Virus record (IMG/VR): IMGVR_UViG_3300036985_000346
Coordinates: 1-60,673 of that record
Reading direction: 5' to 3' (one strand)
DNA: 60,673 bases
DNA from: a virus
A model generated the notes under the pieces. The model saw only the letters and a program-made list of their open reading frames with translations, made no database searches and was not told the DNA's origin. The position numbers and the translations under genes are program-made. Shown piece by piece: positions 1 through 60,673 of the stretch; positions within the stretch are counted from its first letter, which is position 1, and every line of letters begins with the position of its first letter.

Positions 1-127
1 ACTTAAACTCAATCTTGGCATAGCACGCATGGTGTTTTTCGCCCATCTTGCAGCGCTGCTTGGCCTTGTAGTAACTAGTTCGTGTCCTTGCAAGCGCTGG
101 ATCGTTTTTCACTCCAGTACCTTTGCG
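1..127. repeat. 127-bp exact direct repeat, left copy
   Basis: Identical to 33179-33305. The first mismatch is at base 128 (C here, T at 33306), and further substitutions follow at once. The repeat lies inside the HNH gene. A perfect repeat of exactly 127 bp at a contig start is what a k=127 de Bruijn graph node would leave. Confidence 0.9.
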
Positions 128-286
128 CGGGTGATCGCGACCATCAAACCGCATTCGGTTATGGCATGGTTTGCAAATCGGGGGTTTACCCTGACTTAGA
201 ACTCTTGCGATGACATCTGACCGAACCATCCGTTTTTCTCCGCAGTTTGGACACTGCACTTCATGTTTCACATTTCCATTTGGCAT
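1..286 (-). CDS. HNH/AP2-type homing endonuclease, copy A, cut at the window edge
   Basis: Only the N-terminal 95 residues are in the window; the 3' end lies off the left edge, and in a circular map it would be 32997-33178. The visible part starts with a CPNCGEK zinc-ribbon motif, a second CKPCHN pair, and the start of the YYKAKQRC segment. It differs from the complete copy at 32997-33464 by mostly silent changes. It is probably a free-standing homing endonuclease that nicks or cuts phage DNA and spreads among relatives. The gene follows the conserved gene at 328-612 on the leftward late transcript. Confidence 0.75.
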   Translation of the reverse strand, partial: MPNGNVKHEVQCPNCGEKRMVRSDVIARVLSQGKPPICKPCHNRMRFDGRDHPRKGTGVKNDPALARTRTSYYKAKQRCKMGEKHHACYAKIEFK

Positions 287-327
287 ACATTGCTCCTTTG
301 TTGCATTGTATTACCATTTGGGATTAT

Positions 328-612
328 TTACCACTTCACGCGATTACTCCAGTACGCTGCGCTCATTTTGCCTTTGGCAATATTCTCAGCGTGTCTGGCC
401 TTGAATGATTCTCGACGAGTCTTTTCTGCTTTGGACTCGCCTTCCTTCTTTGGAGACCCAGACACGCCCTGCTGACCAAAGCGAATTGTCTTCACTTGGT
501 CACCAGCCTTGGCCACGACAACGTGGCTTTTGGTCGGATGCGATGGCGTGCGCTTTGGCTTGTTATAGCCTTCCACACCAACGCGAGCGAGTCTTGAGTC
601 TTTGGTGGCCAT
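328..612 (-). CDS. Conserved basic virion-region protein, 94 aa
   Basis: A small lysine/arginine-rich protein with the segments KRTPSHPTKSHVVVAK and GQQGVSGSPKKEGESKA, ending in KGKMSAAYW. The same protein in copy B (33506-33790) differs at only a few residues. I recall similar proteins in many environmental podoviruses beside head genes but know of no assigned function. It sits between the head/fibre genes and the HNH gene in the late operon. Its strong conservation beside a homing endonuclease may reflect co-conversion during homing. Confidence 0.7.
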   Translation of the reverse strand: MATKDSRLARVGVEGYNKPKRTPSHPTKSHVVVAKAGDQVKTIRFGQQGVSGSPKKEGESKAEKTRRESFKARHAENIAKGKMSAAYWSNRVKW

Positions 613-614
613 AA

Positions 615-1808
615 TCAGAAGATAGCTTGCAAGCTGTAGTATTCCAATTGAACCAGCTCATTTGCAGTTGTTGGTTGAGCAGTGATTGCAAATGTTTGGT
701 CAACATTGGTGTTAACACTTAGTGTCAAGACAGTACCTGTTGATGCTCCGTGGCCAGTTGCGCCAACTGCACTTGAGACAATTTGCGAGCCGCCACGATT
801 AACAATCTCTTTTTGAACAGATACGCTTGCAACGTTGGCTGCGGCCAATGTAAAGACTGCACTACCACCAAAAGTCATATTCAGATTCTTGGCGTTGGCA
901 CTGTTGGTCAAGCTGAAAAGTGCATTGATTTCTATCTGTCCACCAGTTCCGACTGACCAGCCTGGCACAGTGACAGATGCCAAAGTGACTGCTGTGTTGG
1001 CCACTGCGACCACTGCGGTGCCGTACCAGACCAAGGCAGTTTGTGTGCCTGACTGTGTGCCGCTTGTGGTGATGGCTGCACCGCCTGCGGACGCAGACAC
1101 GGTGAAGGTGTTTGGTGACAACACGGTTTTGACGTAGTAGGTCGTGTTGATGGCCAAGCCAGTTGGCAATGCTCCACTGGTTGTAAAGCGAATTGTGTCG
1201 TTGACAGACAGACCATGATCTGTCCATGTCACCACGCCAGGCGCTGCGATGGTGATCGTGACTGTGGAGCTTTTGTAAGCCAGATCGATTGTGACTGCTG
1301 TTCCTGTGGTGTCAGTGTCCAATGCTGTGACTGGATACAGACCGGTCACTCCTGTGCCGCCACTCCATGTCACATAAACATTTTCATTGACTGCCACGGC
1401 TGCTGTGAGGCCATGAGCGCCAGCACTGTTCAGACGAACTTTGCCTGCGTTGTTGTTGTAGGTCAATGTCACGAATGTGCCAGCAGGCTCGACAAGTCCG
1501 ATTGGGCCTTTGTTCTCAATCAGCAATTGAGGGAAGCTGCGCAGTTGAGGCTGTGCGCCAATGCTGTACTCGACAGTGGCATTGCGGTTGTCAATGCGGA
1601 TTGTGCGGTCTTCAGTATAGGGGCCGAATGTCTGGGCAGTGTTGAACAGCGTTCCAATGGTGGAATAGTTCCACGGCTGTGCGCTTGTGGCCACAGATTG
1701 CAACAGAACGGTAGTCGACTCGTTGCCGGTGTTACCGATGCTGATGTACTCGCCAACAGGCAGGATCACATCGACTTGGTTTTGGGTCAGGCTTGGCTGG
1801 ATAAACAT
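615..1808 (-). CDS. Putative virion surface or fibre protein, 397 aa, copy A only
   Basis: Rich in Ser, Thr, Gly, Ala and Val, with few charged residues, as expected for a beta-structured virion protein. A segment near residues 180-250 (HGLSVNDTIRFTT, then ALPTGLAINTTYYVK) resembles repeat units common in phage fibre and decoration proteins. It has no signal peptide or membrane segment. Copy B carries an unrelated 97-residue structural-looking gene at the same place (33790-34083), so this is a variable slot between two conserved genes. Function is inferred from position and composition only. Confidence 0.55.
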   Translation of the reverse strand: MFIQPSLTQNQVDVILPVGEYISIGNTGNESTTVLLQSVATSAQPWNYSTIGTLFNTAQTFGPYTEDRTIRIDNRNATVEYSIGAQPQLRSFPQLLIENKGPIGLVEPAGTFVTLTYNNNAGKVRLNSAGAHGLTAAVAVNENVYVTWSGGTGVTGLYPVTALDTDTTGTAVTIDLAYKSSTVTITIAAPGVVTWTDHGLSVNDTIRFTTSGALPTGLAINTTYYVKTVLSPNTFTVSASAGGAAITTSGTQSGTQTALVWYGTAVVAVANTAVTLASVTVPGWSVGTGGQIEINALFSLTNSANAKNLNMTFGGSAVFTLAAANVASVSVQKEIVNRGGSQIVSSAVGATGHGASTGTVLTLSVNTNVDQTFAITAQPTTANELVQLEYYSLQAIF

Positions 1809-1826
1809 GGTGGTGGCTCCTAAAAG

Positions 1827-2282
1827 TTAAGCGATGCGATACCACGAATTTGTGGCTTGATAGAAACGCATGGTGAAGAATGCATTGGCTGCCAATGTCG
1901 TTGGTGCACCGTATGCATTGGATGCACCATTGAGCGCCAGCGTGAAGCTGGTGATGATCTGGGTGGTTGTCACCAGAACCTGAGTGCCATCAGGCACGCC
2001 AGTGTTCAATGGCAGGGTGATCGTGCCAGCGGCCAATGTGCCAGCAGGCTGGATGATCATCCATTGTTGTTCACTGACTGGCGTAGGAACCGTGACATTG
2101 AAGCCAGTGCCTGGTGTGTACAAGTTGGTGGCCACGGTTGGTGCCGCGAATGTAGCTTGGAAGTATTGCAGCAATGCGCTGACCGACATTTTCCGAGCAT
2201 CGCCATTGTTCTGGTCGTAGACTGGAATCTGGTTTGCACCAGAGACTTGGCTGATGCTTGAGAGTTGGTTGATTTGTGGCAT
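1827..2282 (-). CDS. Conserved structural protein, 151 aa
   Basis: It begins with a short helical stretch (INQLSSISQVSG) followed by a beta-rich domain with LYTPGTGF and SEQQWMIIQPAGTL. Copy B has a close homologue (34100-34555) that keeps both motifs and the C-terminal FYQATNSWYRIA. The gene lies directly downstream of the gp4-like gene in the late operon. A minor head, head-fibre or tail-associated protein is likely, but the exact role is unknown. Confidence 0.6.
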   Translation of the reverse strand: MPQINQLSSISQVSGANQIPVYDQNNGDARKMSVSALLQYFQATFAAPTVATNLYTPGTGFNVTVPTPVSEQQWMIIQPAGTLAAGTITLPLNTGVPDGTQVLVTTTQIITSFTLALNGASNAYGAPTTLAANAFFTMRFYQATNSWYRIA

Positions 2283-2294
2283 GTTGTTGATTCC

Positions 2295-2777
2295 TCAGTT
2301 GTATTCGAGTGGACCGTCTTGACCGGCCAAGACTGGATCGTAGGGGCGCTGCAAGAATGGGTCGTCGTAGACGCGCCAAGGCTTGTTGCCTGCACCGCTT
2401 GGCATAGTGCCAGGCATCTGTTGCTCCATTGGCATGGCCGCACGCGACAGCAGGGTGTTGTAAGACTCTTTGGCCGTGGCCTTGGTGTCTGGCATAACCT
2501 GCTTGCCATAACTGGGTGCCAGTTTGATGGCCAAGTTTGTGTAGATGGCCTCGTTGGAGCTGTCTGGCACGTTGGTCTGCTCGTCAAGAACGCTGTCTTG
2601 AGGGCTTGATGGCAGTGGATAGCCCAAGCGAATGCCAAGCGCGTTCCATGCTGCGATCATGGTATCGAGCCTGCGCAGTGCGGATTGCAACTGCTCAGGT
2701 GTCAGATCAAAAACATAGGATGCAAGGCCAATTTCCTCGAAGGCCTGTCCGATAAATTGGCGCTTTGTCCATCCCAT
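2295..2777 (-). CDS. P22 gp4-like head-tail adaptor / tail accessory factor
   Basis: 160 residues, against 166 in P22 gp4. It shares the family pattern: an N-terminal helix (FIGQAFEEIGLASYVFD), LQSALRRLDTMIAAWNALGI, then NLAIKLAPSYGKQ and a proline/glycine-rich tail. In P22, gp4 binds below the portal ring, closes the head after packaging and is the platform for gp10. Copy B has a near-identical homologue. Recognition is by remembered family pattern, not a search. Confidence 0.8.
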   Translation of the reverse strand: MGWTKRQFIGQAFEEIGLASYVFDLTPEQLQSALRRLDTMIAAWNALGIRLGYPLPSSPQDSVLDEQTNVPDSSNEAIYTNLAIKLAPSYGKQVMPDTKATAKESYNTLLSRAAMPMEQQMPGTMPSGAGNKPWRVYDDPFLQRPYDPVLAGQDGPLEYN

Positions 2778-2778
2778 G

Positions 2779-3213
2779 TCATTCTCCTGTGTTCTCAGAC
2801 AATCTGTCTTGGATCAATTGTCCCAGTTTTTTGTCTTTTGTGCGACCATCAAATCGAATTCCTAATTCGGTGGCCTTGGCCTCAAGTTCTTCGCGGGTTG
2901 GACCTGCGTCCTCATCGATAGGCTCAGGAGCTGGCGCTGGCTCGGCCTTGACCTGCTCACGCCAGTCGAGTGGCTTGGCTGGCTTTTTCTTTTTGACAAG
3001 CTTGATTGCCCACTTTGGTTTTGGCTTTTTGAAGCCATCAGCATTGGCTCCTGCGGCTTCTATGGCCTCAGCTGACGATGTAAACCAGCCTGCTTCCAGT
3101 TTTGCGTCGAGTTCTTCTTGCGTCTGCACGCTGTCAAAATTGTATGTGCCACCGCCTGGCTTGCGTTGCTGGCCTGGGCTTTTGTAGATCATTGCTGGGA
3201 ATGATGTGCTCAT
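2779..3213 (-). CDS. Hypothetical protein with C-terminal SAP/HeH-like motif, 144 aa
   Basis: The N-terminal half has a lysine/proline-rich linker. The last 35 residues (TREELEAKATELGIRFD, then GRTKDKKLGQLIQDRL) look like a helix-extended-helix or SAP-like fold, often used for nucleic-acid or protein contact. The start overlaps the stop of the upstream 57-residue gene as ATGA. In copy B the N-terminus is replaced while the C-terminal motif is kept, which points to the motif as the functional core. Confidence 0.55.
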   Translation of the reverse strand: MSTSFPAMIYKSPGQQRKPGGGTYNFDSVQTQEELDAKLEAGWFTSSAEAIEAAGANADGFKKPKPKWAIKLVKKKKPAKPLDWREQVKAEPAPAPEPIDEDAGPTREELEAKATELGIRFDGRTKDKKLGQLIQDRLSENTGE

Positions 3214-3383
3214 TTTTTGGCTTTCATGGGCTTGGCTGTCTTGGCTGCTGCTTTGAAGTCTGCGGCTGTGGGTGCACCTTTTGCACCGACTTTGCGCATA
3301 CGCTCTGGGGTTTTGCCTGCTGCCTTCTGTGCCGCAATGCGTTCACGTTTAGCGTGAATGTTGGCGTATAGACCGGCCTTCAC
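3210..3383 (-). CDS. Small basic conserved protein, 57 aa, GTG start
   Basis: Contains GLYANIHAKRERIAAQKAAG and a tail of alternating Ala and Lys. The GTG start overlaps the stop of the upstream gene (GTGA), and the stop overlaps the next start (ATGA). Copy B keeps the protein but with an ATG start (35345-35521). I recall this short GLYANIHAKR family in many marine and freshwater phages without known function; a DNA-contacting head protein is possible. Confidence 0.65.
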   Translation of the reverse strand: MKAGLYANIHAKRERIAAQKAAGKTPERMRKVGAKGAPTAADFKAAAKTAKPMKAKK

Positions 3384-3559
3384 TTCTTGGCCTTCATGGA
3401 CTTTGCTGGCGCTTTGCTGGGTTTGCCAGCGGCCTTGGCTGCCTTGCGTGCGGTGGTCAGTGCCACGGCCACGGCTTGCTTTTGAGGCATGCCAGATTTC
3501 ATCTCTTTGGAGATGTTCTTGCTGATAGATTTCTGAGAATAACCTTTTGTCAACGGCAT
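3380..3559 (-). CDS. Small basic protein, DUF6496-like, 59 aa
   Basis: MPLTKGYSQKSISKNISKEM followed by MPQKQAVAVAL fits the small phage family of the form MPLKKG...SKNI...KSG.P.KQAVAIAL. The C-terminal third is Lys/Ala/Pro-rich. It is the first gene after the coat terminator and is translationally coupled to the next gene. The copy B homologue is 35518-35688. Function unknown; a nucleic-acid-binding head component is plausible. Confidence 0.65.
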   Translation of the reverse strand: MPLTKGYSQKSISKNISKEMKSGMPQKQAVAVALTTARKAAKAAGKPSKAPAKSMKAKK

Positions 3560-3573
3560 GATGCGCTCCTTGG

Positions 3574-3605
3574 AATGAAGAAAGAAGAAGGGGCCGAAGC
3601 CCCTT
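3574..3605 (-). terminator. Rho-independent terminator after the coat gene
   Basis: Read leftward, the RNA has a 7-bp stem AAGGGGC / GCCCCTT with a TTCG tetraloop (plus-strand 3588-3605) followed by a T-rich tract. It lies just past the coat stop at 3621. Copy B has the same design with a different stem sequence. Confidence 0.85.
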
Positions 3606-3620
3606 CCCCCCTAGATCAGC

Positions 3621-4895
3621 TTAGGGCTGATTGAACAACAAGATGCCAGACATTTCAGGCTGCTTGTTGACCACACCAAACAGTGTGTCCAAGCGATACT
3701 TGATTGTCATGCTATCGATGTCGTAGAACTTCTGCATCACCAACTCAACACCTTGGTCGGTGGTAGCACGCATCACTGCGGTGCCAGCATCGGATGGGAC
3801 TGCGTAGCGGCCAGGCAAGATTTCCAAGGCATCACGTTGCCAGAACACGTTGATGTTCGAGGCAGCGGTGTTGAGCCAGTTGATGTTGGCAGATGCAGAA
3901 GGAGTCACGATACAGTTCTTGTATTGTGCAGATGCATCGCTTGCAACTTGGTTGGAGATGATGCCAGGGCTGATCACCATTTGTGTGCCGTTGGTGATGC
4001 TGATGACACGGAATGTCTTCAACTGACCAGTGGACTGCTTGGTGATGTGGTGCACTGCAACCACGCCATCGATCGTGAAGCAATCACCAACAGCCACGCC
4101 AACAGTATTGGACACTGTGACGGTCTGATAGCGGTTGTCAACGTTGATCTGGCCACCGACAGAAGTCGAAGTAGCTTGAGGAACGAGGTAGTTGTTGGCA
4201 GAGTTCTGTGTGTCGATGGTAGTTGTACCACCAGCAGCAGCAGCGATGCGGTTTGCGTAGTCGAACTTGTAAGTGTCGAAGCCTGCAACCATGCCGACGA
4301 AGCTGCGCTCGTATGCACGATCAGACTTAGCATTGCCGAATGAACGGCTTGCTTGTGACAAGTTACCGGCCAGACCGTTGTAGTCGCGGCTGGACAAGCC
4401 CAAGAAGCGCTCATAGTCAGGCACGCCTTGCTCGTTCATGATGCTGTCGCACAAGGCCACATCATCATAGTCACCGGCAGCAGTAGAGACTGGAACAACC
4501 AAAGTGCCTTGAGCAGCTGCGGTGTTCATGATCGCCACGTTGATGTCGGATGCGAGCTTTTGCTTGGCTGACTCGCCCAAACGACCTTCTTGCAATGCGT
4601 CACGCAAGTCAAGAGTGGTCATGGTCCAAGGCACAGTCTTGCTGAAGCCAATGGTGGAGGGCACAGACAACTGAGTCATGTTCTGGTAAGAACCAGCGAT
4701 GGTCGTGCCAGGAGTGCTATTGATGGATTGTGCCATGTAAGGCATTGGACGCCAGATGACGTTGTTGGTACGTGCCATTTCGGTCTGGTCTGTGTTGTAG
4801 ACCGAGACGTGACGTGACAAGACCAGCAAGTCTTGGAAACCTTCGAGGATGTCTTCAAACGCTACGCGTTCTTCTTTGGAAAAGCTATTGGCCAT
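3621..4895 (-). CDS. Major capsid protein, P22 coat (gp5)-like
   Basis: 424 residues against 430 in P22 coat. The inserted-domain region (residues about 236-290) reads GGQINVDNRYQTVTVSNT with VGDCFTIDGV, matching the P22 pattern VDNRFATVTLSATTGM with a KISFAGV strand. The C-terminal part keeps NVFWQRDALEILPGRYAVP. A good RBS (AGGAG) lies 8 bases before ATG. The gene follows scaffold and ends at a strong terminator, as expected for the most highly made head protein. It would form the icosahedral shell with HK97-fold subunits. Confidence 0.88.
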   Translation of the reverse strand: MANSFSKEERVAFEDILEGFQDLLVLSRHVSVYNTDQTEMARTNNVIWRPMPYMAQSINSTPGTTIAGSYQNMTQLSVPSTIGFSKTVPWTMTTLDLRDALQEGRLGESAKQKLASDINVAIMNTAAAQGTLVVPVSTAAGDYDDVALCDSIMNEQGVPDYERFLGLSSRDYNGLAGNLSQASRSFGNAKSDRAYERSFVGMVAGFDTYKFDYANRIAAAAGGTTTIDTQNSANNYLVPQATSTSVGGQINVDNRYQTVTVSNTVGVAVGDCFTIDGVVAVHHITKQSTGQLKTFRVISITNGTQMVISPGIISNQVASDASAQYKNCIVTPSASANINWLNTAASNINVFWQRDALEILPGRYAVPSDAGTAVMRATTDQGVELVMQKFYDIDSMTIKYRLDTLFGVVNKQPEMSGILLFNQP

Positions 4896-4920
4896 GATGG
4901 GCTCCTAAATTAAAAAACTG

Positions 4921-5814
4921 TCATTTGGAAGCTGATCGCTTCTGCTGCTTGTACTGGATGACTTTCGTCATGTTTCCAGTGCGAGCCGCTTCTTCTCTCA
5001 GCCGTTCAAGGGTTGAGTCCACCGCCCCAGATACTCGGCCAGTTCCTGACACGATTCTCTCGGGTGGCGGGGCTGCCTTGCGATTGGTAACTTTCAATTC
5101 TTTCTCCAGTTTCGCTACCGCAAAGGCAAACTTTACGGGGTCTTTAATGTCGGACAGCTCTTTTGCCTTCTTCGGATTCTTACCGAGTGCGTAGATGACG
5201 AGCGCAGGATTATCTGCACCTTGGAGCACCACGCCTTGCTGGGTGATGTTGAACAACTCTTGGGCCACGGCCTCAGCGTCTTCAAAATCTTTGACTCTCA
5301 GCTCGGCTTTCGCCTTGCCATAGCCATCCAGTTTGGCTTGCCATGCTTTTTGCTGATTCATAACTTCAGCTTCTTGCGCGGCTGCGGCTTCATCGGCTTT
5401 TCGCTTGCGCTCAAACCAATCGGCCAGTGCTGCCTCGAATTTGTCAGCGTCATAGTCGTGTTCTTCAAGACTTGGCTTCTTGCCCAGCACGACCGGCTTG
5501 GTCTCAGTCTGTGCGGTGCTTTGCAGCTTGCCTTGCAGTTCACGGTTTTGCCGTTGCAATTCTCTGTTCGTCTTACGCAGCTCGCGTACCCATTCAGGCG
5601 CGTGAGTCTGTTCTTCGGGAGGTGGCGCTTCCTCACCAATGGATACGATCACCTCGTCGCTGTCGCCTTCGCCATCTTCGGTGTTCTGGTCTTCGCCCTG
5701 GTCATCGATGGATTGTTGCTCATCGGTGGTTTGCTCAGTGCTTTGGCCTTCGTCCTCAATGACGATGGTGTCATCGTCTTGGTTTTCTTCTCCTGATACT
5801 GCCTTTGTGTTCAT
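4921..5814 (-). CDS. Scaffolding protein
   Basis: 297 residues, near the 303 of P22 gp8. The first 70 residues are very acidic (runs of D, E and Q), the middle is a long charged coiled coil (ELRKTNRELQRQNRELQ, then KRKADEAAAAQEAEV), and the C-terminus is basic (YKQQKRSASK), like the coat-binding helix-turn-helix of P22 scaffold. It lies between portal and coat as in P22. Copy B is almost identical except in the acidic N-terminal stretch. It is expected to guide procapsid assembly and then exit. Confidence 0.82.
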   Translation of the reverse strand: MNTKAVSGEENQDDDTIVIEDEGQSTEQTTDEQQSIDDQGEDQNTEDGEGDSDEVIVSIGEEAPPPEEQTHAPEWVRELRKTNRELQRQNRELQGKLQSTAQTETKPVVLGKKPSLEEHDYDADKFEAALADWFERKRKADEAAAAQEAEVMNQQKAWQAKLDGYGKAKAELRVKDFEDAEAVAQELFNITQQGVVLQGADNPALVIYALGKNPKKAKELSDIKDPVKFAFAVAKLEKELKVTNRKAAPPPERIVSGTGRVSGAVDSTLERLREEAARTGNMTKVIQYKQQKRSASK

Positions 5815-5888
5815 CTTCTGACCCCATCAAACTCACCCATTAGAACGGCTGGGTGGATGCCGTTTATCACATTCTCGCGCTTTTTCAT
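5811..5888 (-). CDS. 25-residue conserved microprotein between portal and scaffold
   Basis: The ATG directly follows the portal TGA and the TGA overlaps the scaffold ATG (ATGA). The peptide starts MKKRENVINGIHPAVLMGEF and ends DGVRR. Copy B encodes the same peptide with one change (Arg to Ser at position 4). The perfect fit between two stop/start junctions, conserved in both genomes, supports a real gene or a translational-coupling leader for scaffold. No strong RBS is visible, so translation would rely on reinitiation after portal. Confidence 0.5.
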   Translation of the reverse strand: MKKRENVINGIHPAVLMGEFDGVRR

Positions 5889-7949
5889 TCATCTGACAAC
5901 AGGCTGAATAATCTGGCCTTGCAAAATTTCTTGCACTGCCTCGGCATTTGTGAGCGCCATGTTCTGTGCGGTCTCATCGACCTTGCCCAGCGTCTCCAGC
6001 GTTTGAGCGCGTTTGAGTTCTGCGCTGGCCACGGTTTCGACGGTGTCGGCTCTGGCTTTGGCTGCTTTGGCAGTTGCTTCCTCGGCTGCGGCTTGCAGGT
6101 ACATGGCATTCGGGTCTTGTGGCTTGCCCTGCATCTCGGCCATGAGTTCTTCGGCTTCCATGTCGGTCGGCTTGACCACGCCCATGCGCAGGAGCTTCTT
6201 GCGGAAGTAGGCATTGGCATCGCTGATGCCCTCGCCTTCCATGTTCATCATGGCCATTGCCGTGATCACTTGAGCTGTTTCTGGGTCTTGCGTGATCTGG
6301 AGCATGCCGGTCAGAGCGCGAACAGTTGCCTGGCGCTTGGTGCTGCTTGATGGTCCAACATCTGCAATCACATCGAAGGCCGCACTTCCCAGATCATTTT
6401 CCATAACCACCGCACCAGTTTCCTGATCAATGGATGGCTTCATCAACTCAACCATGCCAGCCTCACCAGTTGGCGCGATGGTCTTCATCTTGCGCTTGTC
6501 TTCGGTGTAGATGTCGCGTGCCATCGAGAGCCAGATTTCACCGCATCGCTTCATGCCCTTGGCAAAGTTGCTCATGTAGATGAAGGCTTGGCCATCGACT
6601 CGGGCCTGAATCATCTCCACGGCCTTGCCTGAGATGTTGCTCACCATCTTGTCTGCGCCAGCTGGATTGCCCAAAATGTCCTGCATGTCGGTTTCGGTGA
6701 TCTGCAAGAGCGCAGCCATTGCCGGTGGAATGGCTGCCGATCTGGTGTAGGCCACAGGACCGCTGACTGCCTGGTTGCCGTTCTGGTCTGTGATCGGGTT
6801 GATCAGCAGATACGGATAGTCTTTGAGGTTGTCCTCGGCCCACATGACTTGATGGCCAGCGACCTGCTCAGGCGTGAGGATTGGCTTCTCAACCGACGAC
6901 AAGGCGCTGATCTCGCCCAGCTTGGACAGCTGCATGTTTTTGAGGCGCTGGGCATCCTTGGCCAGACGCACATGGCCCATGCATCGCTCGACGTTGTCGA
7001 CAAACCAGCGTTTTCCGTAGACGACCACGATCGGGATGCACTTGCCTGCGATGTAGCCTGCGTCTTCGAGAACCTTGCCGCCCGACATAATGTACTTGTG
7101 CACGCGCTTGGTCTTGACCTTGCGCTGGCGCACTTCGATTGTGCCGATGGCTGCCAAAGTTTCCTCAAGCATTTCATCTTTATCGAAGTCTTCTTTTGTG
7201 TAGCGTTCTTCCTCGCCTGTAATAGTCTGGAAGATGCGAATGGTCTCGGTCTTTTCCTCGACCTTGTAGTACTCGGCCACATAAACCACATCGGGTGTGC
7301 ACCAGTCAAACTCGTACTGGTGGATGATCTTTGGCCAGCTTGCTGGGTCATCGCCCCAAGTGTCTTTGTAGGCCTGTTGCGTCATCGATGTGACGACAAA
7401 GCAGAATCTGGCATCGGACTTGTCTTGGCGCTTGGCCTGCAAGTCAAAGAACACCGAGCTGTCAGCGTCAAAGATCGGCTCGATGCGAATGCGCTGACGA
7501 TCGTCTTCTGGGTCTTCCTCGTTTTCGTAGACTGTGCGCAAGCGCCAGGCACCGATGCCGCCACCGACCGCTTCCTCGAAGGCGTTGTCGTAGGCTTCAT
7601 CGGCCACGGATGCCTGCTCGTCTGCTCGGTAGAGGCCATCGCAGACCTCGGCCAGCTTGTCGTTCTCAGCGCCATCTTTGGAGACAAAGTCCACCGTGAT
7701 GCGGTTGTTTCGATATTCGTTGACCACTCGGATCACGGCCAGCATGATCTTGTTGACCTCGAACTTGGGTTTGTTCTCGTACTGGTCCCAGAGTGGGCCT
7801 TCCCACTGGCTGCCTGCTAGGGAGTAGAAGCGTCTGTCTTGCAGGCATTGCAAGCGCTCGTCACGCAGTGCGCTTTGCACATCATCGAATTGCGCGAGGG
7901 CTTCGTCGTGCAGATTCGCAAGGCGTTGATCGTTTGAGAGTCGGGCCAT
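5889..7949 (-). CDS. Portal protein, P22 gp1-like
   Basis: 686 residues against 725 in P22 gp1. The N-terminal part has the family stretch RRFYSLAGSQWEG and VVNEYRNNRITVDF. It continues with a long mixed wing/stem region and ends in a helical barrel-like tail (KAAKARADTVETVASAELKR). It would form the dodecameric DNA channel and docking site for terminase and the gp4-like factor. It lies directly between large terminase and scaffold. Copy B is nearly identical. Confidence 0.87.
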   Translation of the reverse strand: MARLSNDQRLANLHDEALAQFDDVQSALRDERLQCLQDRRFYSLAGSQWEGPLWDQYENKPKFEVNKIMLAVIRVVNEYRNNRITVDFVSKDGAENDKLAEVCDGLYRADEQASVADEAYDNAFEEAVGGGIGAWRLRTVYENEEDPEDDRQRIRIEPIFDADSSVFFDLQAKRQDKSDARFCFVVTSMTQQAYKDTWGDDPASWPKIIHQYEFDWCTPDVVYVAEYYKVEEKTETIRIFQTITGEEERYTKEDFDKDEMLEETLAAIGTIEVRQRKVKTKRVHKYIMSGGKVLEDAGYIAGKCIPIVVVYGKRWFVDNVERCMGHVRLAKDAQRLKNMQLSKLGEISALSSVEKPILTPEQVAGHQVMWAEDNLKDYPYLLINPITDQNGNQAVSGPVAYTRSAAIPPAMAALLQITETDMQDILGNPAGADKMVSNISGKAVEMIQARVDGQAFIYMSNFAKGMKRCGEIWLSMARDIYTEDKRKMKTIAPTGEAGMVELMKPSIDQETGAVVMENDLGSAAFDVIADVGPSSSTKRQATVRALTGMLQITQDPETAQVITAMAMMNMEGEGISDANAYFRKKLLRMGVVKPTDMEAEELMAEMQGKPQDPNAMYLQAAAEEATAKAAKARADTVETVASAELKRAQTLETLGKVDETAQNMALTNAEAVQEILQGQIIQPVVR

Positions 7950-7976
7950 GTTATATCCTCATTTTGTGTGATTTTC

Positions 7977-9200
7977 TCACCATTTCTTTACATTTGGCAA
8001 TGGAGTGAATGTTGCAGGTTTCGTGATGGCCGATCGTCTCACGCCTTCGCAAGCGTAACGCAGGGCATCGATCACGTGGTTTTTCTTGTCTTCGAGCACC
8101 GGCAATATTTTGCCAGTCAGTGGGTCTTGCTTGTAACTGTACAGCGTCAGCTCGTCAATGGTGTGGATGCATCGAGGGTGCACCACGATGTCGTAGTTCT
8201 TCAGGAACTCGATGCCTTCCTCGACCGACTTCGGACCCTTGACCGCTGTCATGATCTTTGGAAAGCCATTCTTTTTCATGTGGCTGATCGTCTCTGGCCT
8301 TGCTGAGTCGGCCACGATTGGCCACTTCTCGGCCTCGGGCACCTGCATGAACAGCTCGGGTGTGTTGACGATCTCGCAGCCGACCATGTAGGCCTCGTAG
8401 TCGATGTAGAGCGTGCGGCCAATGATATGGCAGCGCACCAGCGTGGTCGGATCGACCGCAAAGCCCCAGTCTGCACCGAGCCTGTGGATTGCGTCTGGTG
8501 GTGCCTCAAAGTCCTCGACGCGCCAGTTCTTGAACACTCGGGTGTTGCTGTTTGTGAGGTAGCTTCCCATCCAGACATGTTGGTATTTGTCTGGGTCGCG
8601 CCTCTTGTCGTACTCCATCTCATCGCGCAGGACTTGTGGAAACCAAGGGTTGTCGGTGAAATTGACCTTCAGGACTTGCGCGTCCTTTGGTGGTGTTGGA
8701 CCGCGCAGCAGGAAATCGACTGGGTCATTTTGCTGGCGCGGGTTCCATGTAAACCACAGCTCGGACTCGGGCTTGCGAATAGTTGGCCGCAGCAGGTCGA
8801 GACTGGTCTGGCTCAGGCTTTGAGCCTCCTCCACCCAAGCGCAGTCATAACCTTCGAGCGACTTGATTGAGTCGGCTGTGTGGTTTTGCATACCTTGGAA
8901 GATGATCATGCCATCGCCCTTCTTGGACTTGATCACGGCCTCCTGCACCTCGAAGTAAGCGCCAGCGTTCATTTGCTCGATTTTCATTTCGAGCAGGCGC
9001 TTGACGGACTGGTTGAGCGACTTCTGGATTTCACGCACGCAAACGCTTCTGCGCTTCTGGTCCATGATGTGGGCCTCGATCATCAGCTCGGCAAACATGT
9101 GGGACTTGCCAGAGCCTCGGCCACCCCAAGCGCCTTTGTATCGGCTCGGCTCCAGCAGTGGCAATGCCCACTCAGGTGTTGGAAGTTGCAGAACTGTCAT
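7977..9200 (-). CDS. Terminase large subunit
   Basis: 407 residues. The Walker A motif GGRGSGKS is at residues 26-33 and the Walker B core WVEEA at 122-126, followed by the coupling motif TWNPR. The nuclease domain has GADWGF, VADSARPE and KNHVIDALRYA, giving the three acidic clusters of a Terminase_3 / Sf6 gp2-type nuclease. It would drive ATP-powered packaging and cut the concatemer. The ATG overlaps the small-subunit stop. With an Sf6-like small subunit, a headful (pac) mechanism is likely. Confidence 0.9.
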   Translation of the reverse strand: MTVLQLPTPEWALPLLEPSRYKGAWGGRGSGKSHMFAELMIEAHIMDQKRRSVCVREIQKSLNQSVKRLLEMKIEQMNAGAYFEVQEAVIKSKKGDGMIIFQGMQNHTADSIKSLEGYDCAWVEEAQSLSQTSLDLLRPTIRKPESELWFTWNPRQQNDPVDFLLRGPTPPKDAQVLKVNFTDNPWFPQVLRDEMEYDKRRDPDKYQHVWMGSYLTNSNTRVFKNWRVEDFEAPPDAIHRLGADWGFAVDPTTLVRCHIIGRTLYIDYEAYMVGCEIVNTPELFMQVPEAEKWPIVADSARPETISHMKKNGFPKIMTAVKGPKSVEEGIEFLKNYDIVVHPRCIHTIDELTLYSYKQDPLTGKILPVLEDKKNHVIDALRYACEGVRRSAITKPATFTPLPNVKKW

Positions 9201-9649
9201 GCTTTGACGACCACGCGCTCAATTCTTTGCACCAGGGGATTGGCAGGATCGCCAGAGACTTCGATCTTGTCGCCAAACTTCTTTGGGGCCAGTTTGGACA
9301 AAAGCCATTTGCGGGTGTCGACTTGCAGTCTGTGCTTTTGCACTGCCGCCCAGTCTTTCTTGCCATCAACTGCCACGCCAACGTCTTGATCACTGATCTC
9401 CATGATCTCTGTGGCCATGCGTTCGATCAGGTCTTCCCTCGCGCGCGCGTAATTCTCCGCAAGCGTAGCATCATCATCCACCCACCGTGAGAAGGTGCTT
9501 TGAGGAACACCAGCTGCTTGACATGCTTTGAATGCGCTCAGACCGTTTCGCATGCCATCGAGCACCATCTGGCTGATCACGGCTCGGTCTTCACTGCCAG
9601 GCTTAGTTCGCTTGGTTGGAGCTTTTGCTTTGTGTGATTTTGTGGTCAT
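9197..9649 (-). CDS. Terminase small subunit, Sf6 gp1-like
   Basis: 150 residues. An N-terminal HTH (GLSAFKACQAAGVPQSTFSRW) is followed by the oligomerisation region with the family signature HRLQVDTRKWLLSKLAPKKF and GDKIEV, which mirrors RLRVDTRKWALARMNPRKYG in Sf6. It recognises pac DNA and loads the large subunit. ATGA overlaps couple it to both neighbours. The copy B homologue has a slightly changed HTH region, so packaging-site specificity may differ. Confidence 0.87.
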   Translation of the reverse strand: MTTKSHKAKAPTKRTKPGSEDRAVISQMVLDGMRNGLSAFKACQAAGVPQSTFSRWVDDDATLAENYARAREDLIERMATEIMEISDQDVGVAVDGKKDWAAVQKHRLQVDTRKWLLSKLAPKKFGDKIEVSGDPANPLVQRIERVVVKA

Positions 9650-9828
9650 GCTGCATTGTCCTTCATGTTTTCAATTCGCGCCAGCTTCATGGCATCTTTT
9701 AAATCCATCCTGAGTTGCTCGTTTGCGGCCTGCTCATCTTGAAGTCGGATGTAGACCTCGGTTGCAAACTTGGCCAGCGTGTCATGTTGCCATGTTGTGA
9801 AGTTTGGGGTTTCTCGTTTGTTGTTCAT
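9646..9828 (-). CDS. Conserved small protein upstream of terminase, 60 aa
   Basis: Begins with NNKRETPNF and WQHDTLAKFA, and continues as a predicted helix with regular charge (EQLRMDLKDAMKLAR). It overlaps the small terminase start by ATGA. Copy B has the same gene (41772-41954) with few changes. Function unknown; it may be an accessory packaging factor judging by its coupling to terminase. Confidence 0.65.
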   Translation of the reverse strand: MNNKRETPNFTTWQHDTLAKFATEVYIRLQDEQAANEQLRMDLKDAMKLARIENMKDNAA

Positions 9829-10000
9829 GTTAGTACTTGCTCACCTTTCTGTGGATAACTTTTCTCTGGAAACTTTCCGCATCGATGCCCCCCTGTCCCC
9901 CTCACCCTAAAGGGTGTGAGGGGAGGGGAGGGGGCTTTTCGAGCGTTTTGCCCCCTAACCCTGATTTGCCCCCTAGGGGGATTCAGGGGGCTGAGGGGAT
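9829..10000. other. Candidate replication origin region, copy A
   Basis: This non-coding 172-bp gap sits between terminase and primase genes. It holds one perfect DnaA box (TGTGGATAA at 9850-9858), a C/G-rich hairpin around 9896-9924, the 12-bp perfect palindrome CCCCCTAGGGGG (9969-9980), and the direct repeat GGGGATTCA (9977-9985 and 9994-10002). Copy B has a completely different set of repeats here but also DnaA boxes. The hairpins could instead be transcription terminators. Confidence 0.5.
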
Positions 10001-12016
10001 TCATTCTTGGCCACCTTTTCGCATCATCATGGCACTCGATTGCACATCGTCGATCACCAACCAGCCGTGTTCAAGTGGGCTGATGATCTCGGACAGGATG
10101 AGTGCTCCGATCAATTTTTCTGGGTAGGCTGCGCTCAGATCGTTCTCGATCGTGCGTGGTTTTCTGCCATCAGCTGCCAGCTTGTCTTTGAGTGCCGATC
10201 TACTGATATAGGGTAAACCCTCGCGTATTTCAGCGCCTGTGCCCCACCATGCGTTCTCGAATGTTTTGCGGTGTGCGTCCAGTTTCGACTCTTTTTTCGG
10301 GGTTGTTGGTGCTTCAGCTTGGACGATCACAGCACTTGTGACCTGCTGGTTGTCTTCATCGCGCCAGCCTGGAATGGCCACTTGTTGCAACTCAACGTGG
10401 ATGGTCTCGGCCAGTTCTGCGTCTTTGGACTTGCGCTGCACGATCTGCATGGGAACGCCTTCTTTGCCTGGCACGATGCTGATCTCGATGTCCAGAGCAC
10501 CTCGCCATGCGCTTGAGCCTCGCGCCCTGTGCTGGGCTTCCTCGGCCACGCCTGTGTGGTGCACCAAGATCACCGAGCAGTTGAATTCCTGCATGAGTGC
10601 GTTGCATGCGTCTAGCATGGTCTTTGCATCTTGAGCGCTGTTTTCGTCTCCGGCCAAGAATCTGTGCAGGGTGTCGACCACGATCACGCTGGGTCTGTCT
10701 TTCAGCATCCTGACTTGCTCGACCACTTTGAGGTAGCCGGTCGGGGTGTTAAGGTCGCAACCATCTTTGGACAGCCACATGGCCAGCTTGCCTGCTTTGT
10801 GGTGGTGCTTCCATGCTGCCACCCTGCCGCGCAGACCGTGATGGCCTTCACCTGCCAGATAGACCACATTGCCTTGGCGCACTTTGTGGCCTGCCCAGTC
10901 CTCGGTTCCGCTGGCCATGCGCAGGCACCAGTCGAGCACCACGAATGTTTTGCCGCCACCGCTTGGGCCGTGGACCATTACCAGTGCTTGCGATTGAATC
11001 CATCGCTTGACGAGCCAGCTGATGGGGCTGGGCTGTGCGCAGAAGTCATCGGCTGGGATGAGCCAGTCGTCTGCCGGTGGCATCAGCAGGCCTGCCAGAT
11101 CGTGGCCAGCCTGTGCATAATCGTTGGCATCACCGAGGATCGGAGGCATCACCATGCGTGCGCCATATTTGGCACTAGCCTGCTCTGCGTAGCGTTGGCC
11201 AACACCGCTTTGGTCATGGTCTGCGACGATCACGATGTCTTGAGTTGCTCCATACATTTCCCTGAGTGTGCCAGTTACCGGCACCAGATTGCTGGCGCTG
11301 TAGGCCACCACGACTGGCCTGTCGGTGGTTTCATGGATTGTGGCTGCCGTTGCGAAGCCTTCGGCCACGAACAGCGTGCCAGGCTCATCTAGTGAGCCTA
11401 CCATCCAGAACTTGCCGCCTGTTTGACCGCCTGGGTGATAGAGCTTGCCGCCTTCGTGGTCGATGTATTGCAAGGTGGCCAGAGTTCCGTCTTCATCGTA
11501 GAGTGGCAGCACCAGTCGACCGTCTCCTGTGATTCGTGCGCCATGCGTTTGAATGCCCTTCTTGGCCAAGTATGGATGCTCGGCATTTGCTGGGTTGGCC
11601 GTTGTCCATATTTTCTCGACGGTCTCGCTGGCCACTTGATGCTGGCGCTCGATGGCTGCATCTCGCAGGGCTTTGGCCTCGGCCAGTCGCTTGGCGTGTG
11701 ACATTTCCTCGGTCTGCGTGAGTTTTCTTCCTACGTCTGCACGCCATGTCACTTCCATGCCTGCTCGCCAGCATCCGAATCGACCTGCTGGGATGCCATC
11801 ACCAAACACCAGATACCAGCCTGGCTTGTCACCGTGGCCAGGTGCGCCTTTGGTGCCTGACTTGAATCTGTGAATCTTGCCATCCATCAGGATTTCCTCT
11901 GGTGGCTGGAGGCCTGCCGCACGCATTGCGTCGATGAGCTGTGCCTCTGGTGGTGCGACGAGTTTTTCTGGTGGTGGAGCCCAAGGACCACCGAGCACTT
12001 TGGAGAGGTCAGCCAT
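10001..12016 (-). CDS. Bifunctional primase-helicase-like protein (Toprim plus RepA-like ATPase)
   Basis: 671 residues. A Toprim domain has FVAEGFATAA near 216-225 and VIVADHDQSG near 262-271. A RecA-like ATPase follows, with Walker A GPSGGGKT at 350-357 and VIVVDTLHRFLAGDENS as Walker B, plus LVHHTGV. The last hundred residues (after the common KTFENAWW) differ entirely from copy B and probably form an origin-contacting or helical domain. No classical CHC2 zinc finger is obvious. It probably opens the adjacent origin and primes replication by host polymerase. Confidence 0.8.
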   Translation of the reverse strand: MADLSKVLGGPWAPPPEKLVAPPEAQLIDAMRAAGLQPPEEILMDGKIHRFKSGTKGAPGHGDKPGWYLVFGDGIPAGRFGCWRAGMEVTWRADVGRKLTQTEEMSHAKRLAEAKALRDAAIERQHQVASETVEKIWTTANPANAEHPYLAKKGIQTHGARITGDGRLVLPLYDEDGTLATLQYIDHEGGKLYHPGGQTGGKFWMVGSLDEPGTLFVAEGFATAATIHETTDRPVVVAYSASNLVPVTGTLREMYGATQDIVIVADHDQSGVGQRYAEQASAKYGARMVMPPILGDANDYAQAGHDLAGLLMPPADDWLIPADDFCAQPSPISWLVKRWIQSQALVMVHGPSGGGKTFVVLDWCLRMASGTEDWAGHKVRQGNVVYLAGEGHHGLRGRVAAWKHHHKAGKLAMWLSKDGCDLNTPTGYLKVVEQVRMLKDRPSVIVVDTLHRFLAGDENSAQDAKTMLDACNALMQEFNCSVILVHHTGVAEEAQHRARGSSAWRGALDIEISIVPGKEGVPMQIVQRKSKDAELAETIHVELQQVAIPGWRDEDNQQVTSAVIVQAEAPTTPKKESKLDAHRKTFENAWWGTGAEIREGLPYISRSALKDKLAADGRKPRTIENDLSAAYPEKLIGALILSEIISPLEHGWLVIDDVQSSAMMMRKGGQE

Positions 12017-12194
12017 GCGTCACCTTGCGGCTTTCCAAGTAGTTGGACAGCGCCAGCAGGACTTTGTGGGTTGGATTTGCGTTGGGGTTGTCGCGCACTT
12101 GGCGAATGGTGTTGTAGTGCACGCCAGTGGCTTCTGCCACCTTGACAGGCATTCGGTCGGAGAGCGCGTCTCGTATCTGCTCTAGGGTCATCAT
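12009..12194 (-). CDS. Small HTH regulator, copy A type
   Basis: 61 residues with the helix-turn-helix MPVKVAEATGVHYNTIRQVR. It is the first gene of the leftward arm and lies next to the divergent promoter region. Its last residues (VTHG) are fixed by the 8-base overlap with the primase start. Copy B has an unrelated HTH protein in the same slot. A Cro-like repressor of the divergent early promoter is likely, though no lysogeny genes are present. The start may be 12194 or the adjacent ATG at 12191. Confidence 0.65.
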   Translation of the reverse strand: MMTLEQIRDALSDRMPVKVAEATGVHYNTIRQVRDNPNANPTHKVLLALSNYLESRKVTHG

Positions 12195-12228
12195 GTTTTT
12201 TTCCTTTGTTGAAAATATTTATTGCGAT

Positions 12229-12261
12229 GTGTGGATATTACACTAAAAAATGGTTTATAGT
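12229..12261 (+). promoter_or_regulatory. Early rightward promoter, copy A
   Basis: -35 TGGATA (12232-12237) and -10 TATAGT (12256-12261) with 18-bp spacing. The -10 lies exactly 5 bases before the conserved leader, the same distance as in copy B. A GTGT-7-ACAC inverted repeat (12229-12243) overlaps the -35 and could be an operator for the HTH protein. Confidence 0.55.
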
Positions 12262-12266
12262 TGCGT

Positions 12267-12316
12267 CACACCTCGAACTGATTCCCAGACGGAGGTGCAA
12301 AAAATAGGAGAGCCAA
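12267..12316 (+). promoter_or_regulatory. Structured early mRNA leader, copy A
   Basis: Transcription from the predicted promoter would begin near this point. The leader folds as CACCTC (12269-12274) with GAGGTG (12292-12297), with a small inner CTG/CAG stem, then an A-rich stretch and the RBS AGGAG before the Sak4 ATG. It is almost identical in copy B although the promoter just upstream is not. Confidence 0.6.
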
Positions 12317-12994
12317 ATGGCTATCAATTTGAAATCGACCGGCAGTTTGTCTGCCAATGGAGTGAAGTTGTTGGTGTACGGCCAAGCCGGTGCTGGTAAA
12401 ACCACGCTAGTCAAGACCCTGCCCAATGTGATCGTTCTTAGTGCCGAGGGTGGCCTGTTGTCCATTCAGGACGCTGACCTGCCTTACATCGAGATCGCCT
12501 CGATGGACGACTTGCGCGAGGCCTTCACATGGGCCAGAGACAGCAAGGAGGCCGCAGGCTTTCAGTCGGTGGCGCTTGACTCGATCAGCGAAGTTGCTGA
12601 AGTGGTCTTGTCCCATGAGATGAAGAAGTCCAAGGATGGCCGCGCAGCTTATGGCGAGATGAACAGCACTATGCAGGAGTTGATTCGCGCCTTCCGCGAT
12701 CTGCCAGGCAAGCATGTCTACATGTCGGCCAAGCTGGAGAAGTCCACCGACGAGATGGGCAAGATGCTCTACAACCCAGGCATGCCTGGCAAGAGCCTGA
12801 CACAAGGCCTGCCTTACTTCTTTGATGAAGTGCTGGCGCTGCGTGTTGAGCGTGATGCCGATGGTGTGACCCAGCGTGCGCTGATGTGCGACTCTGATGG
12901 CCTTTGGTTGGCCAAGGATCGTTCTGGCAAGTTGGAGGCTTGGGAAGCGCCTGATCTGGGTGCAATCATTGCCAAGATCGGAGGCAAAGCATGA
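12317..12994 (+). CDS. Sak4-like single-strand annealing/recombinase ATPase
   Basis: 225 residues with Walker A GQAGAGKTTL at residues 22-31, Walker B-like SVALDSISEVAE, and a RecA-core layout without the RecA N- or C-terminal domains. This fits the phage Sak4 / AAA_24 nucleotide-binding family, which works with an SSB-like protein in recombination-dependent replication. The DUF669 protein and PD-(D/E)XK exonuclease follow in the same operon. A good RBS (AGGAG) lies 7 bases before ATG. Copy B is almost identical. Confidence 0.82.
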   Translation: MAINLKSTGSLSANGVKLLVYGQAGAGKTTLVKTLPNVIVLSAEGGLLSIQDADLPYIEIASMDDLREAFTWARDSKEAAGFQSVALDSISEVAEVVLSHEMKKSKDGRAAYGEMNSTMQELIRAFRDLPGKHVYMSAKLEKSTDEMGKMLYNPGMPGKSLTQGLPYFFDEVLALRVERDADGVTQRALMCDSDGLWLAKDRSGKLEAWEAPDLGAIIAKIGGKA

Positions 12995-13395
12995 CCGCCA
13001 AGGTATTGCCTAATGACATGAATGAGCTGGCCACTATGTGGCTGGCTGCTAAGAAGCAGGAAGAAGATGCGACAGCGGATCGACGCGATATTGAGGACCA
13101 CATCAAGAAGCTGGCAACTATTGCCGAAAACCTTGAAGGCACAGAGACCGTCGAGCCTGGTCGATTCGAGATCAAGATCGTTGGCCGCATCGACCGCAAA
13201 GTCGACGGAGACAAGGTGCAAGAGCTTGCCGCTGAGTTCGGTCTGACCGATCACTTGGCCAAGCTGTTTCGCTGGAAGCCTGAGATCAACATGGCCATCT
13301 GGAAGGCAGCAGATGAGTCCATTACCAAACCGCTTTCCGGTGCAATCACGGCCAAGCCTGGCCGCCCATCTTTCAAAATTATCCCCAAGGAGTAA
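12991..13395 (+). CDS. Conserved protein in the recombination operon, 134 aa
   Basis: Starts by an ATGA overlap with Sak4. The N-terminal half is a coiled-coil-like helix (KKQEEDATADRRDIEDHIKK); the C-terminal half is mixed with GRFEIKIVGRIDRKVDGDKV. I recall similar proteins beside Sak4 and DUF669 genes in other phages but no proven function; an accessory to recombination is inferred from context. The copy B homologue is nearly identical. Confidence 0.65.
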   Translation: MTAKVLPNDMNELATMWLAAKKQEEDATADRRDIEDHIKKLATIAENLEGTETVEPGRFEIKIVGRIDRKVDGDKVQELAAEFGLTDHLAKLFRWKPEINMAIWKAADESITKPLSGAITAKPGRPSFKIIPKE

Positions 13396-13398
13396 ATC

Positions 13399-13893
13399 AT
13401 GGCTTTTTTAAACGAAGAATTCAACGTCAACGAACTGCCCCAAGGCAATGGCAACTTTGAGCCTCTGCCTGCTGGCTGGTACACCGCCACCATCTCTCAG
13501 TCTGAGTTGAAGGCAACCAAGGCTGGCAATGGTCAGTACATCAAGTTGCGTTATGACATCACTGGCCCGAGCCACCAAGGTCGTGTGGTGTTTGGCAATC
13601 TGAACATCAAGAACGCAAACCCCAAGGCCGAGGAGATTGGTCGCCAGCAGCTGGGAGACATCATGCGTGCGATTGGCTTGGCCAAGGTCACCGACACCGA
13701 TCAGTTGATTGGTGGCCAGATCGCCATCAAGCTGGAGGTCAAAGAGGACGCGCAGTACGGTGCAAGCAACGAGGTCAAGGGCTTCAAGTCTGTGTCGGGT
13801 AGCGTAGCGCCAGCTGCGTCCATTCCTCAAGGCCAAAGCAATCCAGCTCCTGTCGCATCTGCCAAGGCCGCACCACCTTGGGCTAAGAAGTAA
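13399..13893 (+). CDS. DUF669-family, probable single-stranded DNA-binding protein
   Basis: 164 residues. The pattern FEPLPAGWYTATISQSELK, then YIKLRYDITGPSHQGRVVF, then GEEIGRQQLGD-like helix is typical of DUF669 proteins, which often replace SSB beside Sak4. A low-complexity Ala/Pro/Gln linker leads to the tail PPWAKK. Only the linker differs strongly between the two copies, as in SSB-like proteins. It is expected to coat ssDNA for Sak4 annealing. Confidence 0.75.
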   Translation: MAFLNEEFNVNELPQGNGNFEPLPAGWYTATISQSELKATKAGNGQYIKLRYDITGPSHQGRVVFGNLNIKNANPKAEEIGRQQLGDIMRAIGLAKVTDTDQLIGGQIAIKLEVKEDAQYGASNEVKGFKSVSGSVAPAASIPQGQSNPAPVASAKAAPPWAKK

Positions 13894-13942
13894 GAAAAGA
13901 AAAGCCCAGGCCGGTTAGGAACCCCCGACCCGAAGCCTGGGC
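13893..13942 (-). terminator. Conserved hairpin between DUF669 and exonuclease genes, copy A
   Basis: GCCCAGGC (13904-13911) pairs with GCCTGGGC (13935-13942). The T-rich tract is on the minus-strand side, so it would terminate leftward (antisense) RNA. It has no U tract for rightward RNA. Copy B has the same stem in a different sequence. Confidence 0.5.
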
Positions 13943-13971
13943 ATAAAGTAGCAACTACAAAGGAGAACCCC

Positions 13972-14997
13972 ATGAAGATTCCCGAGTCAGAGCATAACAT
14001 TCAGTCGTTGATTGACAAGCACCATGAGGCCATTGCCGAGGTGCCTCGCCCACACCTTGGAGCCAGTACCCTTGGCCATGTGTGTGATCGGTGGCTGTGG
14101 CTGTCTTTCCGCTGGGCTGTGCAGCCGAGTTTCCCTGGTCGAATCCTGCGCCTGTTTAGGCGTGGCCACCAAGAGGAGGCCAACATCATTAGCGACCTGC
14201 GTGCCATTGGCATCGATGTTCGAAAGGTGTCTGCCCAGCACCGTGTGGACTTTGGCAGCCATGTGTCTGGCAGCATTGATGCGATCATCGACAAGGGTGT
14301 GCCAGATGCGCCCAAGTCCAAGCACATTGCCGAGTTCAAGACGGCATCCAAAAAAGCATTTGATGATCTGGAGAAGAATGGCGTGGAGAAGTCCAAGCCT
14401 GAGCACTTTGTGCAGATGCAGGTCTACATGGCTGGCACTGGCATCGATCGTGCGCTGTACTTGACTGTCTGCAAAGATGACGACCGCATCCACACCGAGC
14501 GCGTGAAGTTCGACAAGGATGTGGCAGGCAAGGCTATTGCTCGCGGCCAGCGCATTGCTTTGAGTGACCGCATGCCTGAGCCGATCAGCTCAGATGCGAG
14601 CTGGTATCAGTGCAAGTTCTGCGATGCGCATGAGTTCTGCCACCAGTCCAAGACCACCAAGCATGTGAACTGCCGCACCTGCGCTTTGGCCACAGCGATG
14701 CCTGACTCGACTTGGCACTGCGCCAAGTGGGATGCTGAGATTCCTTTGGATTCGCAGCGCACTGGTTGCGAGTCGCATGTCTTGCATCCCGATCTGGTGC
14801 CTTGGCAGCGCAAGGATGGGCCTGACGAGTTCACCGCTGTGTATGAGATCAATGGCGTGAATCTGGCCAATGGCGATCCTGAACAGGAAGGCGTTTGGGG
14901 TAGCAAGGAGTTGCTGGCCAATTCCAATGCCTGCGCCAGCGGTGATCCTTTGATTGCCGAGATGCGCAAGGACTTTGGTGGAAGGATTGTGGGATGA
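13972..14997 (+). CDS. PD-(D/E)XK exonuclease, Cas4/RecB-like with cysteine cluster
   Basis: 341 residues. The catalytic core reads GSIDAIID, then HIAEFKTAS (ExK) and HFVQMQVYMAG (QxxxY). The C-terminal half has many Cys residues (CKFCDAHEFC, then NCRTCALA, HCAKW and TGCES), suggesting an iron-sulfur or zinc cluster as in Cas4/AddB-type nucleases. It would resect DNA ends for Sak4. RBS AAAGGAG precedes the ATG. The stop overlaps the methyltransferase ATG. Copy B is very similar. Confidence 0.8.
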   Translation: MKIPESEHNIQSLIDKHHEAIAEVPRPHLGASTLGHVCDRWLWLSFRWAVQPSFPGRILRLFRRGHQEEANIISDLRAIGIDVRKVSAQHRVDFGSHVSGSIDAIIDKGVPDAPKSKHIAEFKTASKKAFDDLEKNGVEKSKPEHFVQMQVYMAGTGIDRALYLTVCKDDDRIHTERVKFDKDVAGKAIARGQRIALSDRMPEPISSDASWYQCKFCDAHEFCHQSKTTKHVNCRTCALATAMPDSTWHCAKWDAEIPLDSQRTGCESHVLHPDLVPWQRKDGPDEFTAVYEINGVNLANGDPEQEGVWGSKELLANSNACASGDPLIAEMRKDFGGRIVG

Positions 14998-15015
14998 ACA
15001 AACAAGGAGAATTGA

Positions 15016-15824
15016 ATGAGCTGGCTTTATTCGCAGGCGCTGGTGGAGGAATACTTGGGGGACATTTGCTCGGATGGCGAACCGTCTGTGCAGTCGAATG
15101 GGAACCCTACGCAGCTTGCGTACTTGTCGCCAGACAAAATGACGGAGTTCTCCCGCCTTTCCCGATTTGGGATGATGTTCAAACCTTTGACGGACAACCG
15201 TGGCGAGGAATTGTTGACGTTGTTTCGGGAGGCTTTCCCTGTACGGACATTTCCATCGCAGGCCGAGGCGCAGGACTCGATGGAGAGCAGTCCTCAATGT
15301 GGTACCACATGGCGAGGGTGGTTAGCGAAGTTCGACCCAGATTCGTATTCGTGGAAAACAGCCCAATGCTCATTCATCGAGGACTCGGACGAGTCCTTGG
15401 CGACCTTTCCAGTCTCGGGTATGACACGCGATGGACTGTTATGGGAGCAGTCGATGTTGGCGCACCGCATCAAAGGGACAGAGCGTGGATTGTGGCGCAC
15501 GCCAGACACGGGGGGGGGGGGACCTCTGGCCTACTCAAACAAGGCCAGAATCATCGAAAGAATGGCCAGCCCATCCAGATCAGATTGGTGGACCAAGTGA
15601 ACAATCCAAGGCTGTGGCCAACACCAGTGGCCAGAATGCACAAAGACGGTGGAAATCCATCGGAGTACAAGAGGAACGAAATCCCCCTAGCGGCACAGGC
15701 TGGTGGGCCTCTGAACCCAACGTGGGTCGAGTGGCTGATGGGGTGGCCGCAAGAGTGGACCGACTTAAAGCCATTGGCAACGGACAAGTTCCAAAAGTGG
15801 CAGCAACAGTCTGGAGACTTTTAA
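15016..15824 (+). CDS. Overlapping second-frame protein nested in the methyltransferase gene
   Basis: Starting 22 bases after the methyltransferase ATG, another frame reads MSWLYSQALVEEYL, then FSRLSRFGMMFKPLTD, SYSWKTAQCSF and GLWRTP. Past the G12 tract its family-like continuation (LNPTWVEWLMGWPQEWTDL) lies one frame over and ends at 15824, directly before the helicase ATG. The same one-base repair fixes both genes. I recall this MSW...WVEWLMGW protein type as widespread beside or inside phage C5 methyltransferases, with no known function. In the assembled frame it stops early at 15600. Confidence 0.5.
15510..15521 (+). repeat. G12 homopolymer tract
   Basis: Twelve consecutive G bases inside the methyltransferase locus. 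This is the point where both overlapping reading frames shift by one. Such tracts are known slippage sites in phase-variable genes and are also prone to sequencing and assembly errors. Confidence 0.9.
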
Positions 15825-17414
15825 ATGCTCCGTGACTATCAACAGCGCACCATCGACGAGCTGTACCGATGGTTTGAGGCTGGCAATGCTGGCAACCCAT
15901 GCCTAGTGCTGCCAACTGGCTCAGGCAAGTCGCACATCGTGGCCGCGCTGTGCAAGGATGCCCTGCAAAACTGGCCAGAGACTCGGGTGCTCATGCTGAC
16001 CCATGTCAAGGAGCTGATTGAGCAGAATGCCGAGAAGATGCGCCAGCATTGGCCTGGTGCACCGATGGGCATCTACAGTGCCAGCATTGGCCAGAAAGAC
16101 TTGAGCGAGCCGATCACCTTTGCTGGCATCCAGTCGGTGCGTACCAAGGCCGGTGCGCTTGGCCACATCGATCTGGTGATCATCGACGAGTGCCACTTGG
16201 TCAACCACAAGGACGAGGGTGGATACCGCAAGCTGCTTGGTGAGTTGAAGACCATCAATCCGCACCTGCGCGTGATCGGCCTGACCGCCACGCCTTACCG
16301 CTTGGGGCATGGCCTGATCACAGACAAGCCTGCGCTGTTTGACGACTTGCTCACGCCTGTCAGCATCGAGGAGCTGGTGTTCAAGGGTTATTTGGCCACG
16401 CTGCGCTCCAAGGTCACCAAGGCCAAGCTGGATGTGACTGGTGTGAAGAAGCGTGGTGGCGAGTTCATCGAGTCAGAGTTGCAGGCTGCTGTGGATACCG
16501 ACGATAAGAATCAGGCTGTGGTGCATGAGGTCATGGGCTTGGCCGGTGAGCGCAAAGCATGGCTGTTTTTCTGTGCTGGCGTGAAGCATGCCGAGCACGT
16601 TGCCGAAGTCTTGCGCCAGCAGGGTGTGACCGCTGAGTGCGTGACTGGCGAGACACCAAAAAAAGAGCGCGAGCGCATGCTGGCCGACTTCAAGGCAGGC
16701 CGTGTGCGTGCGCTCACCAATGCCAATGTGCTGACCACTGGTTTTGACTATCCCGACATCGATCTGGTGGTGATGCTGCGCCCCACCATGAGCGCCAGTC
16801 TTTATGTGCAGATGGCAGGCCGTGGCATGAGGGTCAAGAGCCACACCGATCATTGCCTGGTGCTCGACTTTGCAGGTGTGGTTGAGTCGCATGGTCCGAT
16901 CACCAATGTGCAGCCACCAAAAAAGGGTGGCGATGGCAATGGCGAGGCACCAGTCAAGGTGTGCGATCACTGTGGTGAGTTGGTGCACATCTCGGTGATG
17001 CTTTGCCCTTCATGCGGTGAGCAGTTTCCTGAGCCAGTAAAAAAATCAATGGTGTTGCGAAATGACGACATCATGGGTCTGGATGGCCAAGAGTTAGAAG
17101 TGACTAGCTGGACATGGCGCAAGCACATCAGCAAGGCCTCTGGCATTGAGATGCTGGCCGTGACTTACTACGGTGGCCTGAGCGATACACCGATCACCGA
17201 GTATTTGCCAATCATGCATGAAGGCTATGCAGGGCAGCGTGCAATGAGCCAGCTGCTGAGTATCGCCAACAGCGCCAGCATTGTGCCTGGTGGTCTGAAT
17301 GTGAAGACGCTGGAGGACATGGTGCAGAACATGAACATGGCCACGCCACCAGAGTGGATCGAGTATCGCAAGGATGGGAAATTTTTTAGGGTAATAAAAA
17401 GGAGTTGGACATGA
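15825..17414 (+). CDS. SF2 DEAD/DECH-box helicase
   Basis: 529 residues. Motif I LPTGSGKS is at 29-36, motif II DECH at 121-124, motif III TATP near 154, and motif VI (QMAGRGMR) lies in the second RecA lobe. A CxxC...CxxC zinc knuckle (CDHCGE, CPSCGE) follows near residues 385-405. An ATP-dependent DNA unwinding role in replication or recombination is expected. The RBS GGAG falls inside the end of the upstream overlapping frames. The stop overlaps the next ATG. Copy B is nearly identical. Confidence 0.86.
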   Translation: MLRDYQQRTIDELYRWFEAGNAGNPCLVLPTGSGKSHIVAALCKDALQNWPETRVLMLTHVKELIEQNAEKMRQHWPGAPMGIYSASIGQKDLSEPITFAGIQSVRTKAGALGHIDLVIIDECHLVNHKDEGGYRKLLGELKTINPHLRVIGLTATPYRLGHGLITDKPALFDDLLTPVSIEELVFKGYLATLRSKVTKAKLDVTGVKKRGGEFIESELQAAVDTDDKNQAVVHEVMGLAGERKAWLFFCAGVKHAEHVAEVLRQQGVTAECVTGETPKKERERMLADFKAGRVRALTNANVLTTGFDYPDIDLVVMLRPTMSASLYVQMAGRGMRVKSHTDHCLVLDFAGVVESHGPITNVQPPKKGGDGNGEAPVKVCDHCGELVHISVMLCPSCGEQFPEPVKKSMVLRNDDIMGLDGQELEVTSWTWRKHISKASGIEMLAVTYYGGLSDTPITEYLPIMHEGYAGQRAMSQLLSIANSASIVPGGLNVKTLEDMVQNMNMATPPEWIEYRKDGKFFRVIKRSWT

Positions 17415-17608
17415 AAACAAGACCACCAGAACCGCAATTCTTGGTTGACTATCGTGAGTGGGTCAAAGCTGGCCCACCAAAGTGCTGCCACACTTGTGAG
17501 ATGTATGGCAACGATGGTCTGTGCACCGAGTTCTTCATGACACCGCCAGCCGAGTTTGCGGCTGAGGTGGATGCCTGCCCTAAGTGGGAGCCAGAATGTC
17601 CGTTCTAG
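17411..17608 (+). CDS. Small cysteine-rich conserved protein, 65 aa
   Basis: RPPEPQFLVDYREWVKAG, then CCHTCEMYG and a C-terminal ACPKWEPECPF, giving a likely zinc-binding knuckle. RBS AGGAG lies 7 bases before ATG 17411, which overlaps the helicase stop. It overlaps the VRR-NUC gene by 13 bases. Copy B homologue 49016-49210. Function unknown. Confidence 0.65.
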   Translation: MKTRPPEPQFLVDYREWVKAGPPKCCHTCEMYGNDGLCTEFFMTPPAEFAAEVDACPKWEPECPF

Positions 17609-17958
17609 GCCGTATCCCCACAGAGCATGAGGAGCAGCGCGAGCTGGTGCGCTGGTTTCGCCAGACTTGGCCAGGCGTGCGCATCTTTGCCATTCCCAAT
17701 GGTGGCGCTCGCAGTCCGGCCACCGCTGGCCGCTTGAAGGCTGAGGGTGTGTCTTCTGGTGTGCCTGATCTGTTCATCCCTGCCTGGGGGCTTTGGGTGG
17801 AGATGAAGCGAACCAAGGGTGGCAGCCTGAGTGCCGAGCAGAAAGACTGGATTGCCTATCTTGAAAGTGTGAGATTCTGTTGTATAGTGGGAAAAGGTGC
17901 TGATGATGCCAAGGGCAAACTTCAGGCCTTTTTCAACCAACACAAGGAAAATTTATGA
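17596..17958 (+). CDS. VRR-NUC domain nuclease
   Basis: 120 residues spanning the whole VRR_NUC fold: EHEEQRELVRWFRQTWPG, then IPNGG, LKAEGVSSGVPDLF (catalytic Asp) and LWVEMKR (ExK). Stand-alone phage VRR-NUC proteins are structure-specific nucleases linked to recombination intermediates. The start at 17596 has GGGAG 6-8 bases upstream; an earlier GTG in frame at 17584 lacks this. A promoter-like pair (TTGAAA, TATAGT) lies inside the 3' end near 17862-17890. Copy B is almost identical. Confidence 0.83.
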   Translation: MSVLGRIPTEHEEQRELVRWFRQTWPGVRIFAIPNGGARSPATAGRLKAEGVSSGVPDLFIPAWGLWVEMKRTKGGSLSAEQKDWIAYLESVRFCCIVGKGADDAKGKLQAFFNQHKENL

Positions 17959-18197
17959 GCACTCGCATTTATGTCGTCACCGATATTGAGACCAATCGCC
18001 ACCGCCTGATTCGTGCTGGCAACCAAGCGCAGGCCATTCGCCATGCTGCTCAGACTCGCTTTGACATCGAGGTCGCTGGCCAAGAGGACTTGGTCAACTT
18101 GCTGACCAATGGCGTGCCCATCGAGCTGGCCGGTGGTCCTGCCACTGCTGACATGTTTGAGGAAGCCGCCATTGCCAATGCTGGAGGGACTGACTGA
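17955..18197 (+). CDS. Conserved small protein, 80 aa
   Basis: MSTRIYVVTDIETNRHRLIR, then ANQAQAIRHAAQTRFDIEVA-type helix, ends acidic. It is coupled to VRR-NUC by an ATGA overlap and to the next gene by TGATG. The alternating strand-helix pattern suggests a compact alpha/beta protein. Copy B homologue 49557-49796. Function unknown. Confidence 0.6.
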   Translation: MSTRIYVVTDIETNRHRLIRAGNQAQAIRHAAQTRFDIEVAGQEDLVNLLTNGVPIELAGGPATADMFEEAAIANAGGTD

Positions 18198-18367
18198 TGG
18201 CCACCACCAAAATCAAAGACCGATACATGACGATCAGGTTGCCTGCCGACATCGAGATCGAGCTGCGCAAGATGGCCGAGCGCAACACACGCACTCTGGC
18301 CGCGCAGATTCTGCATTGCGTCAAGATGGAATTGGAGCGCCAGCAAGCACAGGAGACTAAGGCATGA
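18197..18367 (+). CDS. Ribbon-helix-helix (CopG/Arc-like) protein, 56 aa
   Basis: DRYMTIRLPADIEIELRKMA begins with the beta strand plus first helix of a ribbon-helix-helix fold, and RTLAAQILHCVKMEL gives the second helix. Such dimers bind DNA and regulate transcription. TGATG links it to the upstream gene and ATGA to the next. Copy B keeps nearly every residue. It may repress or time early genes. Confidence 0.65.
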   Translation: MATTKIKDRYMTIRLPADIEIELRKMAERNTRTLAAQILHCVKMELERQQAQETKA

Positions 18368-18495
18368 AAAAGCAGATTCACATCAGCATTGAGACGCTGA
18401 TGCACAAGTGGCCGGTGTTTGGCATTGGCTTTGCCAATGGCGAGTTCTTTTTATCGCTGTGGCTGGTGGATGTTCGCATGTGGAGAGGTTATTGA
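18364..18495 (+). CDS. Tiny conserved protein, 43 aa
   Basis: MKKQIHISIETLMHKWPVFG then a hydrophobic strand-rich end (FFLSLWLVDV). ATGA and TGATG overlaps on both sides support translation. Copy B differs at a few residues only (49963-50094). Function unknown. Confidence 0.6.
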   Translation: MKKQIHISIETLMHKWPVFGIGFANGEFFLSLWLVDVRMWRGY

Positions 18496-18983
18496 TGCGA
18501 AAGCGCAAGCCACAGCCAAGGCCGAGACACTACACCATCCTCGACGAGATGATGGCCAGTCCGACCGAGCCTTTGCCTGAGAAGTTTCGCACGCACCAGC
18601 TCACCATGATGTACCAAGGACTACATGCAATGGAGACCGCGCCAGTGCCCACCACGGACGACTGGCGGGTCGTCAGCGATGCAGTCAACCTCATGGAGAC
18701 GCTGGTGGTCGAGATGAAGGTCTGCGAGGACTCCAGTGGCTTGCTGATGGATGCCATCACCGCTTTGGCGCTCGCTGGCAAGCGAAACAGGGCCGGTGGT
18801 GCCATTCGTATGGATGGGGTCGGAATTCAGGCTGTACGCTCGATTCTGAGCGACTATGCCGAGCTTCTGAACATGTTGCCTGCTCGCACCATGTATCGAT
18901 GCCACCGATTGACCGAGAAGCGCCTGCACGATCTACTTGATGGCAAGCGCAGGCCGCATGATGTGGAGATAACCTCAATGTAA
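18495..18983 (+). CDS. Conserved phage protein, 162 aa
   Basis: A basic N-terminus (RKRKPQPRPRHYTI) is followed by helices with PTTDDWRVVSDAVNLMETL and AGKRNRAGGAIRMDG. It ends RLTEKRLHDLLDGKRRPHDV. The layout is all-helical with charged surfaces. The TGATG junction with the previous gene sets the start. Copy B homologue 50094-50582 is very similar. I recall comparable proteins in other proteobacterial phages but no function. Confidence 0.6.
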   Translation: MRKRKPQPRPRHYTILDEMMASPTEPLPEKFRTHQLTMMYQGLHAMETAPVPTTDDWRVVSDAVNLMETLVVEMKVCEDSSGLLMDAITALALAGKRNRAGGAIRMDGVGIQAVRSILSDYAELLNMLPARTMYRCHRLTEKRLHDLLDGKRRPHDVEITSM

Positions 18984-19019
18984 GGGTTTATCCCTAGTTA
19001 CATTGATTGTGGGACTTCG

Positions 19020-19028
19020 TGCTATACT
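19020..19028 (+). promoter_or_regulatory. Extended -10 promoter, copy A
   Basis: TGC followed by TATACT, a TGn-extended -10, sits in the only sizeable gap of the late part of the early arm (18984-19062). Copy B has TGG plus TAATAT at the same place. No good -35 is seen, as is common for extended -10 promoters. Confidence 0.5.
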
Positions 19029-19062
19029 GTGGGCACATTAACCAACCAGCAAGGAGCTGATC

Positions 19063-19227
19063 GTGAAAAACTCAAACTTTCAAACCCCACGTAATTTTGC
19101 AGACTGCACATGGGTGCAGGGTTATGGCCGCGAGGAACCACTTTGGGAGCGTGTGGCTGGCTATGTGCTCGCCTTTGGTATTGGCGTTGGCTTGGCTGTC
19201 ATCTTGGTGGCATGGTGGTCATCATGA
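19063..19227 (+). CDS. Small membrane protein, 54 aa, GTG start
   Basis: Starts at GTG with AGGAG 8 bases upstream. The N-terminal half is soluble (SNFQTPRNFADCTWVQGYGR) and the C-terminal half is one membrane span (VAGYVLAFGIGVGLAVILVA). Copy B has the same gene with the same GTG and RBS. It overlaps the next ATG. A membrane-targeted early function such as superinfection exclusion is possible but unproven. Confidence 0.6.
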   Translation: MKNSNFQTPRNFADCTWVQGYGREEPLWERVAGYVLAFGIGVGLAVILVAWWSS

Positions 19228-19409
19228 ACTGCTGCGACGAGTACGGCAATTGCAGACAAGGGCATGACTGCCCTGTGCGCATTGCTCGTTCTTTTGAGCC
19301 TTCAACATCTAAGCGCCTTCTTAGGCGCTTTTCTTATTGGTTGTTGATCGCAGTCTTTGGCCTGCTGTGGATGGCTTTTGTGGCCATTGTGGTGGCCAAT
19401 TATGCGTAA
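19224..19409 (+). CDS. Small cysteine-containing membrane protein, 61 aa, copy A only
   Basis: MNCCDEYGNCRQGHDCPVRI gives a Cys-rich head, followed by a basic stretch (KRLLRRF) and one membrane span (WLLIAVFGLLWMAFVAIVVA). The ATGA overlap with the previous gene fixes the start. A strong rightward terminator hairpin lies inside the coding sequence (19311-19335). It is the last rightward gene and overlaps the endolysin stop end-to-end. Confidence 0.55.
   Translation: MNCCDEYGNCRQGHDCPVRIARSFEPSTSKRLLRRFSYWLLIAVFGLLWMAFVAIVVANYA
19311..19335 (+). terminator. Rho-independent terminator of the early arm, copy A
   Basis: An 8-bp perfect stem AAGCGCCT (19311-19318) / AGGCGCTT (19323-19330) with a TCTT loop, followed by TTCTT. 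It lies within the last rightward gene, before the convergent endolysin gene. Confidence 0.8.
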
Positions 19410-19837
19410 GGTCTGGTGCCAGCCTTGTCGATGATCAGCGCCTGCTTGCGTGGGCTGGTGTCCTCGCTGTTTGAGATGCTAATGTGGGTCCAGCGATCAA
19501 ACTCACGAATCACTTGATCATAGCCAATGCCACTGGCCACGATTGCCTTGACCACCTGATCTGGTGTCATGCCTGGCACTCGAAAGTCACAAGCGCAGCC
19601 AGTGCGATGCTGGCTGGAGTCTTTTGAGCCAACCGCATCATTCACTTTCTTTGTGCGCAGGCCAGAGCTGATCATGATCGGCTTGCCACCAAGCACCACC
19701 TTCACCTGCTCCAGAAAGTCTGCCAGGCGCGTTAGATTGGCCAGCTCGGTATCATTGGGGCTGTTGTCCCAGCCGTTGCGTTCTGCGGTCTCTGAGGCTG
19801 TAAGTTCTTCGAGTGTGAAGTGAGGTGTCAATTGCAT
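19400..19837 (-). CDS. Endolysin / peptidase M15-type D-Ala-D-Ala hydrolase
   Basis: 145 residues with the M15_3 zinc-site motifs SSQHRTGCACDF (SxHxxGxAxD) and WTHIS (WxH). The start FTLEELTASETAERNGWDN is typical of phage-encoded members. It would cut peptidoglycan peptide stems at lysis. It has no signal peptide, so a holin is needed; the next genes upstream supply candidates. Copy B homologue 52085-52522 is closely similar. Confidence 0.83.
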   Translation of the reverse strand: MQLTPHFTLEELTASETAERNGWDNSPNDTELANLTRLADFLEQVKVVLGGKPIMISSGLRTKKVNDAVGSKDSSQHRTGCACDFRVPGMTPDQVVKAIVASGIGYDQVIREFDRWTHISISNSEDTSPRKQALIIDKAGTRPYA

Positions 19838-20235
19838 GATTCAGTCCTTTCAAAATAAGCGCCACGACGATGCCATTTTTTTCTTTGGTTGCAGTTGGCG
19901 CAAAGCACTTGATAGCGGTTTTTTGGAAACCCATGCTTGATGATCCAGCCATAAAGACTGTTGCCATTTAGTCTGTTTCCAGATGGCGTCAAGTCTTTGC
20001 TTCCATCATCGTTGATGTGGTCAATGTTCAAAACAATTGGGTCTTTTTCACCACAATGCGCACATCCACCACCATAAGCATCGATCACTTGCAGTTTGTT
20101 TTTCCAGCGAGTAACTTGATGTTTTTTGTTGATGGCAGCAAAGGTGTCTGGATGTATCCAATGCTCTTTTCCAGACTTGGTGTATCCGTTTAAACGGTAT
20201 CCATCATCTCTGGTGCTGCCTCTTGGCAAGTTCAC
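19828..20235 (-). CDS. HNH endonuclease inserted in the lysis cassette, copy A only
   Basis: 135 residues with CAHCGEKDP, NIDHINDDGS (HNH core histidine) and CANCNQRKKW, the classic HNH with two zinc CxxC pairs. It starts by an ATGA overlap with the holin-like gene and overlaps the endolysin start by 10 bases. Copy B has holin and endolysin directly joined, so this is a precise insertion. It is likely a homing endonuclease. Confidence 0.8.
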   Translation of the reverse strand: MNLPRGSTRDDGYRLNGYTKSGKEHWIHPDTFAAINKKHQVTRWKNKLQVIDAYGGGCAHCGEKDPIVLNIDHINDDGSKDLTPSGNRLNGNSLYGWIIKHGFPKNRYQVLCANCNQRKKWHRRGAYFERTESCN

Positions 20236-20642
20236 TTCTTGTTCCTCATGTCTGCAAGTTTCTCAACGGTGCGGCCACCAAAGTAAGCCAAGAAAATAAT
20301 CTGTCCCCACTGGCCCAAGAGATTTACATAGCTCTCTTGCGCGTTGTAGCCGAATGCCGACATTGCAGTGAAGATGAAATAGGCCAAGAATATGGCTATC
20401 AGGGCCATTGGTCGAATATTTTTAGACAGCCAAGAGTCTGACCCCATGTCTGCTGTCCATCGGTCTGTGGTGTTCTGTTGCTCCACTTCGAACAGTTTGG
20501 TGTCATTGGCCATCTTTGCCAGCTCACCATCCTGCGCCAGCTTGGTCAGCTCCAGTTGCGCTTTGGCTTTGGCCTCTGGGTCAGGAATGAGCTTGTCGAT
20601 GAGCTTGCCACCCACATTCAGAAGTGCGTCGATTCCAATCAT
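20232..20642 (-). CDS. Holin-like membrane protein (3-TM type), copy A
   Basis: 136 residues. A charged helical N-terminal half (KAKAQLELTKLAQDGELAKM) is followed by WLSKNIRPMALIAIFLAYFI and a second span near LGQWGQIIFLAYFGG. This layout resembles the phage GTA/3TM holin family found next to endolysins. ATGA overlaps link both sides. Copy B has a functionally similar but different protein. Confidence 0.65.
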   Translation of the reverse strand: MIGIDALLNVGGKLIDKLIPDPEAKAKAQLELTKLAQDGELAKMANDTKLFEVEQQNTTDRWTADMGSDSWLSKNIRPMALIAIFLAYFIFTAMSAFGYNAQESYVNLLGQWGQIIFLAYFGGRTVEKLADMRNKK

Positions 20643-20917
20643 TTTGTGTCCTTTTTGCTGTCTTCGTTTTGCATGAGTTTGATGCCAGACAAGAATCCAA
20701 TCATGCCGCCAATCAGGGTGCTGAATGCTGGGCTGATCATTTTAAAGATTTCAGCGTTGTCAACTTCCTTGGCCCACAATCCGAGCATAAAAGCGAACAC
20801 CATTGACAGCACAGAAATGCACAGCGTGGTGCTGACCATGAGCGTCACCCACAGCGTCAGTTTGTCTTTTGTGTCTGGTACTGGCTGGCGCGGTCTGCGT
20901 ACTGGCTTGTCCATCAT
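20639..20917 (-). CDS. Two-span membrane protein of the lysis region, 92 aa
   Basis: A basic N-terminus (RRPRQPVPDTKDK) is followed by two hydrophobic spans (LWVTLMVSTTLCISVLSMVF and ISPAFSTLIGGMIGFLSGI). It has no counterpart by sequence in copy B. It may be a holin partner or antiholin, inferred from position only. Confidence 0.5.
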   Translation of the reverse strand: MMDKPVRRPRQPVPDTKDKLTLWVTLMVSTTLCISVLSMVFAFMLGLWAKEVDNAEIFKMISPAFSTLIGGMIGFLSGIKLMQNEDSKKDTK

Positions 20918-20923
20918 GCGTCC

Positions 20924-21160
20924 TTATACAAAAATCTGAAAGCGCCTGCGATTCTCAAACGCGCCCAGCTCAATGGTGTTTTGACGCGCTCTCTTGTCGT
21001 ACAGTTCTAAATCCATCTCGACTGTCTTTTGCTCCAACTTGTTGGCTGCAATCGCATACCGATATTCTTCTTGAACTTTTTCTACTGCCTTGTCAAATGC
21101 CAATTGCGTGGCAGTGTGGGTAGGCTGCACCATCGGATACCATTTGTCGAAGGTAATCAT
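20924..21160 (-). CDS. Hypothetical protein, 78 aa, copy A only
   Basis: Mostly helical and charged (AFDKAVEKVQEEYRYAIAA, then EQKTVEMDLELYDKRARQNT). It overlaps the signal-peptide gene at 21157 by ATGA. No family is recognised. It lies in the lysis block, where copy B has different genes. Confidence 0.5.
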   Translation of the reverse strand: MITFDKWYPMVQPTHTATQLAFDKAVEKVQEEYRYAIAANKLEQKTVEMDLELYDKRARQNTIELGAFENRRRFQIFV

Positions 21161-21441
21161 TTTTTTTCCCTCTCCACCGCCTTTGCGTAGTAGTACAGTA
21201 TTTTTTGCCGTAGTTCTGCGCTATCTGCCACGCCTGCCCACATTGCCAAGTTATTCCATATTGCAACCAATTGATCAGACGAGCAATGGTTTCCATTGGT
21301 GGTCAGCCACTCAGACAGGCGCTGGTGGCGCTCAGTCGGATTTCCGAGCCAGCTTTGACCATAGAAGTCGGAGACGATGCAGGACTCTTTGGCCGTAGCC
21401 TTTGAGAGTAGCAACAGCAGTAGAAATAAAAACAGGCGCAT
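21157..21441 (-). CDS. Exported small protein with signal peptide, 94 aa, copy A only
   Basis: MRLFLFLLLLLLSKATAKES is a clear signal peptide with a probable cut after ATA. The mature part has two Cys residues (ESCIVSDF and NHCSSDQ) that could form a periplasmic disulfide. No lipobox is seen, so it is not a typical Rz1. Position suggests a periplasmic lysis or cell-envelope role. Confidence 0.5.
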   Translation of the reverse strand: MRLFLFLLLLLLSKATAKESCIVSDFYGQSWLGNPTERHQRLSEWLTTNGNHCSSDQLVAIWNNLAMWAGVADSAELRQKILYYYAKAVEREKK

Positions 21442-21446
21442 TCATT

Positions 21447-21662
21447 TCAATGCTTCCAATAACTTAGGAAGTAACCGACCACGGCAGAAGCGCCAGAGAC
21501 TACGGTCATGCCAAACCAAAGGCCTCCACGACCTTTGTTGGCCAGCGCCACCAGTTCTTCGAGCTGGCGCTCGACCTTGTCCATCTTTTTGTCCATGTCC
21601 TGAACTTTTTGCCAGAGCACGCCATATTTGACAAGGTCGATCTCGTTTCCTTCTACTGCCAT
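21447..21662 (-). CDS. XhlA-like membrane protein of the lysis region
   Basis: The soluble part is a coiled coil (VLWQKVQDMDKKMDKVERQL) followed by a C-terminal membrane anchor (GMTVVSGASAVVGYFL). This is the layout of the XhlA family of phage haemolysin/holin-associated proteins. ATG 21662 has GGGAG 8 bases upstream; the in-frame ATG at 21680 does not. Copy B has a near-identical gene (53329-53544), the one lysis-region gene besides endolysin kept by both. Confidence 0.6.
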   Translation of the reverse strand: MAVEGNEIDLVKYGVLWQKVQDMDKKMDKVERQLEELVALANKGRGGLWFGMTVVSGASAVVGYFLSYWKH

Positions 21663-21679
21663 TGCGTCAGCTCCCAACA

Positions 21680-22033
21680 TTAGAGGCCTTGGCCTGGAGT
21701 GATGTAGACAGTTGTCGCTGCGCTTGCCAGACCGCTGAAGAAGGTGTCAATGTTGAAGCGCAAGACCTCAACAGCACCAGGCACCAGTACGATGGCATCT
21801 GATGGTGTGCCAGCCACTGGCGCAACAGCTGCGGCTTGGGCAAGTGCTGCTGTGGGACCAGTGCCCAAAAACACGGTATCTGTTCCTGCATTCACAAACC
21901 GGTATTGGCCTGTTGCTTGAAAATTGAATTTCGCATAAACAGGAGCCTGCACGCCAGTGGGTGCTGTGCCTGCGGCAGCGACAACAACGGTCTTGCCTTG
22001 GGGGTTGAATGCAATTTGCGAATTGGTTGACAT
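21680..22033 (-). CDS. Small structural-type protein, 117 aa, copy A only
   Basis: A low-charge, Ala/Val/Thr-rich, beta-type protein (YAKFNFQATGQYRFVNAGTD then PGAVEVLRFNIDTFF). The style resembles the 97-residue protein of copy B at 33790-34083, though located elsewhere. It could be a decoration or tail-associated protein. Not identified further. Confidence 0.5.
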   Translation of the reverse strand: MSTNSQIAFNPQGKTVVVAAAGTAPTGVQAPVYAKFNFQATGQYRFVNAGTDTVFLGTGPTAALAQAAAVAPVAGTPSDAIVLVPGAVEVLRFNIDTFFSGLASAATTVYITPGQGL

Positions 22034-22048
22034 GATGATTTCCTTTGA

Positions 22049-22213
22049 TTACAAAATAATTTCAGAACTATCTTCTTGCAAAAGAGCACCACCATTTTCA
22101 AGAAGCAAAATACCATACAAAGAAACTTGACTTTGTAAAGGAACGACCTTTGGTCTGGATGAAATAAAACTAATTATTCCACTTGTAATAGATGCTCTGA
22201 CTGCTTTTAACAT
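22049..22213 (-). CDS. Small conserved protein near the tail genes, 54 aa, copy A only
   Basis: The chosen start MLKAVRASITSGIISFISSR agrees with short phage proteins I recall; the longer in-frame extension to 22267 looks non-coding. It ends LLQEDSSEIIL. Function unknown. Confidence 0.45.
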   Translation of the reverse strand: MLKAVRASITSGIISFISSRPKVVPLQSQVSLYGILLLENGGALLQEDSSEIIL

Positions 22214-22217
22214 TTTA

Positions 22218-22517
22218 TTAAACCCAAGGCACACCGCTTGCTTGCACAGGTGCTTTTTGCGCTTCAATCTGTTTTGCCAAAGTTTCTTCTGTGGCAGCTT
22301 TATCTACGCCATTTGCCCAAATCCAACCAAGAACAATTTCTTCTGTCAAATCATTGTAGGCAATCTCTGGCGTGCCTTCAGTCCATGAGCAACTTGAATG
22401 AGTGCTTGCTTCATATGCACCATCAAGTGCATTAGCACGCCAATGTGCTGTAGTCACAAAGCCATTTGACACTTTTCGGTCTAATTGGCTAATTCTCCAC
22501 TTGTATGCGACTGTCAT
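22218..22517 (-). CDS. Tail-region protein with W-rich N-terminus, 99 aa, copy A only
   Basis: MTVAYKWRISQLDRKVSNGF, followed by VTTAHWRANALDG and EIVLGWIWANGVDK. I recall similar small proteins downstream of tail fibres in many phages (a DUF7936-type pattern), with no known role. It is next to the S74-type fibre gene. Confidence 0.5.
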   Translation of the reverse strand: MTVAYKWRISQLDRKVSNGFVTTAHWRANALDGAYEASTHSSCSWTEGTPEIAYNDLTEEIVLGWIWANGVDKAATEETLAKQIEAQKAPVQASGVPWV

Positions 22518-22530
22518 ATCTTTCCTTTCG

Positions 22531-23196
22531 TTATTGAGCTTCGAGAGCAGCTACTCTGGCGGTTAGTTCTTGAATGGCTTTGACCATTGCAGCGTAGATG
22601 CCTTCTTTTTCAAGACCCAATCTTGTGCCGTCTGCTGATTCAAACTCACGAATTAACTCAGGCATGACAGACTGGACTTCTTGGGCAATAAATCCATATT
22701 GTGTGCCTTGTTCAATTTTGTCTGTTTTCCATTTGTAGGAAACAGGGCGCAATGCAAGAATTTCAGACAAACCAAACGGCAAATTTTCAATGTTTTCTTT
22801 TAAACGCTCGTCTGATGGGTTTGTACTTGTAAGAACTCCGCCATTTGAATATACAAGGCCAGTACCTAATGCAGCTAAAACAACATTGTTATTTGCAAAT
22901 ACTTGGAAAGATGGCGTGTTTGATCCATTTCTAAAATCAGCAATGGTGTACGAACCCGTAGTTCCACCGCTTTGCACCCACAAAGCTGCTGTAGTAGCTG
23001 ATTGTTGAATCTCAACCAAACCAAGAGTAGTAGCACCAGAACCAATGGCAGAAGAAGCCATGCTAACTGCGCGGCCAGCAGTTAAGTTGGCCACAGACAC
23101 TTGTTTGGTTGTACTGCTTTGAACGATAGGCAATACCTCAGTACCCGCTAGTGGGGTAGTTGAGCTAGGTAGTGCGGAAATTTTTGCATCAGCCAT
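22531..23196 (-). CDS. Tail fibre with C-terminal S74 intramolecular chaperone, copy A only
   Basis: 221 residues. The N-terminal part (ADAKISALPSSTTPLAG, then TEVLPIV) is a common phage fibre start. The C-terminal 100 residues form a Peptidase_S74 / chaperone-of-endosialidase domain: SDERLKENIENL with the self-cleaving Ser at about 128, then YGFIAQEVQ and GIYAAMVKAIQELTARVAAL. This domain trimerises the fibre and then cuts itself off. It lies next to the tailspike; copy B has no equivalent in the window. Confidence 0.78.
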   Translation of the reverse strand: MADAKISALPSSTTPLAGTEVLPIVQSSTTKQVSVANLTAGRAVSMASSAIGSGATTLGLVEIQQSATTAALWVQSGGTTGSYTIADFRNGSNTPSFQVFANNNVVLAALGTGLVYSNGGVLTSTNPSDERLKENIENLPFGLSEILALRPVSYKWKTDKIEQGTQYGFIAQEVQSVMPELIREFESADGTRLGLEKEGIYAAMVKAIQELTARVAALEAQ

Positions 23197-23223
23197 TTTT
23201 AAAGTCCTCGTTTAATATTTTGC

Positions 23224-24888
23224 TTAAACTGCAACAATGTTGCCTGCTGAATCAACTTGCAACGTCTTGTTTGCACCGCCAGTTGCATAGCCTGGTATCT
23301 TTATCAAATTGTCTGCTGTTAATTTAAATCCAGTCGCATTAGCGCCGTTTCTAAAATCAACTATGGTTGACCCGCTTGTTGTTCCACCGCTTTGAGCAAG
23401 AAGTGCTGGATAAACTGATCCAGCTTGAATTTCTAATGCTGCATTACTAGAAGGGGCAGCAGTACCAATACCAACGTTGCTGCTCGGAATTATGAAGTTT
23501 GCCAAAAATGCCGCAGTTATTACAGTGTTAACTCCGTTGTTTAAAACCATTTGAGAAAATGGGCCTGAGTTATCAAACATATTTGTGCCAATGTAAGTGT
23601 TATTGGCATTAGAAGTAATGTTAATTAATTGTTGAACCCCTGAACTGCGGAAGAATCGATTGTCAGTAATGCTTGTTCTATTGGCGTAGTTGACACGAAT
23701 TGCGTATGCAACAACACCATTAATGATAGAAAATGAATTGCGGGAAATAACAAAATCATTGACTTCGTTGCTGGAACTGCCATCAATATCAATAAGCGCA
23801 CCATTTGAACCAATAAAACTCCCAAACGTTTCAAACTCGTTATCCGAGATGACGCTAAAGTTTGCTGGTGAGCCTATGTGAATGCCGTTTTTATTGGTGA
23901 TGTTATTGCCCACCAACATCAACATCAAAGCGCCTGGCGTAAAAGTAATATCAAGGCCGTAATTATCACCAGAAATTTGGTTGCCTGTAATCCAAATCGT
24001 ATCACCAGCGTCTGGAATTGAGATGCCGTTTTGTACTTGGCAATTTGTGATGTGAAACAACGATGGAGTATTAACACCATTGCAAAAAATAGATATGTTG
24101 CCTAGCTTGGCAATCCATACCCTATCAATCATCATTTGAGCAATGTTTGCCGCAGAAGCATCTACACGAATTGCGTGTCTTCCAGGTGTACCAGACACGG
24201 GCTTGATGTAGAAGTCTTTAAGAGAATACCAATCTTTAAGTTCAACAGTGGAACTTGTGGGGTACACCCGAATAATATCTGTGTTGCCATCAACTGATGC
24301 ACCAACCAAAATAATTGAGCCACTACCTCCACCAAAAATTGAAATAGGTAAAGAGCACAAAAGAGTGTCAGTTACTAGGTATGTTCCAACAGGAATAAAC
24401 AATGATCCACCGACTGGTGTTGCATCAATAGCCGCTTGGATTGCCGCTGTGTCATCAGTTGTGCCATTTCCAGTTGCGCCAAAATCTTTAATGCTCATGT
24501 ATTGAGCAAGTTTTGCTTCAACATTAGTTGCTACAGCATTGGTAAATGGTGGGTCATAAACTACACCATCTGCATTGACGATATTTCCATATCGTTCAGT
24601 TGCAGCTGGTGCGCTATACACCAAACTGCCATTGCGGTTTTGCACTTGGATGCTGTAGTTGGTGTTGACATACAGGCGTGCAGGTGTTCCGCTATTGGAT
24701 GGGTATCCAGCCAATGTCCGAATTGGTTGCGTGGCCGGAATGGTCAGTGCTGCATCCCAATACACATTGATCGGATTTGTCTGTGGATTGAGGTTGGTTG
24801 TTCCAATCCAGATGTAACCATTTTCGAGTGGTTGTCCATCGATATCGGTAAAGATCGGGAAGGTTGGCTGAATGCTAAGTGCGGTCAT
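23224..24888 (-). CDS. Tailspike, head-binding plus pectate-lyase-type beta-helix, copy A
   Basis: 554 residues. The first 110 (PIFTDIDGQPLENGYIWIG, then IRTLAGYPSNSGTPARLYV) resemble the P22 gp9 head-binding domain. Residues from about 130 read SIKDFGATGNGTTDDTAAIQ, the start of a Pectate_lyase_3 right-handed beta-helix, which binds or cuts host polysaccharide. The end (VGIGTAAPSSNAALEIQAG) resembles fibre tips. Copy B keeps the N-terminal domain and replaces the rest. This protein sets host range. Confidence 0.8.
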   Translation of the reverse strand: MTALSIQPTFPIFTDIDGQPLENGYIWIGTTNLNPQTNPINVYWDAALTIPATQPIRTLAGYPSNSGTPARLYVNTNYSIQVQNRNGSLVYSAPAATERYGNIVNADGVVYDPPFTNAVATNVEAKLAQYMSIKDFGATGNGTTDDTAAIQAAIDATPVGGSLFIPVGTYLVTDTLLCSLPISIFGGGSGSIILVGASVDGNTDIIRVYPTSSTVELKDWYSLKDFYIKPVSGTPGRHAIRVDASAANIAQMMIDRVWIAKLGNISIFCNGVNTPSLFHITNCQVQNGISIPDAGDTIWITGNQISGDNYGLDITFTPGALMLMLVGNNITNKNGIHIGSPANFSVISDNEFETFGSFIGSNGALIDIDGSSSNEVNDFVISRNSFSIINGVVAYAIRVNYANRTSITDNRFFRSSGVQQLINITSNANNTYIGTNMFDNSGPFSQMVLNNGVNTVITAAFLANFIIPSSNVGIGTAAPSSNAALEIQAGSVYPALLAQSGGTTSGSTIVDFRNGANATGFKLTADNLIKIPGYATGGANKTLQVDSAGNIVAV

Positions 24889-27291
24889 TTATTGATTCTC
24901 CTGGTCAAATTGGCGTTCGGCTTGGGTTGCTGTCTGCAACCATTGAATCCTCGCATCCAATGCTTTTGGCAGTTTAGCTGCGTCTGCGAATTTCTGGAAG
25001 GATTGTGACATGGCTGTGCGACGAATACTAGCCTCACTTGGCGTTCCTCTTGTCGCGGCTTCAATGGCAAGTTTCTGGAATCCCTCGTCAGCAAACAGTT
25101 TTCCTGCTGCTTTGAGTGAATCCTTGTTGCCTTGGGTCATGGCTCCAGTGAGCACTGATGTGGCTGCGGCTGCTATTGGACCACCAACAGCGGCTGCACC
25201 AGTCAATGCGCCCTTGGCCAGCGTGCTTTCCATGACCTTACCGATCAGGCTTTCGGCCTGCATGCCTTGCAGCAATGCTTGGTTTGCTTTGCCGGTGGTC
25301 AGGACATTGGCTCTGGCCTCGGTGACGCGCTTGGAGACCTCATACAAGTCGCGCAGTACATCTGCCGAGTCTTTGCCCAATGTGTCAACGATGGTTTTGT
25401 AGACTGGTGGGTTGGCTCGCAGCTTTGGGTAGATGTCGGCAAACTCAGAGAATCCAAAGTTGCCCTTTTCAGCGCCTCTGGTCGAGCGTGTGACGGATGC
25501 CAGTGCGGTGGCAATCGTCTCTTTGCGAAGGTCTTCTGGGACGGTTTTGAGCAGTCGATTGAACTCGCCTGCATCGCCCTTGGCAGCGCCTGTGATGGCG
25601 GTGCGCATCTTGTTGGCCACGCTGCCTTCGATGTCTTGGCCAAACGCATTCACAATGCGATTGCCCAATGCACGCTCTTTTGCGTACAACAGATTGGCCG
25701 CACGCAGTTGCTGGCGCAGTTCCTCACCACCAATGTTTCCAACGTTTGTCAACTGGTCGTCAGCAAGTGCCGCATATAGGCGCTTGAGGTCTGCTTCGGC
25801 CATGCTGCCGTATGGAGACTCCATCTTGTTGATGGCGTTTCCAATCAGAGTTTTCTCGCGCTTGAGTCGGCCATACGTGATGTTGCCTTCCTCGATCATC
25901 TTGGCCAGATTTCGCTCGGCTGCTGACATGCCTTTCTCGCCCACCTCAGCCTTGATAGTGTCAAGGGTTGCTTTGAGCTTTGGCAGTTCCACCACCGTTG
26001 TCTTTGGCACTTTTTCATCGACTGCGCTGTAGACCTTGCTCGCCTGTGAGTTGAGGTCTGAACGAGTCGCGGTCAGCGAGTCCTTGATCTTTTGCGATAC
26101 CACGCCAGGTGCGACTGCGCCTTCGACGAATGTGGCATCGAATTGCTTGATCACATCGTCGGCCTTGTCCACAGCCTGCGTGACGGTGTTGCGCCATGTG
26201 GCCTCAGCTTCGCTGCCTGCGGCTGATCTAGTCAGGCCTGCGGCTGCGCGAACTTGTGGGTTGTCGCTGAACACATCAGCAGGCAGTTGGATTCCAAGCC
26301 GATCGGCTGCTTCTTTGGCTGCCACATTGACTTGTGCAAGATCGGCCAGACGGTCGCGTGCGCCAGCCGAGCCGAAGCCTGTGCCAGATGCCCTCTTGAC
26401 CAGATTGCCAACTTCTTCCTCAGTCACTTCTGTCACTAATGGAGCCACTGCTGGTGCAGCTGGCGCGACTGGGACTTCTGGGATGGTTGGTGCTACCTCT
26501 GGCATTGCTGCGGCAACTGGTGCTGCTGGAGGTGCTTCTGGGGCCATTGCTGTACCCATTGGAGCTCCTGCTGGTACAGCTGCTGGCGCAGGTGCTGGCG
26601 CTTTGCCTGTGACGCGCTGTACGCCTTTTTTGACCGCTTGGACGACCGGAGGTGCCACACGTTGCAAAATCTGACCTGCTGGGCCTGTAACTGCGGCTGT
26701 GACCACCTCGCCTTTGTTGAATTCACCACCAGTGCCAGCTTGGGTCGCTTCGATGGCCGCTTGGGTTGCGCCACCAGCCACGATTGCACCAGGGATGGTT
26801 GCGGCTCGGCCTGCTGGCGTAAATGCTGCAATTCCACCGACTGCGCGTGGAATGTCACCCATCGTGAAGCCTGGAGGAATAGCATATTCCTTTTGGTCGA
26901 CCGAAGAGCGCAGTAAGTAGTTACCCTTAGCATCTTGACGAATCTGAACACCAGGGAAGTTGGCTTGCAGAATCTGCACCGTTTCCTTGGGGTTGCTCAG
27001 GAGTGTGCCAAGAGCTGTTTTAAAAGATGCCACGCTCATTTGATTGAGTTCAGGCATGCTTGTCCACTCGGGAAGCGCTTGTGTCTCAGGCGTTGCGCGA
27101 GCGCGGCCAGTGACTGACTCGACTAAACTCTCAATGAAACCCATTGGTTTTGGCTGTGATGCCGCCCATTGCTCAGGTGACATTGGAGTCGCAGCAGGTG
27201 CCGCAGCAGGTGCTGTGGCCGTAGGTGCTGGAGCAGGAGCTGCTGGTGCAGCCTGCTTAGTTTGTGATGCCAACCATTCTTCTGGACTCAT
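24889..27291 (-). CDS. Large ejection protein, P22 gp16-position, copy A
   Basis: 800 residues. An Ala/Pro-rich N-terminal region is followed by hydrophobic/amphipathic segments and long charged helices (residues about 300-700). It lies between tailspike and the 475-residue ejection protein, the P22 gp16 slot. Such proteins leave the head before DNA and form a channel across the envelope. Copy B has a 640-residue protein of the same design but little sequence in common. Assignment is by position and composition. Confidence 0.65.
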   Translation of the reverse strand: MSPEEWLASQTKQAAPAAPAPAPTATAPAAAPAATPMSPEQWAASQPKPMGFIESLVESVTGRARATPETQALPEWTSMPELNQMSVASFKTALGTLLSNPKETVQILQANFPGVQIRQDAKGNYLLRSSVDQKEYAIPPGFTMGDIPRAVGGIAAFTPAGRAATIPGAIVAGGATQAAIEATQAGTGGEFNKGEVVTAAVTGPAGQILQRVAPPVVQAVKKGVQRVTGKAPAPAPAAVPAGAPMGTAMAPEAPPAAPVAAAMPEVAPTIPEVPVAPAAPAVAPLVTEVTEEEVGNLVKRASGTGFGSAGARDRLADLAQVNVAAKEAADRLGIQLPADVFSDNPQVRAAAGLTRSAAGSEAEATWRNTVTQAVDKADDVIKQFDATFVEGAVAPGVVSQKIKDSLTATRSDLNSQASKVYSAVDEKVPKTTVVELPKLKATLDTIKAEVGEKGMSAAERNLAKMIEEGNITYGRLKREKTLIGNAINKMESPYGSMAEADLKRLYAALADDQLTNVGNIGGEELRQQLRAANLLYAKERALGNRIVNAFGQDIEGSVANKMRTAITGAAKGDAGEFNRLLKTVPEDLRKETIATALASVTRSTRGAEKGNFGFSEFADIYPKLRANPPVYKTIVDTLGKDSADVLRDLYEVSKRVTEARANVLTTGKANQALLQGMQAESLIGKVMESTLAKGALTGAAAVGGPIAAAATSVLTGAMTQGNKDSLKAAGKLFADEGFQKLAIEAATRGTPSEASIRRTAMSQSFQKFADAAKLPKALDARIQWLQTATQAERQFDQENQ

Positions 27292-28715
27292 TGTGCCCCC
27301 ACAGATTGCTTATATGCGCTCCACTGAGCATCAGTGAAGTTTGCAGGACGAGTGTAAGTCTGGCCACCGACCGTTACGCTGTTTGCTGTTGGTGCTGCTG
27401 GCGCTGCCGCTGTTTCAGGTCCGAACACATTTTCAGCATTGAGGCGATAGTTCTTGACCACCACACCAAGAGCTTTCTTGTCTTCTTCTGCTTTTTTCTG
27501 TGCTGACTTGTAATATTCTCTGGCCAGATTGACAAATTCTTCACGCTGTTTAGGCTGCAAGAATTGACCGCTTTCTGCTTTCTTCAGGCTGTTTTCAAGC
27601 CTTGTGTACAAACCAGCTGTGTCGCGTGCTGTGGCAAATTCTGTCTCGCGCACCACTGAGCCTGGATCGAGCATTTTCATGAATCCAGTGATCAGTGCAA
27701 TGTCGCCTGGGCCAGTTTTTGCACCTGCTGAAGATTGGATGTTGTTGAATGTGGTTCCAAGTTCGCCATACACCTTGGTGCGGCCTTGGTATTCCTTGCG
27801 CAGTTTGTCTTCCTGCTCAAATGTTTTGGCTGGGTCCATGCCACCAGTTGCCTTGAGCGCTTCCAGTTCAAGTGCGGCTTTTTGACTTTCCACACCAAGT
27901 TTCTTGGTCTGAGCCAATGCCGAGCCAGTTTGTGCTTGTGTAAGCCCAAGGTCAGCAGCCTTTTTCTTGATGTCTGCCAGTGTGATCTGTTCTGCATACT
28001 TGGCATCGACTTGCGCTTTTTGTGCGTCTGCCGTTGCTTTGGCTGCATCAGCCGCTGCTTTTTCTGCTGCATTGGTAGCAGTGGCCTGAGCTGTAATGGC
28101 ATCTGCCACGGCTTTGTCAGCTTTTGCTCTGGCTTCAAGCAATGCGGCTGGTGCTTTGGCTTCTTCTCTGGTCGTAGAAAGTGTCTTGTCGACATTCTCA
28201 AGCAGTTCTTTTCCACCAGGCAATGCGGCCATCATCAATCCAATGGTCGCTTGCGAGCCAGTTGGATTCATGTCGATCAGTTGCAAATAGGTTTCTGTGG
28301 CTTTTGCTTCTTGCTCACGGCCTGAATTGCGAAATGCGTCTGCCTGCTCTTTGAGCAAGTTCTTTGCAATATCAGGTTGGCCAGATTTCAATGCCGCATA
28401 AACTTGGCCAGACTGTTGCAGGCGGTTTTGCTGTTGAGAAGTTGACATCAACTCAAATGACTTGCGCACGCCTTCTGCCTGATCTTTTGGAAGCATGGCA
28501 GAGACGCGAGCAAAGTCTGTGGCTGTTGCTTTTGGATTTTCAAACAAAGTTTTTAGTTCTGCTTGTGCTGTTCTTGCTTGCTCAAGTGCTTGTGATTTTG
28601 CTTGTGCTTCTGCACCCGCAGCACCAATTTTGAAGCCACTAAGTACAGCCTCGAATGGGCTTTGCACATCGACTGCGTAGTTGATTGGTGCTTGGAATGG
28701 GTTAATGGTTGCCAT
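27288..28715 (-). CDS. Ejection protein, P22 gp20-position, copy A
   Basis: 475 residues, almost entirely helical, rich in Ala, Lys, Gln and Glu (KADKAVADAITAQATATNAA). Its start (NPFQAPINYAVDVQSPFEAV) is like that of many podovirus ejection proteins. P22 gp20 is 471 residues and occupies the same slot. ATGA couples it to the next gene. It likely forms part of the DNA-transfer conduit. Confidence 0.68.
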   Translation of the reverse strand: MATINPFQAPINYAVDVQSPFEAVLSGFKIGAAGAEAQAKSQALEQARTAQAELKTLFENPKATATDFARVSAMLPKDQAEGVRKSFELMSTSQQQNRLQQSGQVYAALKSGQPDIAKNLLKEQADAFRNSGREQEAKATETYLQLIDMNPTGSQATIGLMMAALPGGKELLENVDKTLSTTREEAKAPAALLEARAKADKAVADAITAQATATNAAEKAAADAAKATADAQKAQVDAKYAEQITLADIKKKAADLGLTQAQTGSALAQTKKLGVESQKAALELEALKATGGMDPAKTFEQEDKLRKEYQGRTKVYGELGTTFNNIQSSAGAKTGPGDIALITGFMKMLDPGSVVRETEFATARDTAGLYTRLENSLKKAESGQFLQPKQREEFVNLAREYYKSAQKKAEEDKKALGVVVKNYRLNAENVFGPETAAAPAAPTANSVTVGGQTYTRPANFTDAQWSAYKQSVGAQ

Positions 28716-28725
28716 GTTCTAATCC

Positions 28726-29445
28726 TTAAAACCCAAGTCCTGTTGTTTTTCCTGCGCCCATTTGCATACCAAGGAACTGAGCTGGCAGATTAAAGAGCTG
28801 GCCATAGGCCTTGGCTTGGCCAAGTTCTCCACCAGCTAGGGCTGCACCTTGCTGAGACAGCAAGTTGGCCACGTTGGTGCCTGTTTGCAATCCTGCCGAT
28901 CCAGTGCCAGCTGCTGAGGACTGACCGATCTGGGCTAAGTTTTGCTGTGTGACACGACCAATGTCGGCTATGCCACCTAATCGACCATACTGTCTTTCAA
29001 TTTCTTGTTGAAGCATTTGTGGTCTGAATTGACCAAGTGCGGCTTGGATGTTGCCACCACGCAGGCCACCAGTAGCCGATGCACGCTGGAGCAATGCTTC
29101 TTCACCAGCTTGGACTTGAGCTTGGTAGCCAGCACCACCTTCAATGCCAGCAATGGCCGCACGTTGAGCCTCTGGGCCTTTTAATCCAAGTAAAGCCTGT
29201 TGTTGTTCAAATGCTGGTTCTCCTGCCTGTGCATAGGGTTGCAGTCCTGCAAGTGCAGGAACACCAACTTCGGTGTAAGGTTTAAGCAATTCACGCATGG
29301 CATCGAATTGCCTGCGCTGTTCTTCAATGCCTTTTTGAGCTGCCTCGCCTTGAATGCCTGCGGCTTCGCCAGCTGCGCTGGCCTGCATTGAACTTCCGAT
29401 GAGTTGGCTTCCACCAACGACTAGGGCTGTTATTGGATCAGGCAT
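28726..29445 (-). CDS. Ejection / DNA-transfer protein, P22 gp7-position, copy A
   Basis: 239 residues, P22 gp7 being 229. A Gly/Ala-rich helical protein with EEQRRQFDAMRELLKPYTE and LLQRASATGGLRGGNIQAAL, a pattern I know from proteins annotated as DNA transfer protein p32 in podoviruses. Copy B shares the same two motifs (59087-59734). It precedes the gp20- and gp16-position genes as in P22. Confidence 0.7.
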   Translation of the reverse strand: MPDPITALVVGGSQLIGSSMQASAAGEAAGIQGEAAQKGIEEQRRQFDAMRELLKPYTEVGVPALAGLQPYAQAGEPAFEQQQALLGLKGPEAQRAAIAGIEGGAGYQAQVQAGEEALLQRASATGGLRGGNIQAALGQFRPQMLQQEIERQYGRLGGIADIGRVTQQNLAQIGQSSAAGTGSAGLQTGTNVANLLSQQGAALAGGELGQAKAYGQLFNLPAQFLGMQMGAGKTTGLGF

Positions 29446-29887
29446 TGCCGAACTCCTTCATGTAGTCTTCAAATTTCTCGCCATACAACTCCATGACCAA
29501 GTGAGCATTCTTTGTGGCAAATCCTGGGCCATGCGTAAGCGATACGGCCATCAGGATTAGGTCATAGTAGCCTGCACGCCAGACAAATGATCTGGCATCA
29601 GCCTCGCCTGCACGCTCTGCTTGGTCAGAGGCTTGCCACTTTAAGATCATGGCCGCGAGTAGTGGCACGAGATGGTGGCTGTTGGAAATAAAAAATTGGT
29701 TTTGGTGCATGCCCACCAGTGTGTTCCAGATGGCTGCATTCAGGTCTTTGCGCTCTACCGTGTCGCCATCGGCAACATCGTCAAACACCTGAATGGCATC
29801 GTAGACCATGACGAGCCATTCCACGACTGGCGTAGGCAACATAAGAACTCTTTGCAGGTTCTCCTTGAGCCATTCGATACCAATCAT
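29438..29887 (-). CDS. Hypothetical virion-region protein, 149 aa, copy A only
   Basis: Mostly helical (IEWLKENLQRVLMLPTPVVE, then FVWRAGYYDLILMAVSL). ATG 29887 has AGGAG 7 bases upstream and is preferred over an upstream start. It occupies the P22 gp14 position, before the gp7-like gene, but no homology to gp14 is visible. Copy B has a cupin-like gene in this slot. Confidence 0.55.
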   Translation of the reverse strand: MIGIEWLKENLQRVLMLPTPVVEWLVMVYDAIQVFDDVADGDTVERKDLNAAIWNTLVGMHQNQFFISNSHHLVPLLAAMILKWQASDQAERAGEADARSFVWRAGYYDLILMAVSLTHGPGFATKNAHLVMELYGEKFEDYMKEFGNA

Positions 29888-29965
29888 GTGCAACTCCTGT
29901 TCAGGGTGAGCTGCTGGTGGCCCGATAGACTCAGCGCCTTTATTTTCCCACATTTTGGCATTTGG

Positions 29966-30367
29966 TCAATCTTCCATTTCAAATTCACGTTCTTCCCATG
30001 CCTGGCAGACGCGAAGATCATGGCAGATGAACTCGAATTTGGTGCAGTAGCCACGGAAACCGGCATCGGTGTCCCACTCATTGCGGGGAATGCGCTCCAT
30101 CTTGGCCTGCGTCATGGTGCTGTTGTCGTAGTACTCGCAGTTCGAGCAGCGACGACGACGAGCTTCTTTTTCGTCCACTTGCATGGCCTTGCCCACAGCG
30201 ATCCAGTAGGTTTTGTTGGCCGTTGGCTCGTTGCTTGGATTCTCAGGGCCAAGCATCCAGTCGTCGATGGCCACCTGAGTGTTCTTCTTGTTTTCTGCTG
30301 TGGTGATGAATTCTTCCTCCATCGGCAGGCCCATAAAGCCCTTGGGCATCATCATGAATTTGTCCAT
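29966..30367 (-). CDS. Conserved cysteine-cluster protein, 133 aa
   Basis: RRRRCSNCEYYDNSTM, then GYCTKFEFICHDLRVCQAWE contains five Cys plus His in a compact pattern suggesting a metal or Fe-S site. The N-terminal part starts MDKFMMMPKGFMGLPMEEEF. Copy B has a near-identical gene cut by the window end. A conserved protein in the tail/ejection region; role unknown. Confidence 0.6.
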   Translation of the reverse strand: MDKFMMMPKGFMGLPMEEEFITTAENKKNTQVAIDDWMLGPENPSNEPTANKTYWIAVGKAMQVDEKEARRRRCSNCEYYDNSTMTQAKMERIPRNEWDTDAGFRGYCTKFEFICHDLRVCQAWEEREFEMED

Positions 30368-30381
30368 GCTGTTCTCCTTGA

Positions 30382-30717
30382 TTAAGTGATTTCGCGGCCA
30401 GATGCGCGGATGGTCAGCGATGTGGCTGCGCTGGCAATGGTTGAAATGAAGCTACCAGACTCAAGCGCTTGTCCAACCAGCTCTGGGCAGGTATAGGTCT
30501 CATCGGGTGCAATGGCGCGAGTGTCCATGATCAAGTTGGACGCGCCAGCGCTTCCACCACTTGTCACCAAGTTGACGCTTATCGTCACATTGCCTGCGCT
30601 GGTGTTGGTGATCGTGAACTTGTCAATGATTGCCTTGCAGTTCACTGCTGTGTACTGCGTGGTCTGGGCGTTTTCAGCCTGCTTTGGTGGGATTAGCACC
30701 TTGATTGATACGGTCAT
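30382..30717 (-). CDS. Small structural-type protein, 111 aa
   Basis: Beta-rich and low in charge (TQYTAVNCKAIIDKFTITN, then GNVTISVNLVTSGG). It is placed between the needle-like gene and the cysteine-cluster gene. The style is that of phage virion decoration or fibre-knob proteins. No family is named. Confidence 0.5.
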   Translation of the reverse strand: MTVSIKVLIPPKQAENAQTTQYTAVNCKAIIDKFTITNTSAGNVTISVNLVTSGGSAGASNLIMDTRAIAPDETYTCPELVGQALESGSFISTIASAATSLTIRASGREIT

Positions 30718-30726
30718 AATTTCTCC

Positions 30727-31584
30727 TTATTCCAATTGCAATGCATTATTTGAATCGTATTGCGTCATTATCCAATTTGTTCCATCAGAAACCAAGGTGC
30801 AATTTGCTCCTGCTACGGCCTCAAGGATTGAAGTGCTTGCAGAACCACCAATCAAAGGAATCACATTACTAGATGCTGATACCAATGTCTGTGCTTGGTA
30901 GTTCTGAAAATGCAATACCCTACCAGAATAAGAAGCCGCAGCAGGCAGCGTTGCCGTACAGGATGATCCTGACTTGTTGTTGATAATCCACAAGTCTGTC
31001 GCTGCCACACTAAAGTTGGCCGTGTATGTGACTGGCGCAGACGCTGTTTGATATGGCAATGCAGGAATATCAGCCACCACTAAAGACCTGAATGCAGGAG
31101 GTGCTGCCGCACCAGTCGTAGGGCCAGCAAATATCCAATTGGCCGCTGCTGTGGTAACTCCAATGCCTCCAGAAGCAACAGGCAGAGGTGCATCAAGGCC
31201 AGAGATCAATCCACCTATGATGTTCACATTGTCTGCATTTTGCGATGCAATCGTGCCAAGTTCTTGTCTTGGTGTTAATGCCAGCAATTCAAGAGCCTGT
31301 GCCAGTCCTGGTATAGCATCCAATGCCTGCTGCACTTTGGCATTGAGCACAGCATCCTCGACTGCGGTATCTTGGGTTAGCGCACTGATCTGGGCCAGCG
31401 CATTATTGGCATTGGCCGCTGCCGTGTCTGCTTGGTACTCAAAGTCTGTGCCGACAATCACTTGCAATTCATCGACCGTAGAAAACAGCAGCTCAAACTG
31501 TCTGATCTGTTGTTGATCAGTCAAGAATGCCGCAAGTTGATCTCGCGTTAAATTGAGCCTGCGGGAAATTGGTGCGGTTGCCAT
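30727..31584 (-). CDS. Candidate tail needle / fibre, P22 gp26 position
   Basis: 285 residues. The N-terminal 120 residues are helical with heptad-like spacing (QQQIRQFELLFSTVDELQVI, then NALAQISALTQDTAVEDAVL), followed by a beta-rich C-terminal domain. It sits directly after the gp10-like gene, as the trimeric needle gp26 does in P22. It overlaps the gp10-like stop by one base. Assigned by position and architecture; a short side fibre is the alternative. Confidence 0.55.
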   Translation of the reverse strand: MATAPISRRLNLTRDQLAAFLTDQQQIRQFELLFSTVDELQVIVGTDFEYQADTAAANANNALAQISALTQDTAVEDAVLNAKVQQALDAIPGLAQALELLALTPRQELGTIASQNADNVNIIGGLISGLDAPLPVASGGIGVTTAAANWIFAGPTTGAAAPPAFRSLVVADIPALPYQTASAPVTYTANFSVAATDLWIINNKSGSSCTATLPAAASYSGRVLHFQNYQAQTLVSASSNVIPLIGGSASTSILEAVAGANCTLVSDGTNWIMTQYDSNNALQLE

Positions 31585-32996
31585 CAGAATGCCAATGCCT
31601 CAATCTGGGCTTCAAGACGGATGAATGACACGTGGGCATTGCTGTCTCCACGGAAACGCTGAATACGCCAGTTGCGCATGTGGCCCTGCTGAAACCATGC
31701 CAAGCGTTTGGCCGTGTTTCCTGTGGTGCCCACGCTAATGCTGCGGTCTTGGCTCCATGATTTGCCATCCACGCTGTAGCTGGTGCTGATCTGTGGGTTT
31801 GTGCCAATGGCCACGCTACCAGTCAGACTGACCAGCTCCATCTCGTTGAAGATTGCGCCATTGCTCTCGTTATAAACGATCAGTGTTCCAAATTCCCATC
31901 GCACTTGCTGGCCCCAATGATGGCCAGTGTTTTGCACAAAATACCCAATGGAATTGGACTGTGGATCACCCACAAGCCATTTGTCGTAGCACCAGACCAT
32001 ATTGCGTGCGCGATATTGCGCAAAGCCAACAATGGTGCTGGTCAGCGTAAACCAGACTTGTTCGCCAAGCGCTTCGGATGCTGATGCATCATAGACAACT
32101 GTGCGATCTGGCAGGTGCACGTATAGGTGCTGGTGGTTCTTGTCGTTTCGTGCTTCGAGCTTGACCGTGGCCAGTTGCTCCTCGCTGTATTCCAAAAGAA
32201 GATTGTCGATCTCTTGCGTGCTGATCTTTTGGGTGGTTGCTGCTGCGCCCACATAGATGCCTGGCGCTTCATTGCGTCCACCGCCCAAAAATGCAATGCG
32301 CTCAATGTAGACGCAGCATGCAAATGTGCCAACTACACCCTTTTGGATTTGAGCGCCATCAATGCGTGCAAATGGGAAAAGTTCACCACCCACATTGTCG
32401 AATACCTCAATGGTGTTGCGATTCAATGCATAGATTTCATTTCGCAGTTTCAGTAGCGCCACAATTGGGTCTGGGTCTGCTTCTGCGCTGCCGTACTTTA
32501 GCGGATTTACTACCAGCGGATTGGACAGTTCGGTGACGACCAAAAATTCACCATCGGTGGTCATGAAGTATCCATCAACCCAAACTACGTCAAGCACCAG
32601 ACCAAGGTCTGGGTCGGTGTTTTGTGTCAATGTGTTAGTGGCTGGATTCCAAAAATACAGTCTGCCACCAGATGCAATGGCAAGCAGATCAAAGCTGTAA
32701 TCAAACGTGACTAGCGTGTTAATTGGTCCACCAACACTGCCTAAGATTGTCACGACTCCATTGCTACCCACTGTCACCAGTTGCGTTCCCATGACTCGGT
32801 AGCAGACACCATTCCAGTTGATGCCGCCTCGATCTGTGCCTGGTCCTGTGCCATTGGCCACAATGCCATCGCCTGGTCGCAGAAATCCATTGCTGATGCC
32901 AGACTTCTTTGGCACAGGCATCATGTTGACCGGATAGCTGGTGCGCAACTCTGGCGTGTTGTCAGCGTAGATGCCGTTGAGAATTGGTATTTGCAT
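31584..32996 (-). CDS. P22 gp10-like packaged-DNA stabilisation / tail protein
   Basis: 470 residues, P22 gp10 being 472. It starts IPILNGIYADNTPELRTSYP and VNMMPVPKKSGISNGFLRPG, matching the family pattern of YxxxxPVNM.......GYLRxxPG, followed by a beta-propeller-like run (VCYRVMGTQLVTVGSNGVV). In P22, gp10 binds gp4 and holds the needle and tailspikes. The ATG directly follows the HNH stop. Confidence 0.82.
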   Translation of the reverse strand: MQIPILNGIYADNTPELRTSYPVNMMPVPKKSGISNGFLRPGDGIVANGTGPGTDRGGINWNGVCYRVMGTQLVTVGSNGVVTILGSVGGPINTLVTFDYSFDLLAIASGGRLYFWNPATNTLTQNTDPDLGLVLDVVWVDGYFMTTDGEFLVVTELSNPLVVNPLKYGSAEADPDPIVALLKLRNEIYALNRNTIEVFDNVGGELFPFARIDGAQIQKGVVGTFACCVYIERIAFLGGGRNEAPGIYVGAAATTQKISTQEIDNLLLEYSEEQLATVKLEARNDKNHQHLYVHLPDRTVVYDASASEALGEQVWFTLTSTIVGFAQYRARNMVWCYDKWLVGDPQSNSIGYFVQNTGHHWGQQVRWEFGTLIVYNESNGAIFNEMELVSLTGSVAIGTNPQISTSYSVDGKSWSQDRSISVGTTGNTAKRLAWFQQGHMRNWRIQRFRGDSNAHVSFIRLEAQIEALAF

Positions 32997-33464
32997 TCAG
33001 GTCACCGCTTCATTCTGTTTTTGCCAGTAGCCACGGGGCAGTCTGTTTGATGTTTGTTCAGCAATTGTCGCCCATCGCACGTTACCTGGCTCATAATGTC
33101 CGAGTGGATCAATTCGGTCAAGCGTTGTATCCTCTGGCCGAATTCCAATGCAATCGATCATGTGTTGGAATGAGTCAAACTTAAACTCAATCTTGGCATA
33201 GCACGCATGGTGTTTTTCGCCCATCTTGCAGCGCTGCTTGGCCTTGTAGTAACTAGTTCGTGTCCTTGCAAGCGCTGGATCGTTTTTCACTCCAGTACCT
33301 TTGCGTGGGTGATCGCGGCCATCAAACCGCATCCGGTTATGGCATGGTTTGCAAATCGGGGGTTTACCCTGACTTAGCACTCTTGCGATGACATCTGACC
33401 GAACCATCCGTTTTTCTCCGCAGTTTGGACACTGCACTTCATGTTTCACATTTCCATTTGGCAT
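32997..33464 (-). CDS. HNH/AP2-type homing endonuclease at the A/B junction
   Basis: 155 residues: CPNCGEK and CKPCHN zinc pairs, YYKAKQRC, IDCIGIRPEDTTLDRIDPLG and HYEPGNVRWATIAEQTSN. This is the standard HNH homing-type C-terminal pattern (LDRID..G.YEPGNVRWAT). The exact 127-bp repeat lies inside it, so its two ends may come from two different phages. It sits between the conserved 94-aa gene and gp10. Confidence 0.78.
   Translation of the reverse strand: MPNGNVKHEVQCPNCGEKRMVRSDVIARVLSQGKPPICKPCHNRMRFDGRDHPRKGTGVKNDPALARTRTSYYKAKQRCKMGEKHHACYAKIEFKFDSFQHMIDCIGIRPEDTTLDRIDPLGHYEPGNVRWATIAEQTSNRLPRGYWQKQNEAVT
33179..33305. repeat. 127-bp exact direct repeat, right copy
   Basis: Identical to 1-127. 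This is the point where copy A sequence passes into copy B. Identity breaks at 33306. Confidence 0.9.
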
Positions 33465-33505
33465 ACATTGCTCCTTTGGTGCATTGTATTACCATTTGGG
33501 ATTAT

Positions 33506-33790
33506 TTACCACTTCACGCGATTACTCCAATACGCTGCGCTCATTTTGCCCTTGGCAATGTTTTCAGCGTGTCTGGCCTTGAATGATTCTCGACGAGCCT
33601 CGGATGCCTTTGATTCGCCTTCCTTCTTTGGAGACCCAGACACGCCTTGCTGACCAAAGCGAATTGTCTTCACTTGGTCACCAGCCTTGGCCACGACAAC
33701 GTGGCTTTTGGTTGGGTGCGATGGCGTGCGTTTTGGCTTGTTGTAGCCTTCCACGCCAGCGCGAGCAAGTCTTGAGTCCTTGGTGGCCAT
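33506..33790 (-). CDS. Conserved basic virion-region protein, copy B
   Basis: 94 residues, differing from 328-612 only at a few positions, mainly around KASEARRESFKARHAENIAK. It directly abuts the 97-residue gene upstream, whereas copy A has the 397-residue gene there. Function unknown. Confidence 0.7.
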   Translation of the reverse strand: MATKDSRLARAGVEGYNKPKRTPSHPTKSHVVVAKAGDQVKTIRFGQQGVSGSPKKEGESKASEARRESFKARHAENIAKGKMSAAYWSNRVKW

Positions 33791-34083
33791 TAGATGCCGC
33801 CTTCTCCTGTGGCCACGTTCAATGTGGTGCCAGATGCGGAGATGTGCGACAGAGCAGTGTCTTCTGTTGACTTGCGAATGATGATTTCGCTGTTGGCACG
33901 AACAGGAATGTCTGCTGTGGTTGCAGCGCCATCACCAATTCGCACGTAGCAGATGTTCGCGCCACTGTTGACCAACCGGACAGCTTTGTCCTGCTGGTTG
34001 ATGGTGATTGCAGCAGATGATGCTGCTGGTGTGACAACTTGGTTTGAGCCAAGGCGTGGGCTAAATTGATTTACGACTGACAT
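33790..34083 (-). CDS. Small structural-type protein, 97 aa, copy B only
   Basis: INQQDKAVRLVNSGANICYV then VRIGDGAATTADIPVRANSE is a small beta-domain pattern seen in phage decoration or head-tail-region proteins. It replaces the 397-residue protein of copy A. The stop overlaps the next start by one base. The function is unproven. Confidence 0.55.
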   Translation of the reverse strand: MSVVNQFSPRLGSNQVVTPAASSAAITINQQDKAVRLVNSGANICYVRIGDGAATTADIPVRANSEIIIRKSTEDTALSHISASGTTLNVATGEGGI

Positions 34084-34099
34084 TGTTTTCTCCTAAAAA

Positions 34100-34555
34100 T
34101 TAAGCAATGCGATACCACGAGTTTGTGGCTTGATAGAAGCGCATGCGGAAGAAGTCCTGCGCTGCCAGTGTGCTTGGTGCTCCATAGCCATTGGCTGCGC
34201 CATTGAGCGCCAGCGTGAAGGCTGTGATCTGCTGGGTGGTGGTGATCAACACCTCAGTGCCATCAGGTGTTCCGGTGTTCAATGGCAAAGTGACCGTTCC
34301 GCTGGCCAGTGTGCCAGCAGGCTGGATGACCATCCATTGCTGTTCGCTGACTGGTGTTGGCACTGAAATGTTGAAGCCAGTGCCTGGTGTGTACAAGTTG
34401 GTGGCCACAGTAGGTGAAGCAAAAACCTGTTGGAAGTATTGCAACAATTGCGTGATCGAAACCTTCCGAGCGTCACCATTGTTGGAGACATAAACCGGCA
34501 GCAGATCACCGCCAGAGACTTGGCTGATGCCTGATAGTTGATTGATGGTTGGCAT
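34100..34555 (-). CDS. Conserved structural protein, copy B
   Basis: 151 residues, homologous along its whole length to 1827-2282 (shared VATNLYTPGTGF and FYQATNSWYRIA). Substitutions cluster in the first 60 residues. Confidence 0.6.
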   Translation of the reverse strand: MPTINQLSGISQVSGGDLLPVYVSNNGDARKVSITQLLQYFQQVFASPTVATNLYTPGTGFNISVPTPVSEQQWMVIQPAGTLASGTVTLPLNTGTPDGTEVLITTTQQITAFTLALNGAANGYGAPSTLAAQDFFRMRFYQATNSWYRIA

Positions 34556-34567
34556 GATTGTGATTCC

Positions 34568-35050
34568 TCAGTTGAATTCGAGTGGGCCATCTTGACCGGC
34601 CAAGACAGGATCGACTGGCGGACGGATGAAAGGATTGTCGTATACGCGCCAAGGCTTGTTGCCTGCGCCTGCTGGCATGGTGCTGGGGAGTTGTTGCTCC
34701 ATTGGCATAGCTGCGCGTGACAGGAGCGTGTTGTACGACTCTTTGGCTGTCATCTTGGTGTCAGGCATGACCTGCTTGCCGTAGCTTGGTGCCAGCTTGA
34801 TCGCCAAGTTGGTGTAGATAGCCTCGTTTGAGCTGTCAGGCACGTTGGTCTGCTCGTCCAGATCGCTGTCTTGGGGGCTTGATGGCAATGGATAGCCCAA
34901 GCGAATGCCGAGCGCGTTCCATGCTGCAATCATGGTGTCGAGCCTGCGCAGGGCAGACTGCAACTGTTCTGGTGTCAGATCAAAGACGTAGGAGGCTAGG
35001 CCAATTTCCTCGAAGGCCTGTGCGACGAATTGGCGTTTTGTCCATCCCAT
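34568..35050 (-). CDS. P22 gp4-like adaptor / tail accessory factor, copy B
   Basis: 160 residues, nearly identical to 2295-2777 up to the last 20 residues, where the proline-rich tail differs (NPFIRPPVDPVLAGQDG). The conserved body would dock on the equally conserved portal. Confidence 0.8.
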   Translation of the reverse strand: MGWTKRQFVAQAFEEIGLASYVFDLTPEQLQSALRRLDTMIAAWNALGIRLGYPLPSSPQDSDLDEQTNVPDSSNEAIYTNLAIKLAPSYGKQVMPDTKMTAKESYNTLLSRAAMPMEQQLPSTMPAGAGNKPWRVYDNPFIRPPVDPVLAGQDGPLEFN

Positions 35051-35051
35051 G

Positions 35052-35345
35052 TCATTCTCCTGTGTTCTCAGACAATCTGTCTTGGATCAATTGTCCCAGT
35101 TTTTTGTCTTTTGTGCGACCATCAAAGCGAATTCCTAATTCGGTGGCCTTTGCTTCAAGTTCTTCGCGGGTTGGCAAGGCATCGTCTTCTGGCACGATGG
35201 CCTGAGCTTCTGCTGCCTTGGCTGCTGCCTCGGCCTGCTCGCGTATCAATCGATGATTGATACCGTCGATTGGCTTGGAAGGCTTGCGTACCTTGACAGG
35301 CTTTTTGTTCTTTGCATACCTTGGCATGAGAATGATGTCCTGCAT
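35052..35345 (-). CDS. SAP/HeH-motif protein, shorter N-terminus, copy B
   Basis: 97 residues from the ATG that overlaps the upstream stop (TGATG). The last 36 residues equal those of 2779-3213, while the N-terminal part is new and shorter. A GTG three bases upstream is a possible alternative start. Confidence 0.55.
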   Translation of the reverse strand: MQDIILMPRYAKNKKPVKVRKPSKPIDGINHRLIREQAEAAAKAAEAQAIVPEDDALPTREELEAKATELGIRFDGRTKDKKLGQLIQDRLSENTGE

Positions 35346-35521
35346 CACTTGGCCTTTCTTTTCATGGGCTTGGCTGTTTTTGCTGCGGCTTTAAATGCTG
35401 CGGCAGTAGGTGCGCCCTTTGTGCCAGGCTTGCGCATGCGCTCAGGTGTTTTGCCTGCGGCCTTCTGGTCTGCAATACGCTCACGCTTGGCGTGAATGTT
35501 GGCATACAAGCCGGTCTTCAT
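35345..35521 (-). CDS. Small basic conserved protein, 58 aa, copy B
   Basis: Same family as 3210-3383 (GLYANIHAKRERIADQKAAG) but with an ATG start. The ATGA overlap with the upstream gene is kept. Confidence 0.65.
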   Translation of the reverse strand: MKTGLYANIHAKRERIADQKAAGKTPERMRKPGTKGAPTAAAFKAAAKTAKPMKRKAK

Positions 35522-35688
35522 TTCATGGCCTTTTTAGGCGCTTTGCTGGGCTTGCCTGCGGCCTTGGCTGCTTTAGTAGCCACGTTCAATGCGATGGCCA
35601 CGGCCTGCTTCATTGGCTTGCCGGACTTCTTTTCCATCTTGATGTTCTTGCCGATGGACTTGCTCGAATAACCTTTTGTCAATGGCAT
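35518..35688 (-). CDS. Small basic protein, DUF6496-like, 56 aa, copy B
   Basis: MPLTKGYSSKSIGKNIKMEK followed by KPMKQAVAIALNVAT fits the family better than the copy A version (3380-3559). It is Lys/Ala/Pro-rich at the end. Confidence 0.65.
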   Translation of the reverse strand: MPLTKGYSSKSIGKNIKMEKKSGKPMKQAVAIALNVATKAAKAAGKPSKAPKKAMK

Positions 35689-35702
35689 GGTGTGCTCCTA
35701 TT

Positions 35703-35726
35703 GAGAAAGGGGGGCCGAAGCCCCCC
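35703..35726 (-). terminator. Rho-independent terminator after the coat gene, copy B
   Basis: Leftward stem GGGGGGC / GCCCCCC with a TTCG loop (35709-35726) followed by TTTCT. It has the same position and loop as in copy A, with compensating stem changes. Confidence 0.85.
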
Positions 35727-35742
35727 AGTCTGTTTTGCTGGA

Positions 35743-37026
35743 TTACTGGTTGAACAACAAGATGCCGGACATCTCGGGGTTCTTGTTAACCACACCGAAC
35801 AGCGTGTCCATACGATACTTGATCGTCATGCTGTTGATGTCGTACCACTTTTGCAAGACCAACTCGATGCCTTGGTCTGTGCTTGCACGCATCACTGCGA
35901 CACCAGCGTCAGAGGGCACTGCGTAACGGCCAGGCAAGATTTCCAAGGAATCACGCTGCCAGAACACGTTCACAGAAGCTGCGTTGGCGTTCAAGAAGGT
36001 GATGGCAGAAGTGTTGGAAGCTGGATCGACTTCCACGTTCTTGTATTGCTTTTGAGCATCAGTAGCACCAGATTGAGCGCCAATGATTGGAGGTGTGATG
36101 GTCATGGTAGTACCAGAATCAACAGACACAACACGGAAAGTCTTCAACTGACCAGTGCTTTGCTTGGTGATGTGGTGCACAGCGTACACGCCTGCGATCT
36201 TGAATGCATCGCCAGCAACCACACCAGTGGTCGATGAAACGGTGACGGTCTGGAAGCGGTTGTCCACGTTGATCTGGCCGCCCACAGCTGTGGAAGTGGC
36301 TTGAGGAGCGTAGTTCGCTTGTGTGCCTGCACCGCTTGTGTCGATGGTGATCGAACCACCACCACCAGCTGCTGCCAAACGGTTTGCGTAGTCCATCTTG
36401 TAGGTGTCGAAACCTGCGACCATGCCAACGTAGTTGCGCTCGTATGCCTTGTCAGACTTGGCATTGCCGAACGAACGGCTGGCTTGTGACAAGTTACCGG
36501 CCAGACCGTTGTAGTCACGGCTAGACAAAGCCATGAAACGATCGTAGTCAGGCACGCCTTGCTCGTTCATGATGGTGTCGCACAAGGAGACATCATCATA
36601 ATCACCAGCAGCGCCACCGATAGGCACAACCAAAGAGCCGAGGTTAGCGGCAGAACTCATGATGGCCACGTTGATGTCAGAGGCCAGCTTTTGCTTGGCG
36701 CTCTCACCCAGACGGCCTTCTTGCAATGCATCGCGCAACTCAAGAGCAGTCATTTCCCAAGGCACAGTCTGGCTGTAACCCAAAGTAGCGGGAACGGCCA
36801 ACTGAGTCATGCCTTGGTATTGGCCAGCGATGCTGGTGCCAGGCGTGCTGTTGATGGACTGAGCAATGTAAGGTTGGGGACGCCAGATGGTGTTGTTGGC
36901 GCGTTCCATCATTGTCTGATCTGTGTTGTAGATGTTGACATGACGTGACAAAACCAATGCGTCTTGGAAGCCTTCGAGGAGGTCTTCAAACGCGACGCGT
37001 TCTTCTTTTGAGAAACTGTTAGACAT
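35743..37026 (-). CDS. Major capsid protein, P22 coat-like, copy B
   Basis: 427 residues, aligned throughout with 3621-4895. Conserved blocks are NSFSKEERVAFEDLLEGFQD, INVDNRFQTVTVSSTTGV and NVFWQRDSLEILPGRYAVP. Differences lie mostly in the loop before the inserted domain and in the 330-345 region, likely surface loops. Confidence 0.88.
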   Translation of the reverse strand: MSNSFSKEERVAFEDLLEGFQDALVLSRHVNIYNTDQTMMERANNTIWRPQPYIAQSINSTPGTSIAGQYQGMTQLAVPATLGYSQTVPWEMTALELRDALQEGRLGESAKQKLASDINVAIMSSAANLGSLVVPIGGAAGDYDDVSLCDTIMNEQGVPDYDRFMALSSRDYNGLAGNLSQASRSFGNAKSDKAYERNYVGMVAGFDTYKMDYANRLAAAGGGGSITIDTSGAGTQANYAPQATSTAVGGQINVDNRFQTVTVSSTTGVVAGDAFKIAGVYAVHHITKQSTGQLKTFRVVSVDSGTTMTITPPIIGAQSGATDAQKQYKNVEVDPASNTSAITFLNANAASVNVFWQRDSLEILPGRYAVPSDAGVAVMRASTDQGIELVLQKWYDINSMTIKYRMDTLFGVVNKNPEMSGILLFNQ

Positions 37027-37043
37027 AATATTTCCTTAAAAAA

Positions 37044-37940
37044 TCATTTTGATGAAGCTGCTCGCTTCTGCGCCTTGTACTGCACGACTTTCGTCATGTT
37101 GCCAGTACGAGCCGCTTCTTCTCGCAGCCGTTCGAGGGTTGAGTCCACCGCCCCAGATACTCGGCCAGTTCCTGACACGATTCTCTCGGGTGGCGGGGCT
37201 GCCTTACGGTTTGTAACTTTCAATTCTTTCTCCAGTTTTGCTACCGCAAAGGCAAACTTTACAGGGTCTTTAATGTCGGACAGCTCTTTTGCCTTCTTTG
37301 GGTTCTTTCCGAGCGCGTAGATGACGAGCGCAGGATTATCTGCACCTTGGAGCACCACGCCTTGCTGGGTGATGTTGAACAACTCTTGGGCCACGGCCTC
37401 AGCGTCTTCAAAATCTTTGACTCTCAGCTCGGCTTTCGCCTTGCCATAGCCATCCAGTTTGGCTTGCCATGCTTTTTGCTGATTCATAACTTCAGCTTCT
37501 TGCGCGGCTGCGGCTTCATCGGCTTTTCGCTTGCGCTCAAACCAATCGGCCAGTGCTGCCTCGAATTTGTCAGCGTCATAGTCGTGTTCTTCAAGACTTG
37601 GCTTCTTGCCCAGCACGACCGGCTTGGTCTCAGTCTGTGCGGTGCTTTGCAGCTTGCCTTGCAGTTCACGGTTTTGCCGTTGCAATTCTCTGTTCGTCTT
37701 ACGCAGCTCGCGTACCCATTCAGGCGCGTGAGTCTGTTCTTCGGGAGGTGGCGCTTCCTCACCAATGGATACGATCACCTCGTCGCTGTCGCCTTCGTTG
37801 CTTTCGGTGTCTTGGTCTTCGCCCTGGTCACCAATGGATTTGTGCTCATCGGTGGTTTGCTCAGTGTCTTGACCTTCGTCCTCAACAACGATGGTGTCAT
37901 CGTCTTGGTTTTCTTCTCCTGATACTGCCTTTGTGTTCAT
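37044..37940 (-). CDS. Scaffolding protein, copy B
   Basis: 298 residues; from about residue 55 to 285 almost identical to 4921-5814, even at DNA level. The acidic N-terminal stretch and the last residues (YKAQKRAASSK) differ. Confidence 0.82.
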   Translation of the reverse strand: MNTKAVSGEENQDDDTIVVEDEGQDTEQTTDEHKSIGDQGEDQDTESNEGDSDEVIVSIGEEAPPPEEQTHAPEWVRELRKTNRELQRQNRELQGKLQSTAQTETKPVVLGKKPSLEEHDYDADKFEAALADWFERKRKADEAAAAQEAEVMNQQKAWQAKLDGYGKAKAELRVKDFEDAEAVAQELFNITQQGVVLQGADNPALVIYALGKNPKKAKELSDIKDPVKFAFAVAKLEKELKVTNRKAAPPPERIVSGTGRVSGAVDSTLERLREEAARTGNMTKVVQYKAQKRAASSK

Positions 37941-38014
37941 CTTCTGACCCCATCAAACTCACCCATTAGAACGGCTGGGTGGATGCCGTTTATCACATTC
38001 TCGCTCTTTTTCAT
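37937..38014 (-). CDS. 25-residue conserved microprotein, copy B
   Basis: Same peptide as 5811-5888 with Ser for Arg at position 4. It begins directly at the portal stop and ends in an ATGA overlap with scaffold. Confidence 0.5.
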   Translation of the reverse strand: MKKSENVINGIHPAVLMGEFDGVRR

Positions 38015-40075
38015 TCACCTTACAACTGGTTGAACGATCTGGCCTTGCAAAATTTGTTGCACTGCCTCTGCATTTGTGAGCGCCATGTTCTGTGCGGTCT
38101 CGTCGACCTTGCCCAAAGTCTCCAGCGTTTGAGCGCGTTTGAGTTCTGCGCTGGCCACGGTTTCGACGGTGTCGGCTCTGGCTTTGGCTGCTTTGGCAGT
38201 TTCATTCTCAGCTGCGGCTTGCAGGTACATGGCATTCGGGTCTTGCGGCTGACCTTGCATTTCGGCCATGAGTTCTTCGGCTTCCATGTCGGTTGGCTTG
38301 ACCACGCCCATGCGCAGGAGCTTTTTGCGGAAGTATGCATTGGCATCGCCCACGCCTTCGCCTTCCATGTTCATCATGGCCATTGCGGTCAGCACCTGAG
38401 CTGTCTCTGGGTCTTGGGTGATCTGGAGCATGCCGGTCAGGGCGCGAACGGTTGCCTGTCGCTTGCTGCTGCTTGATGGGCCAACATCAGCGATCACATC
38501 AAAGGTGGCACTGGTCAGATCGTTTTCCATGACCACTGCACCAGTTTCCTGATCGATGGATGGCTTCATCAGCTCGACCATGCCAGCCTCGCCAGTTGCC
38601 GCGATGGTCTTCATCTTGCGCTTGTCTTCGGTGTAGATGTCGCGTGCCATTGAGAGCCAGATTTCACCGCAGCGCTTCATGCCCTTGGCAAAGTTGCTCA
38701 TGTAGATGAAGGCTTGGCCATCGACTCGGGCCTGAATCATCTCCACGGCCTTGCCTGAGATGTTGCTGACCATCTTGTCTGCGCCAGCTGGATTGCCCAG
38801 AATGTCTTGCATGTCGGTTTCGGTGATCTGCAAGAGCGCGGCCATTGCCGGTGGGATCGCTGCACTGCGGGTGTAGGCCACTGGGCCGCTGACCGCTTGG
38901 TTGCCATTCTGGTCTGTGATCGGGTTGATCAGCAGGTACGGATAGTCCTTGAGGTTGTCCTCGGCCCACATGACTTGGTGGCCAGCGACCTGCTCAGGCG
39001 TGAGGATTGGCTTCTCGACTGAGGACAAGGCGCTGATCTCGCCCAGCTTGGACAGCTGCATGTTCTTCAGGCGCTGGGCATCCTTAGCCAGACGCACATG
39101 GCCCATGCATCGCTCGACATTGTCGACAAACCAGCGCTTGCCGTAGACGACCACGATTGGGATGCACTTGCCTGCAATGTAGCCTGCGTCTTCGAGCACC
39201 TTGCCGCCTGACATGATGTACTTGTGCACGCGCTTGGTCTTGATCTTGCGCTGGCGCACTTCGACTGTGCCGATGGCTGCCAGTGTTTCCTCAAGCATTT
39301 CATCATTGTCGAAGTCGGCTTTGGTGTAGCGTTCTTCCTCGCCTGTGATGGTCTGGAAAATGCGGATGGTCTCGGTCTTTTCCTCGACCTTGTAGTACTC
39401 GGCCACGTAGACCACATCGGGTGTGCACCAGTCGAATTCGTACTGGTGGATGATCTTTGGCCAGTCGGTCGGGTCATCGCCCCAAGTTTCTTTGTATGCC
39501 TGGCGCGTCATCGATGTGACGACAAAGCAGAACTTGGCATCGCTCTTGTCTTGGCGCTTGGCACCAAGGTCAAAGAACACCGAGCTGTCAGCATCAAAGA
39601 TTGGCTCGATGCGGATGCGCTGGCGGTCGTCCTCTGAGTCTTCCTCGTCTTCGTAAACTGTGCGCAAGCGCCACGCACCAATGCCGCCACCGACCGCTTC
39701 CTCGAAGGCGTTATCGTAGGCTTCATCGGCCACGGATGCCTGCTCGTCGGCTCGGTACAGGCCATCGCAGACCTCGGCCAGCTTGTCGTTCTCCATGCCA
39801 TCTTTGGACACGAAGTCGACGGTGATGCGATTGTTGCGGTATTCGTTGACCACTCGGATCACGGCCAGCATGATCTTGTTGACCTCGAACTTGGGTTTGT
39901 TCTCGTACTGATCCCAGAGTGGGCCTTCCCACTGGCTGCCTGCCAGAGAGTAGAAGCGCCTGTCTTGGAGGCATTGCAGGCGTTCATCGCGCAGTGCGCT
40001 TTGCACATCATCGAATTGCGCAAGGGCTTCGTCGTGCAGATTTGCAAGGCGTTGGTCGTTTGAGAGTCGGGCCAT
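38015..40075 (-). CDS. Portal protein, P22 gp1-like, copy B
   Basis: 686 residues, the same length as 5889-7949 and nearly identical in sequence. Scattered substitutions concentrate near residues 195-205 and in the C-terminal helical tail. Confidence 0.87.
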   Translation of the reverse strand: MARLSNDQRLANLHDEALAQFDDVQSALRDERLQCLQDRRFYSLAGSQWEGPLWDQYENKPKFEVNKIMLAVIRVVNEYRNNRITVDFVSKDGMENDKLAEVCDGLYRADEQASVADEAYDNAFEEAVGGGIGAWRLRTVYEDEEDSEDDRQRIRIEPIFDADSSVFFDLGAKRQDKSDAKFCFVVTSMTRQAYKETWGDDPTDWPKIIHQYEFDWCTPDVVYVAEYYKVEEKTETIRIFQTITGEEERYTKADFDNDEMLEETLAAIGTVEVRQRKIKTKRVHKYIMSGGKVLEDAGYIAGKCIPIVVVYGKRWFVDNVERCMGHVRLAKDAQRLKNMQLSKLGEISALSSVEKPILTPEQVAGHQVMWAEDNLKDYPYLLINPITDQNGNQAVSGPVAYTRSAAIPPAMAALLQITETDMQDILGNPAGADKMVSNISGKAVEMIQARVDGQAFIYMSNFAKGMKRCGEIWLSMARDIYTEDKRKMKTIAATGEAGMVELMKPSIDQETGAVVMENDLTSATFDVIADVGPSSSSKRQATVRALTGMLQITQDPETAQVLTAMAMMNMEGEGVGDANAYFRKKLLRMGVVKPTDMEAEELMAEMQGQPQDPNAMYLQAAAENETAKAAKARADTVETVASAELKRAQTLETLGKVDETAQNMALTNAEAVQQILQGQIVQPVVR

Positions 40076-40102
40076 GTTATATCCTCATTTTGTGTGATTT
40101 TC

Positions 40103-41326
40103 TCACCATTTCTTTACATTTGGCAATGGAGTGAATGTTGCAGGCTTTGTGATTGCTGCACGCCTTACGCCTTCGCAGGCATAACGCAGGGCATCGATCA
40201 CGTGGTTTTTCTTGTCTTCGAGCACCGGCAAGATTTTGCCGGTCAGTGGGTCTTGCTTGTAACTGTACAGCGTCAGCTCGTCGATTGTGTGGATGCATCG
40301 AGGATGCACGACGATGTCGTAGTTCTTCAAAAACTCGATGCCTTCCTCGACCGACTTAGGGCCTTTGACCGCTGTCATGATCTTTGGGAAGCCATTCTTT
40401 TTCATGTGGCTGATCGTCTCTGGCCTGGCTGAGTCGGCCACGATTGGCCACTTCTCGGCCTCTGGCACCTGCATGAACAGCTCGGGTGTGTTCACGATCT
40501 CGCAGCCGACCATGTAGGCTTCGTAATCGATGTACAGCGTGCGGCCAACGATGTGGCAGCGCACCAGCGTGGTCGGGTCGACCGCGAAGCCCCAGTCTGC
40601 ACCGAGCCTGTGGATTGCGTCTGGTGGTGCCTCGAAGTCCTCGACGCGCCAGTTCTTGAACACTCGGGTGTTGCTGTTTGTGAGGTAGCTGCCCATCCAG
40701 ACATGCTGGTATTTGTCTGGGTCGCGCCTCTTGTCGTACTCCATCTCGTCGCGCAGGACAGATGGAAACCAAGGGTTGTCGGTGAAGTTGACCTTGAGGA
40801 CGGTCGCGTCTTTTGGCGGTGTCGGGCCGCGAAGCAGGAAGTCGACAGGGTCGTTCTGTTGGCGCGGGTTCCACGTAAACCACAGCTCGGACTCTGGCTT
40901 GCGGATGGTTGGCCGCAGTAGGTCGAGGCTGGTCTGGCTTAGGCTTTGGGCTTCCTCCACCCATGCGCAGTCGTAACCTTCGAGCGATTTTATGGAGTCA
41001 GCTGTGTGGTTTTGCATGCCTTGAAAGATGATCATGCCATCGCCCTTCTTGGACTTGATCACGGCTTCCTGCACCTCGAAGTACGCGCCAGCGTTCATTT
41101 GCTCGATCTTCGTCTCCAGCAGGCGCTTGACCGACTGGTTGAGCGACTTCTGGATTTCACGCACGCAGACGCTTCTGCGTTTCTGGTCAATGATGTGGGC
41201 CTCGATCATCAGCTCGGCAAACATGTGGGATTTGCCGGAGCCTCGGCCACCCCATGCGCCTTTGTATCGGCTAGCATCCAGAAGTGGAAGCGCCCACTCA
41301 GGGGTTGGAAGTTGCAGAACGGTCAT
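40103..41326 (-). CDS. Terminase large subunit, copy B
   Basis: 407 residues with the same Walker A, Walker B and nuclease motifs as 7977-9200 and only a handful of substitutions. The start overlaps the small subunit stop by ATGA. Confidence 0.9.
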   Translation of the reverse strand: MTVLQLPTPEWALPLLDASRYKGAWGGRGSGKSHMFAELMIEAHIIDQKRRSVCVREIQKSLNQSVKRLLETKIEQMNAGAYFEVQEAVIKSKKGDGMIIFQGMQNHTADSIKSLEGYDCAWVEEAQSLSQTSLDLLRPTIRKPESELWFTWNPRQQNDPVDFLLRGPTPPKDATVLKVNFTDNPWFPSVLRDEMEYDKRRDPDKYQHVWMGSYLTNSNTRVFKNWRVEDFEAPPDAIHRLGADWGFAVDPTTLVRCHIVGRTLYIDYEAYMVGCEIVNTPELFMQVPEAEKWPIVADSARPETISHMKKNGFPKIMTAVKGPKSVEEGIEFLKNYDIVVHPRCIHTIDELTLYSYKQDPLTGKILPVLEDKKNHVIDALRYACEGVRRAAITKPATFTPLPNVKKW

Positions 41327-41775
41327 GCCTTAACGACCACGCGCTCAATGCGTTGCACCAGGGGATTGGCTGGATCGCCAGACACTTCGATCTTGTCGCC
41401 AAACTTCTTTGGGGCCATCTTTGACAACAGCCATTTGCGGGTGTCAACTTGTAGTCTGTGTTTTTGCACTGCCGCCCAGTCTTTCTTGCCATCCACAGCC
41501 ACGCCAACGTCTTGATCGCTGATCTCCATGATCTCTGTGGCCATGCGTTCGATCAGGTCTTCCCTCGCGCGCGCGTAATTTTCCGCAAGGGTAGCATCAT
41601 CGTCAACCCAGCGTAAGAAAGTGCTATTTGGAACACCAGCTGCTTGACAGGCTTTGAATGCGCTCAGACCGCTGCGCATCCCTTTCAGCACCATGTCAGC
41701 AATCACGGCTCGGTCTTCACTGCCTGGCTTGGTTCGCTTGGCTGGAGCTTTTGCTTTGTGGGTTTTTGTGGTCAT
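41323..41775 (-). CDS. Terminase small subunit, Sf6 gp1-like, copy B
   Basis: 150 residues. The C-terminal two thirds match 9197-9649, while the HTH region differs (VADMVLKGMRSGL-like stretch and PNSTFLRW). This is compatible with a shifted pac preference. Confidence 0.86.
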   Translation of the reverse strand: MTTKTHKAKAPAKRTKPGSEDRAVIADMVLKGMRSGLSAFKACQAAGVPNSTFLRWVDDDATLAENYARAREDLIERMATEIMEISDQDVGVAVDGKKDWAAVQKHRLQVDTRKWLLSKMAPKKFGDKIEVSGDPANPLVQRIERVVVKA

Positions 41776-41954
41776 GATGCATTGTCCTTCATGTTTTCAA
41801 TTCGCGCTAGTTTCATGGCATCTTTTAAATCAAGCCTGAGCTGCTCGTTTGCGGCCTGCTCATCTTGAAGTCGGATGTAGACCTCATGTGCAAACTTGGC
41901 CAGCGTGTCATGTTGCCATGTTGCAAAGTTTGGGGTTTCTCGTTTGTTGTTCAT
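41772..41954 (-). CDS. Conserved small protein upstream of terminase, copy B
   Basis: 60 residues, nearly identical to 9646-9828, with the same ATGA overlap into the small terminase. Confidence 0.65.
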   Translation of the reverse strand: MNNKRETPNFATWQHDTLAKFAHEVYIRLQDEQAANEQLRLDLKDAMKLARIENMKDNAS

Positions 41955-42174
41955 TTTCGTGATCTGCCTGTGGATAACTTTTTTTGTGAATCAAATGATT
42001 GGTGGTATCAAATTTCGCTGCATCGGTCGGTAACAGGTAACCCCATCTAAAGATGGGGGTTACCGAAAGTTACCGAAAACCGCTGTTTTTGCCCAATGTA
42101 ACAGTTACGTTTTTTTACGTTACAGTTACCAGTTACCGACTTAGTGCTTGTGGATAACTTGTGGATAACTTTGA
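41955..42174. other. Candidate replication origin region, copy B
   Basis: The 220-bp gap holds three perfect DnaA boxes TGTGGATAA (41969-41977, 42149-42157, 42160-42168), the last two spaced 11 bp apart. It also holds several GTTACCG/GTTACAG-type repeats between 42027 and 42138, and a long near-perfect inverted repeat (42036-42064, GGTAACCCC...GGGGTTACC). No ORF is supported. These are typical iteron-origin features beside a replication gene. Confidence 0.65.
42036..42064. repeat. Inverted repeat in the copy B origin region
   Basis: GGTAACCCCATCT pairs with AGATGGGGGTTACC with one bulged base and a two-base loop. The arms contain the GTTACC repeat unit. It could form a cruciform or serve as a dimer binding site. 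Confidence 0.75.
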
Positions 42175-44190
42175 TCATCGTTCTGACTTTCTGATCAACA
42201 TTGCGCTTGCTTGAGTTTCATCAATCACTGTCCATCCATGTTCGAAGGCCTCAATTATTTCGGCCACCAACATGTCTGCGATTGGTTTTCCTGGCACGCT
42301 TGGCTTGATGTATTGCTTGGCTGAAGTCTCGCTGACGTTCATTTTCTGGATCAAATAGTCCATCATGGCCGACCTACTTAGATAGGGTAAACCATTACGT
42401 TCTTCAGCTCCTGACGACCACCATGCGTTCTCGAAAGTCTTGCGATGGCTGTCGATCTTGCTGTCTTTCTTGGCCACGATTGGGGCTTGAGCTTGGACGA
42501 TCACAGCGCTGGTCACTTGTTGGTCGTCTTCATCGCGCCAGCCAGGGATGGCCACTTGTTGCAGCTCAACGTGAATTGTCTCGGCCAGTTCTGCGTCTTT
42601 GGACTTGCGCTGCACGATCTGCATGGGAACGCCTTCCTTGCCTGGCACGATGCTGATCTCGATGTCCAGAGCACCTCGCCATGCGCTTGAGCCTCGTGCT
42701 CGGTGCTGTGCTTCGTCTGACACGCCTGTGTGGTGCACCAAGATCACCGAGCAGTTGAATTCCATCATGAGCGCGTTGCATGCGTCCAGCATGGTCTTGG
42801 CATCTTGGGCACTGTTTTCATCGCCTGATAAGAATCGGTGCAGGGTGTCGACCACAATCACGCTTGGCCGGTCTTTGAGCATTCTGACCTGCTCGACGAC
42901 TTTGAGGTAGCCGGTCGGTGTGTTCAGGTCGCAGCCATCTTTTGAGAGCCACATGGCCAGCTTGCCTGCTTGGTGGTGGTGCTTCCATGCAGCGACCCTG
43001 CCGCGCAGACCGTGGTGGCCTTCACCGGCCAGATAGACCACATTGCCTTGGCGCACTTTGTGGCCTGCCCAGTCCTCGATGCCGCTGGCCATGCGCAGGC
43101 ACCAGTCGAGCACCACGAATGTCTTGCCTCCACCGCTTGGGCCGTGAACCATCACCAAGGCTTGGGACTGAATCCAGCGCTTGACGAGCCAGCTGATGGG
43201 GCTGGGCTGTGCGCAGAAGTCGTCGGCTGGAATTAGCCAGTCGTCTTTGACTGGCATCAGGAGGCCTGCGAGGTCGTGGCCAGCCTGTGCATAATCGTTG
43301 GCATCACCGAGTATCGGAGGCATAACCATGCGTGCACCGTACTTGGCGCTGGCCTGTTCTGCGTATCGTTGGCCGACACCAGAGTTGTCGTGGTCTGCGA
43401 CGATCACGATGTCTTGAGTTGCTCCATACATTTGCCTGAGTGTGCCAGTGACCGGCACCAGATTGCTGGCGCTGTAAGCCACCACGACTGGCCTGTCGGT
43501 GGTTTCGTGAATGGTGGCTGCCGTTGCGAAGCCCTCGGCCACGAACAGTGTGCCAGGCTCATCAAGTGAGCCTACCATCCAGAACTTGCCGCCTGTCTGA
43601 CCGCCTGGGTGGTAGAGCTTGCCGCCTTCGTGGTCGATGTACTGCAAGGTGGCCAGAGTGCCATCGCTGTCGTAGAGTGGCAGCACCAGTCGACCGTCTC
43701 CTGTTGCCCTTGCACCATGCACACCAATTGCCTTCTTGGACAGGTATGGGTGATCGGGAAGTGCTGCCTGTGCGCCTGTCCAGATTTTCTCGACCGTGTC
43801 GCTGGCCACTTGGTGCTGGCGCTCGAGTGCTGCGTCTCGCAAGGCTTTGGCCTCGGCCAGTCGCTTGGCGTGTGACATTTCCTCGGTCTGTGTGAGTTTG
43901 CGTCCTATGTCTGCACGCCATGTCACTTCCATGCCTGCTCGCCAGCAGCCGAACCGACCGGCTGGGATGCCATCACCAAACACCAGATACCAGCCTGGCT
44001 TGTCACCGTGGCCAGGCGAGCCTTTGGTGCCTGACCGGAATCTGTGAATCTTGCCATCGAAGTGGATTTCCTCTGGTGGCTCAAGCCCTGCCGCACGCAT
44101 TGCGTCAATGAGCTGTGTCTCTGGTGGTGCGACGAGCTTTTCTGGTGGTGGTGCCCAAGGGCCACCAAGTACTTTGGAAAGATCAGCCAT
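42175..44190 (-). CDS. Primase-helicase-like protein, copy B
   Basis: 671 residues. The first 560 match 10001-12016 closely, including the Toprim and RepA-like ATPase motifs. The last 100 (from GLPYLSRSAMMDYLIQKMNV on) are unrelated in detail though equal in length. The change falls together with replacement of the adjacent origin. Confidence 0.8.
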   Translation of the reverse strand: MADLSKVLGGPWAPPPEKLVAPPETQLIDAMRAAGLEPPEEIHFDGKIHRFRSGTKGSPGHGDKPGWYLVFGDGIPAGRFGCWRAGMEVTWRADIGRKLTQTEEMSHAKRLAEAKALRDAALERQHQVASDTVEKIWTGAQAALPDHPYLSKKAIGVHGARATGDGRLVLPLYDSDGTLATLQYIDHEGGKLYHPGGQTGGKFWMVGSLDEPGTLFVAEGFATAATIHETTDRPVVVAYSASNLVPVTGTLRQMYGATQDIVIVADHDNSGVGQRYAEQASAKYGARMVMPPILGDANDYAQAGHDLAGLLMPVKDDWLIPADDFCAQPSPISWLVKRWIQSQALVMVHGPSGGGKTFVVLDWCLRMASGIEDWAGHKVRQGNVVYLAGEGHHGLRGRVAAWKHHHQAGKLAMWLSKDGCDLNTPTGYLKVVEQVRMLKDRPSVIVVDTLHRFLSGDENSAQDAKTMLDACNALMMEFNCSVILVHHTGVSDEAQHRARGSSAWRGALDIEISIVPGKEGVPMQIVQRKSKDAELAETIHVELQQVAIPGWRDEDDQQVTSAVIVQAQAPIVAKKDSKIDSHRKTFENAWWSSGAEERNGLPYLSRSAMMDYLIQKMNVSETSAKQYIKPSVPGKPIADMLVAEIIEAFEHGWTVIDETQASAMLIRKSER

Positions 44191-44365
44191 GCGTCACCGC
44201 CTGCCTGTCAAAGTAAGCAAGTAGCCTGCGCACAGTTTCGTACTTCGGCTCTGTCTTGCCTTCTTTTAGGCGGTACAGCGCATTAGGATGGACACCAGCT
44301 TCACGAGCAACAACTTGCAGATTTCGGTCTGCGAGCATGGCTCTGAGTTTTTCAAGTTCAGGCAT
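44183..44365 (-). CDS. Small HTH regulator, copy B type
   Basis: 60 residues with LQVVAREAGVHPNALYRLKE as the helix-turn-helix. The start at 44365 has AAAGGGG upstream. An in-frame ATG further out (44416) lies across the promoter and is rejected. It shares no sequence with the copy A regulator except the overlapped end VTHG. Confidence 0.65.
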   Translation of the reverse strand: MPELEKLRAMLADRNLQVVAREAGVHPNALYRLKEGKTEPKYETVRRLLAYFDRQAVTHG

Positions 44366-44398
44366 TTTTTTACCCCTTTCAAAATTTATTTGCGTTTG

Positions 44399-44431
44399 GT
44401 GTTGACACTTTACCATATTTTGAGTTAAAGT
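44399..44431 (+). promoter_or_regulatory. Early rightward promoter, copy B
   Basis: Consensus -35 TTGACA (44402-44407), 18-bp spacer, -10 TAAAGT (44426-44431). GTGTTGACAC (44399-44408), a GTGT/ACAC inverted repeat, overlaps the -35 and is a possible operator. Confidence 0.65.
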
Positions 44432-44436
44432 CTAGC

Positions 44437-44486
44437 CACACCTCGAACTGATTCCCAGACGGAGGTGCAAAAAAAAGGAGAGCCAC
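44437..44486 (+). promoter_or_regulatory. Structured early mRNA leader, copy B
   Basis: The same hairpin as in copy A (CACCTC 44439-44444, GAGGTG 44462-44467), A-tract and AGGAG RBS. Only a few bases differ from 12267-12316. Confidence 0.6.
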
Positions 44487-45164
44487 ATGGCTATCAATTT
44501 GAAGTCAACAGGCAGCTTGTCTGCCAATGGAGTGAAGTTGCTGGTGTACGGCCAAGCCGGTGCAGGTAAGACCACTTTGGTCAAGACCTTGCCCAATGTG
44601 ATCGTGCTGTCAGCTGAGGGTGGTTTGTTGTCCATTCAGGACGCTGATCTGCCCTACATTGAGATCGCCAGCATGGACGATTTGCGCGAGGCATTCACAT
44701 GGTGCCGAGACAGCAAGGAGGCCGCTGGGTTTCAATCGGTCGCGCTGGACTCGATCAGCGAGGTGGCCGAGGTGGTGCTGTCGCATGAGATGAAGAAGTC
44801 CAAGGATGGCCGCGCTGCTTATGGCGAGATGAACAGCACCATGCAGGAGCTGATTCGCGCCTTCCGCGATCTGCCAGGAAAGCATGTCTTCATGTCGGCC
44901 AAACTGGAGAAGTCCACCGACGAGATGGGCAAGATGCTCTACAACCCAGGCATGCCAGGCAAGAGCTTGACACAAGGCCTGCCTTACTTCTTTGATGAAG
45001 TGCTGGCGCTGCGTGTCGAGCGTGATGCCGAAGGCGTGACTCAGCGTGCTTTGATGTGCGACTCTGATGGCCTTTGGTTGGCCAAGGATCGCTCTGGCAA
45101 GCTGGAGGCATGGGAAGCGCCTGATCTGGGTGCAATCATTGCCAAGATCGGGGGCAAAGCATGA
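44487..45164 (+). CDS. Sak4-like recombinase ATPase, copy B
   Basis: 225 residues, almost identical to 12317-12994 (about four substitutions visible), including GQAGAGKTTL. Many differences at DNA level are silent, showing purifying selection. Confidence 0.82.
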   Translation: MAINLKSTGSLSANGVKLLVYGQAGAGKTTLVKTLPNVIVLSAEGGLLSIQDADLPYIEIASMDDLREAFTWCRDSKEAAGFQSVALDSISEVAEVVLSHEMKKSKDGRAAYGEMNSTMQELIRAFRDLPGKHVFMSAKLEKSTDEMGKMLYNPGMPGKSLTQGLPYFFDEVLALRVERDAEGVTQRALMCDSDGLWLAKDRSGKLEAWEAPDLGAIIAKIGGKA

Positions 45165-45565
45165 CCGCCAAGGTATTGCCCAATGACATGAACGAGCTGG
45201 CCAGCATGTGGCTGGCTGCCAAGAAGCAGGAAGAAGATGCAACAGCGGATCGACGCGATATTGAAGACCACATCAAGAAGCTGGCAACCATTGCCGAAAA
45301 CCTTGATGGCACAGAGACCGTCGAGCCTGGTCGTTTCGAGATCAAGATCGTTGGCCGCATCGACCGAAAAGTCGACGGAGACAAAGTGCAAGAGCTTGCC
45401 GCTGAGTTCGGTCTGACCGATCACTTGGCCAAGTTGTTTCGCTGGAAGCCTGAGATCAACATGGCGATCTGGAAGGCAGCAGATGAGTCCATCACCAAGC
45501 CGCTTGCGGCTGCAATCACGGCCAAGCCTGGCCGCCCATCTTTCAAAATCATCCCCAAGGAGTAA
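45161..45565 (+). CDS. Conserved protein in the recombination operon, copy B
   Basis: 134 residues, very close to 12991-13395. ATGA overlap with Sak4 retained. Confidence 0.65.
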   Translation: MTAKVLPNDMNELASMWLAAKKQEEDATADRRDIEDHIKKLATIAENLDGTETVEPGRFEIKIVGRIDRKVDGDKVQELAAEFGLTDHLAKLFRWKPEINMAIWKAADESITKPLAAAITAKPGRPSFKIIPKE

Positions 45566-45568
45566 ATC

Positions 45569-46069
45569 ATGGCTTTTTTAAACGAAGAATTCAACGTCAA
45601 CGAACTGCCCCAAGGCAATGGCAACTTTGAGCCTTTGCCTGCTGGCTGGTACACCGCCACCATTTCTCAGTCTGAGCTGAAGGCAACTAAGGCTGGCAAT
45701 GGCCAGTACATCAAACTGCGATATGACATCACTGGCCCGAGCCATCAAGGTCGTGTGGTGTTTGGAAACTTGAACATTAAGAATCCAAACCCCAAGGCCG
45801 AGGAGATTGGTCGCCAGCAGCTGGGTGACATCATGCGTGCCATTGGCTTGGCCAAAGTGACCGACACCGACCAGTTGATCGGTGGTCAGATTGCCATCAA
45901 GCTGGAGGTCAAGGAGGACGCTCAGTACGGTGCAAGCAATGAGGTCAAGGGCTTTAAGTCTGTGTCCGGTAGCGTAGCGCCAGCGGCCAATGTGCCGCCA
46001 TTTGTGAAGCAGGCTGAGGCTGCTCAGGCAACACCTGCCAAGGCCGCACCGCCTTGGGCTAAGAAGTAA
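45569..46069 (+). CDS. DUF669-family probable ssDNA-binding protein, copy B
   Basis: 166 residues. The core equals 13399-13893; the linker before the PPWAKK tail differs in sequence and is two residues longer. Confidence 0.75.
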   Translation: MAFLNEEFNVNELPQGNGNFEPLPAGWYTATISQSELKATKAGNGQYIKLRYDITGPSHQGRVVFGNLNIKNPNPKAEEIGRQQLGDIMRAIGLAKVTDTDQLIGGQIAIKLEVKEDAQYGASNEVKGFKSVSGSVAPAANVPPFVKQAEAAQATPAKAAPPWAKK

Positions 46070-46107
46070 AAAAGAAAAAGCCCAGCCCTGATGGTCAGGA
46101 GCTGGGC
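46070..46107 (-). terminator. Conserved hairpin between DUF669 and exonuclease genes, copy B
   Basis: GCCCAGC (46080-46086) / GCTGGGC (46101-46107) with inner CCTGA / TCAGG. The T-rich run is again on the minus-strand side, as in copy A. Confidence 0.5.
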
Positions 46108-46134
46108 AAAGTTGCAACTACAAAGGAGAAACCC

Positions 46135-47160
46135 ATGAAGATTCCCGAGTCAGAGCATAACATTCAGGCGCTAATTGACAAGCACCATGAGGCTATTGCT
46201 GAGGTGCCGCGCCCACATCTTGGAGCCAGTACGCTTGGCCATGTGTGTGATCGGTGGCTGTGGCTGTCGTTTCGCTGGGCTGTGCAGCCGAGCTTCCCTG
46301 GTCGAATCCTGCGTCTGTTCAGGCGTGGCCACCAAGAGGAGGCCAACATCATCAGCGACTTGCGTGCCATTGGTATCGATGTGCGCAAGGTGTCGAGCCA
46401 GCACCGTGTGGACTTTGGCAGCCATGTGTCTGGCTCGATTGATGCCATCATCGACAAGGGTGTTCCAGAAGCGCCCAAGACCAAGCACATTGCCGAGTTC
46501 AAAACCGCATCAAAAAAGGCGTTTGACGATCTGGAGAAGAATGGCGTGGAGAAGTCCAAGCCTGAGCACTTTGTGCAGATGCAGGTCTACATGGCTGGCA
46601 CTGGCATCGATCGTGCGCTGTACTTGACTGTCTGCAAGGATGATGACCGCATCCACACCGAGCGCGTGAAGTTCGACAAGGATGTAGCAGGTAAGGCAAT
46701 CGAGCGTGGCCAGCGCATTGCTTTGACTGATCGCATGCCTGAGCCGATCAGCTCGGATGCGAGCTGGTATCAGTGCAAGTTCTGCGATGCGCATGAGTTC
46801 TGCCACCAGAGCAAGACCACCAAGCATGTGAACTGCCGAACTTGTGCTTTGGCCACAGCGATGCCTGACTCGACTTGGCACTGCGCCAAGTGGGATGCTG
46901 TGATTCCTTTAGATTCTCAGCGCACCGGCTGTGAAGGCCATGTCCTGCACCCTGATCTGGTGCCTTGGCAGCGCAAGGATGGGCCTGACGAGTTCACCGC
47001 TGTGTACGAGATCAATGGCGTGAATCTGGCCAATGGCGATCCTGAGCAGGAGGGTGTCTACGGCTCCAAGGAGTTGCTGGCCAATTCAAATGCCTGCGCC
47101 AGCGGTGATTCGTTCATTGCTGAAATGCGCAAGGACTTTGGTGGAAGGATTGTGGGATGA
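46135..47160 (+). CDS. PD-(D/E)XK exonuclease, Cas4/RecB-like, copy B
   Basis: 341 residues, same motifs and cysteine cluster as 13972-14997 with scattered substitutions. Its stop overlaps the methyltransferase remnant start. Confidence 0.8.
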   Translation: MKIPESEHNIQALIDKHHEAIAEVPRPHLGASTLGHVCDRWLWLSFRWAVQPSFPGRILRLFRRGHQEEANIISDLRAIGIDVRKVSSQHRVDFGSHVSGSIDAIIDKGVPEAPKTKHIAEFKTASKKAFDDLEKNGVEKSKPEHFVQMQVYMAGTGIDRALYLTVCKDDDRIHTERVKFDKDVAGKAIERGQRIALTDRMPEPISSDASWYQCKFCDAHEFCHQSKTTKHVNCRTCALATAMPDSTWHCAKWDAVIPLDSQRTGCEGHVLHPDLVPWQRKDGPDEFTAVYEINGVNLANGDPEQEGVYGSKELLANSNACASGDSFIAEMRKDFGGRIVG

Positions 47161-47288
47161 ACAAACAAGGAGAATTAAATGAGTTGGCTTTATTCGCAGG
47201 CGCTGGTGGAGGAATACTTGGCGGGAAACTTCTCGGATGGCGAACAGTCTGTGCCGCCACAGCATGGAGAATTCTGAATGCTCCGTGA
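47157..47288 (+). pseudogene. C5 methyltransferase remnant, copy B
   Basis: 43 codons: the N-terminal motif I region (LALFAGAGGGILGG, KLLGWRTVCA) is fused directly to the far C-terminus (WRILNAP). About 711 bp are missing relative to the repaired copy A gene, an in-frame deletion. All catalytic motifs are lost. The nested second frame is likewise reduced to 32 residues (47179-47277, MSWLYSQALVEEYL to GEF), ending just before the helicase ATG. Confidence 0.75.
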
Positions 47289-48867
47289 CTACCAACAGCG
47301 CACCATCGACCAGCTATATGCGTGGTTTGAGGCTGGCAGCCACGGCAATCCATGCCTGGTGCTGCCGACCGGCTCAGGCAAGTCGCACATCGTGGCTGCG
47401 CTGTGCAAAGATGCTTTGCAGAACTGGCCAGAGACTCGGGTGCTGATGCTCACCCATGTGAAGGAGCTGATCGAGCAGAATGCTGAGAAGATGCGCCAGC
47501 ATTGGCCTGGTGCACCACTTGGCATCTATAGCGCCAGCATTGGCCGCAAGGACTTGGGTGAGCCGATCACCTTTGCCGGCATCCAGTCTGTGCGCACCAA
47601 GGCCGGTGCGCTTGGCCACATTGATCTGGTGATTATCGACGAGTGCCACTTGGTCAACCACAAGGACGAGGGTGGCTATCGCAAGCTGCTTGGCGAGTTG
47701 AAGGCCATCAATCCGCACCTGCGTGTGATTGGCCTGACCGCTAGTCCATACAGACTTGGACATGGCCTGATCACTGACAAGCCTGCACTTTTTGACGACA
47801 TCATTGAGCCGGTCAGCATCGAGGAGCTGGTGTTCAAAGGATATTTGGCCACGCTTCGCTCCAAGATCACCAAGGCCAAGCTGGATGTGACTGGCGTGAA
47901 GAAGCGTGGTGGCGAGTTCATCGAGTCCGAGTTGCAGGCCGCTGTGGACACCGACGACAAGAATCAGGCCGTGGTGCATGAGGTCATGGCCTTGGCCGGT
48001 GAGCGTAAGGCGTGGCTGTTTTTCTGTGCTGGCGTGAAGCATGCCGAGCACGTGGCCGAAGTCCTGCGCCAGCATGGTGTGACCGCTGAGTGCGTGACTG
48101 GCGAGACACCAAAGAAAGAGCGCGAGCGCATGCTGGCAGACTTCAAGGCAGGCCGTGTGCGTGCGCTCACCAATGCCAATGTGCTGACGACCGGATTTGA
48201 CTATCCAGACATCGATCTGGTGGTGATGCTTCGCCCGACCATGAGCGCCAGTTTGTATGTGCAAATGGCAGGCCGTGGCATGAGGGTCAAGAGCCACATC
48301 GATCACTGCCTAGTGCTCGACTTTGCTGGTGTGGTCGAGTCGCATGGCCCGATCACCAATGTGCAGCCACCAAAGAAGGGTGGCGATGGCAATGGAGAGG
48401 CACCAGTCAAGGTGTGCGATCACTGCGGTGAGTTGGTGCACATCTCGGTGATGGTTTGCCCTTCATGCGGTGAGCAGTTTCCTGAGCCTGTCAAGAAGTC
48501 GATGGTGCTGCGCAACGACGACATCATGGGTCTGGATGGCCAAGAGCTTGAGGTGACGAGCTGGACATGGCGCAAGCACATCAGCAAGGCCTCTGGCATC
48601 GAGATGCTGGCCGTGACGTACTACGGAGGCCTGAGCGACACACCGATCACCGAGTACTTGCCAATCATGCACGAGGGGTATGCCGGTCAGCGTGCGATGA
48701 GCCAGCTGCTCAGTATTGCCAACAGCGCCAGCATTGTGCCTGGTGGTCTGAATGTGAAGACGCTCGAAGACATGGTGCAGAACATGAACAATGCCACGCC
48801 ACCAGAGTGGATCGAGTATCGCAAGGATGGAAAGTTTTTTAGGGTAATGAAAAGGAGTTGGGAATGA
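47278..48867 (+). CDS. SF2 DEAD/DECH-box helicase, copy B
   Basis: 529 residues, same motifs as 15825-17414 (LPTGSGKS, DECH, QMAGRGMR, zinc knuckle), with a TASPY variant of motif III in place of TATPY. Otherwise nearly identical. Confidence 0.86.
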   Translation: MLRDYQQRTIDQLYAWFEAGSHGNPCLVLPTGSGKSHIVAALCKDALQNWPETRVLMLTHVKELIEQNAEKMRQHWPGAPLGIYSASIGRKDLGEPITFAGIQSVRTKAGALGHIDLVIIDECHLVNHKDEGGYRKLLGELKAINPHLRVIGLTASPYRLGHGLITDKPALFDDIIEPVSIEELVFKGYLATLRSKITKAKLDVTGVKKRGGEFIESELQAAVDTDDKNQAVVHEVMALAGERKAWLFFCAGVKHAEHVAEVLRQHGVTAECVTGETPKKERERMLADFKAGRVRALTNANVLTTGFDYPDIDLVVMLRPTMSASLYVQMAGRGMRVKSHIDHCLVLDFAGVVESHGPITNVQPPKKGGDGNGEAPVKVCDHCGELVHISVMVCPSCGEQFPEPVKKSMVLRNDDIMGLDGQELEVTSWTWRKHISKASGIEMLAVTYYGGLSDTPITEYLPIMHEGYAGQRAMSQLLSIANSASIVPGGLNVKTLEDMVQNMNNATPPEWIEYRKDGKFFRVMKRSWE

Positions 48868-49019
48868 CAGTTGAAGAACAAATGAGCAGGATGCACAAAT
48901 TGAAAGTTTGTGATGTTTGCAATCGAGAGGCTGATCCGCTTGGCGGTGTTAGCGTGCGCACCAAGTGGCATTGCGCTCGGTGCTGGGTTAAGTTGATGCA
49001 GCGGGGTAGTAAGTCATGA
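48864..49019 (+). CDS. Small zinc-ribbon protein, 51 aa, copy B only
   Basis: MTVEEQMSRMHKLKVCDVCN, then WHCARCWVKLM gives a CxxC...CxxC zinc ribbon. ATGA overlaps at both ends support it. Copy A has no gene between helicase and the next small gene. Confidence 0.6.
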   Translation: MTVEEQMSRMHKLKVCDVCNREADPLGGVSVRTKWHCARCWVKLMQRGSKS

Positions 49020-49210
49020 GCCGACCACCAGAGCCACAATTCTTGGTTGACTACCGCGAGTGGATCAAGGCTGGCCCACCCAAGTGCTGCCACACCTGCG
49101 AGATGTACGGCAATGATGGCCTGTGCACCGAGTTCTTCATGACACCGCCAGCCGAGTTTGCTGCTGAGGTGGATGCCTGCCCTAAGTGGGAGCCAGAATG
49201 TCCGTTCTAG
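49016..49210 (+). CDS. Small cysteine-rich conserved protein, copy B
   Basis: 64 residues, nearly identical to 17411-17608 apart from the first three residues. The start overlaps the zinc-ribbon gene stop. Confidence 0.65.
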   Translation: MSRPPEPQFLVDYREWIKAGPPKCCHTCEMYGNDGLCTEFFMTPPAEFAAEVDACPKWEPECPF

Positions 49211-49560
49211 ACCGCATACCAACCGAGCATGAGGAGCAGCGCGAGCTGGTGCGTTGGTTTCGCCAGACTTGGCCAGGCGTGCGCATCTTTGCCATTCCCA
49301 ATGGTGGCGCTCGAAGTCCGGCCACCGCTGGCCGCTTGAAGGCCGAGGGTGTGTCTTCTGGCGTGCCTGATCTGTTCATTCCTGCTTGGGGTCTTTGGGT
49401 GGAAATGAAGCGCAGCAAGGGTGGCAGCCTGAGTGCCGAGCAGAAAGACTGGATTGCATATCTTGAAAGTGTGAGATTCTGTTGTATAGTGGGAAAAGGT
49501 GCTGATGATGCCAAGGGCAAACTTCAGGCCTTTTTCAACCAACACAAGGACAATTTATGA
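49198..49560 (+). CDS. VRR-NUC domain nuclease, copy B
   Basis: 120 residues, three or four substitutions from 17596-17958. The GVPDLF and VEMKR catalytic motifs are intact. Confidence 0.83.
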   Translation: MSVLDRIPTEHEEQRELVRWFRQTWPGVRIFAIPNGGARSPATAGRLKAEGVSSGVPDLFIPAWGLWVEMKRSKGGSLSAEQKDWIAYLESVRFCCIVGKGADDAKGKLQAFFNQHKDNL

Positions 49561-49796
49561 GCACACGCATTTATGTGGTCACCGATGTGGAGACCAACAA
49601 GCACCGTCTGATTCGCGCTGGCAACCAGGCACAAGCCATTCGGCATGCTGCCCAGACCCGATTCGACATCGAGGTCGCTGGCCAAGAGGATTTGGTCAGT
49701 TTGCTGACCAATGGCGTGCCGATCGAGCTGGCCGGTGTTCCTGCCATTGCTGACATGTTCGAGGATGCGATCACCAATGCTGGAGGGACTGACTGA
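49557..49796 (+). CDS. Conserved small protein, 79 aa, copy B
   Basis: Homologue of 17955-18197, one residue shorter near the C-terminus. The same overlaps are kept. Confidence 0.6.
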   Translation: MSTRIYVVTDVETNKHRLIRAGNQAQAIRHAAQTRFDIEVAGQEDLVSLLTNGVPIELAGVPAIADMFEDAITNAGGTD

Positions 49797-49966
49797 TGGC
49801 CACCTCAAAAATCAAAGACCGATACATGACGATCAGGCTTCCTGCCGACATCGAGCGTGAGCTGCGCAAGATGGCCGAGCGCAACACGCGCACGCTGGCC
49901 GCGCAGATTTTGCACTGCGTCAAGATGGAGATGGAGCGCCAGCAAGCACAGGAGGTCAAAGCATGA
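49796..49966 (+). CDS. Ribbon-helix-helix protein, copy B
   Basis: 56 residues, about four changes from 18197-18367. The DNA-contacting strand YMTIRLPAD is unchanged, so target sites should be shared. Confidence 0.65.
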   Translation: MATSKIKDRYMTIRLPADIERELRKMAERNTRTLAAQILHCVKMEMERQQAQEVKA

Positions 49967-50094
49967 AAAAGCAGATTCACATCAGCATCGAGACGCTGAT
50001 GCACAAGTGGCCGGTGTTTGGCATTGGCTTTTCTGGTGGCGAGTTCTTTGTCTCGCTGTGGCTGGTGGATGTGCGCATCTGGAGGGGCTATTGA
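49963..50094 (+). CDS. Tiny conserved protein, 43 aa, copy B
   Basis: Homologue of 18364-18495 with small changes in the centre and end. Confidence 0.6.
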   Translation: MKKQIHISIETLMHKWPVFGIGFSGGEFFVSLWLVDVRIWRGY

Positions 50095-50582
50095 TGCAAA
50101 AAAAGAAGCGCCAGCAGCGGAGGAAGTACTACACCATCATGGACGAGATGATGGCCAGTCCAACTGAGCCATTGCCTGCTGCGCACCGCACGCACCAGCT
50201 CACCATGATGTATGAGGGCTTGAATGCAATGGAGACAGCGCCAACGCCCACCACGGACGACTGGCGTGTGGTTTCCGATGCGGTCAACCTCATGGAGACG
50301 CTGGTGCTCGACATGAAGGTCTGCGAGGATTCTGGTGGCTTGCTCATGGATGCCATTACCGCTTTGGCGGTCGCTGGCAAGCGAAACAGGGCCGGTGGCA
50401 CCATTCGTATGGATGGGGCTGGAATTCAGGCTGTACGCGCCCTTTTGCGCGACTATGCCGACCTTCTGGAAGTGTTGCCTGCTCGGGTGATGATTCGATG
50501 CCACCGATTGACCGAAAAACGACTGCATGACCTGCTCGATGGCAAGCGCAGACCGCATGATGTGGAGATCACATCGATCTAG
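50094..50582 (+). CDS. Conserved phage protein, 162 aa, copy B
   Basis: Homologue of 18495-18983. The basic N-terminus differs (KKKRQQRRKYY); the PTTDDWRVVSDAVNLMETL core and RLTEKRLHDLLDGKRRPHDV end are the same. Confidence 0.6.
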   Translation: MQKKKRQQRRKYYTIMDEMMASPTEPLPAAHRTHQLTMMYEGLNAMETAPTPTTDDWRVVSDAVNLMETLVLDMKVCEDSGGLLMDAITALAVAGKRNRAGGTIRMDGAGIQAVRALLRDYADLLEVLPARVMIRCHRLTEKRLHDLLDGKRRPHDVEITSI

Positions 50583-50617
50583 GGTTTGTCCCTAGTTGCA
50601 TTGATTGTGGGAAATCG

Positions 50618-50626
50618 TGGTAATAT
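50618..50626 (+). promoter_or_regulatory. Extended -10 promoter, copy B
   Basis: TGG plus TAATAT, in line with TGC plus TATACT of copy A. It would drive the small membrane protein and the accessory block that follows. Confidence 0.5.
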
Positions 50627-50660
50627 CTTGGCACATCAACCAACCAGCAAGGAGCTGATC

Positions 50661-50825
50661 GTGAAACATTCAAACTTCCAAACCCCGCGTAATTTTGCAG
50701 ACTGCACATGGGTGCAAGGTTATGGCAGGCCAGAGCCGCTTTGGGAGCGTGTAGCAGGCTATGTACTGGCCTTTGCCATTGGTGCTGGAATGGCCTGTCT
50801 TTTGGTGGCTTGGTGGTCTTCATGA
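50661..50825 (+). CDS. Small membrane protein, GTG start, copy B
   Basis: 54 residues, homologous to 19063-19227, with the same GTG, the same RBS and a similar single membrane span (VLAFAIGAGMACLLVAWW). Confidence 0.6.
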   Translation: MKHSNFQTPRNFADCTWVQGYGRPEPLWERVAGYVLAFAIGAGMACLLVAWWSS

Positions 50826-51337
50826 CTAAAGACGAAGCATTGAAACTGGCGCTTGAGGCGTTAAAGCAGATTGATGAAGCGATGCCATTCCCTGTTGCTA
50901 AGTTGGCTCAAGCCGCCATCAAAGAAGCCTTGGCACAGCAAAAGCATTGCCAATGCCCAGAGTGCCAAGTATTACCTCACGCAAGCGACTGCGCTGTCCA
51001 CAGTGGGCCAGCTTATCCTGCTGGAGGGTGTGATTGTGGGGCACAGCCAGAGCAAGAGCCTGTGGCGTGGGCAAACCTAGATGCGTTGTCTGAGCAAATT
51101 AACTCAGTGAACTGCGGCACGGTTTACAGACTGCCATCCGAAGCGGAAGGTCGAGAGCCTCTCTACACCACCCCACCACAGCGCACATGGGTTGGGCTGA
51201 CGGATGAGGAGCAAACACAAGTTGCCTGGTCTTGCGGGGCTATGTCTGCTGACTGGCTGGAATTTGCCCGAGCCATCGAAGCCAAGCTGAAGGAGAAGAA
51301 CTGCATTACCGCAGCCACGTTAGGAGAGAAGAAATGA
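50822..51337 (+). CDS. Mosaic phage accessory protein, 171 aa, copy B only
   Basis: The N-terminus KLALEALKQIDEAMPFPVAK, a Cys cluster (CQCPECQVL, CDCG) and the end LTDEEQTQVAWSCGAMSADW with ARAIEAKLKEKN are a module mix I recall from many proteobacterial phages and prophages. ATGA overlap with the membrane protein. Function unknown. Confidence 0.55.
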   Translation: MTKDEALKLALEALKQIDEAMPFPVAKLAQAAIKEALAQQKHCQCPECQVLPHASDCAVHSGPAYPAGGCDCGAQPEQEPVAWANLDALSEQINSVNCGTVYRLPSEAEGREPLYTTPPQRTWVGLTDEEQTQVAWSCGAMSADWLEFARAIEAKLKEKNCITAATLGEKK

Positions 51338-51597
51338 ACACCGACTTCAACGAATGGTTCAACCAGACAGATGGCTATCACATCAGGAGCAAACGCTTCT
51401 ACGAAAGTTTGGTGTCGTTTTCTAATGAAAGGCTGGCTATCAACATGGTGAAGTGGCTAGAGGCTGCGTTTGAGGCTGGTCAGGCTGCTGAAAACGAGGC
51501 TTGTGAACGTGTCACAGGTATTGCATTGCTAGGTTCCGAAAAGGCTCTGGCTGATCGAGTGCGTAAAGCCATCCGAGCAAGAAAGGAAACAACATGA
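51334..51597 (+). CDS. Hypothetical protein, 87 aa, copy B only
   Basis: A helical protein with VKWLEAAFEAGQAAENEACE and a basic end (RVRKAIRARKETT). Linked by ATGA overlaps on both sides. No family is recognised. Confidence 0.55.
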   Translation: MNTDFNEWFNQTDGYHIRSKRFYESLVSFSNERLAINMVKWLEAAFEAGQAAENEACERVTGIALLGSEKALADRVRKAIRARKETT

Positions 51598-51770
51598 AGA
51601 CCCAGCACTGCGACCAGTGCAAGCACGCCACCATGCGAGCGCTGCCCAAGCCTGTCCTGATCTGCGCCATGCTGCACAAGCCACGCTTTTACGCGCCGGT
51701 GTACTGGCTCAAGGATTCGTGGGGCTGGAAGCGCAAGTGTGAGGACTTTGCAAAGAAAAAGCAGCCATGA
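51594..51770 (+). CDS. Small cysteine-containing protein, 58 aa, copy B only
   Basis: MKTQHCDQCKHATMRALPKP, then CAMLHKPRFY and RKCEDFAKK: four Cys in a zinc-ribbon-like spacing. ATGA overlaps on both sides. Function unknown. Confidence 0.55.
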   Translation: MKTQHCDQCKHATMRALPKPVLICAMLHKPRFYAPVYWLKDSWGWKRKCEDFAKKKQP

Positions 51771-52045
51771 GCAACGTGATCGAGCTTCGGCCAAAGTCAG
51801 ACCCGCACGGCTCTGGCCAGGCTTTCTGCCTTCAGTGTAGCCATGAATGGATGGCCGTCGCTCCTGTTGGCGAGACGCGGTTTGAGTGCCCAGAGTGCCA
51901 CACACACAAAGGATTGTGGAAGTTTGAGTTTGCGCCCAAGGTGGGCGACATGGTGCGCAAGTGCAGATGCGGAAATCAGCTGTTCTACATCAAGCCTGAA
52001 GGCCACATGTGCGCCAACTGCGGCACGGTTCAGGATTACAACTGA
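51767..52045 (+). CDS. Double zinc-ribbon protein, 92 aa, copy B only
   Basis: Two CxxC...CxxC units: CLQCSHEW with CPECHTH, then CRCGNQLFY with CANCGTVQ. It is the last rightward gene of copy B. No terminator as clear as that of copy A is seen before the convergent endolysin gene; only a weak GCCTG/CAGGC hairpin lies near 52073-52090. Confidence 0.6.
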   Translation: MSNVIELRPKSDPHGSGQAFCLQCSHEWMAVAPVGETRFECPECHTHKGLWKFEFAPKVGDMVRKCRCGNQLFYIKPEGHMCANCGTVQDYN

Positions 52046-52084
52046 CCAGCACGCCGCTTGGAGTTTGAATGGGCCTGCCACCGG

Positions 52085-52522
52085 TCAGGCGTAAGGCCTG
52101 GTTCCAGCCTTGTCGATGATCAGCGCTTGCTTGCGTGGGCTGGTGTCTTCGCTGTTGGGAATGCTGATGTGTGTCCATAGGTCAAACTCGCGGATGACCT
52201 GGTCGTAACCGATGCCGCTGGCCACGATCTTGCGCACTACCTCGTCTGGGGTCATGCCTGGCACCTTAAAGTCGGCAGCGCAGCCGAGCCGATGCTGACT
52301 GGTGTCTTTGCTGCCCACTGCGTCATTGACCAGCTTTGTACGCAGGCCTGAGCTGATCATGATCGGCTTGCCGCCCATCACCACCTTGACCTGCTCCAAA
52401 AAGTCGGCCAGGCGCGTGAGGTTGGCCAGCTCCTGATCGTTGGGACTGTTGTCCCAGCCGTTGCGCTCTGCGGTCTCTGAGGCCGTCAGCTCTTCCAGGG
52501 TGAAGTTGGGGGTCAGGTTCAT
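52085..52522 (-). CDS. Endolysin / peptidase M15-type, copy B
   Basis: 145 residues, closely similar to 19400-19837, with TSQHRLGCAADF and WTHIS at the zinc site. Its ATG overlaps the holin stop directly (ATGA), the arrangement interrupted in copy A by the HNH gene. Confidence 0.83.
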   Translation of the reverse strand: MNLTPNFTLEELTASETAERNGWDNSPNDQELANLTRLADFLEQVKVVMGGKPIMISSGLRTKLVNDAVGSKDTSQHRLGCAADFKVPGMTPDEVVRKIVASGIGYDQVIREFDLWTHISIPNSEDTSPRKQALIIDKAGTRPYA

Positions 52523-53010
52523 TTTGCAGCCTTGGAGAGCAGATCGGTCTTGGCCTGAGAGCCAGCCGAGCTGCCAAAATAGTAGGCAATGATTCCAGTC
52601 CAGGCTGTGCCCAAGCTGCCCAGCATCATCAAGATGGCCGGGTTGCTGCTGTCGATCTGGTTGAAGAACATCATCACCATGATGCCGAAAAATCCGATGG
52701 TGACTGCGCCAGCCAAGATGGGAGGCATCATCGAGCGAGTGGTGGCCTGCATATCTCTGGCGCTCTTGCGGTCCTCAACTTCCAGCTTCTCAAAGTTCAA
52801 GCCCAGCTCCTGCGCCTGTTTTTGTAGCTCAATCTCGGCCAGTTTGACTTGCGCGATCTGCTCGGCTGACAGCTTGTTGTTGGCAATCAGGTCGCCCACC
52901 TTGGCCTCGTCCACGCCGATGGCCTTGGAGATGGCTGACACGGCCATCCCTGCCAGTGGCCCACCGAGTGCGGTGGCGATGGTAGGTGCGATCTGTTTGA
53001 GCCAGTCCAT
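52519..53010 (-). CDS. Holin-like membrane protein, copy B type
   Basis: 163 residues. An N-terminal hydrophobic segment (GGPLAGMAVSAISKAIGV) and a charged helix (EIELQKQAQELGLNFEKLEV) are followed by two spans (MPPILAGAVTIGFFGIMVMM and ILMMLGSLGTAWTGIIAYYF). It has the same general plan as the copy A holin but is not the same protein. Confidence 0.65.
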   Translation of the reverse strand: MDWLKQIAPTIATALGGPLAGMAVSAISKAIGVDEAKVGDLIANNKLSAEQIAQVKLAEIELQKQAQELGLNFEKLEVEDRKSARDMQATTRSMMPPILAGAVTIGFFGIMVMMFFNQIDSSNPAILMMLGSLGTAWTGIIAYYFGSSAGSQAKTDLLSKAAK

Positions 53011-53327
53011 TATCTTTTCTCCAGCTTGGTTTCGATGATGGCAATCTTTTGGCGGTTGTACTGAATGTCGTCGCGGTTCTTTTGAATCTCAAGCGACAGG
53101 TCTTGGCGCAGGCGTTCACGCGCCAGCTCTGCGCCAGTGTTGGTAGCTTGTTTGTTGTCCGATGTAACCACCAAGCTGATTTTGCTGTTGAGGATTGTGA
53201 CCTCGTGCGACAAGTTGGAAAGCGCAGACATGAGGTAGACCACACAAGTAAAAAGCAGCGGAAGCACTGCAAACGTGAGCTTTTCGATCAACGCGCCTTT
53301 GCCACTTTCTTTTGATTCATCTGCCAT
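53010..53327 (-). CDS. Membrane-anchored coiled-coil lysis-region protein, copy B only
   Basis: 105 residues from ATG 53327 (AAAGGA upstream). One N-terminal span (FAVLPLLFTCVVYLMSAL) is followed by a long coiled coil (DLSLEIQKNRDDIQYNRQKI). This is the layout of an inner-membrane spanin (Rz-like), though no outer-membrane partner is seen. Confidence 0.5.
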   Translation of the reverse strand: MADESKESGKGALIEKLTFAVLPLLFTCVVYLMSALSNLSHEVTILNSKISLVVTSDNKQATNTGAELARERLRQDLSLEIQKNRDDIQYNRQKIAIIETKLEKR

Positions 53328-53328
53328 T

Positions 53329-53544
53329 TCATGATCCTTTCCAGTGGCTGGCCAAAAAGCCAACCAAGGCCGAAGCGCCCGAGACCACTGTCATGCCAAA
53401 CCAAAGACCTCCACGACCTTTGTTGGCCAGTGCCATCAGTTCATCAAGTTGACGCTCGACCTTGTCCATTTTCTTGTCCATGTCCTGCACTTTTTGCCAG
53501 AGCACGCCATATTTCACAAGGTCGATCTCGTTGCTTTCCGCCAT
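53329..53544 (-). CDS. XhlA-like membrane protein, copy B
   Basis: 71 residues from ATG 53544, nearly the same as 21447-21662. A coiled coil then a C-terminal anchor. Confidence 0.6.
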   Translation of the reverse strand: MAESNEIDLVKYGVLWQKVQDMDKKMDKVERQLDELMALANKGRGGLWFGMTVVSGASALVGFLASHWKGS

Positions 53545-53558
53545 GATTCCAACCCCTA

Positions 53559-53831
53559 TCATGAAACTTGATTGACACGTGGATCATTGGCCAAATACAG
53601 GCCACCGTCTGAGCCTGTAATGACATCAGCCTCTGACTCATAAGCACCCTCTGGCATTGGGTTTTTTATGACCAACACCGTTTTGGGTTTGTAGTCGTCC
53701 ATATTTGTGTCAGGCGTTATCTCTGACATGTTTAATTTTTTCTGAACGATCTGTTCTTGGTGCATGTAATCCCATTCACCAATGTTGATTACTTGACCTT
53801 CAGCGTTTTTGATGACTTTCATGGTTTTCAT
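53559..53831 (-). CDS. Hypothetical protein, 90 aa, copy B only
   Basis: KTMKVIKNAEGQVINIGEWD then KTVLVIKNPMPEGAYESEAD: short strands and turns. ATG 53831 overlaps the tailspike stop (ATGA); an in-frame ATG at 53843 is possible. It stands where copy A has the S74 fibre and small genes. Confidence 0.5.
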   Translation of the reverse strand: MKTMKVIKNAEGQVINIGEWDYMHQEQIVQKKLNMSEITPDTNMDDYKPKTVLVIKNPMPEGAYESEADVITGSDGGLYLANDPRVNQVS

Positions 53832-55669
53832 TTGGCTGCCCATCCTGTGTTTCCTGTTCCAGATTGTTTGACGTACAAGGTTGTTCCAACTCCACCGTCT
53901 GTTCTAGTCCACATTGACCCGACAGGTGCTGCAATTGAACCTTCTGGAGAACCAGCGCCAGTTCCAAAGAACACTGTTGCTGTTGTCAAGTATCGAGAGC
54001 TGGATGCATCACACAAAATGCTTCCAACATTGACGTTGTTCACGGTGAAAAAGTGTGCGTATCCACCAGACGCATTGCGAATGACTGTTGACAATCCGCG
54101 ATCGTTGCCGCTGATTTCAGTTGGGAAAACAGCAGTTTCAACACCCCAAAAAAGCGATGTGCTTTCTGGTTTGAGGTTTGTCAAACGGACATATTCGCTA
54201 GGTTGCCATCCGCTTGGGTATGGGAATCCAGCCGTATATGTCTGTGTTCCGCTGTTCATCACAGAGACAATTGAACCACTGCCACCAACCTCGACAGTTG
54301 CGGTTGCCGCGATTGCCACATTACCTGGTGTCCAGCAATAACCAAAGTTGCTGCCAATGTCGACGATGCGAATTGGTGATTGAACAACAATTGGGTTGTT
54401 GCACTGGTTGTTCATCAGCGTCATCGTGAAGTCGCGCAACGCAAATGATGGCTGTTCAACTGATGGGATAACCAGCAAGAATGGTGCTGTTGATGAAATC
54501 TTGCCATCAGTGCGATCACCCCAGTTTTCAGAAGATGAACCTTCGACCATAACGTCAATTGGCAACTGAGCGCGAATGAAGGAGTTGCGAACTTGACCAC
54601 CACTAAATACTCGACGGATTTGAAGCAGGTTTGCGCAGATCAAATCAATACCAATACTGTCAACTTGAATTCCACCACTTTCGATGGTAGACATCTGGCC
54701 AGCATTGCCGGAGTTGATTCGATAGCCAATTGAGCCAGACATTTGCGACCAGATCGTGAATGTGCTGAACCGAGTGCCATCGTTGGCGTATGGAGTTGCA
54801 AGGCCGCCAGTGCCCCATTCGACACCAATCAAGCAGCGACGAATGTTGAATCTGTGGAATTCATTCTGTGAGCCAGATGGCGTGTTGTCGCTGTCAAGCT
54901 GGATGCCTTTGACGTTCTTGTTGTCGCCATCAAGATGAAAACCATCAAGACGGAACATGCGGGTGTTGAATACTCTAAAAATTGGGTCTGTCGTGTTTGC
55001 ACCAGTCCACTTGATCCAAGTTCCATTCAATGGGTCTTGAACACCAAACGTGCCGTCCTCACCATAAATGCCTCTTGCGTCAATGTAAGAGTTCCAGTTG
55101 ATAGTGTTGGCAACGTTAAATTTGCCAGCTGGGAACCAAATTACACCGCCTTGTAAACCATACGCATAGTCAATGGCCGCTTGGATGTATGTGTCCACAT
55201 CAGCTGTCGATGTGAAGTTGAAGATGGCAGCGTGAAGGTTGACTGGAATGAAGTCCATTACGTTGATCGTCAAACGCAACTTGTTTTGAACTGTTGTCTC
55301 GACAGCTCCTGTTCCACCAGGCGTATATGTGACGATCGAAGAATCGACGCTGCTGATCACAGCATTGCTATAACGCTCTGTTGCGGTCAGTGCGCTGTAT
55401 ACGTTGCTGCCATTTCGGTTTTGCACTCGAATGCTGTAGTCGCTGTTGACGTACAAGCGTGCAGGCGTTCCACTGTTTGATGGGTATCCACCAAGTGTTC
55501 GGATGGGTTGGGCCGCTGGAATAGTTAGCGCAGCATCCCAAAACACAGAGATTGGATTTGTCTGTGGATTAAGGTTTGCCGTTCCAATCCAGACATAGCC
55601 ATTCTCAAGAGGTTGGCCATCGATGTCAGTGAAGATCGGATAGGTGGGTTGAATCGAGAGTGCGGACAT
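53828..55669 (-). CDS. Tailspike, copy B
   Basis: 613 residues. The first 105 match the copy A head-binding domain almost fully (PIFTDIDGQPLENGYVWIG). The body is different: a beta-helix-like central part (AAIDYAYGLQGGVIWFPAGK, HLDGDNKNVKGIQL) and a distinct C-terminal domain. It recognises a different receptor by inference. Confidence 0.78.
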   Translation of the reverse strand: MSALSIQPTYPIFTDIDGQPLENGYVWIGTANLNPQTNPISVFWDAALTIPAAQPIRTLGGYPSNSGTPARLYVNSDYSIRVQNRNGSNVYSALTATERYSNAVISSVDSSIVTYTPGGTGAVETTVQNKLRLTINVMDFIPVNLHAAIFNFTSTADVDTYIQAAIDYAYGLQGGVIWFPAGKFNVANTINWNSYIDARGIYGEDGTFGVQDPLNGTWIKWTGANTTDPIFRVFNTRMFRLDGFHLDGDNKNVKGIQLDSDNTPSGSQNEFHRFNIRRCLIGVEWGTGGLATPYANDGTRFSTFTIWSQMSGSIGYRINSGNAGQMSTIESGGIQVDSIGIDLICANLLQIRRVFSGGQVRNSFIRAQLPIDVMVEGSSSENWGDRTDGKISSTAPFLLVIPSVEQPSFALRDFTMTLMNNQCNNPIVVQSPIRIVDIGSNFGYCWTPGNVAIAATATVEVGGSGSIVSVMNSGTQTYTAGFPYPSGWQPSEYVRLTNLKPESTSLFWGVETAVFPTEISGNDRGLSTVIRNASGGYAHFFTVNNVNVGSILCDASSSRYLTTATVFFGTGAGSPEGSIAAPVGSMWTRTDGGVGTTLYVKQSGTGNTGWAAK

Positions 55670-55697
55670 TTATTGGTTCTCCTGGTTGAATTGTCGC

Positions 55698-57620
55698 TCA
55701 AGGCTGAACTGATGGCAATGCATTGAGTGCCTCATTAATTTTTGCTTTGGTGCGTCCTTCTTGACGCATTTTAATAATCTGACGTATGCCAGATGCCACT
55801 GGCAATGGAAGGCCTGTTAGTGCGCCTGTCGCGCCTGCTTCTGCCATTGCTGCCAGAAGTGTTCCCGCAGTGCCTGAGCTGTTCACCAGTGTGCCTGGTG
55901 GCACTGTGGTGACGTAGCGCACGACATCATCAAGGTCGCGCACAATCTGTGCGTTTTTCTTGCCAAGGATGACATCAAGTCGGCCATTGGCATCGAGTGC
56001 TTGCACTGACTGGTGCAGCTTTGCTGGGGAGATCAGAGGGCGATCTTGTGAGTCCATGCCCATGCCTTTTGTGGCCTCATCTCTGAGATGGCGAACTGTG
56101 GCACCTTGCAACTCTTTGAATGCTTGCTGTCCATCATTTCCGCTGGTCAAAAGGACACGTTTCAAAAACGTGATTTCCTCGGGTGACGAGTTTAGGATGG
56201 ATTTTCGGAAAACCTGATCGGCTGCGACTTGGGGGTCTTCCATGCCTTTGCGGTTTTTAATGAGGCGAGCAACAATGGCGCGATTTTCAAACTTGCGTGC
56301 TTGTTCAAGGCGAATTTGACGGGCCTTTTTGTAAAGATCACCACCAAGGCCTTCTGTCTCAACATCAAAGGCTCGTTTCAGGCTTCCACCGTGAAACTGA
56401 TCTGCACCTTCAAAGCCAGCACGCTGGAATGTCTGGCGCAGACTTTCTGCCTGACGCAATGTGATGGGCTGGGCCACGAGCCTGCCGTCTGCGTCTGGAA
56501 CTGCCGCACCGATGGCAATGGCCTTTTGCTGTGCTGCTTTGAGTATCGGGGCCAAGTCTCCTTCTGGGATGTTCTCGTTGATGTAGTCCACCACAGTTTT
56601 TAGGGTAACGCTATTCTCCAGCTCGCCTGCTTTCTCGGCTGCTTTGTAGGCTGCGCGAGTCCTGTTCTTGGCGGCTGTCAGGCCTTCGGTCAATGATTTG
56701 ACGACCGCGCCTCCTGTGCTGGACAAGTCCATGAGCTGGGCATCTGTCATTTCAGCCAAAGCATCAAAGTTCTGCAATGCTTGCAGATTGTTTTCCTTGG
56801 CACGTTGGCGCAGTGGGCCACCAAGATCGCTCTTGATCTGTTCCTTCTCGAATGCCAGTTGTTGGGCATCTCTGGTGGCCGCGCCTTTGGTGAGAGTGAC
56901 AGGCACAGGCAGGCCTTCGGCTGTGGTAGTTCGACGCAAAGCCTCTGGTGTGGCTGCTGCACCAGCTGAGACACGCGCACCGGCTTGCGCTGGTGCTGGT
57001 GCAACCTCCATGCCAAGAGTCTCACGAACGGCTGTTGTGGCCGCTTGTACAGGCTTTGCAATGGCTTGGCCTGTTGCTTTGGCTGCCTGTTGGGTTGCTG
57101 CCAGACCACGTTGAGCTGTGGCTTGCGTGATAGGGGCTGCGCTGCGTACTGCCTGAGTGAGAGCGCCAGGAGCTGCGATCATTGGCATGACTGGTGGCAA
57201 TACGTTGGCCAAGACTTGACCAACGGCTTGCACCTGCTCTTGGCCAGCTTGAGTGCGTGGCTGATATGTGAGCGCCTGCGCACCTTCGGCTGCGGCCTTT
57301 TCGACCGCACGCATGGCTTCTGGTGTGCCAAAGTTTCCTGACAGGATTTGTTGAGACAAGCCTTGCAAAGTTCCAGCCAGTGTGCCAAGCGTGCCACCAA
57401 CTGCACCAGTGCCCAATGTCAACGCTGTTTCTCCAGCACCAACAATTTGTTGGCCAATGCTAGGCTGTGCCGGTGGTTGTGCAATCTGTTGCTGCGTGAC
57501 TGCTGTAGTTTCTTCTGACTTGGCGAGCTGGTAAGCCTGTGCCACGGTGTCAAACTCAGGCGTTCCGCGTTTTGCGGAATTCTTGACGATCCAAGCTGCG
57601 TATTCGTCTGCTGTTGCCAT
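55698..57620 (-). CDS. Large ejection protein, P22 gp16-position, copy B
   Basis: 640 residues, shorter than the 800 of copy A. It begins ADEYAAWIVKNSAKRGTPEF, has a Gly/Ala-rich hydrophobic section near 60-100 (TLGTGAVGGTLGTLAGTLQG) that could insert in membranes, then long helices. Confidence 0.62.
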   Translation of the reverse strand: MATADEYAAWIVKNSAKRGTPEFDTVAQAYQLAKSEETTAVTQQQIAQPPAQPSIGQQIVGAGETALTLGTGAVGGTLGTLAGTLQGLSQQILSGNFGTPEAMRAVEKAAAEGAQALTYQPRTQAGQEQVQAVGQVLANVLPPVMPMIAAPGALTQAVRSAAPITQATAQRGLAATQQAAKATGQAIAKPVQAATTAVRETLGMEVAPAPAQAGARVSAGAAATPEALRRTTTAEGLPVPVTLTKGAATRDAQQLAFEKEQIKSDLGGPLRQRAKENNLQALQNFDALAEMTDAQLMDLSSTGGAVVKSLTEGLTAAKNRTRAAYKAAEKAGELENSVTLKTVVDYINENIPEGDLAPILKAAQQKAIAIGAAVPDADGRLVAQPITLRQAESLRQTFQRAGFEGADQFHGGSLKRAFDVETEGLGGDLYKKARQIRLEQARKFENRAIVARLIKNRKGMEDPQVAADQVFRKSILNSSPEEITFLKRVLLTSGNDGQQAFKELQGATVRHLRDEATKGMGMDSQDRPLISPAKLHQSVQALDANGRLDVILGKKNAQIVRDLDDVVRYVTTVPPGTLVNSSGTAGTLLAAMAEAGATGALTGLPLPVASGIRQIIKMRQEGRTKAKINEALNALPSVQP

Positions 57621-59087
57621 TTATTGACCTCCGCGCAGGATTGCGTCAGCCTGTGAGCGAATATTTGCTGGTGCAGCCGCTGCTGCTGCCGCTGGCACTT
57701 GTGCTTGGTTAGTTGGAATTTGAGAAACAAGTTGCTGTCGCTTGTCTTCTGCAATCTGTTCTGGTGAGCGATACTTTTTCGACACATCTCCAATGATGCG
57801 CTGTGAAAAGTCATTGAATGTCTCGCCAGGCTTTGTTGCATAGTCGCCAGCAACAAATGTGTTCTTGGCACGTGTGAGTGTGCCGTTGTTCTGAGCAAGC
57901 CAATCGGTCTTGGCATTGTTAATGGATGCGTCAACATCTTGCAACTTGGCCATCCCTCGCAAGAAGCTAGACAAGTCACCAGCGGATGCATTGTCGCTTG
58001 GGAAGCCTTTCAGGGCCATTGCAATGTCTTTGTCGGTGGCTGGGCCTGGTGGCAATGACTTGATGGCCGCTGTATTGCGAAGGCGTGTGTATTCTTGACG
58101 CAGTTGCGTCATACCACCTTGGAAACCTGCGCCCTTTTTCAAGAAGTCTGAGGCGCTTGAGAACACACCATAACCACCACCAGCCTCATCTAGGCGTTTG
58201 GCCAAGTCATTGAACTGTTCAGCTGATTGCTTGGATGTCGCAGATAAAGTTGCAGACTCATTAATCAGTTTGCGAGTGTCTGCTGGAATTTCATTCAGAT
58301 TCTTTTGGATGCTGGACATCTTCTCGGCCACGGTTGCTGCTGTGGTCTGTTTGTCCAGATTGAGCTTTGCAGCGCGGTCATTGATCTGACTTTGCAGATT
58401 CTTGACGTTCCAGTTTTTCTCAGTAAGGCCAGCCTGCTGCAAACGCTCTGCAAATTGTGATTCGATGGCTTTGATCTCTGCCTCTGATTTGGCTTTTGCT
58501 GCCTTGGCCTGTGCTTCAGTCAAAACAGATGGCTGCAACTCCTCTGTCCTGCGTTCGCCACCTATCTTTATTGCGCTTTCGATAATCTTGTCACCGCCTG
58601 GCATTTGAGAGATTGTGAATCCGAAGTAGTCCTCGGTGGCTTTTGGGTTTTCCTTGGCCACATCGCGCCATGTTTCCAAAAACTTTGCGCCAGCTTCATC
58701 GCCTGAGTTGCGTTTGCCTTCAATCTGTTGATTAAGCAGGCTAATGGCGATCTCTGGCTTTCCAGACTTAAATGCTGAAAATACTTGTCCAGATTGTTGC
58801 AAAGCGTTTTGCTGACGCTCTCCTGACAACATGCCAAAACTTTCACGCACAGATTTAGCCTGAGTCTCAGGTAAAAGCATAGAGAGGTTGGCATAGTCGG
58901 CTGCTGTCGCACCAGGCTGACGCAGTTTTGTGAATCCTTCTTGGATCAACTTTTGGTTAGCCAATTGTTGTTGCTGCTGCTCTTGCTTGAGACGTGCCTC
59001 TTGAACACTTGCGCCAGTTTGGAATGCGCCCAAAAAGGCTTGTGTTGGGTCAGCGATTTGAACTCCATAATCAATTGGTGCTGGCAT
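57621..59087 (-). CDS. Ejection protein, P22 gp20-position, copy B
   Basis: 488 residues, helical and Gln/Ala/Lys-rich, with PAPIDYGVQIADPTQAFLGA at the start. Weak motif sharing with 27288-28715 (RQQNALQQSGQVFSAFKSG-type stretch). The same slot and size suggest the same role. Confidence 0.65.
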   Translation of the reverse strand: MPAPIDYGVQIADPTQAFLGAFQTGASVQEARLKQEQQQQQLANQKLIQEGFTKLRQPGATAADYANLSMLLPETQAKSVRESFGMLSGERQQNALQQSGQVFSAFKSGKPEIAISLLNQQIEGKRNSGDEAGAKFLETWRDVAKENPKATEDYFGFTISQMPGGDKIIESAIKIGGERRTEELQPSVLTEAQAKAAKAKSEAEIKAIESQFAERLQQAGLTEKNWNVKNLQSQINDRAAKLNLDKQTTAATVAEKMSSIQKNLNEIPADTRKLINESATLSATSKQSAEQFNDLAKRLDEAGGGYGVFSSASDFLKKGAGFQGGMTQLRQEYTRLRNTAAIKSLPPGPATDKDIAMALKGFPSDNASAGDLSSFLRGMAKLQDVDASINNAKTDWLAQNNGTLTRAKNTFVAGDYATKPGETFNDFSQRIIGDVSKKYRSPEQIAEDKRQQLVSQIPTNQAQVPAAAAAAAPANIRSQADAILRGGQ

Positions 59088-59734
59088 CAGAATTTCCCTC
59101 CTAAGCCACTAAATAAACCAAGACCACCAGAGATTGCTGATGGAATTGCAGCGAATGCTTTGCCTTGGGCGATCTCAGCGCCAGCTTGTGCTGCACCTTG
59201 TTGTCCGAGTAGGTTGGCCACATTCACGCCTGTTTGTTGACCAGCAGCTCCAACACCAGCAGCAGACTGCTGTCCTAGTGCTGTCATGCCACCAAGTCGA
59301 CCATATTGCTGGTCAATCAGGCTTGAGAGCAATGCAGGACGAAACTGAGCCAGTGCGCCTTGGATGTTTCCACCACGCAGGCCACCAGTAGCCGATGCAC
59401 GCTGGAGCAATGCTTCCTCACCTTGGCCAGCAAGTGCTTGGAATGTCTCACCACCTTTAATGCGATCGATAGCCGCACGTTCTGCCTCTGGCCCTTTTAG
59501 GCCAAGGAATGCTTGCTGTGCTTCGAGTGCTGGTGCTCCAGCAGAAACGTAAGGTTGAAGCAATTTTTGAACTGCATCAAACTGCCTGCGCTGTTCTTCA
59601 ATGCCTGCTTGCGCAGAACCTGCTTGAATCGCAGCCGCATCTCCAGCAGCATCTGCTTGGGCCATGCCAGAGATAAGTGTGGCACCACCAACGGCAATGC
59701 CTGCTAGTGCTGCTCCTGATAATCCAAATGTCAT
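59087..59734 (-). CDS. Ejection / DNA-transfer protein, P22 gp7-position, copy B
   Basis: 215 residues with EEQRRQFDAVQKLLQPYVSA and LLQRASATGGLRGGNIQGAL, clearly homologous to 28726-29445. The N-terminus is a hydrophobic Gly/Ala segment. Confidence 0.7.
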   Translation of the reverse strand: MTFGLSGAALAGIAVGGATLISGMAQADAAGDAAAIQAGSAQAGIEEQRRQFDAVQKLLQPYVSAGAPALEAQQAFLGLKGPEAERAAIDRIKGGETFQALAGQGEEALLQRASATGGLRGGNIQGALAQFRPALLSSLIDQQYGRLGGMTALGQQSAAGVGAAGQQTGVNVANLLGQQGAAQAGAEIAQGKAFAAIPSAISGGLGLFSGLGGKF

Positions 59735-60189
59735 TTTGATTCCTCCAATTGCGCTGTCTTTGCAGTTTCAAGAGCTATTGCTGGCGCTGGAATAGTGAAC
59801 ATATCCCACAGCGCTTGTGGGTCTTGCTCGTTGCTTGGGTTTGCGTGAAATGTGGTGACTTCGACTTCTGTCAAAGCAATGCCAGCACGCTTGGTGCCGA
59901 TCTTTGAGACGCTCATGTCGCCTGCTTTAAGGGTGCGCGGGCCGTTGTCTGTGCTGACAATCAGCTCGCCTTTGCGCACCAAGAAGAATGATTCCTCTTT
60001 GTGAACTGCGCCAGTCAGGACTGTGCCTGCTGGGATGTGCATGGTGCGAGCGTACAAGCCATTGCAGAAGTCGTGATCGACAGGCATGTCCACCTGAGGC
60101 AGCTTGAGCAGCTCGGCCTCTAGGCGATAGATTGGCAGGTGCTCGGCTGGCACGCCAGCTTTGACTTCCTGAACCGCAACATGACTCAT
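59731..60189 (-). CDS. Cupin-like protein, 152 aa, copy B only
   Basis: TMHIPAGTVLTGAVHKEESF, then FLVRKGELIVSTDNGPRTLK and AGDMSVSKIGTKRAGIALTE form the two cupin motifs with a His and Glu pair. RBS AGGAG is 7-8 bases before the ATG. Similar cupin-fold proteins occur in several phages near tail genes, without known function. It replaces the 149-aa helical protein of copy A. Confidence 0.68.
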   Translation of the reverse strand: MSHVAVQEVKAGVPAEHLPIYRLEAELLKLPQVDMPVDHDFCNGLYARTMHIPAGTVLTGAVHKEESFFLVRKGELIVSTDNGPRTLKAGDMSVSKIGTKRAGIALTEVEVTTFHANPSNEQDPQALWDMFTIPAPAIALETAKTAQLEESK

Positions 60190-60273
60190 CGATAACTCCT
60201 GTGCAGGGGCTTGTGAGCTACTGGCGGCTCGAACGGCTCAGTGCTGACTATTTTCCCACATTTTGACATTTGG

Positions 60274-60673
60274 TCAATCTTCCATTTCAAATTCACGTTC
60301 TTCCCATGCCTGGCAGACGCGCAGATCGTGGCAGATGAACTCGAATTTGGTGCAGTAGCCACGAAAACCGGCATCGGTGTCCCAGTCATTGCGGGGGATG
60401 CGCTCCATCTTTGCCTGTGTCATGGTGCTGTTGTCGTAGTACTCGCAGTTCGAGCAGCGACGACGACGAGACTCTTTTTCATCCACTTGCATGGCCTTGC
60501 CCACAGCTATCCAGTAGGTCTTGTTGGCCGTTGGTTCGTTGCTTGGGTTCTCAGGGCCAAGCATCCAGTCGTCGATGGCGATCTGGGTGTTCTTCTTGTT
60601 TTCGGCTGTGCTGATGAATTCTTCCTCCATCGGCAAGCCCATAAAGCCCTTGGGCATCATCATGAATTTGTCC
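60274..60673 (-). CDS. Conserved cysteine-cluster protein, copy B, cut at the window edge
   Basis: Homologue of 29966-30367 with the same cysteine pattern (RRRRCSNCEYY, GYCTKFEFICHD). The initial Met codon lies just outside the window; an internal ATG is not needed to explain it. Confidence 0.65.
   Translation of the reverse strand, partial: DKFMMMPKGFMGLPMEEEFISTAENKKNTQIAIDDWMLGPENPSNEPTANKTYWIAVGKAMQVDEKESRRRRCSNCEYYDNSTMTQAKMERIPRNDWDTDAGFRGYCTKFEFICHDLRVCQAWEEREFEMED

Follow-up and report, generated by a model that had tools for sequence, protein, structure and literature searches.

Introduction

In bacteria, phase variation of methyltransferases is a classic theme. In the Mod/phasevarion systems, for example ModH5 of Helicobacter pylori, a change in a repeat tract inside the gene gives on and off variants (PMC5700931), and the phage locus described here is alike in this respect. 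These systems are bacterial, mostly Type III adenine methyltransferases with one gene per tract, whereas the present locus combines a phage C5-cytosine methyltransferase (M) with a nested second frame (N) on one and the same tract. In Helicobacter canadensis, poly-G tracts late in genes, which reach G17 in the C-terminal set, swap the C-terminus and do not merely stop the protein (PMC2823697), which is again alike; in that species mostly a few residues of one gene are exchanged, whereas the M/N locus exchanges conserved halves between two overlapping genes. In the way it works, the M/N locus resembles the phase-variable methyltransferase genes of bacteria; it differs from them in being carried by a phage, in involving two overlapping genes and in exchanging conserved halves rather than only truncating a protein.

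In C5 enzymes, motif VIII is followed by the recognition domain and motifs IX-X. M.AquI, a C5 enzyme that naturally consists of two chains, has motifs I-VIII and IX-X on separate polypeptides, and its break falls in the variable stretch past motif VIII, close to the position of the M/N tract (PMC3404938). With M.SssI, complementation was best for fragments whose start lies between motif VIII and the recognition domain (PMC3404938). The split of M.AquI is fixed, whereas one of three registers of the M/N locus would give a comparable split with the N front half fused to the M tail. In register 1 both M and N are whole, in register 2 the M front half is joined to the N tail and in register 3 the N front half is joined to the M tail.

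Fixed counterparts of two of these registers were found in other phages. The two-gene 'DNA methylase' loci of Streptomyces phage Vash (genes 32/33) and Mycobacterium phages Drake94 (76/75) and Maminiaina (84/83) consist of a first gene with motifs I-VIII and a second gene, in the +1 frame, with N-like sequence and then the motif IX-X region in the same frame. The N-like sequence of the +1 gene continues into the GNG motif without a change of frame, and an 'LNP-EWLMG' segment is in frame with motif X. The arrangement in these three phages is fixed, no long G tract was seen and it is the counterpart of register 3. Counterparts of register 1 were fixed in Paenibacillus phage Bloom, in Acinetobacter phages and in Salmonella phages; phage Bloom and Acinetobacter phage ABMM1 are cultured phages whose pair is intact. 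The annotated nested genes BLOOM_56 and BLOOM_57, and with them PHROG 363 and PHROG 1008, are alike in having a whole methyltransferase and a nested +1 gene, with N matching PHROG 1008; they differ in having no tract, and both are labelled 'DNA cytosine methyltransferase' though N is without C5 motifs. A search of the open literature, which by its nature cannot prove absence, found no description of a locus with a tract of this kind, and the Campylobacter phage literature gave nothing usable on tract-switched phage genes.

Results

Layout of the M/N locus

The window, meaning the whole stretch of DNA that was analysed, was a virus record of 60,673 bases. The methyltransferase M spanned positions 14994 to 15835 with an ATG at 14994, and N was a second open frame from an ATG at 15016 to 15824, in +1 relative to M. 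The features of the locus were as follows.

14982-14986, plus strand: AAGGA, a Shine-Dalgarno-like site 7 nt 5' of the M ATG at 14994, from the sequence.
14994-15509, plus strand: M front half with C5-methyltransferase motifs I-VIII (PF00145, E 5e-30; phrog_363; M.HhaI alignment).
15004-15009, plus strand: AAGGAG, a Shine-Dalgarno-like site 6 nt 5' of the N start, within the first M codons (similar sites at 146 of 217 N starts).
15012-15018, plus strand: TTGAATG, with a possible M start codon TTG 4 nt 5' of the N ATG (NTGAATG layout conserved).
15016-15509, plus strand: N front half (MSWLYSQ...LWRTPDT) in the +1 frame inside M (phrog_1008, 2e-12; open in 81 of 81 distinct relatives).
15510-15521, plus strand: G12 homopolymer tract at the junction of motif VIII and the target-recognition region (G10-G17 at the same site in 66 distinct viral sequences).
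15522-15824, plus strand: N tail (TSGLLKQGQ...LNPTWVEWLMGWPQEW...SGDF) in the M-front frame (phrog_26627, 2e-14; phrog_1008, 1e-9).
15522-15835, plus strand: M tail with the target-recognition region and motifs IX-X, in the frame of the ORF 15431-15835 (phrog_32758, 6e-18; phrog_363, 3e-9).
47157-47281, plus strand: remnant of the M/N locus in a second phage-like copy, with an internal deletion and short frames still open in M and N.

The first-pass annotation had described two protein-like frames that break at the G12 tract and both continue one frame back, and database matches were obtained for all four pieces (PF00145, phrog_363, phrog_32758, phrog_1008 and phrog_26627). Its assignment of motifs I-VIII to the part of M before the tract was borne out, with residues 11-171 matching profile positions 5-163 of 324 in PF00145 and phmmer aligning the same part with residues 15-169 of M.HhaI. 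The SAM-binding motif I, the catalytic PC motif IV and motifs VI and VIII were all found, and the sequences GGFPCTDIS, FVENSP and PHQRDR were present in M. Motifs IX-X (RLKAIGNGQVPKVA...NAP, stop at 15835) were located one frame back after the tract, as had also been proposed, with matches to phrog_363 and phrog_32758, and the N tail likewise followed in the next frame back.

As assembled, the G12 allele led from the M front half into the N tail (276 aa, stop at 15824) and from the N front half into the third frame (194 aa, stop at 15600). The assembled allele of the window is thus out of register for both M and N. The target-recognition region and motifs IX-X were off the M-front chain in this allele and on the same chain in G13 relatives such as L003; the suggestion that one inserted G restores both frames at once was matched exactly by related G13 contigs. 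A scan of the whole window showed that the longest G or C run elsewhere was 6. The second copy in the same contig had lost most of M/N, and in another phage record no more than a remnant of 111 aa was present. In the search for a host, the only records found near the window were those of spring-water phages.

Evidence for N as a gene

The N frame had 0 stops in 12,717 codons from 81 distinct methyltransferase sequences, compared with approximately 257 expected when synonymous codons were shuffled within each sequence and codon usage was kept. The same test on two neighbouring genes served as a control and gave 118 stops against 125 expected and 249 against 261 expected. Among 80 more distant loci from bacterial and archaeal genomes, 76 had no stop in the N frame over its profile match. 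N also matched PHROG 1008 and nested genes annotated in GenBank. The four nucleotides 5' of the N ATG were ATGA, GTGA or TTGA in 188 of 217 loci, which places an M start codon 4 bases upstream of the N start, and Shine-Dalgarno-like sites were well spaced for N at 146 of the 217; this start layout together with these sites favours putative translation of N.

At fourfold-degenerate sites of M, 0-3 of approximately 67 differed between close relatives versus approximately 7-30 per 100 in flanking genes, a difference to which recombination could contribute, with the M cassette lying among different flanking genes. The first-pass annotation had proposed codon-level rates for both frames. M had a dNN/dSN of approximately 0.12-0.20, which indicates that it is under purifying selection. 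For N, the OLGenie-like dNN/dNS of approximately 0.78, with an interval that usually reached 1, was weak because there were only about 3 doubly synonymous sites, and the third frame gave 1.4-2.0.

It is unlikely that N is not a protein at all, with the +1 frame open through the composition of M and the locus a phase-variable methyltransferase alone. The weak dNN/dNS is in line with this explanation, and so are two negative results: no free-standing N gene occurred in the 80 genome loci, where N always overlapped M in +1, and no fold was predicted for N by AlphaFold2 (mean pLDDT of 35 over 25 sequences). N had no match in Pfam or NCBIfam. Against the explanation stand the complete lack of stops with codon usage kept while the flanking-gene controls were at expectation, the open profile matches in distant genomes, the conserved start layout, the reduced fourfold divergence and the existence of GenBank and PHROG families of N. 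From these sequence comparisons it is very probable that N is an overprinted gene and is translated. The dual coding proposed in the first-pass annotation withstood the refutation named there, with N homologues widespread and the N frame kept open.

The tract across relatives

Relatives were collected with N and M as queries and then from all viral contigs with the local pattern or the post-tract region. A tract of G10-G17 was present at the identical site in 66 distinct viral sequences. The register could be classified in 58 sequences, in which M and N frames were assignable on both sides of the tract: both genes were in register in 18, M front was joined to N tail in 21 and N front to M tail in 19. 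The last of these is the predicted layout with motifs I-VIII split from motifs IX-X that is fixed in some actinophages. The nearest relatives of the window (approximately 97-99% pre-tract identity) had G11, G12, G13 and G14. No cultured phage with a tract at this site was found, and the nearest tract-free relatives had ordinary glycine codons there (WRTPDN-AGGSNLPG), with a longest G run of mostly 3-6.

On a tree from which the tract was left out, the register changed 26 times, compared with 24.7±2.0 times with shuffled labels; register is without phylogenetic signal and random on the tree. At this site there was no excess of in-register alleles (18 of 58), a result that would also be compatible with drift of a gene that is partly dispensable. 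The M and N tails had their stops at conserved distances in nearly all sequences whatever the register, and the out-of-register alleles accordingly do not have the look of decaying genes. Decay of a pseudogene, with M on its way to being lost and G runs lengthening by neutral change, would agree with the reduced second copy in the contig and with the 111-aa remnant, and it is nevertheless very improbable: the post-tract frames were kept in out-of-register alleles, M is under purifying selection and out-of-register alleles were mostly without an excess of other lesions.

Those features of a contingency locus that can be read from sequence were observed, namely a long tract inside a reading frame, at a conserved position, with length and register that vary between near-identical genomes. 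Among the options offered in the first-pass annotation, phase variation of two overlapping genes was the best supported, with lengths of G10-G17, three registers and length differences between flank-identical members of the same gene family.

Reliability of the tract lengths

All tract lengths were taken from the consensus of metagenome contigs, in which long G runs are error-prone, and the size of the variation may consequently be inflated. The same or near-identical phages from different datasets mostly agreed (G11 three times, G12 three times, G14 twice and G9 four times). In addition, pairs with identical 800-nt flanks differed in the tract (G15/G13, G14/G15 and G13/G15), all at the motif-IV site described below. 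These comparisons argue that the tract lengths are mostly right. A total of 7 of 69 contigs ended within 40 nt of the tract and 4 others began in or at it; such breaks fit mixed lengths within samples and equally fit poor sequencing through G runs.

A homopolymer error had been offered as a further option, in which the tract is truly always in register and the G12 was miscounted. Short reads cope poorly with long G runs, and several contigs ended at the tract or looked garbled past it, which is what such an error would produce. This explanation would need two thirds of the contigs to be wrong across lengths that span 10 to 17. Independent datasets of the same phage mostly agreed; errors around a true length of 13 would not yield 10, 11, 15 or 17, nor two thirds of alleles out of register. 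As the whole story it is refuted, because the tract occurs at the same site in 66 distinct viral sequences with lengths of 10-17 and in all three registers. The existence of the tract is itself beyond doubt, and for the family the reading is largely refuted and has very little probability left. Assembly error as the whole story was also ruled out by the agreeing datasets and the flank-identical pairs that differ in tract length.

Further tracts in the same methyltransferase family

Tracts were also identified at two other sites of the methyltransferase. At the motif-IV site, G9-G15 was present in 48 distinct sequences, of which 24 were in register, 13 and 7 were in the other two registers and 4 were unassigned. 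A run of C10-C15 lay just 5' of the target-recognition region in 10 distinct sequences. In a scan of the family no tract of at least 10 G was found in motif I, so the G8-G10 runs there may be ordinary Gly codons. Across 238 distinct loci, G or C runs of at least 9 numbered 76 in the methyltransferase (0.384 per kb) versus 7 in 1.37 Mb outside it (0.0051 per kb), an excess that comes partly from loci having been chosen for the tract. The motif-IV tract was out of register in L426, a record with an isolate-like IMG number, and in L291, a contig of a Gallionella MAG, another motif-IV tract split N and M between frames.

The main rival to phase variation is transcriptional slippage or programmed -1 frameshifting, by which RNA polymerase or ribosomes would obtain all frames from any tract length, the length would drift freely and M, N and the chimeras would always be made. 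Long homopolymers are known slippage sites, the registers were near equal and phylogenetically random at the site of the window's tract, and the RNA 3' of the G run folded slightly better than shuffled sequences (z -1.85). However, G or C tracts at three sites, with lengths up to 17 and with flank-identical pairs that differ, have the look of genomic contingency tracts, and frameshift signals are usually a fixed heptamer and not a drifting run. Slippage or frameshifting was accordingly judged improbable as the explanation of the locus.

Discussion

At the level of sequence, the tract, its conservation, its variation in length, the three registers and the open N frame are established, and to judge from the contigs the tract changes in length faster than the sequence around it. 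The reading that we consider probable is that of a phage contingency locus, in which slipped-strand phase variation rewires the dual-coding M/N pair into three states. Three aspects go beyond what the first-pass annotation had described: that the rewiring is three-way and leads to chimeras, that independent tracts lie elsewhere in the gene, and that some actinophages have the split in fixed form.

In the proposed mechanism, slipped-strand mispairing during replication would alter the length of the G tract, and each change of one base would shift M and N jointly among the three registers. The tract would act exactly between the catalytic half of M and its target-recognition and C-terminal half, where it is placed. 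Register 1, with M and N whole, should give an active methyltransferase and N. Register 2, the allele of the window, should give the M front half with the N tail and a truncated N front half, and no one-chain methyltransferase. Register 3 should give the N front half with the M tail, with the M front half stopping approximately 25 codons past the tract; the products would be inactive or would form a two-chain enzyme like M.AquI. With M.AquI cut in this region and with fragments of M.SssI complementing, register 3 may by analogy be active as a two-chain methyltransferase.

A bolder version of phase variation, which we put forward tentatively and regard as doubtful, is that one hypermutable tract forms a three-position combinatorial switch with more than one functional position: a one-chain methyltransferase with free N, a two-chain enzyme in which the N front half is fused to the recognition and IX-X half, and a non-methylating M/N chimera. 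If this were true, the architecture of the enzyme and perhaps its activity or specificity would be changed, beyond switching on and off.

Under phase variation in its general form, a phage population is likely to be mixed, with on, off and fused versions side by side, and would keep variants that differ in DNA methylation. The benefit would plausibly lie in hosts with different restriction or methylation-dependent defences.

Overall, it appears that aquatic phages of one family use the bacterial-style trick of the phase-variable methyltransferase, that it has evolved repeatedly, at three sites within a single gene, and that the DNA which holds the tract encodes two proteins. On confirmation, this would mean a built-in heterogeneity of methylation in phage populations, with a bearing on restriction evasion and host range, and it would explain the frequent frameshifted look of these phage methyltransferases in metagenomes. 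It would also provide a natural system for studying how a single indel can rewire two genes at a time.

Second phage copy

One phage genome was present twice in the window, head-to-tail (1-30365 and 33179-60673), and the two copies had the same gene order with an identity of 78-96% by segment. This doubling could reflect either a true tandem pair or two strains joined in a chimeric assembly. The second copy retained only part of the methyltransferase gene M and its nested +1-frame gene N:

47157-47281 of the window, M/N remnant with most of M/N lost

Short frames were still open on both the M side (MNKQGELNELALFAG...WRILNAP) and the N side (MSWLYSQALVEEYLAGNFSDGEQSVPPQHGEF) of this remnant.

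Related loci and tracts

In a 414 kb Gallionella MAG contig (L291, 4000-4973), a G9 run by motif IV was the point of frame change of both M and N, and this pair is an out-of-register allele within a genome bin. The pair of virus record L426, whose IMG number looks like that of an isolate genome, was also out-of-register. Two near-repeats differing at A sites, YSPNYAWLQVFGDGYQYYDHKD and YSPNNAWNQNFDDGNQNNDHKD, were located 5' of the L426 pair with an avd-like frame between them, an arrangement resembling a diversity-generating retroelement.

Actinophage methyltransferases were divided between two overlapping frames, with motifs IX-X carried by the downstream +1 gene, which is N-like:

L464, 1308-2364
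L470, 720-1713
L471, 711-1740

The N frame was named 'DNA methyltransferase' in phage protein family PHROG 1008 and several GenBank entries, even though it lacks C5 motifs; this name was apparently carried over from the overlapping gene.

Length-variable tracts were identified at two positions in the methyltransferase family of M:

G tract by motif IV, loci L392-L451
C tract before the recognition region, loci L452-L462

These G and C tracts are probably convergent contingency tracts.
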